DNA from: a virus
Length of the DNA stretch: 27,554 bases
Reading direction: 5' to 3' (one strand)
IMG/VR virus record: IMGVR_UViG_3300020122_000082
Location: 1-27,554 of that record
Positions 1-27,554 of this stretch are shown here, one piece after another. Every line of letters begins with the position of its first letter. The first letter of the stretch is position 1. A model generated the notes under the pieces. The model saw only the letters and a program-made list of their open reading frames with translations, made no database searches and was not told the DNA's origin. The position numbers and the translations under genes are program-made.

Positions 1-3000
1 AGTTGGCTGGCTTCAGGATATTGATAAGGTTTTCAAGTACTTCTTTGACTTTCGCACTACTAGCTACTATACCAAAAGAATCGAAGATATTCACAGTAAA
101 ATCAAAAGCTCCAGTTGCTCTATTGACCAATGTGGTGAAATCTGTATTCAAAGCGTTCAACCTGTCAAAATCTATCAGTAAAGTTGTGTACAGGTCTTTG
201 GTAACCGGGAAAACGGTACTTAGATTATTGCTAAAGTTGGCATCTAGTGGCTCTCCATATGGAGCATAGATTGGTCTAGAAAGGTTGCTCACTCTGAAAT
301 TGTCCAACAAAGTGAAGATTGGATTGTTTTGTTTGAAATCAGTTCCAATATACAAGGTGTTGATTGGATCCTTGAAAGAAATGCTACCAATTAGGCTATA
401 ACCATCTCCTACTGCAACAGAACCGTAGACCATTGGGAACTTACCGTATTGCAAACGTTGACCAAATAGAACATCAGTATACTGATATCCGTCTAGGAAT
501 AGTCTCATTTCATCGCTACCTAAACCACCATTTAGTTTGTAGCTAGCCTTGACACGGTGCCAAGTATTTCTGGCCCAACGAACTGGCGCCCTGACTACGA
601 AGTCGGTGCCCGAAGCCGTGATAGAGAAATTGATGTAGCCGTATTGGTCTTTGTAAATTGAGAAGCGGTCGCCCTGGAGTCCGGCTGGGATGTAGGTGAC
701 AACAACCTTAGAATTTTGCGCAGGTAGCTTCCTGTTGAGTCTAACGACTTGGGTGTTGAGCGTGACGTTCTTGTCGTTTGTGGTTTGATAAGTAACGATG
801 ACATCTACATTTGGTTGAGGTAGAGGTATACCTAAGAAAATGGTTTTACCCACTGCGTGGTTGCCTTGAGATCCTACGCTTCCACCAGCAAAATAATCCT
901 TCTCAGTAAGGTCTCCAATAATTTTTACTGTGATTACTTGTAAGATTGGTTGAGATACAGCGACAATAGATGTACCCAATGCCGTTGACTCTTCTTGAAT
1001 AGCATGCTGAGTATCAATCTCTAGCTGACCGCCAGCAAAATAATCAATCCTCCGGTCACCGGACGCCAGTGTTACACTAAGAACTTTGGAAGCTGGTGAA
1101 GAAATTTTGACAGCTACATTGCTAGCACTAGTTACTGTTTCAGTAATAGCACCAAAGGCATCAAAGTAGTATCTAGTATTTGGATCATTGGATGTATCAA
1201 ACATCGGGCTCATCCAGAATTCGATAGTTCCTTGCTTTCTAGTATCCAAAATTCCATCATTAGATAGAACAATTGGTTCATCCAAAATAACCATGCTCTG
1301 TCCGAAGTTATCGCTGACAGTAAAATCTGATTGAAAATGCTTATGGTCATCATTAGTACTGGCATAGAAGCTAGCATCATTGGTGAAGGGGAAACTATCG
1401 AAATCAATCAACACCAATGTATTGGCATCAGGCTTTGGCGGCTTGAGAGAGTTGAAGTCTTTAGTAATAGAGTGCTTATTGAGAGCAACTACCTCACCAA
1501 TTCTAGTATCCGTTAGCATAATAGAGTAGATGGTCAGTTGATCGATGACGGCGTTAGCCTGACCACTTCCTTGGAAATCGCTTCCAATGAACATTTTAGT
1601 GTTGAGTGGGTCAAACTTTATTCTTGCATAAGTTGAGTACTCTAGTTCGTAGAATCCTTGGTCAAGGAAATACTGTTGACCTGGTAGGACGTTAGCCTCT
1701 AGAGTAAAATATCCGTTTTGTAATCCGCTACGGTATTGTGTAGTGTTCAATACCTGGTAAATTGCATTAGCAAAAGATGGCAGTGGAACCGGGAAAGAAG
1801 CCACAGTTGACTGAATGTTTACTGAGTGCCTATCGGCAGACAATCCAGTAATCAAATAGAATCCAGCTACGTTAGGTGGAGAATGGATAATCATGTAGTT
1901 GTTGATATCCAGGCCGCTAAACGTGTTGTTTAAATCGGTAACAACATTATCAACGCCATTACCAGAGAGACTATATCCGCCGTTGATATGGTAACTGTAT
2001 CTAATAACAGGGGCCAATCCACTAAATTCGCTGTGGGTAATTGGGTATTTTTCTTTTACTTCCAGGGCCAAAGCATTCTTGCTTGGATTGATTGGCTTGA
2101 CGTTTACCCACACATAGTTCAATGAGATAAATGTGTTGGTGAAATCCAATGTTCCATAGTTGGTGAAGGTAATGGTCTCATTGATGGTGTTGATTCCAGA
2201 AACGCCGTTGATAGTAACTTGAACTGGAGATGAGAAATCAACGTTGGTTCCACTAATAGTAACTTGGATGGTTCTACCAATTTGCGCATTGGATGGTTTG
2301 GCGGTTGGCAGATAGTTAGATACAAAAACGCCGGCCATCAATGTAGAATTGGCTGGTCCAATAGCTACAGTTGGAGTGATTACCCTGAATATGTTAGCTT
2401 CGTCCAAATTGATTGGAGGAGGTAACTGAGTCTGTAGGACGTTCTCTACCTGTGAACTCCAAACATAGTACTGCTTCTTAATATCTTTGAAATTGAGACC
2501 CAGTGTCCTAATTAGAATCAAGTCATTTAGGAGAACATCATTAGAAACGGTTAGTATGTTATTGAAGTTATTGTCTTGGGTAATACTGTAAGCTGGGTTA
2601 AGTGCCCTTACTCCAGGAATTTCATTTTCCACATTTGAATAAACTTGGAAGCTGGCACCCGATAGAGTTAGTGGTGCTGGATCGGTAATGGTGAGTGAGT
2701 GTCCATTAACCTGTACGATACTGTATGTCAACGCAAATGAGGAGTTATCTACCCTGAGCAAAAATCCAGGCTTAACACCCAGCAGACCGAAGTTGGTTCC
2801 AGGAGATGTTACTACAGCATTACCACTAAAGGTATTTAGATCGGTTCCGGTAGTAAATGTGTGGATAGTTGTAACTGCAATATTTGGAGCAATGTTAATA
2901 TCCGATGATACTGAGTATTCAGATTGATTAATAGAGAACCTACCACCATTCATAGTGATTGGCATATCTGAGCTAAGAGTCAAATCTTGGCCATTAATTT

Positions 3001-6000
3001 GTAGGATAGTATATCCGATTGGGGAGAATCCATTTTCATTAATGTGGATAGTATCTCCAACAGAAATATTGAATTGGCTAAAATTGATACTCGAAGAAAC
3101 TAGTGGTGATCCCTGTAAAGTAGATAGATCGTTCGAGCCAATGATATCACGAGTGGCTAGACCAACTATCTCTTCTGGGTTGACAGTTCTGAATTTCTCA
3201 TGTAGATATGGTTGTAGTTTTTGTCCATACTTGATGATGTTTGGAACTTCCAAGCCATCAATGAACAAATGCATCTCATCACGATTGTTTCTTGTATTTA
3301 ACTTCCAAGAAGCGGCAACCATATGAGGAACGTTATTTCTCCAAGCTGAGATATCAGCGCTGATGGCATACATCTTATGATCTCTATCATAAACTCGGAA
3401 GTTCATGTAACCACTTACATCTTTGAAAATAGAGAGCCTGCTTGAATCTTTAGTTACTCCAAAATCCAAAATAAAGTGCTCCACATCAGAGACAAAAGTG
3501 ATGCCCTCATCAATACCATAACCATCGAATGTTGGCCTAATAGTTAGATTGACTTTACTAGTTCCAGTAAAGGTGCTCATATTAGCGGGTTTAACTGGAC
3601 TAATAGGTTTGACGTCATAGAATTTTCCAGATGAGAGAATCTGGAATTGATACATATGATTATCTGGAGCCACATAACCATCGATAATCTCAACATACCA
3701 ACGGAAGAAACTTCCAGAGATATCCTTATCATAGTAGATGAAGATACCGTCTTTATTCTTGTTTGGGCGACCCGTGATATTTGATTTCTTGCTTAGAGAG
3801 AAGTTATTCTTATTGTCGATAGATGGATGATACTCAGCTCCTCCAATAAATACTCGGAACGGATCAATAGCATATCCATCTCTAGTGATATTGAATGTTA
3901 ACTCAGCATCATTATCGATACCGTTCCATTGAGGTACAACCCAGCTTTCAAAGGTACCTTCTTCAAGTCTTAGATTTGAGTTGACTGGCATGGTGATTGT
4001 TTGACCTGGTTGATCAACAAGAACGCCATTGCCATAATGGGCTGGTAGAAGCTGGAAGCTTCCATTAGTATCTATGCCAACTGGGAACAATAAGCTGCTG
4101 CCCAAAGACCATATCTCGAATGCGGATTCTATGATCTCAGGATCCACGTGAGTGATTATCTGGCCAATGTTCTTAATAGCGGCAACAGTTGGTCCTTGGA
4201 TAAACGAAGATAGGGCGGCTTGCAGAGCCTCACGATATCTTTCTCTTTCCAAACTCAAATCAAAAGTAGATAGGTCTGGTACATTTACCAAAGTTCCAAA
4301 ATTCCTTAGAAGCGCATCACGTAATGCACCTACTTTATAGGATACATAGTAGTTAGAATCTGTAGGCAGATTTTTATTTTTACGGAAGTCAATTACGTTA
4401 TCCCCATACTCATAGCTAACCAAAATTTCATCAGCAACATAAGTGTAGTCAGTAAAGAAATCTCCCTTGTTGTAATCAACAATGACTCTTTCAAGTGGTA
4501 CTATAGCAAATGAGTACTGAACATCGCATAAATCACCAACCTGTGGAGATCCAATGCCAGGCAAAATTAGCTTGAGCGGATTACCAGGTACAACAGTACC
4601 GGTTCCATTCCACAAAGGCTGAGAGTCTGATATTCTTACCACACTGAATGTAAATGTGATACCTGGTGAAAGAAATGGGACATTCTCGTTTAGAGTAATG
4701 AAGTAGTTGGAGCCGTCAAATTGAACACTTTCAAATGACTGCCTGTTAATAGTGCCAACGGTTATGTTAAAGTTACTACTGGTACTTACGATACCGAAAT
4801 TGATTGGATTACTGCTATTGGTTAGATCGGTGAACTCGTAAACGCTTCTAACAAACTTAACTGCATTAGTTACTCCGGGAACAAATGTAGATTGAACAAA
4901 TGCGCCTACTTTATTCTGCAAAATTTGATATGGCGAAGAAGTAACTCCATTTAGGAATGCTTCATCTGAAGAATCCAAATTCTCAGGAACGATGAATCCC
5001 TCTCCAAAATTTAGGTAAGAGAATTGTTTGTTCTTAGGATTGAGTACACTGATACGATAATAGATATCATCTACACTGACAACATGTGGGAAGTCAGGGA
5101 CAATGCTATTTTTCTTGTAGGTAGCTGTTCCAATGTCATTATTCTGTGTTTGTGAAACTGCAACATATACTACGCCATTTTTGTAATCAACGGTGTATTC
5201 ACCAACTGCAGCTAGCCTATCTACGTTGAAAGTGCTATTAAACTCTTGGTCAAACCACATTTCCCTGACAAACACATTACCATTAGAAAATACCAAACTC
5301 GTATTGAAAGAAGTGGCTATACCATCCTGTGAAGAGTTGATGATGGTATTGTTTGCCATCAAAATTACGAAGATACGAAGATTATTGGCGTTAGTAGTGG
5401 TAGTATTGATTCCTAAAAGCTCATTGGTAACGGTAAAGAATTTAGCGTTCTCTCCAGACTCTTGCAAAATTCTTGGAGGACTATTGAATCTAAAGTAAAC
5501 TTGGTTATCATTCCATCTGTCCAATACATAAATCTCTCCAGATGTCTCATTAAAAATCTGGAAAACATTTGTGATTGGTGAATTTAGGGTCGTTAGAGAA
5601 TTAAGTGCTGTTAGTCTATTTTGAACTCTTTCGTTAATTGACTCAATGTGTGCATCGGCCACGTAGTCTACACCAGGAACTAAAACTTGTTCATAGCTGA
5701 AATCTATAGTACCAGCTTGGTTAACTAAATTACCCAATGGCAATGCCACTAATTCCAATAAATCACTGTCATAGACGTAATCTATTTCTGGTGTGAATGT
5801 GAATTTGTAAAAGTATGTTGCTAATGGAGGAGATGGTCCAGTACCATCATTGTTAGAATCTGCTCCATACACATAGATAGTTCCGGTAGAATAGTCTATA
5901 GAGTAAATGCCGGGAGTCGATGGGAGGGCGCTGAGGCTAAATGGAATCTCAGTTAGAAATGCTGGATGTGGCATTCCTGTTCCAGAATTTGGATCGATAA

Positions 6001-7141
6001 AAATTACGCCACCAACTGTGGGTGTGTTGTTGCTGGCATCCGTAATTGGGGCGTGCTTCAGACTGAATATGTTAATGATAGGTGGTAGCACCTCTCTTAC
6101 AGATTGTAAAGTAGAGAATGTGCTAACGGTAGTAGGATCAACTTGAATTCCTAATCCTTTATATTCATATTCAACAACTACATGGAAGATTTGATCCAAT
6201 GAGAAATTGGGGTCACTTAAGATAGACTCATTTATCTTAACTTGATTGTCTTTGAGAAGCAAATAACTGGAAGCAAAATCCTGATCGAAAGTAGAGTTAA
6301 GTAGCTGGTACCCTAATTTCTCAATATCATATTCAAAAACTGGATTAGTAGTCGTCAAAGTAAAAGTAATGCCAGTTACTTTAGTAACCGGGTTATTACT
6401 TAGATTGAAGGTGAGGGTATTGATATTAAAAGTCCCAGTACTGTCATTAGAAGATGGCTTGATAATTTCTGTTGCCAGTTGTCTTTGCAGAGTAACCGGA
6501 TAAGATGGGAAACTATCGAATACAAATGCAGCAGGAACTGGAGCGGCAGATGGTCCGAATCCTACCCTGAATACATCATAAGCCGCTTCTTCATATAGTC
6601 TTTCAAATGGAACTTCACTCTTGGTATGAAGCTCATCTGCTATAGTAAATGATAAGTAATTTTCATTACCGAGCTGTCTAATGTCGTAAAGAGCGCGGGA
6701 AAAATTAATGGCGATAGACTGTATGTACTTATTTACAACTGTAGTTGGATCGCTGGTATTGTAGATATTGTTCTGATAGAACGACTGTAAATAATCATTA
6801 ACTGGATTATCTGATGGTAGAGGACCAATGATGATTAGTTTGTTGGAGACTCCATCTTCGGAAATTTTAGCGTCTCCATTTAGAGATTCAAATGGGTGAA
6901 GCTGGGTGGATTGAAACCGTAGGAAGTAGTCTGCGTATGGCGTGAGCGGTTGACAGGTAATAGATAATGTGTTACCAGTAACAGAAACTTGTAGAATTTC
7001 TGAATCTGGAACATTGGAGGTCTGTGAGAGGATAGAAACGTTAGCAGGCACTAAATTACCAGTCAATGATTCTGTAAAAGAAACATCGATGCTGGTGCTG
7101 CTGTTTATAACGTTATTGACTACCCTAAGAGTTGCTATCAT
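1..7141 (-). CDS. Giant LamG-module tail fibre / receptor-binding protein candidate (C-terminus outside window)
   Basis: An uninterrupted reading frame of 2380 codons starts at ATG 7141 and is still open at the left edge. The start overlaps the stop of the J-like gene (ATGA), and no good ribosome binding site precedes it, so translational coupling is likely. The protein is beta-rich. LamG/concanavalin-like modules are visible near residues 1040-1330 (WKLNTRNNRDEMHLFIDGLE), 1790-1890 (FIGSDFQGSG) and 1900-2300 (FWMSPMF, then WHRVKASYKLNGG, DEMRLFLDGYQ, LDNFRVSNLSRP). A further module starts at the left edge (LLIDFDRLN). Two internal duplications are visible: residues 1338-1405 against 1434-1500, and GIYSIDYSTGTIYV (410) against GEYTVDYKNGVVYV (647). 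LamG modules bind sugars or proteins in many extracellular proteins. A receptor-binding or outer baseplate fibre role is inferred from this and from the position after the J-like gene. It could also be a wedge protein decorated with lectin modules. Confidence 0.75.
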   Translation of the reverse strand, partial: MIATLRVVNNVINSSTSIDVSFTESLTGNLVPANVSILSQTSNVPDSEILQVSVTGNTLSITCQPLTPYADYFLRFQSTQLHPFESLNGDAKISEDGVSNKLIIIGPLPSDNPVNDYLQSFYQNNIYNTSDPTTVVNKYIQSIAINFSRALYDIRQLGNENYLSFTIADELHTKSEVPFERLYEEAAYDVFRVGFGPSAAPVPAAFVFDSFPSYPVTLQRQLATEIIKPSSNDSTGTFNINTLTFNLSNNPVTKVTGITFTLTTTNPVFEYDIEKLGYQLLNSTFDQDFASSYLLLKDNQVKINESILSDPNFSLDQIFHVVVEYEYKGLGIQVDPTTVSTFSTLQSVREVLPPIINIFSLKHAPITDASNNTPTVGGVIFIDPNSGTGMPHPAFLTEIPFSLSALPSTPGIYSIDYSTGTIYVYGADSNNDGTGPSPPLATYFYKFTFTPEIDYVYDSDLLELVALPLGNLVNQAGTIDFSYEQVLVPGVDYVADAHIESINERVQNRLTALNSLTTLNSPITNVFQIFNETSGEIYVLDRWNDNQVYFRFNSPPRILQESGENAKFFTVTNELLGINTTTTNANNLRIFVILMANNTIINSSQDGIATSFNTSLVFSNGNVFVREMWFDQEFNSTFNVDRLAAVGEYTVDYKNGVVYVAVSQTQNNDIGTATYKKNSIVPDFPHVVSVDDIYYRISVLNPKNKQFSYLNFGEGFIVPENLDSSDEAFLNGVTSSPYQILQNKVGAFVQSTFVPGVTNAVKFVRSVYEFTDLTNSSNPINFGIVSTSSNFNITVGTINRQSFESVQFDGSNYFITLNENVPFLSPGITFTFSVVRISDSQPLWNGTGTVVPGNPLKLILPGIGSPQVGDLCDVQYSFAIVPLERVIVDYNKGDFFTDYTYVADEILVSYEYGDNVIDFRKNKNLPTDSNYYVSYKVGALRDALLRNFGTLVNVPDLSTFDLSLERERYREALQAALSSFIQGPTVAAIKNIGQIITHVDPEIIESAFEIWSLGSSLLFPVGIDTNGSFQLLPAHYGNGVLVDQPGQTITMPVNSNLRLEEGTFESWVVPQWNGIDNDAELTFNITRDGYAIDPFRVFIGGAEYHPSIDNKNNFSLSKKSNITGRPNKNKDGIFIYYDKDISGSFFRWYVEIIDGYVAPDNHMYQFQILSSGKFYDVKPISPVKPANMSTFTGTSKVNLTIRPTFDGYGIDEGITFVSDVEHFILDFGVTKDSSRLSIFKDVSGYMNFRVYDRDHKMYAISADISAWRNNVPHMVAASWKLNTRNNRDEMHLFIDGLEVPNIIKYGQKLQPYLHEKFRTVNPEEIVGLATRDIIGSNDLSTLQGSPLVSSSINFSQFNISVGDTIHINENGFSPIGYTILQINGQDLTLSSDMPITMNGGRFSINQSEYSVSSDINIAPNIAVTTIHTFTTGTDLNTFSGNAVVTSPGTNFGLLGVKPGFLLRVDNSSFALTYSIVQVNGHSLTITDPAPLTLSGASFQVYSNVENEIPGVRALNPAYSITQDNNFNNILTVSNDVLLNDLILIRTLGLNFKDIKKQYYVWSSQVENVLQTQLPPPINLDEANIFRVITPTVAIGPANSTLMAGVFVSNYLPTAKPSNAQIGRTIQVTISGTNVDFSSPVQVTINGVSGINTINETITFTNYGTLDFTNTFISLNYVWVNVKPINPSKNALALEVKEKYPITHSEFSGLAPVIRYSYHINGGYSLSGNGVDNVVTDLNNTFSGLDINNYMIIHSPPNVAGFYLITGLSADRHSVNIQSTVASFPVPLPSFANAIYQVLNTTQYRSGLQNGYFTLEANVLPGQQYFLDQGFYELEYSTYARIKFDPLNTKMFIGSDFQGSGQANAVIDQLTIYSIMLTDTRIGEVVALNKHSITKDFNSLKPPKPDANTLVLIDFDSFPFTNDASFYASTNDDHKHFQSDFTVSDNFGQSMVILDEPIVLSNDGILDTRKQGTIEFWMSPMFDTSNDPNTRYYFDAFGAITETVTSASNVAVKISSPASKVLSVTLASGDRRIDYFAGGQLEIDTQHAIQEESTALGTSIVAVSQPILQVITVKIIGDLTEKDYFAGGSVGSQGNHAVGKTIFLGIPLPQPNVDVIVTYQTTNDKNVTLNTQVVRLNRKLPAQNSKVVVTYIPAGLQGDRFSIYKDQYGYINFSITASGTDFVVRAPVRWARNTWHRVKASYKLNGGLGSDEMRLFLDGYQYTDVLFGQRLQYGKFPMVYGSVAVGDGYSLIGSISFKDPINTLYIGTDFKQNNPIFTLLDNFRVSNLSRPIYAPYGEPLDANFSNNLSTVFPVTKDLYTTLLIDFDRLNALNTDFTTLVNRATGAFDFTVNIFDSFGIVASSAKVKEVLENLINILKPAN
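2642..2842 (-). repeat. Internal protein repeat, copy 2 (about 67 residues)
   Basis: This segment encodes residues 1434-1500 of the LamG protein, beginning DLNTFSGNAVVTS and ending near GASFQVYS. It aligns along its length with the copy at 2926-3130: DL-T---G---V-S, then NF, a central Y-I-Q-NG, L-T-, and a closing G--F. The two copies are separated by about 28 residues and have diverged, which indicates an old duplication of a small beta domain rather than a recent one. Confidence 0.6.
2926..3130 (-). repeat. Internal protein repeat, copy 1 (about 68 residues)
   Basis: This segment encodes residues 1338-1405 of the LamG protein, beginning DLSTLQGSPLVSS and ending GGRFSINQ, with a central GYTILQINGQDLTLSS. 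It matches copy 2 at 2642-2842, where the centre reads TYSIVQVNGHSLTITD. It lies immediately C-terminal to the first LamG-like module. Confidence 0.6.
4508..4645 (-). repeat. DGKELW-type beta module, copy C, in the LamG protein
   Basis: This segment encodes residues 833-878 of the LamG protein: SVVRISDSQPLWNGTGTV, followed by a short beta segment with ILPGIGSPQVGDLCDVQY. It resembles two segments of the neighbouring J-like protein (8227-8358 and 8767-8913) in the pattern S-V-R-x-D----LWN, then a G-rich turn, then I-LP--------D-V-V-Y/F. Sharing between two adjacent structural genes suggests module exchange or common ancestry of their beta domains. Confidence 0.5.
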
Positions 7142-10100
7142 CTGGTTTCAGTGTTTATGGTGATGCTGTTAGACTGGAAGTACTGGTCTTCATTAGCCGT
7201 GATGCTGAGTACTTGACCTGGCAATCCAGTTACGTTGAAGAATAGTATTCTGGCCCTATCTATACCCTGAACGCCCTGAGCTATGTTGATTAACGTAATT
7301 TGATCTATTGTCTGTCCTAACTTTGTAGTAGTTAGAGCGGCCACCATCTGATTACGTAGATTTTGTAGAACTGTAGCAGAAGTCGTTAAAAAGTTCTGAT
7401 TGACAACTACATTCATAGTCAGGTCAATTAGAATCAACTTGGCGGATCGGACCAAAACATCTGCATTAATTGGTCGACTATTTTCTACCGTAAAAGTAGT
7501 ATCCGATATCAGCTTATTGTAGTTGTACTGAATTAGGATTCTTTCGTTTTGCTTCGGAGCAAGGTAGTCATAAAAAGCTGTATATCTAGCACCAACACTT
7601 GGTTTAGTAAACGATGTGGCACTAAACTTAGTGGCCTGGGAAGACTGGAAACCGCTGTTTACATAGATTTGGTTGATTAGAGCGAATTTCTTATTTGTAT
7701 ATAACGAACCAATTCGAGTATATGAAAGATTTTCAGAGTCATTATCGGTTGTGTAATAGAAAGTAACCCTAATTAAATCACCCACAGTTGGTAAATTGTT
7801 AGTTGAACCAGTTAGAGTATTATTAGTGGTAGCCGGAAGAATGAAATCTAGATTTGGAAGCAATGGGTTGGACTGCATAACATCTGCGAAATACAGATTA
7901 TTAGCAATAGCAGTTCCCACTACATCAAAATTAGATAGTACACTGGTGACAATGTCGCTACCGGTGGAGAATGTCTCTACCTTCTCAGCCTTGACAATCT
8001 TAGCAATTTTTATGTTGCTTGGGATGCTGGCAGTGGAGCTGAGGTTCAAAGCCTTGCGCAAAGCTTCTTGTAAATTCTGCTGGAGGCCCGTACTAGTGGC
8101 TGTGAAGATAACATCGCTGGCTAGCGCCATAGTCGTACCAACAACAGACACCACACCTACGTTAACAATTTGATCTACAATAGTTCCCGTAATACGAGTT
8201 GGTGCCTTTCGTAGGTTGTCAAAGTTAAAGAACATAACATAAACCAAATCATTGGCCGCTGCATTGAGTGTTTTTGGGATGATTATTCTATTGTTAGCTT
8301 GGTCTATAGTTCCAGTATAGTTCCAGAGTTCTTTACCATCTAACAATCTTACCACTGAGATTTGATCGGTTGTAATATGATCTAGTACAGTAGTGATTGT
8401 AATATTGTTGGTGTTGATATTGTAGCTAACAATATCAAAGTATCCATCATTATTTGGAGCAATGGCTCCTGTAATCTTGATACGCTTATTAGTTAAATCT
8501 GGCAAGCTAGAGAAGTTAATTGTCAAGCTATTTAGATTTGCTTGTGTAGTACCGACTGGTGTCAAATATCCATCCAAAACATCGAAGAGAACAGTATCAC
8601 TATTCTGTTCAACTATCTCAAAATGTAATCCGCTGGCCTGAGCAGTAAACTCAATCAATGGAACTGTGAAGTTCTTAGTAATAGGATCTAAACCAAGATT
8701 ATTGATGCGAGTTTTGATAATTTGATTACTAAAGCTAAATGGCTGGAATCGTCTAACATCATCAGCATAGTAAATAACTAGTACACGATCAGCGGCAACA
8801 GGAGTATTGAACCCCGTTAAAATGAGTTGGTAATTTCCACTCACTCCATTAATAACTTGCCCTTCGTGATCTGGATTCCACAATTCTTTACCATCTGTTA
8901 ATCTAACAATAGATAGAACCTTATCGGCAAATAGGCTATAGTCAGACACCGCAAGGTTTAGTTCCACGAAGAATTGATTGCTCAAGTTTAATTGAACAAT
9001 CTGGTTTTCTCGTCTGGATGTGTTGGCAATACTAAAGTTATTGAATCCACTATTGTTTCCTAAGGCATAACCGTTTCCAACACGGCTGGCCGGCAAGGAT
9101 ACTATGGCAGAAGAAAATAGGTCATTGACATTGGCAATGTAGGTAACTTTTAGGGTTACCCTATCAGAAGACGATCCTACTAAGAGGGATGGAATAGTAA
9201 CCTGTGTTCCGTTGCTACTGCCCTGTAGTGCGCCAGATTGGAAGATGTTGTTGCTATTCATGAAAACAGAAACTCTATCACCTGGTTGAGCGGCGGTATC
9301 GTTTGGAAGTATGATAGTGGTGGTAAAAATAATGTTGATTCCAAAAACACCAGCAAGGTTAGAGAATGATCCGTCACCCTGTGCGGTCTTGTAAAGTTCA
9401 GTGCCATTGTTTTTCCAAACAATGGAATCTACTGATTCAGTAGCGATTGCTAAATTATTTACCACGACAGATAGCCTATTAACAAATGCTCCTGACGTAA
9501 TGAGCACAACATACCCGTCTACCTGCAAATAACTATCTGTTGAGATAATAGTGTCTACAGGATGAGTTGTCGTTCCAATGTAAAAGTTGTTACCGGCACT
9601 CAGAGAGAATTCAACTAACTCACTCTTGATAGCAGAAGGGTATCCCCAATCGATGCTATCAGTGACTGTTCTTGGGTTTTGAGTATCCAATAGTCCGTCA
9701 AAATCAGAGTATCTGTCATAGTCTACAACCCAAGTGTAATCTACTTGTAAGATATCGCTAGGAGAAGGTAAGGTATTGCCGGAGACCCGAATTCTACCAG
9801 TCGTATTGAATGGTGAGGTGGCATCTAGATTCTGGTTGGTGATTAGATATCTTTCACCCGTATTAGTGTTGAATACCCTGGTGACGTTAGTTGCTGGAGT
9901 ATGTAATAGTTGGATAATGGTACGATCACTAGTTACAGTACTATTTTCATTAGTTACGCCCAACTGTTGTTGTGCGTCAGTTATTTGTTTGACTTCAGTG
10001 AAGGTAGTTGGATCTTGTCCGTTGGTTTGGCCCTTGATTAGGTCTTCTTCAAATTCAATCTGATTGTTCTTCCAAATGAAAGTATCAAATCCGAATGGGC

Positions 10101-11232
10101 TACCACCATAAACTCCAGTATCTTTCTGTAGTTGATAGTTACCAGATCCTCGACCATACTGATCAACTGAGAATGGAATGAAATTAGAGCCGCTAATAGA
10201 CCCCGTTACTTGAGTGATGGCATCTACTGGCTGTGCCGGAAGGGTGCCACTCTTGATATCTTTAACCCTCTTTTGGGATACGCTAAGATTAGCATCGGAG
10301 GCAATTTGTCCTAGTACGAAGTTATTCTTGGAGCTGGTAGGATCGTTATTATTACTCTTATCCTGGTAAATGAAAGTGTCGGTATTGGAAACATCATTAG
10401 TTCCCAGAACAACTACATCTACTTTGCCTCCTGAGCCTTCTGAGACAACAGTTAGAACACCATTGATAGTTTCTGTTACCGTGCCGTCACGAGTCATTAG
10501 CGGGTCACCTGGCTCAATTACGACGGCATCCTGAACACCATTGACGCTAAGAGCAGCATTCAAATAACCTAGTTGGGTTCCAACGCTGGAGCCGCTGAAA
10601 GTAGAAAGGATACGGCTTCTAAAGGCCGCATCAGTTTCCTGGTCAGTACCACCGGCAAAGCTGGCTACGTTAGTTACGTTGCTGATACCTGGAATGCTAG
10701 CTTTAGATAATGTATATTGACCAATGTTGCCAGAAGAACCTGGGGCGGAGGCGATAACCGTCACCTCTACTGCGAATTGGTCTGTAATACCTACGAAAGC
10801 AAGTTGAGCAGCGAATTTGCTAGCCACCGAACGATAGAAGTTGATATTGGAAGGTACGATAGAGATACCGTTGGTAACAGTGAATCCTAAACCACCTGCC
10901 GTAAAAATAGAAGCTCCCTTATTGACATTGATAGTCGCATTAAGGGATGAGAAAGTTAGGAGAGCCACTCCAGTTGACGGAGTAGATTGCTTTCTAACTA
11001 GACCAAAGTTTTTACCTAACTTATCTAGGTCGGTACCAATTGATAGCCTTAGTGATTGCTTGTTAGATACTCCCTGTAACTCATCGTACAAAAGAGATAA
11101 TTGAGATGATGGCCCCTCGATAAATAGATCTCTGGCCACAGTACCCGGTTTGGTGTCCAGGTTAGGTTGAGCCATTCTGAAAAAGTCTATCAGGTTGGCA
11201 ATAATTTCATTGACTGATCTTATTGTGACCAT
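7138..11232 (-). CDS. Baseplate J-like wedge protein with a very large insertion
   Basis: This 1364-aa protein belongs to the baseplate J family (P2 gpJ, Mu gp47, functional equivalent of T4 gp6), which forms the wedge ring that joins hub to fibres. The N-terminus is diagnostic: KPGTVARDLFIEG followed by QLSLLYDELQG (about residues 28-53), LDKLGKNFGLVRK near 69-81, and FAGGTDQETDAAFRSRIL with a following GT--GY and NGVQDAVV (about 190-240). The C-terminal ~115 residues (RPINADVLVRSA, LGQTID, GVQGIDRARI) fit the last domain of the family. Family members usually have about 300-500 residues. Here about 1000 beta-rich residues are inserted between the halves, including at least two copies of a DGKELW module (residues 774-822 and 959-1002). 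Start ATG 11232 has the upstream site TAAGGATAGCTA, whose TAA is the stop codon of the gp25-like gene. Confidence 0.88.
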   Translation of the reverse strand: MVTIRSVNEIIANLIDFFRMAQPNLDTKPGTVARDLFIEGPSSQLSLLYDELQGVSNKQSLRLSIGTDLDKLGKNFGLVRKQSTPSTGVALLTFSSLNATINVNKGASIFTAGGLGFTVTNGISIVPSNINFYRSVASKFAAQLAFVGITDQFAVEVTVIASAPGSSGNIGQYTLSKASIPGISNVTNVASFAGGTDQETDAAFRSRILSTFSGSSVGTQLGYLNAALSVNGVQDAVVIEPGDPLMTRDGTVTETINGVLTVVSEGSGGKVDVVVLGTNDVSNTDTFIYQDKSNNNDPTSSKNNFVLGQIASDANLSVSQKRVKDIKSGTLPAQPVDAITQVTGSISGSNFIPFSVDQYGRGSGNYQLQKDTGVYGGSPFGFDTFIWKNNQIEFEEDLIKGQTNGQDPTTFTEVKQITDAQQQLGVTNENSTVTSDRTIIQLLHTPATNVTRVFNTNTGERYLITNQNLDATSPFNTTGRIRVSGNTLPSPSDILQVDYTWVVDYDRYSDFDGLLDTQNPRTVTDSIDWGYPSAIKSELVEFSLSAGNNFYIGTTTHPVDTIISTDSYLQVDGYVVLITSGAFVNRLSVVVNNLAIATESVDSIVWKNNGTELYKTAQGDGSFSNLAGVFGINIIFTTTIILPNDTAAQPGDRVSVFMNSNNIFQSGALQGSSNGTQVTIPSLLVGSSSDRVTLKVTYIANVNDLFSSAIVSLPASRVGNGYALGNNSGFNNFSIANTSRRENQIVQLNLSNQFFVELNLAVSDYSLFADKVLSIVRLTDGKELWNPDHEGQVINGVSGNYQLILTGFNTPVAADRVLVIYYADDVRRFQPFSFSNQIIKTRINNLGLDPITKNFTVPLIEFTAQASGLHFEIVEQNSDTVLFDVLDGYLTPVGTTQANLNSLTINFSSLPDLTNKRIKITGAIAPNNDGYFDIVSYNINTNNITITTVLDHITTDQISVVRLLDGKELWNYTGTIDQANNRIIIPKTLNAAANDLVYVMFFNFDNLRKAPTRITGTIVDQIVNVGVVSVVGTTMALASDVIFTATSTGLQQNLQEALRKALNLSSTASIPSNIKIAKIVKAEKVETFSTGSDIVTSVLSNFDVVGTAIANNLYFADVMQSNPLLPNLDFILPATTNNTLTGSTNNLPTVGDLIRVTFYYTTDNDSENLSYTRIGSLYTNKKFALINQIYVNSGFQSSQATKFSATSFTKPSVGARYTAFYDYLAPKQNERILIQYNYNKLISDTTFTVENSRPINADVLVRSAKLILIDLTMNVVVNQNFLTTSATVLQNLRNQMVAALTTTKLGQTIDQITLINIAQGVQGIDRARILFFNVTGLPGQVLSITANEDQYFQSNSITINTETR
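8227..8358 (-). repeat. DGKELW-type beta module, copy B, in the J-like protein
   Basis: This segment encodes residues 959-1002 of the J-like protein: SVVRLLDGKELWNYTGTI, then IIIPKTLNAAANDLVYVMFF. Eight residues (LDGKELWN allowing one change) are shared with copy A at 8767-8913, 185 residues upstream in the same protein, and the spacing to the following hydrophobic strand is similar. Confidence 0.6.
8767..8913 (-). repeat. DGKELW-type beta module, copy A, in the J-like protein
   Basis: This segment encodes residues 774-822 of the J-like protein: SIVRLTDGKELWNPDHEGQV, a beta segment with LILTGFNTPVAADRV, then LVIYY. It pairs with copy B (8227-8358) and more distantly with copy C in the next gene (4508-4645). 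A weaker relative may lie near residue 600 of the same protein (SIVWKNNGTELYK). Confidence 0.6.
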
Positions 11233-11241
11233 TAGCTATCC

Positions 11242-11673
11242 TTAGATTGTTGAAATGCTAAAAGCAGTGGTGATTGGTTTGAAGCCTTTGGTAACACAAC
11301 TAATTTTAACGTTGAAGAGTCTTGGGTCAAATGCACTTCTTAATACAGATATACCTGTTATTGCTGCAAGTTGTTCATCTGCACTTACTTTTTGTAGAGA
11401 TTTTACTTGTAGAGTTTGCAAATACTGCAAATTGGTCAGACAGGTATTTAATTGAGATTTGGCTATTTGAACAACAATACTAGTCTGTTGAGCATTTCCA
11501 ACTACTGATCTGGACAAAAAGGAACCGTACGATGGGTGGATGGGGTTACCTCCAACATCTGTTAAACAGATCTTTAGAATGTCTTGGATAAGCTTTTCAC
11601 TATCCACCACGGTTTGAAGGGCACTTTGGCTGACAACCAAATCCCCGTTAACTATTTTTAGGTCAAAAGACAT
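11242..11673 (-). CDS. gp25-like baseplate wedge protein
   Basis: This small protein (143 aa from ATG 11673) resembles the T4 gp25 / Mu gp46 / XkdS group, which nucleates the sheath on the baseplate wedge. The N-terminus is typical: FDLKIVNGDLVV, a helix with EKLIQDILKICLT, then the G-NP-HP-YGS turn (GGNPIHPSYGSFL), followed by helices with SQLNTCL and a C-terminal beta strand pair (VLRSAFDPRLFNVKISCV). Its length fits the family. It lies directly before the J-like gene, the usual gp25-J order in contractile tails. The stop TAA forms part of the ribosome binding site of that gene. A TTG start 12 codons upstream (11709) would give 155 aa but has no Shine-Dalgarno sequence; ATG 11673 has GGAG five bases upstream. 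Confidence 0.8.
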   Translation of the reverse strand: MSFDLKIVNGDLVVSQSALQTVVDSEKLIQDILKICLTDVGGNPIHPSYGSFLSRSVVGNAQQTSIVVQIAKSQLNTCLTNLQYLQTLQVKSLQKVSADEQLAAITGISVLRSAFDPRLFNVKISCVTKGFKPITTAFSISTI

Positions 11674-11678
11674 ACCTG

Positions 11679-11682
11679 CTCC
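11679..11682 (-). promoter_or_regulatory. Ribosome binding site that decides the gp25-like start
   Basis: GGAG (CTCC on the plus strand) lies five bases before ATG 11673. The longer reading from TTG 11709 is preceded by AATCCATCGAA, which has no purine-rich site. The family N-terminus (FDLKIVNGDL) also begins directly after this ATG. Confidence 0.55.
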
Positions 11683-11718
11683 ACCCTGTAATGCAAAATT
11701 ATTAGACAATTCGATGGA

Positions 11719-13551
11719 TTAAAGGCTTCTTGCATTATTGTTCAGACATTCTTGGAAAATCTGGTCCATAATCTGGTAGAAAGCATTGACTGTATTGAAC
11801 AAAGAGGTCATTGCCGTGTCAATACCAGACCTATTTAAGCTTCCGGCCGGCTGTCCTAAAGAGGTCTCGGCCCTAGTAATAGCGTCATTATCCAAGAAAC
11901 CCAGTACGTCGTTGATTGGCATAACGTATAGGGCACCAACAATAGCAACAAGGTCAGCCAAACCTAAACCGCTGAACTCTCCCATAATCATTTCGAATAT
12001 CTGAAGTGACTCGGAAGCTTTACCTAAGACACTGTTACGTCTCTCATTTAGAGATTCCTGAGACTTGTTTGTCAAATCACCTTGTGAATCTGATGTGCTG
12101 GAATCAAAAGTTAGTTTATAGTTAGAGAAGGCAAAACTTCCTGCATCAGGAGTAGCCGTTGGCTGAGTATATGAGCTATTCAGATTTGACATGATAGAGT
12201 TTACGCTCTTCTCGATGATATTCAAATCTTCATCCGTAATAAGGCTTCTATCAACGTTCTTACTAATCTGAACATCTCTTATTGTACAGCCGGCTTCAGG
12301 GCCCGCCGAATTGGGAATAGGTAGCCAATAGTATGTACTCTGGGCCGTCTGAATAGACTTAACAGAATCTGCTAGTTTGGCCATCAACGCCTGAATAGTA
12401 TATACGTACTGAGCAAATGCTTGTTGCTGTGATGTCTTATACACATCTCCACTGAAAATGTTACCGATGGGGATGCTACCAATCTTAACACTTTGTAAAT
12501 CTTTATTGCCCTGAATGTAATCAATGGTATCTTTTACAGTAACTCCAGCATCACTTACCGTTGGAGTAGCAAATCTATCTCTGATTACCTTTTCTAGTAA
12601 TGGCCTTTCTGCGTTAGCAGTGCTGCTAGTTTTCAAAAAGCTAGCATCAGGAACAAATGGAATAGCAATTCTTCTGGATACACCACTGGACGTTTTTGAT
12701 TCAGAGGCCCAAATACTGAAATCTATTCTTGGATCTACCATAAACGGCACAATGATGTGTTGATGCTGTGTAAGGGTAGAATACCCTCCCAAATTAGGGT
12801 TGGGTTTGAAATTTCTACTGGCATCGGCATTCTTATCTTGGAAATCAGATAGAGCAACAGCATGATTACCGACTAAGCACTTAGTAGACGCAATGTTACC
12901 AGGTGAAGAATAAGACTGATGGTCTGGCAGAAAATCAAAAGGCCCACTAACCTTAGTAAAAGCCTGAGCAAATTTACGCTTGTTTATGCTATCATTATCA
13001 AAAGTTCCAGATGTAAGTGCTAATACGCCGGCTTCTATAGAGTTTGGAACAGAAAAAATAGCAGCGGCTTGAGTAGTATACTTCTCCCTTATTGCAGATA
13101 TCTTCTCGAAATCAGCGCCTACATTTTCGGCTATCTGTAGCTTCTTATCAGGAGTTATAGTACGAGTTATTTTATCACCTAGAACTATGTCAAATCCAGG
13201 ATTGTAGAAGGCGCTTTTATCAGACTTAACTACTGGAAATCCAATAATACGATACAAAGTATGACATCTGCTTTCTTGTGCTAGCTGTACCGGCACGGAA
13301 GTATTTGGTGTTCCCGCAATGGTATTTGCGGAAGGGTTAATGTTTAGGGCCTTAATCAAATCTTTAGTAGGGGAGCCAGTTACAGTAGCACTAATCTGAC
13401 CTCTGATGTCATCAATTCCAATATTCTGTTGCTGCTCATTATCATCGGGAGTGTGTCCACCAGTAATGAAGTGCTTGAACATTTTCTTGACATCAGGGTC
13501 AAAATTTTGATTAGTCTGGACTGTTGACTGTGGTGTATTGTCATCTGTCAT
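11719..13551 (-). CDS. Unrecognised baseplate-region structural protein (610 aa)
   Basis: I do not recognise a family. The 610-aa protein has a hydrophilic, Gln/Asn/Asp-rich N-terminus, a mixed central region (QHQHIIVPFMVDPRIDFSIW near the middle; a polar stretch rich in Ser, Thr and Gln around residues 450-500), and an apolar C-terminal stretch at residues 527-546 (GLGLADLVAIVGALYVMPIN). It ends in a predicted amphipathic helix (LFNTVNAFYQIMDQIFQECL). There is no signal peptide. Its ATG shares one base with the stop of the 729-aa gene (TAATG), with AAGGATAGCGGC before it, so the two are translationally coupled. The position between spike and gp25-like genes makes it a virion or assembly protein of the baseplate. 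Whether it enters the particle cannot be read from sequence. Confidence 0.7.
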   Translation of the reverse strand: MTDDNTPQSTVQTNQNFDPDVKKMFKHFITGGHTPDDNEQQQNIGIDDIRGQISATVTGSPTKDLIKALNINPSANTIAGTPNTSVPVQLAQESRCHTLYRIIGFPVVKSDKSAFYNPGFDIVLGDKITRTITPDKKLQIAENVGADFEKISAIREKYTTQAAAIFSVPNSIEAGVLALTSGTFDNDSINKRKFAQAFTKVSGPFDFLPDHQSYSSPGNIASTKCLVGNHAVALSDFQDKNADASRNFKPNPNLGGYSTLTQHQHIIVPFMVDPRIDFSIWASESKTSSGVSRRIAIPFVPDASFLKTSSTANAERPLLEKVIRDRFATPTVSDAGVTVKDTIDYIQGNKDLQSVKIGSIPIGNIFSGDVYKTSQQQAFAQYVYTIQALMAKLADSVKSIQTAQSTYYWLPIPNSAGPEAGCTIRDVQISKNVDRSLITDEDLNIIEKSVNSIMSNLNSSYTQPTATPDAGSFAFSNYKLTFDSSTSDSQGDLTNKSQESLNERRNSVLGKASESLQIFEMIMGEFSGLGLADLVAIVGALYVMPINDVLGFLDNDAITRAETSLGQPAGSLNRSGIDTAMTSLFNTVNAFYQIMDQIFQECLNNNARSL

Positions 13552-15740
13552 TAGCCGCTATCCTTGTCTCTAGATAGGTCACCAGCATCACGACGTGGCT
13601 GCGTACCAGTGGTATCGCCTTCTCCAGTTAGTGGGATGTTGTCTGCTACGTGTGGAGAGAATACGAATTCGTAGTTTAGATTCTGAAGTGCATGGACTGG
13701 AGGAACCGTTCCGTCAACAGATCCCAAAGTATTTGTACACAGAACTTGATTCTGGAATGCTACAATGATTTGACCTTGACCAGGTTCTGTACTTGTCAAA
13801 TTAGCAGTGAACGCCTGGTATCCATCATAAATGAATGGAGTGATGGTTCCAACAGTCGGGGTTGCCTTGATGTTCTTAGCGACATTAGCAGCGACATCAC
13901 TTGGGATACCATTGGTAATTGGTAGGCCATTATTTTCATTTAGGTTGACTGTCACTACAATTGGTTGGGTAGTAAATTGGGTGGTTGGAGAAAGACTAAA
14001 GGTGCTTTCGCAAGGATTGAATCCAATTCCAATTAGTCCAAAGATGGCATCTTTGGTGTCATCCTGTAGTTTGTTCAAACATACAGTGCAGGTAGTCTGG
14101 AAATCAGCAACACCTTGTACCGTCATGTTGGAGCGCAGATTGGAAATAGCGGTTGTTAGACACTGTTGAGCTGCTGCCGTATCTGGGAATATTCTACCGT
14201 TTCTACCATTGACTTGATCTGATAGGGCGGCAGACTGGAATGTTACTTGAGAGAACATGACGTTGTTCAAGAATCCAGAGTTAAGAGCGATAGCTGGCAT
14301 ACACTTCATGTTAACCAGGTTCTTCTGTAATAGCACTGGAAGATTTGGCTTGAACGTATACTCCATATTGGAGAAGGTGTAGCCATCAGTTGGTTGTAGA
14401 ACTGGATTAGCAGAGAACTGGGCCGGTTTGTGGATGAAATTATTAAGAGTTGCTTGGTCAGTAGTTTGAGACTGAGTGCCATCAGGATTATCTTGGAATC
14501 CGAATAGCTTAGTCGTACCATCGTCTAGGTAACCAAGTCCACCAGCAATAGATAATACGCCGGTGAATACTGTAGCAGTACCGTTATTGAAGGTTGATAG
14601 ATTTTGGCTAGGTACCTTTAAAACGATACAGTCTTTAAATCTGATGAACTGTTCTGTTCCTGGTCTACCCCATGCTGCTGGGTTGTAGAGCATTCTTAGG
14701 TCCATCGTGTAAGCAGCCTGGCCTGGTGGCGTGCTGGCATCATACTTAGCATCTGTTGGGAAGAAGATTGGTTTTGGAACAACACTGTTGTTAACATCGA
14801 ATGCATTTACGATATTCTGGAATGCTTGAGCTTGACTTTGGTTAGCATCATACAACTGCCAGCTCTCTGTGCGCAAATCAGATGTCAAGAAATTTGCACC
14901 AAGGGCTATGGTAGTTTGGTATCCTGCTTCTGGAAGATACTGAAACGTACCGGTCTCATTAGTGAAGTTCCCTTGAACGATAGTTGGACAGTAAGTAGCT
15001 GCACAGCAACCATCAGTGCTTCCTGGGCCACCACCCTCGCATGGTGGGATTGAGAAGATAAGACTGAGAATGTCTTTGATTACCTGAATGATGATTGTAA
15101 ACAAAGACAATAGAACGAACAGGTTCTGGAAGATACACAACAAGCCACCCAATTTCTTAGCGATAGTAATTACGCTAGCCGCATTGGCTGACTGGAATGC
15201 TTTCACAAGAGCATTGATGTTTCTGAGAAGGGCTTTGATAAGCTTCAAAATTTGATCGATGATATACAGGATCAAAGCCAACAGTAATAGCAGCAATGAA
15301 ATGATCATCAAAATCAAAGCAAATATTGGAAATAGATTGAGGAACTCTGGAATACACTGAGTAAACAATCTATTCAATGCAGAAATTAGAGCGAATGGAT
15401 TCATCAAGGCACAGAGTACCTCGATAATACAGATAATAAGATTCAAAATTGGCAAGAAGAATTTATACAACATTAGGAATGGCATGAACTGATCCAGCAG
15501 TTTCATGATTCCGTCATAAACGTCTTTTCCAAAATTAGGATTTAGCTGAGGTTTCAATGCGCCTGGCGGAATAAGCATTTGTAGCTTATTCATCAGGTCT
15601 AACAAATCTTCTGGAAATCCAGAAGGATATGGGATAGATGGTACTGGCAAAACCGAAGGAATACCAAATCCCGGAATGGAAGGACCACTCGGACCATCTG
15701 GAGAGGGAAATGAAACATCATTTGGACTACAAGGACACAT
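13551..15740 (-). CDS. Baseplate-cluster protein with N-terminal hydrophobic, membrane-like segments (729 aa)
   Basis: No family is recognised. Residues 1-60 are proline-, serine- and glycine-rich and start with CPC. Residues 84-112, 133-162 and 198-231 are strongly hydrophobic (for example ALILMIISLLLLLLALILYI in the second), separated by short segments with a few Lys/Arg residues (KLIKALLRNINALVK). A cysteine cluster follows (C234, C245, C246, C251). Residues from about 255 to the end are polar and beta-rich, like other virion proteins. Such hydrophobic helices are unusual in a baseplate gene cluster. They could insert into the host membrane during DNA entry, or pack as a helical bundle inside the hub; neither is shown. 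The start ATG 15740 is the only sensible one, but its AAGGA lies 14 bases upstream, which is unusually far. It is coupled to the 610-aa gene by TAATG. Confidence 0.75.
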   Translation of the reverse strand: MCPCSPNDVSFPSPDGPSGPSIPGFGIPSVLPVPSIPYPSGFPEDLLDLMNKLQMLIPPGALKPQLNPNFGKDVYDGIMKLLDQFMPFLMLYKFFLPILNLIICIIEVLCALMNPFALISALNRLFTQCIPEFLNLFPIFALILMIISLLLLLLALILYIIDQILKLIKALLRNINALVKAFQSANAASVITIAKKLGGLLCIFQNLFVLLSLFTIIIQVIKDILSLIFSIPPCEGGGPGSTDGCCAATYCPTIVQGNFTNETGTFQYLPEAGYQTTIALGANFLTSDLRTESWQLYDANQSQAQAFQNIVNAFDVNNSVVPKPIFFPTDAKYDASTPPGQAAYTMDLRMLYNPAAWGRPGTEQFIRFKDCIVLKVPSQNLSTFNNGTATVFTGVLSIAGGLGYLDDGTTKLFGFQDNPDGTQSQTTDQATLNNFIHKPAQFSANPVLQPTDGYTFSNMEYTFKPNLPVLLQKNLVNMKCMPAIALNSGFLNNVMFSQVTFQSAALSDQVNGRNGRIFPDTAAAQQCLTTAISNLRSNMTVQGVADFQTTCTVCLNKLQDDTKDAIFGLIGIGFNPCESTFSLSPTTQFTTQPIVVTVNLNENNGLPITNGIPSDVAANVAKNIKATPTVGTITPFIYDGYQAFTANLTSTEPGQGQIIVAFQNQVLCTNTLGSVDGTVPPVHALQNLNYEFVFSPHVADNIPLTGEGDTTGTQPRRDAGDLSRDKDSG

Positions 15741-15744
15741 TGTC

Positions 15745-15752
15745 TATTTATA
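15745..15752 (-). promoter_or_regulatory. TATAAATA box, possible late-promoter-like element
   Basis: On the minus strand the gap before the 729-aa gene reads AAGGATATATAAATAGACA and then ATG. TATAAATA is the core of T4-type late promoters, here only four bases before ATG. Transcription from it would start about at the ATG and leave almost no leader. The same bases push the AAGGA site (15755-15759) to 14 bases from the start. It may be a chance A+T-rich spacer; no -35 element is expected or seen. Confidence 0.2.
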
Positions 15753-15759
15753 TATCCTT

Positions 15760-17856
15760 TCAAATAGATGTAGGTGGGGCCAATAGAACCAATCTGTGAT
15801 TTACGTACAGGTTATCTGCATCAATGAAAATCGGGCCATCACTCTTCATGTTGATTCCCTGAGCGCCATACAAGTTAAGTACCTGTGGCGTCATAACAGT
15901 TACACCCTTTGAATCTACTCGGAACATATGGGCGTATCCACCGGCAAACACTCTTAGGTCCATAGTGGCAATCCAGGTACCATCTTGATTCTTAAATCTT
16001 TCATCACTGGCTGCAATTCCAAAACCACCAACTTGGATAAAGACATCTCCATCAAAATTGACTACAGCGCTTCTATTGTTACGATCCCTACCGATATTGG
16101 CGACTATACCACCAGCAGTATCCAGCCACAGTGACTGTCTATCGATTGTATTAGCACCGATGTTCATTTCTAAAGAACCATCTAGATTGATAGAGCCGCT
16201 ACGACCGCCAGCATTAGCTCCCTGACCAGATATTTTGATCTTTGTACTAACTAAATCAGATAGGTCTTTAATATAAGAAGTATCGATTGGGTCTTCCATA
16301 GTTTGTAGTTGATAGTTCTCAATCGTTCTACCATCTTGATGCAAAGAACAAGTTTTCAATATGTCATGATAAACTGTACCGTGCCTAATATTGTACGGAC
16401 TCTTATCTACGAACTGGCTAATACGATCTGGAGGGCCGGCATCATTGTTATTAGTGCCATCTATTAGTTGAATAGAGCCGTGCGCAAATGCTGGCTTGCT
16501 ACCAACATCAGCAGCACTGGTCTCAAGCATTGGGGCAGCGAAAGAATCTACAAATATATCTTGGCTCACTGGCTGTCCGCTCTTAACTGCCCAGGTTTGA
16601 TTTGGGTTGCCGCTATCAGTATCACCAAATGTGGAATAGTTTTCTGGTCTAACTAAAAGTGGGACGTTACCAGTTTCGCTAGAAGATGGTACGTTAAGTT
16701 TGAACTGTCCCTCTTTGTCAACATCGAAAGAAAATCTACTACGCTGTAATTTGGCGTTGTAGTTATCATCATTGATGCTTAGTGCAGTTCCCTGATTAGT
16801 TGGCTTAGGGTCTTTACGAGAGCTTATTTCAAAATGGTAAGCAATACTCTTTCTTTCGAGAGCCCTAATATTCATATAGGACTTTTTAGAATCGGTAGTT
16901 GCGGTTGTTCCATTTGTACGCAGCGTAGTATCTGCAGACAAACCAACGGGCAATGGTAGTCTATTGATGTCTAATATGTTACCCCACATATCAACGACAG
17001 TACCTTTCACTTGCTCTATCAAAAAGTTGGGAGCAACTGAACTCAAACTCATAGTGTCAGCGCGGCTACTACGTCTATTTGGAGTGGTAAAAATAGGAGA
17101 GGCTTGTGAAGTAGTTGTATATTTATTAGACTCAGTGTTGTCATCTTCAACATTTGACTGATACTGGAATTCATAAACTATTTCTCTGTGTTCTACCAGT
17201 GGTGGGTTTTTGGTAGGACCAGTTTTGATATCATTGGCAGTTGCAGTTGGGTCTAAACCAATTAGCGCATAAATTGGATCGTAAGAGTCATCCTCTAATT
17301 TACTACTACCATTATAGGAAGCTGCTTGAAGATTAGGTCGCAAATCTCTCTTAACCAAACCACCGACTTCACGATAAGCCTGTGTGAAGTGATTCTCGTT
17401 TTCAAAATTGAAGGTTACTAGATTGCTCTTCGAATATCTTTGACTGCTTGCAAAGACATGGATATTGTTAATGTCAGAGCCAATTTTGATATTACTATCT
17501 AGATCAAGTAAAATCTTAGAAGTATCCGTTGAACGGATCAATAATTGTCCAGGCGATAGATTAGGAACGAAAGCCGTATTGTCTGGCTCAAAACCAACTA
17601 TATGATATTGGCCTCCCAAACTTTGACCAACCATGACGGTAGTATTCTTACTTGGAAGAGACCCAATAAACAGACCGGAGCTATCAAACAATGGGAATAT
17701 ACGTGGAACAGGTATAGAAGGTGTAGTTCCCCTAATAGCAGGAACTTCAGATAGTTGAACGCGGAAGCTCTTACCAGAGGAATCGACAACAGCACCCGCA
17801 CGTAGCATGCCTGGTGGTGGATCGAAAACATTGTTACCTGCTCTAATTGTTGTCAT
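15760..17856 (-). CDS. Central spike / gp5-like hub candidate (698 aa)
   Basis: The N-terminal ~90 residues look like the OB-fold of gp5/VgrG/gpV-type spike proteins (GAVVDSSGKSFRVQLSEV, then PLFDSSGLFIGSLPSKNTTV and MVGQSLGGQYHIVGF). They are followed by the beta turn pattern GQLLIRSTDTSKILLDLDSN (about 103-122), which resembles the start of spike beta-helices. The C-terminal ~160 residues contain short repeated strands (GSINLDGSLEMNIGA, NFDGDVFIQVGG, GPIFIDADNLYVN) typical of a triple-stranded beta-helix. The middle (150-540) is polar and not recognised. No lysozyme catalytic motif and no HxH tip motif is visible. It follows the hub gene by 9 bases, with TAAGG before ATG, as expected for the hub-spike pair. 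Function is by similarity of pattern and position only. Confidence 0.6.
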   Translation of the reverse strand: MTTIRAGNNVFDPPPGMLRAGAVVDSSGKSFRVQLSEVPAIRGTTPSIPVPRIFPLFDSSGLFIGSLPSKNTTVMVGQSLGGQYHIVGFEPDNTAFVPNLSPGQLLIRSTDTSKILLDLDSNIKIGSDINNIHVFASSQRYSKSNLVTFNFENENHFTQAYREVGGLVKRDLRPNLQAASYNGSSKLEDDSYDPIYALIGLDPTATANDIKTGPTKNPPLVEHREIVYEFQYQSNVEDDNTESNKYTTTSQASPIFTTPNRRSSRADTMSLSSVAPNFLIEQVKGTVVDMWGNILDINRLPLPVGLSADTTLRTNGTTATTDSKKSYMNIRALERKSIAYHFEISSRKDPKPTNQGTALSINDDNYNAKLQRSRFSFDVDKEGQFKLNVPSSSETGNVPLLVRPENYSTFGDTDSGNPNQTWAVKSGQPVSQDIFVDSFAAPMLETSAADVGSKPAFAHGSIQLIDGTNNNDAGPPDRISQFVDKSPYNIRHGTVYHDILKTCSLHQDGRTIENYQLQTMEDPIDTSYIKDLSDLVSTKIKISGQGANAGGRSGSINLDGSLEMNIGANTIDRQSLWLDTAGGIVANIGRDRNNRSAVVNFDGDVFIQVGGFGIAASDERFKNQDGTWIATMDLRVFAGGYAHMFRVDSKGVTVMTPQVLNLYGAQGINMKSDGPIFIDADNLYVNHRLVLLAPPTSI

Positions 17857-17865
17857 TATACCTTA

Positions 17866-20800
17866 TTAGTTTGTGGTGGAATTAGCTACAGCAGAAGAAA
17901 CCTGTTCAAAGCTAACCCAACAATCAATTATATAACTAAAAAGAGCTGTTCTCAAAGCATTATTGTTAGCTGACATTGCAGATGCATCAGTTCCATCATC
18001 ATTGCCAATTGGATTAGAAGAGCTAGCAGAACCAGTGTTGGTTGAAACATTAGCCATTTGTCCTCTAGCAGCATCAATGGCTTTCTGAGATGGTGACTTT
18101 CTAGAAGTTTGATCATCCATATTTACTGTGACCACTTTAACGGAATCTGATGGTAGTCCTGGATTTACTACTGGCTGATTTTGATAACTAATTGCTGTGG
18201 GGCCACCGCCTTGTGGGTCTACTAGTTGATTAACTATTCCATTAGCCATAGACATAAGCTGAGAATTAACTGGATGAGCATTGTCATAGTATATTCTAAC
18301 CTCAATATGAGCTTTTATGTTATTGCCACTAGCACCATTAAGACCAATAGTATATGCGGTGTTGTAAAGAATATTATTAAACACCTTGGTGTTAGTTTCT
18401 GTGAATGGATTTGGCGCACTGTTTTCTTGTCCGGTTGTAACAAGAGGCGCACTAGTATTTTTGGCCGACAATTGAATGACGCCAATATTTTCTTCATTGG
18501 CTGAGGATTCTTGTCTATGAATGACCATATCTGAAATCTCTCGATTCTTATAGATCATCTTACCAATAGTATCCATAACGGTTGGGATATACTCACCGAT
18601 ACCATGACCATATGTTAGCTCAAGTGTAGTGGTAAATCCATTACCAACATCAAGTGAGTGGCTTACCGAACTGACATAGAAAAGTAAGTTGCGATCTTCC
18701 AAAAAGATGACTTCTCCTGGCTGCATATATTCATTTCCAGAAATGGTAAGTGAACCACTTAGAACCTGGTGTCTATCACGAGATAGAATAATAGAAGCAT
18801 ATGGTCCTAGCTGTGAAATTGGATCAGTTAAAAATGGCACGTTAATAACATAGCCTTGTTTGAATCCATAATTACGCCACATATCATAATCAATAGCTAT
18901 GGCTTTAGTAGCACTGAAACCACCACCTAAATCACCGCCACCACCTTGAGTTTCATCAAAACCTGGGAAGGTACCATGAACTTCGACTGTAGTATACAGT
19001 GGGGCGCGTTCACCAATTCTGATATTTCTAATTTGGGCGCGCTTGATAACGTATCTTGTACCAGAGCCTGGACCATAGTCATCATATGACTCATCTTCAA
19101 TCATATGTTCATATACTTCCGGAATGTATCCACTACTAAAAGTTCCAGGATTTAGAAGAGCATTTGACGTAGTTGCATCATCATCTAGCGATTTGAATTC
19201 TGCCGAGTTTTTGATAGTGTGATAAAACAGTTTAACTGCGGTCTGCCACTTCTGTATATATGAAGTTAATTCGTTGGCCACCTTAAAAACATCAATAGTC
19301 TGTCCAGTATCTATTTCAACTGGCTGATTGGGGCCAGATGATGTTAAGTAGTCTTTGCTAGTAATATACTGTCCAGATTTTGTTTGGATACGTGTAATAA
19401 GCTGTTGTACTACCGTCTGCTGGAAAACAGATGTAGATGGGGTGCTTGCAACGTTCTGGCCACCTTGAGCTTGATTTTGTCCCTGTAGTGCTTGATCAAG
19501 AATGTAATATCTTTCCGCATTTGAGAATAAGATATTGTTTGAAGTTCCCGCATCTTTGATGGCTTGGAAGTTATTAAGGGCCAGTGAGTTGGCGCCGTTA
19601 GATGTATCTTGATTAGCTGCTTTTACAAGATTGCCAACATCAGTGATAGAATCACTTGAGTCAGAGATAAAATTGAATAAGCTACCACCAGCCAGTCCGC
19701 TTATATCGCTACCACCTAGATTTGCTATATTTTTAATGAAGGCAGTAGCCACCTCATCACCAGTTGTATCTATACTAGGATAGACTCCTAGAATAGCGCA
19801 ATCTAACCTGATTTGGTCTTCAAGAACCTCTATGCGATCTCGCAAAGTGTCTAGTTGATTCACGAACAAATTATTGAGAAACTCTGGGAAAATTTGGACA
19901 CCCGTAGAATGCTTTAAATAGATCATCCTATTGAATACTGAGCTGGGCATCCTATTATATTGTGGTGGTCTAACGCGAACATGACCCTGTGAGTCACAGA
20001 ATACTTCCAAGTTGAGCAAGTCTGCTACGTGGGAAATTTGAGCGGCTACGTCACTGTATTCAGTAGCATATGTTGCTGGTCCCTTATCCAAAGCCGTATT
20101 AAAAGCCGCAATATCATAATCTACATCATAGTAATCATCTACTATGAACAAATTCTTATCAGAGTTTCCTCTCACATCATATGACATACGTCTCGTTAGA
20201 TAGTTAGTCTGTTTACGTAACTCTTTACGAGAACTAGAGTCTGACGGATCGTTTTTACCATCTACTAGATAGTTACTATCATAAGATTTGCTGGTATTAG
20301 ATTGGCTCAAAAATTGTGCGGTAGCTCCCTGAAATGCCGCAATAGATCCATCAATATCGCCTTTGAGGTTCTTTATTTTTGCTTGTAATTCATTTATCTT
20401 AGCAGATGTGGTTTGACCAATTTGTCCTGGTAATGAAAGATCTTTAACAGCAGTCAATCCAGTTACAGCACGAGTCAAATCTGATAGTTGCTGTAGTTTG
20501 GAATCTAAATCAGTATTTGCCTGCGTAATAGTTTGCTGGGCCTGCATAGATTTTGCGACCGCCTCTTCACTCATAATAATGTTCTTGAACGGTATGAAAT
20601 TGCCCCACAATGCATTAGTTTTTGATAAGCTCGTACGCAAAGAGTTAATGAACGAGTAAGATGGATCTTGTTTTGTTTGCGGATCCCCAGTTATACCATA
20701 CAGATTCTGTGTAGCTTTGAAATAGGTGGCGTAGTTGTATGGTGTTCCTGAAATTAACAAAGATAGGACGTTCATAACATCTAGACCGGCAAATGGTTGT

Positions 20801-22914
20801 TGATATGGATTAGTGATACCAACTAAGTTGGGATCGTTAATGACACTCATTGGACCACTTTGAACAAAGATTCCAATACCCTGTTTCCATTTATAAGCCA
20901 AACCATCTGGAGCATAGAATACTCTAGTTAGCCTACCAGTAACACGGTCAATGCTTTGGTCTTGAATATAGTTTCCCTGTGTGGCTTTTTGCCCTGCTAG
21001 AGATCCTTGCTTATATTTTACTAAAGAACTTTGACCGGTTTGTGATAATAGATAGACGTTTTCATCAAGCAGTTGTGGTGAGCCGCCGGTTTCTGCACCA
21101 TTTGTAGTGATGGTGTCGAAATTAGATTTGAATGGAGTGAGGGGATCGAAAATCAAACCATTGAAAGCGTTAGCTCCTGGTTTGAAATTGACTTTTCCCT
21201 GCTTGAAATACAGTGAGTTATCACTGCCACTTATATCAATTGTAAATTTGCCACCCGCCCAGTTATCTAGAGCAGCCTCTACTACTCCCGCAAAAACATG
21301 AGTTCCTTCTTTTTCAGAAACGAATTGTCCTCTCATTGTAGCCCAAAGATAATTTGGGAATGAGGCGCCAACAAACATAGATTTTTCTGCTTGTACAGCT
21401 ACATTCTTAGATGGATTGAAAAGAGTATCGAACTCATTTTTGAAACCAGTGATAGTATTGTTAATGTTTTGAAGAATACCAAATCCACTGAACATCTGTG
21501 TCAAACCAGATAGAACCTTACTGTCAAATTGACTCTTGGATTTCATATAAATATGCACTACATCCATTGGCTGAACAATTAGTTTGCCAGAGAAATTAAA
21601 ACGCAACTTTCTACGAGCATAGTTGTATGACTTGTTGTTAGCGGTAAAATTACCTGCTGAATTAGATAGTAAAGTTAGCTGCTGATAAATAGTGCTGATG
21701 ATTGATTGAAAAGCTTGCAGCTCTGAAGTTCCAACCAACGACTTAATATGGGTGCCTGGTAATTTAGTAGCTCTAGTGGTATCAAGACCATCATAACCGG
21801 CAATTTCACCACCTCTTAGATAGTCATCAGTGACGCTGATTCCACTATTTCCACCTAAACTTAGTGCGCCAAGTGGGTTGTAAGTAAATTGAATTTCTAC
21901 GCCTAGACGATCTATAATGGCTCGTACTCTCTTGCCAAGTAGTGTATCCGGTTCTACTTTGAAAGTAATAGGGCTGGCATTTCTTGTTGCTCTGATAGAG
22001 TTTAATTTATTTTGCTGGTCTCTAAGAACCTGATTAGAGCTAGTAACACCGAATTGAAAAGTCTTGCTGTTGTAAAATAGATTAGTTGCATCACTGAGCG
22101 CGACTTCGATATCATAATCTGTGATTAGCATTGACTCATAAGGATCAGATATGCTAAGAGAGAATCTACCAGGAGATTTGATATCGGTAGTCGTAGTAGT
22201 GCTAATTCTGGTAAAATTGGTAATCTCAATAACCCCAGTGCCACCACCATATATGGACGAGAACAAATTAGTGGGATCGGTAATCCATGTAGTATATGGA
22301 TTGCTTTGATTGAAAGCATATAGAGTGCGTAATCTATCTACCGTCTTAACGAAATTAGAGGCGTCTTGAGTTGTAAATGGGTTAGGTCCTTGTCCAAGGG
22401 CGCCAAATAGATTGTTACCGGTCCCAAGTCCATTTCCTGTTGCCGCATCTGTAAGAGATATAATAACAGGGACTAATTGATTATCGATGTCACCCACTGC
22501 CGCCGTAATTTTCTGAATCTTACTTAGCTTTTCTAAGGCGGCAATTTGAGTGCATTTATTCTGCATCAAAATGCGCATAGCCTTATAGTAGAGTCTTTCA
22601 TCAGAATCCATAAAGTCAGGTCGATAATTCTCGGCAATAGAAGAGAACATTCTCTTTTTAACCATAACGGTAGCGTCTGGTTCTTGCCATAAAATATCAA
22701 ACTGTTTCGGATCTGTATTGTAAGGATCTCTTCTCAGATATCCCTCTTCTACATATTTTCTTTCTGCAGATTGATCAAATTGAGACGCAAAATCGCCTAG
22801 GGAACCATACTTTACATTTTGACCATCAATGACGGCATCTAACGATGTAGTTGTATTTTCCCCCAGGTTAAATTGGCTGCTGATCTGATCTGCTAAATCA
22901 CCTAAAAAACTCAT
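17866..22914 (-). CDS. Giant baseplate hub protein, gp27/gpD/XkdQ-like (1682 aa)
   Basis: The protein shows hub features in order: SPGRFSLSISDP (about residue 243), a gp27-like barrel segment GKLIVQPMDVVHIYMKSKS (about 445-463), AGVVEAALDNWAGGKFTIDI with SGSDNSLYF (about 536-570), the HVADLLNLEVFCDSQGHVRV strand typical of late-control/hub proteins (about 960-980), and QPGEVIFLEDRNLLFYVSSV followed by SLDVG-GFTTTLELTYG (about 1395-1435). A predicted coiled coil lies near 781-872 (LDSKLQQLSDLTRAVTGL; INELQAKIKNLKGDID). Typical hubs have 350-450 residues, so this one is expanded about fourfold. It would form the centre of the baseplate, beneath the tube and above the spike. The start ATG 22914 overlaps the previous stop (ATGA) and has GCAGGA upstream. 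The last 130 residues are polar and probably flexible. Confidence 0.75.
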   Translation of the reverse strand: MSFLGDLADQISSQFNLGENTTTSLDAVIDGQNVKYGSLGDFASQFDQSAERKYVEEGYLRRDPYNTDPKQFDILWQEPDATVMVKKRMFSSIAENYRPDFMDSDERLYYKAMRILMQNKCTQIAALEKLSKIQKITAAVGDIDNQLVPVIISLTDAATGNGLGTGNNLFGALGQGPNPFTTQDASNFVKTVDRLRTLYAFNQSNPYTTWITDPTNLFSSIYGGGTGVIEITNFTRISTTTTTDIKSPGRFSLSISDPYESMLITDYDIEVALSDATNLFYNSKTFQFGVTSSNQVLRDQQNKLNSIRATRNASPITFKVEPDTLLGKRVRAIIDRLGVEIQFTYNPLGALSLGGNSGISVTDDYLRGGEIAGYDGLDTTRATKLPGTHIKSLVGTSELQAFQSIISTIYQQLTLLSNSAGNFTANNKSYNYARRKLRFNFSGKLIVQPMDVVHIYMKSKSQFDSKVLSGLTQMFSGFGILQNINNTITGFKNEFDTLFNPSKNVAVQAEKSMFVGASFPNYLWATMRGQFVSEKEGTHVFAGVVEAALDNWAGGKFTIDISGSDNSLYFKQGKVNFKPGANAFNGLIFDPLTPFKSNFDTITTNGAETGGSPQLLDENVYLLSQTGQSSLVKYKQGSLAGQKATQGNYIQDQSIDRVTGRLTRVFYAPDGLAYKWKQGIGIFVQSGPMSVINDPNLVGITNPYQQPFAGLDVMNVLSLLISGTPYNYATYFKATQNLYGITGDPQTKQDPSYSFINSLRTSLSKTNALWGNFIPFKNIIMSEEAVAKSMQAQQTITQANTDLDSKLQQLSDLTRAVTGLTAVKDLSLPGQIGQTTSAKINELQAKIKNLKGDIDGSIAAFQGATAQFLSQSNTSKSYDSNYLVDGKNDPSDSSSRKELRKQTNYLTRRMSYDVRGNSDKNLFIVDDYYDVDYDIAAFNTALDKGPATYATEYSDVAAQISHVADLLNLEVFCDSQGHVRVRPPQYNRMPSSVFNRMIYLKHSTGVQIFPEFLNNLFVNQLDTLRDRIEVLEDQIRLDCAILGVYPSIDTTGDEVATAFIKNIANLGGSDISGLAGGSLFNFISDSSDSITDVGNLVKAANQDTSNGANSLALNNFQAIKDAGTSNNILFSNAERYYILDQALQGQNQAQGGQNVASTPSTSVFQQTVVQQLITRIQTKSGQYITSKDYLTSSGPNQPVEIDTGQTIDVFKVANELTSYIQKWQTAVKLFYHTIKNSAEFKSLDDDATTSNALLNPGTFSSGYIPEVYEHMIEDESYDDYGPGSGTRYVIKRAQIRNIRIGERAPLYTTVEVHGTFPGFDETQGGGGDLGGGFSATKAIAIDYDMWRNYGFKQGYVINVPFLTDPISQLGPYASIILSRDRHQVLSGSLTISGNEYMQPGEVIFLEDRNLLFYVSSVSHSLDVGNGFTTTLELTYGHGIGEYIPTVMDTIGKMIYKNREISDMVIHRQESSANEENIGVIQLSAKNTSAPLVTTGQENSAPNPFTETNTKVFNNILYNTAYTIGLNGASGNNIKAHIEVRIYYDNAHPVNSQLMSMANGIVNQLVDPQGGGPTAISYQNQPVVNPGLPSDSVKVVTVNMDDQTSRKSPSQKAIDAARGQMANVSTNTGSASSSNPIGNDDGTDASAMSANNNALRTALFSYIIDCWVSFEQVSSAVANSTTN

Positions 22915-23867
22915 AGAAGTCCTGCTAATGCTCCTACTATACCACCCGCATTACCAGGATTTGCGACCACACCAATACTACTATTTGTATTTAATTGAGT
23001 GTTTCCATTGAAAGAACCAGGAGTTGTGTACTGGCTTGGCCCACTGGTTGGGCTGTTGTGCCATGGGAAATAGTTAGTTCTGTATCCTCTTCTCTGAGTT
23101 ACCATAAAGATCATGTTGTAATCTAGTAAAAAGTTATCGGCTCTTTCAGTAACAGTCATGCTATCGAAGTAACCACGATAAACCCAGCCATTGTAATACA
23201 TTTCAACACCAAACGCGACAGAGGCTAGTGATGGAATATTTCTAGCTGACAAGTTATTGTTTGGAGAATCAAGACCTAAAATGCCACCCAATAGTCCGGC
23301 GCCACCAGCAGCAGCGGTCACACTGTTTCCACCAATAGCTTTACCAATAGCTCCACCAATACCTTGAACTAGGTTATTAGCTAGGTCTGCTGAAGCATTA
23401 TTTCCAGCAAGAGTTAAACCAGTTGCATCGAATGCGTACTGCTCAGCACGGTAAAGTTCATAGAGCATATTGATGCCCTCAATACCAGAACTACCAGTAG
23501 TACCACTTATGCTAAGTTGACTTAGATCTTCTCCCCAATACTGTAAGGTATATCCTCCCTTAGTTCTTTCTTTGCTGATTAACTTTTTATGAGTGTATGT
23601 TATGTTCTGTGGGTTTATGAACATTCTAACTGTTCCGAATTGTGGAACGAACCAAGTAACTATATTTCTACTGATCTGTCCTGTTACACCGGGAGTAATC
23701 TTAGTAAATGGCAATCCATTACCATCAGCCGATGGTGTAGAAGCCACTAAAAATCCGTTAGATTCAAAGGAAGCCAAATTGCTTTGTGTAAGTGGGTTAG
23801 CACCATTCAAAGTAGATTGAACGTTGCTAATTCCATTTATAGCTGAGTCAAGAGAAAAGGTTGCCAT
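22911..23867 (-). CDS. Tail tube / baseplate adaptor candidate (318 aa)
   Basis: The protein combines FGTVRMFINPQNITYTHKKL and LQYWGEDLSQLSISGTTGSS (about residues 75-125) with GVEMYYNGWVYRGYFDSMTV and DYNMIFMVTQRRGYRTNYFP (about 220-265). This looks like the small virion proteins found between tape measure and hub in contractile-tailed phages, which join the tail tube to the hub (role of T4 gp48/gp54/gp53 or XkdP). A glycine/alanine-rich, apolar loop separates the two halves (about 165-195), and the C-terminus is Gly/Asn-rich. It follows the tape measure by 11 bases with TAAGGATAAAC before ATG, and its stop overlaps the hub start. The exact role is inferred from position and pattern. Confidence 0.55.
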   Translation of the reverse strand: MATFSLDSAINGISNVQSTLNGANPLTQSNLASFESNGFLVASTPSADGNGLPFTKITPGVTGQISRNIVTWFVPQFGTVRMFINPQNITYTHKKLISKERTKGGYTLQYWGEDLSQLSISGTTGSSGIEGINMLYELYRAEQYAFDATGLTLAGNNASADLANNLVQGIGGAIGKAIGGNSVTAAAGGAGLLGGILGLDSPNNNLSARNIPSLASVAFGVEMYYNGWVYRGYFDSMTVTERADNFLLDYNMIFMVTQRRGYRTNYFPWHNSPTSGPSQYTTPGSFNGNTQLNTNSSIGVVANPGNAGGIVGALAGLL

Positions 23868-23878
23868 TTAGTTTATCC

Positions 23879-26254
23879 TTAGTGCGGGGCGCCTGTTTGT
23901 GGTGAAACTGTCTTGTCTGTCTGTGAGTGATTGATGTCTCTTCCACAGTGTGGGCATACCCCTGTGAGATTGACTGTAATTGCAGATCCTGCTGCTAACA
24001 TAACTGGAACAGCCTGCCCGGCATTCCCTTGAGTTAGACCGCCTGGCGTCTGCCTTCCACCAACAGTAGCTGTAGCTCCTAGCCCATTTGAAGTTGGTGG
24101 TAATGGTGGCGGCAACTGACGAGCCGTTCTTACGGTATTTTGTGGTGGATTGAAAGTAAATTTGGTTCCTGTTGCAGCAGTTTGAGTCGTTGGGCTGCCA
24201 GTCTGTGGAGTTGTTTTTCCTCCAGCTCCAGTTGTTGTTGGAGCCTCTGGTTTAGCAACAGAGAATGCTTGTTGCGCATTTGTCATGGCGGCTCTCTGCT
24301 CGGCTGACAAAGTACTCCAAACAGCCTTTTGATCATTGATAGATTTAACCATCTTATCATTTGCTTGTTGAATGGATTCTTTGTTACCACCTTTAATAGC
24401 TTCTTTGAAACTATCCCATGCATCTTTAACGGTTCTTGGTAGATCAGTAGCGATCTTTGCTACTGATTGTAATGCATCATTTGCTGGAACTCCAATACCA
24501 GTTCTACCAGGAGTGATTCCTCCACCACCGCCACCAACTCCTCCGGCATATGCTCCGGTATTTCCTGTGCCTAAAATTTCTCTAGTAGTTTTCTTATTAG
24601 CAAATCCAGCTTGCAAAACAAGACTGTTTAAAGACTGATTGATTTTAGTTAATTCAGTATATGAATCTTTTTGAATTTTGTCGCCAGCCGACATGGCCTT
24701 TTGCATTTGATTGTCTTTTGATTTATCCTCGGTAAGCTGTGTTGGAAGTGCCTTACCTTCATTCATGGCTTTTAATAAAGCCTGCGCTTCTGGTACAGAT
24801 TTTGCTAGACCACCTAATGGGCCTTGCTGTAAAAGTTGGATCTGACGCATATAGTTAGCTGCCGCGCTTTCACTCTGCATCGCTTGTTCTCTAGAAACAA
24901 TTGGTCCAGTTAGTCTCTTGATGGTAGTTTCTGCATCTTTTCTTAGACCCTCAAAATCACCCTTAGCAATTCTGTCTTGAACCGAGAAGGCTCCTCTCAA
25001 ACCACCAGGGCCTCCAGACATAGTAGACATGAATGCTTGTTGCCCAACTGTCATACCAGTCATAACTTTAGTATAGTTCTTAAACATTTCGATAGCATTG
25101 GATGCTGGCACACCTACAGATTCAAGACTTGCAGTATAGTTTTCCATAGCATCTGCCATCCCTGTAGTCATATTAGAAACGTTAGCCCCGCCCATTACAA
25201 ACATCTTAAAAGCATCTGTTGATTCCATTAAAGCGCTTCTAACATCTTGAATATTAGCACCTAAAGTTCCAGCTATAGTAGACATTCTTGCTTGAAGTGT
25301 AGTTGCTGCACCAGCAGTAACATTAGCATCATCCTGCACTGATTTGTAGTGCTTTAGAACATCATTAATATCACTCAGAACCTCTTCTTCTTTTCTTCCA
25401 GAGATAGCTGCTATTTTAAGGCTTTCTTCGAGTAGGAAATTCGCCTGACCGGCAATCTCTGTTTTTTGTGTCAAGAGACTCAGGCCACCAGGCATCTTGT
25501 TGATAATTGCCATATAAGAAGCCGCCTGCTCTTGAGCTTTTTTGCTGCCACCCAAAGCTGCCGAGGCTCTATCAAGGCTTGCACTATATTGTTTTGTTGT
25601 GTCATCTAATTTTTGAAAGTCTGATCCAACCGCTTTAAGCAATTCTTGCATACCGCTACCTGCGAGTGTCATTTGAATCATTGAATTTTCTAGCTTCTTG
25701 GCATTATCAGCAGATATGAAAAAAGCTTTTGCAGAAGCCGTTACTCCATTAGCAAGATCACTACCAATTGCTGCTACTGCTTTTGATATTTCTGCAGGTG
25801 TTTTACCCATAGAAGCCATAGTGGACATTGTTATCTGCTTCAATTTTTCTATTCCTGCCATAGCCATCTGTGTGCCTGGGGCAGACTCAATGATTTCAAA
25901 TAGCTCTTTAAACTGTGAAGAATATGTAACTAAGCGAGTGGTATCTACTCCAGCTATGTCGTTGAAAGCTTCTCTGGCTCCTAAAAGAGAGGTTGTTAGA
26001 ATTCCAAATTGACGAGACGTTTGATCTGTCATAGAATTCAAACCATCAAATGACACCCCGGCCATCTTTAATTTTTCAGTCAAGCCAGCAAAAACAGTAG
26101 ATACTTTACTACCAATAGTTCCTACACCTTCTAGGGCTATTCCAGAAGCAGCAGTATACTGTTCAAACGTAGACCACTTAGCGTTCTGATCGTCTGTTGG
26201 TGCAGTAATAGTTGGTGGTGTTGCTGGATCTGGTTGTACTGGTGGGTCAGCCAT
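23879..26254 (-). CDS. Tape measure protein (791 aa)
   Basis: The gene follows the frameshifting chaperone pair, the standard tape measure position. The protein is mostly alpha-helical and rich in Ala, Met, Gln and Ser up to about residue 580, with an alanine-rich N-terminal half and many short heptad-like helices (LTEKLKMAGVSFDGLNSM; SASLDRASAALGGSKKAQEQ). A glycine run (about 573-582) is followed by a Pro/Thr/Gly-rich linker, then a C-terminal CPHCGRDINH motif (C767, C770, H776) that could bind zinc. At about 0.15 nm per residue, 791 residues would imply a tail near 120 nm; this is a rule-of-thumb inference. Start ATG 26254 lies three bases after the chaperone stop with AAAGGA upstream. No peptidase or transglycosylase motif is evident. 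Confidence 0.85.
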   Translation of the reverse strand: MADPPVQPDPATPPTITAPTDDQNAKWSTFEQYTAASGIALEGVGTIGSKVSTVFAGLTEKLKMAGVSFDGLNSMTDQTSRQFGILTTSLLGAREAFNDIAGVDTTRLVTYSSQFKELFEIIESAPGTQMAMAGIEKLKQITMSTMASMGKTPAEISKAVAAIGSDLANGVTASAKAFFISADNAKKLENSMIQMTLAGSGMQELLKAVGSDFQKLDDTTKQYSASLDRASAALGGSKKAQEQAASYMAIINKMPGGLSLLTQKTEIAGQANFLLEESLKIAAISGRKEEEVLSDINDVLKHYKSVQDDANVTAGAATTLQARMSTIAGTLGANIQDVRSALMESTDAFKMFVMGGANVSNMTTGMADAMENYTASLESVGVPASNAIEMFKNYTKVMTGMTVGQQAFMSTMSGGPGGLRGAFSVQDRIAKGDFEGLRKDAETTIKRLTGPIVSREQAMQSESAAANYMRQIQLLQQGPLGGLAKSVPEAQALLKAMNEGKALPTQLTEDKSKDNQMQKAMSAGDKIQKDSYTELTKINQSLNSLVLQAGFANKKTTREILGTGNTGAYAGGVGGGGGGITPGRTGIGVPANDALQSVAKIATDLPRTVKDAWDSFKEAIKGGNKESIQQANDKMVKSINDQKAVWSTLSAEQRAAMTNAQQAFSVAKPEAPTTTGAGGKTTPQTGSPTTQTAATGTKFTFNPPQNTVRTARQLPPPLPPTSNGLGATATVGGRQTPGGLTQGNAGQAVPVMLAAGSAITVNLTGVCPHCGRDINHSQTDKTVSPQTGAPH

Positions 26255-26257
26255 TTA

Positions 26258-26578
26258 TCATTCCTTTAAAGCTGCTCTGCGTTTTCTTTTAGGCAGAGGC
26301 TTTTCTTGTGGGACATCAAACATTCCAGGCAAACCTTCCTTAACCATTCGCATGGATTCTTCCATATCTTCATCAGTAGATTCATGAACATTATCATTAA
26401 GCATTTGTTGTACTGCTTCAGCATTCCAAAAGGAACCTAATAGATATGCGTGATTCTTAGCAAGTTCGGCTTCATCTCTATGATCACCTAGCCATTGTTC
26501 AAAAAGCCACATTTTACGAACCGGGTCCATTTCCGTAAGTTCAGGATCACCGATATCCACAGTATTCTTCATCTTCAT
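26258..26578 (-). CDS. Tail assembly chaperone, downstream part (frameshift domain)
   Basis: This 106-aa ORF is acidic in its first two thirds and ends with a basic stretch (LPKRKRRAAL). It contains a WLFEQWLGDHRDEAELAKNH segment and helix-rich residues around SFWNAEAVQQML. It sits in the -1 frame relative to the 222-aa ORF, and no stop codon separates its frame from the slippery site at 26617-26623. ATG 26578 has no Shine-Dalgarno sequence, which argues that it is mainly made as a fusion of 341 aa (222 + 13 + 106). In lambda (G/GT) and many other tailed phages such pairs bind the tape measure during tail assembly. Its stop lies three bases before the tape measure gene. Confidence 0.75.
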   Translation of the reverse strand: MKMKNTVDIGDPELTEMDPVRKMWLFEQWLGDHRDEAELAKNHAYLLGSFWNAEAVQQMLNDNVHESTDEDMEESMRMVKEGLPGMFDVPQEKPLPKRKRRAALKE

Positions 26579-26586
26579 TAAATGCC

Positions 26587-26623
26587 AATGAAAGCGGTGT
26601 TCCGGTTCATTTATTATTTTTTT
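26587..26623 (-). promoter_or_regulatory. Programmed -1 ribosomal frameshift site with downstream hairpin
   Basis: On the minus strand the 222-aa ORF ends GAC TTA AAA AAA TAA. The heptamer A AAA AAA (26617-26623) is a perfect X XXY YYZ slip site in the zero frame, and the stop follows at once. A -1 slip continues ATA ATA AAT GAA CCG and runs without stop into the 106-aa ORF. Five bases after the heptamer an imperfect hairpin can form: AATGAA pairs with TTCATT, and inside it CGG pairs with CCG around an AACA loop (26587-26611). The spacing suits a stimulatory structure. Confidence 0.8.
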
Positions 26624-27282
26624 AAGTCTTCTACAATCTCCTTAACCTGCTCTTCTGTCTTAGGACTGTATCTATCCTGTGCTTCTTTAGACAAGATAAC
26701 ATATTCATTATATAGTCTAATCAATAGGGCATGGTCAAGTAATTCAATGAAATATAGACGATCATCTAGTTCTCTTGAATTTAGAAACTGGTCAATTTCT
26801 ACACCAGAAACTACAGTTAATGAGCGGGCTAATAGCTGTCTGCGAGTCTCAAAAATGAACTCAACAGAACCGTCAAACTCAGCGGTAGCTACAATAGCAT
26901 CACGCAATTCTTGTGAGGTTAGCGTCTGTAACTTATACATTTGTCCGCCTATCTCAACGTCTCTGGTTAGCCTGGTCATACCAATCAGCAATTCTATACG
27001 TCGTCTAGCGCCGTCAGATAGCCTTTCTTTACCCTCACGCTTGGCCTTCTTGGCAGCGTGGATCTCTTTTTCAATGTCAGACATTTCTCTAAGACCAGGC
27101 TGTTGCATTTGACCTTGAAATTCTCTCATAGCTCTTTCATCAAAAGCTGGAATAGGTTCATGCGGCACGCGCATTTGTCTCTGTTGTGGTTGCTCATAAC
27201 CACTATCATCAGGGACACTGAATTCTCTCATAGGCTGACCCTGAAACTGTTTACTTCCAATTGGACTATCAAATTTTGGCAT
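26614..27282 (-). CDS. Tail assembly chaperone, upstream part (frame 0)
   Basis: The 222-aa product starts at ATG 27282, which has AGGAG seven bases upstream. Residues 1-60 are Gln/Pro-rich and probably disordered. The charged residues about 65-95 (SDIEKEIHAAKKAKREGKER) are followed by a compact domain (about 97-205) with RRRIELLIGMTRL, GGQMYKLQTLTSQELRDAIV and a helix rich in Arg and Leu, as in phage tail assembly chaperones that regulate a membrane-active tape measure. It ends in Lys-Lys-stop at the slippery heptamer. A longer reading from a TTG within the upstream terminator (27339) is rejected. The order chaperone - frameshift ORF - tape measure supports the call more than the sequence itself. 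Confidence 0.75.
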   Translation of the reverse strand: MPKFDSPIGSKQFQGQPMREFSVPDDSGYEQPQQRQMRVPHEPIPAFDERAMREFQGQMQQPGLREMSDIEKEIHAAKKAKREGKERLSDGARRRIELLIGMTRLTRDVEIGGQMYKLQTLTSQELRDAIVATAEFDGSVEFIFETRRQLLARSLTVVSGVEIDQFLNSRELDDRLYFIELLDHALLIRLYNEYVILSKEAQDRYSPKTEEQVKEIVEDLKK

Positions 27283-27289
27283 TGCACAA

Positions 27290-27294
27290 CTCCT
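27290..27294 (-). promoter_or_regulatory. Ribosome binding site that decides the chaperone start
   Basis: AGGAG on the minus strand lies seven bases before ATG 27282. Its presence, and the overlap of the longer TTG reading with the intrinsic terminator, fix the start. The A+T-rich bases upstream (TTATATATTT, about 27297-27306) could belong to a promoter, but no full consensus is visible. Confidence 0.6.
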
Positions 27295-27314
27295 AACCAA
27301 ATATATAACAAATG

Positions 27315-27346
27315 AAAAAGCGCCTGACTGTTTAGTCAAGCGCTTT
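27315..27346 (-). terminator. Rho-independent terminator after the right-edge gene
   Basis: On the minus strand AAAGCGCTTGACT is followed by the loop AAAC and AGTCAGGCGCTTT, then a T run. The central 11 bp contain a single G-U pair, flanked by two A-T pairs. The hairpin begins 27 bases after the stop codon of the right-edge gene. Its mirror A run on the other side means it could also work in the opposite direction. It would limit read-through from the right-edge gene into the chaperone operon. Confidence 0.85.
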
Positions 27347-27372
27347 AACTACTTCTATGTTATTAGAAAGGA

Positions 27373-27554
27373 TTAGAAAATGCCAGTAGAACCTGGGTAT
27401 TGACTGGATCCGATGTCGATAAGACCAGCAGCATCCAAAGAACCTCTTCTACCACTACCACCAGTATCAGTCTGGGATTCAATCCAGTTAGGATTGGAAG
27501 CTCCACCGAATGGCTTGTACAAGTTGTTCTGACCACCAACAGCGGCTGGACCAC
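27373..27554 (-). CDS. C-terminal end of an unidentified structural protein (5' end outside window)
   Basis: Fifty-nine codons and a TAA stop are visible in the frame with stop at 27375-27373. The peptide reads GPAAVGGQNNLYKPFGGASN, then PNWIESQTDTGGSGRRGSLD, ending near SSQYPGSTGIF. This composition (Gly, Ser, Asn, aromatic residues) is far more protein-like than the Leu/Val/Thr-rich reading of the other open frame, which begins with GTG at the edge. The following terminator suggests a strongly expressed gene. The tail tube or sheath gene usually stands upstream of the chaperone pair, so this may be one of them, but 59 residues are too few to assign it. Confidence 0.6.
   Translation of the reverse strand, partial: GPAAVGGQNNLYKPFGGASNPNWIESQTDTGGSGRRGSLDAAGLIDIGSSQYPGSTGIF

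Follow-up and report, generated by a model that had tools for sequence, protein, structure and literature searches.

A predicted −1 frameshift signal with an internal Shine-Dalgarno sequence and a long-range stem in the tail chaperone genes of very large phages

Two reading frames overlap at the viral locus studied here, and how the second one comes to be translated is the question that it raises. A frameshift between tail chaperone genes is reportedly conserved in long-tailed phages, as Xu, Hendrix and Duda are said to have described in 2004. All coordinates below refer to the window, the whole 27,554-nt stretch analysed (IMG/VR record IMGVR_UViG_3300020122_000082, positions 1-27,554), and all features named lie on its minus strand.

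The first frame, ORF1 (222 aa; 26614..27282, from ATG 27282 to TAA 26614), ends in GAG ATT GTA GAA GAC TTA AAA AAA TAA TAA. The heptamer A_AAA_AAA (26617..26623) is thus read in the zero frame and directly adjoins a UAA stop (26614..26616), which a second UAA (26613-26611) follows. From the last A of the heptamer, the −1 frame runs through 13 codons, ATA ATA AAT GAA CCG GAA CAC CGC TTT CAT TGG CAT TTA, before it reaches ATG 26578, the start of a 106-aa ORF. A −1 slip on A_AAA_AAA would produce a 341-aa fusion with the junction peptide DLKKIINEPEHR, the frame staying open for 119 codons after the slip until TGA at 26260-26258; the 106-aa ORF is the part of this gpT-like extension (26258..26617) that follows the ATG. 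No SD-like motif precedes ATG 26578. The initial annotation had described this junction in the same terms, as an in-frame A AAA AAA directly before TAA, a 13-codon −1 continuation into the 106-aa ORF and a second ATG that lacks a ribosome binding site, and each of these elements is found at the positions given here. In the 27.5 kb scanned, the slip-site A7 is the only A/T homopolymer of at least seven nucleotides.

Identity and surroundings of the gene pair

The assignment of ORF1 and ORF2 as a tail assembly chaperone pair upstream of the tape measure gene, which the initial annotation had proposed, is supported by gene order, by profiles that match Bacillus phage G and by resemblance to the HK97 chaperone fold. 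The pair is preceded on its 5′ side by genes for the tail sheath and a tube-like virion protein, and followed on its 3′ side by those for the tape measure, the tube initiator and baseplate proteins. In one relative (L003), the series reads sheath (phrog_279, 2.8e-15), tube-like virion protein (phrog_985, 0.006), ORF1/ORF2 and tape measure (phrog_167, 3.9e-4); a second relative (L068) has the same order, with a tape measure matching Pfam TMP_3 at 8.7e-4. Position designates the window’s tape measure candidate, a protein of 791 aa encoded directly 3′ of the chaperone pair (23879..26254), and a putative tail tube initiator of 318 aa lies at 22911..23867 (PF23980, E 4.4e-4; phrog_1011, 1.6e-6). 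We also noticed a conserved CPHCGRDINH-like Cys pair near the C-terminus of the tape measure candidate, with CPHCGKDINH in L003 and CIKCKREIEG in L068 as its counterparts, which is possibly a small metal-binding motif. At the far end of the window, a 2,380-aa ORF (2-7141), open at the window edge, lies immediately downstream of a Baseplate_J protein and is possibly a tail or receptor-binding protein.

The profile built from ORF1 (A4) matches phage G gp181 with an E value of 9.6e-11, and that built from the extension (A5) matches the extension of gp182 with 1e-7. Of 56 members, 19 are matched weakly by phrog_25000, a PHROG profile for tail assembly chaperones; phrog_2792 and phrog_2992 also match weakly, and Pfam returned nothing useful for either ORF. 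The predicted fold of ORF1 is most similar to the HK97 tail assembly chaperone 2ob9 (Z 8.1 over 101 residues at 3.7 Å) and next to YqbN 3klu (Z 7.7), both scores being near the tool’s caution limit. When the ORF1 model was compared with BFVD, phage G gp181 was found with an E value of 9.1e-7, and five matches within the first 11 ranks are phage G gp181/182 or carry the name tail assembly chaperone. BLAST searches of 50,697 phage records with ORF1 and ORF2 gave no match, phage G being reached by profiles only. Bacterial reference genomes likewise gave no match to the chaperone pair, and profile comparison detected no homologue of ORF1 or ORF2 in Tunturiibacter phage Tunturi_5 or LR745208.

Conservation of an internal Shine-Dalgarno sequence and a long-range stem

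From protein scans with ORF1 and ORF2 and from their alignments, we assembled 64 distinct loci, that is the window and 63 IMG/VR relatives. These are well diverged. Identity to the window falls to 36% in ORF1 and 45% in ORF2, the median pairwise identity of the 143 nt 5′ of the heptamer is 59%, and clustering of 63 loci yields 62 groups at 95% nucleotide identity and 55 at 80%. The largest contigs that bear relatives reach 480,838 bases, and the signal belongs to myovirus-like phages of very large size, a clade that is mostly uncultured. The scans worked with short peptide motifs, of which NEPEHRF and AELAKNH lie in ORF2, so that members lacking both ORF2 motifs would escape them; two loci recovered via ORF1 only (L100 and L104) carry the same frameshift signal.

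Upstream of the heptamer, the window contains an internal Shine-Dalgarno sequence, AAGGAG (26638..26643), at a distance of 14 nt. At least 6 nt of AAGGAGGT occur at this fixed position, 12-14 nt 5′ of the heptamer, in 38 of 61 loci, and 24 of the 61 have the perfect 8-mer; in six of them no AAGGAGGT motif of 4 or more nt is present. GAG encodes Glu at the SD position in 51 of 55 loci, its background use being 0.23. According to empirical rules for −1 signals of bacteria, an SD lies 6-17 nt before the slip site, and a hairpin, 17-140 nt in size, begins 4-10 nt after it (PMC4066793); the position of the internal SD lies within the first of these ranges.

Downstream, GAACCGG (26602..26608), which starts 8 nt 3′ of the heptamer and 5 nt 3′ of the stop, is complementary to CCGGUUC (26518..26524), 74 or 77 nt further on. 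The stem formed by the two arms, P1, closes about 75 nt, and both its start and its length lie within the ranges of PMC4066793. The initial annotation had seen an imperfect hairpin five bases downstream; a structure does begin at that distance from the stop, but it is a long-range stem with an inner helix. Both this long-range nature and the internal SD go beyond what the initial annotation reported. RNAalifold, run on the alignment, returned no consensus pairs, and the stem was then tested by explicit pair counts, a synonymous-codon null and single-sequence folding. All seven P1 pairs are present in 55 of 61 loci, compared with 0.3 expected if the proteins are kept and synonymous codons are drawn at random. 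P1 appears in the minimum-energy structure of 53 of 59 loci, with a median pair probability of 0.99. The Pro codons in the arms are CCG in 54/62 and 56/59 loci (background 0.09) and the Val codon is GTT in 60/60, whereas the codons for Phe9, Leu13, Lys15, Asp24, Pro25 and Ile27 between the arms are used at background; the codon constraint is thus local to the arms. Compensatory changes, which are few and are counted as sequences rather than events, were observed in L068 (GAAUCGG:CCGAUUC, with L055 as a G-U intermediate) and in L082 (GAACCUG:CAGGUUC, with L074 as a mismatched intermediate).

Within P1, the inner helix P2 is of the CAUCG:CGAUG type. In the window, its arms are CACCG (26595..26599, alignment columns 25-29) and CGGUG (26548..26552, columns 75-79). 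One of its pairs is UA in 44 rows and CG in five, and the CG rows are probably one lineage.

The conservation of the arms could also have a different cause: the −1 frameshift may be real, with A7 and SD sufficing for it, and the arms may serve RNA stability, processing, or DNA or RNA binding. Three loci (L034, L089 and L090) have lost P1 yet keep A7, so that P1 is not indispensable, and a nucleotide-conserved block outside the stem indicates that other cis elements are present. Set against this, the 8-nt spacing of P1 is that expected of −1 stimulators, and L068 and L082 preserve the pairing, beyond the sequence alone. We therefore consider it unlikely that the arms serve only such another role, and favor P1 as a stimulator of the shift.

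Two further patterns of codon use were seen near these elements. The Asp codon before Leu-Lys-Lys (26627-26625) is GAC in 42 of 62 loci, and the Asp codon before the P1 3′ arm (26527-26525) is GAC in 34 of 59, compared with about 17% of Asp codons in each case. P1 does not explain this preference, since GAT at 26527-26525 would extend it. The second nucleotide-conserved block spans 26438-26467, that is −1-frame codons 51-60, and reads GAA CTW GCT AAA AAT CAC GCA TAT CTA TTA, with Ala encoded by GCA in 61/62 loci (background 0.24) and His by CAC in 56/62 (background 0.20). The search for a partner found no consistent pairing, candidates scattering from +100 to +150, and the block is not repeated elsewhere.

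The heptamer, its stop codon and the −1 frame

A_AAA_AAA is kept in the zero frame in all 64 distinct loci. In each of them the run is exactly seven A, always with T on its 5′ side and with T or C on its 3′ side, and A8 or longer occurs in none. Because Lys codons elsewhere are AAA in only 62-66% of cases, the invariance of both Lys codons points to a constraint at the nucleotide level, and an in-phase A7 in 64 of 64 loci is far beyond chance.

The zero-frame stop adjoins the heptamer in 61 of the 64 loci (UAA in 57, UAG in four); in the other three it follows one codon further on (CCA TAA in L034, TCA TAA in L070 and L073). By contrast, the distance from slip site to zero-frame stop in surveyed phage tail chaperone genes averages 26 nt (SEA-PHAGES) or 36 nt (Xu set) (PMC10885494). 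The abutting stop singled out as unusual by the initial annotation is therefore a conserved feature, and phage G shares it: its gp181 ends GAA TTA AAA AAC TAG.

Indeed, Bacillus phage G (NC_023719) resembles the window’s virus in the order of sheath, structural proteins, chaperone pair and tape measure, and in having homologues of both ORF1 and the extension. Its gp181 and gp182 are annotated as tail assembly chaperone, gp182 being a two-piece join, and a slip at A_AAA_AAC predicts 115 + 252 = 367 aa, which is the length of the gp182 entry in BFVD. The two differ in the heptamer itself, A_AAA_AAC in phage G and A_AAA_AAA here, and in the proteins, the phage G ORF1 having 115 aa compared with 222 here and its extension being longer, at 252 aa. 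The flanking elements differ as well: phage G has only AAAGGA as an upstream motif, and at the place of the P1 start it has a predicted hairpin that is short and local, GCGAC-7-GUCGU.

The same 341-aa protein would arise from ordinary translation if RNA polymerase added an A within the A7 of some mRNAs. A7 can slip somewhat, and this may be why AAAAAAA is under-represented in enterobacteria whatever its frame (PMC4066793). High-efficiency bacterial slippage, however, has been reported for runs of nine (PMC5009743), whereas the run here never departs from seven, and transcriptional slippage requires neither an in-frame SD nor an RNA stem, both of which are conserved. We judge it very improbable that the fusion is made in this manner, and continue with a slip of the ribosome.

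The −1 frame is itself under coding constraint from the slip site onward. The bridge that follows the heptamer encodes IINEPEHRF in the −1 frame, and its divergence at the first, second and third codon positions of that frame is 0.176, 0.075 and 0.268. A zero-frame reading would make the second codon position the most variable; with the least divergence at position 2 and the most at position 3, the bridge codes in the −1 frame. No relative has a stop codon in it. As a separate candidate, +1 frameshifting was excluded: in the first 18 relatives examined, the +1 frame almost always closes within three codons. In 59 of 61 loci, the −1 frame contains no start codon before codon 8, so that NEPEHRF cannot be reached by initiation. 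Homologues thus retain the heptamer and the −1 frame, on which the initial annotation’s reading depended, and a start from which the second ORF could be translated independently, the alternative that it had named, is present upstream of the conserved N-terminus in almost none of them. That ORF2 is made as a separate protein without fusion, through re-initiation at an internal ATG coupled to termination of ORF1, can hardly be entertained: the window does offer a −1-frame ATG at codon 14 and another ATG directly after the double stop, but the latter is in the zero frame, opens only a short peptide and is replaced by ACG or TTG in other loci, the first −1-frame ATG varies in position from codon 2 to codon 38 (most commonly at codon 29 or 30) with an SD-like 4-mer before it in only four of 64 loci, and no start codon precedes the conserved N-terminus NEPEHRFxW in those 59 loci.

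A proposed course of the shift and its meaning for tail assembly

The conservation of slip site, stop, SD and long-range stem together makes the switch of frame look programmed. On the strength of these sequence comparisons, it is very probable that a programmed −1 ribosomal frameshift lets a single start give rise to two tail assembly chaperones. In this mechanism, most ribosomes on ORF1 would terminate at the UAA that adjoins A_AAA_AAA, and the short chaperone of 222 aa, a gpG-like homologue of phage G gp181, would be released. A fraction would slip back by one base, with tRNA-Lys re-pairing from AAA to AAA, and translate 119 codons more to give the 341-aa long chaperone. The internal SD would pair with the 16S rRNA of the elongating ribosome, and the branched stem closed by P1 would stand at the mRNA entrance, each helping the slip. 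We infer from the conserved elements that the fusion is produced and that the SD and stem stimulate its production. By analogy with lambda, the short and long products would bind the tape measure and tube proteins.

Two routes of slipping, which would lead to the same protein, both fit the sequence. In one, AAA_AAA occupies the P and A sites; in the other, the UAA is already waiting in the A site. The spacing to P1 suits either, being 8 nt when counted from the heptamer and 5 nt when counted from the stop. If the UAA does wait in the A site, the release factor would plausibly compete with slipping; the initial annotation had suggested that such competition could set the ratio. Tentatively, and with rather more doubt than confidence, we suggest that the slip occurs while UAA or UAG stands in the A site and the ribosome is held by the SD behind and by P1 ahead, and that the ratio of short to long product is set by how much release factor is available. 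An engineered precedent exists in CUU_UGA followed by a downstream pseudoknot, where a single peptidyl-tRNA slips by −1 with the stop in the A site and the release factor missing (PMC6321510). That construct likewise has its structure 5 nt after the stop; it is an artificial +1 site, whereas the site here is a natural A7. Were the suggestion true, the locus would be a natural stop-coupled −1 frameshift that controls phage tail assembly.

Frameshifting in tail chaperone genes is a known and widespread kind of recoding (PMC5009743). As in lambda gpG/gpGT, two overlapping frames between the tube and tape measure genes are joined by a −1 shift, giving a short product and a C-terminally extended one. 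The flanking signals have counterparts in E. coli dnaX and in IS911 and the IS3 family, which combine an A-rich heptamer, an upstream SD stimulator and a downstream stem (PMC5009743, PMC4066793). The genes of dnaX and IS911 are unrelated, however, dnaX slips on A_AAA_AAG and IS911 uses a three-way junction, as opposed to the A_AAA_AAA with adjoining stop found here; in E. coli, A_AAA_AAA promotes shifting less strongly than A_AAA_AAG does (PMC5009743). In the literature covered, which takes in little of the subscription journals, we found no published description of a conserved internal SD with a long-range stem at a tail chaperone locus. Judged by its sequence, the case is one of ordinary tail-chaperone frameshifting in kind, with a signal that is unusually complete and deeply conserved.

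The determinants of the efficiency of tail-chaperone frameshifting are seldom visible from sequence. Here, diverged loci define the heptamer, the position of the stop, the internal SD and the stem arms with their compensatory changes, so that the link between the shift signal and the chaperone ratio becomes directly testable. The locus is also a natural instance of possible competition between termination and slipping at a single codon, and it provides an annotation rule for a gene pair overlooked in huge-phage genomes, where the second ORF lacks a separate start.
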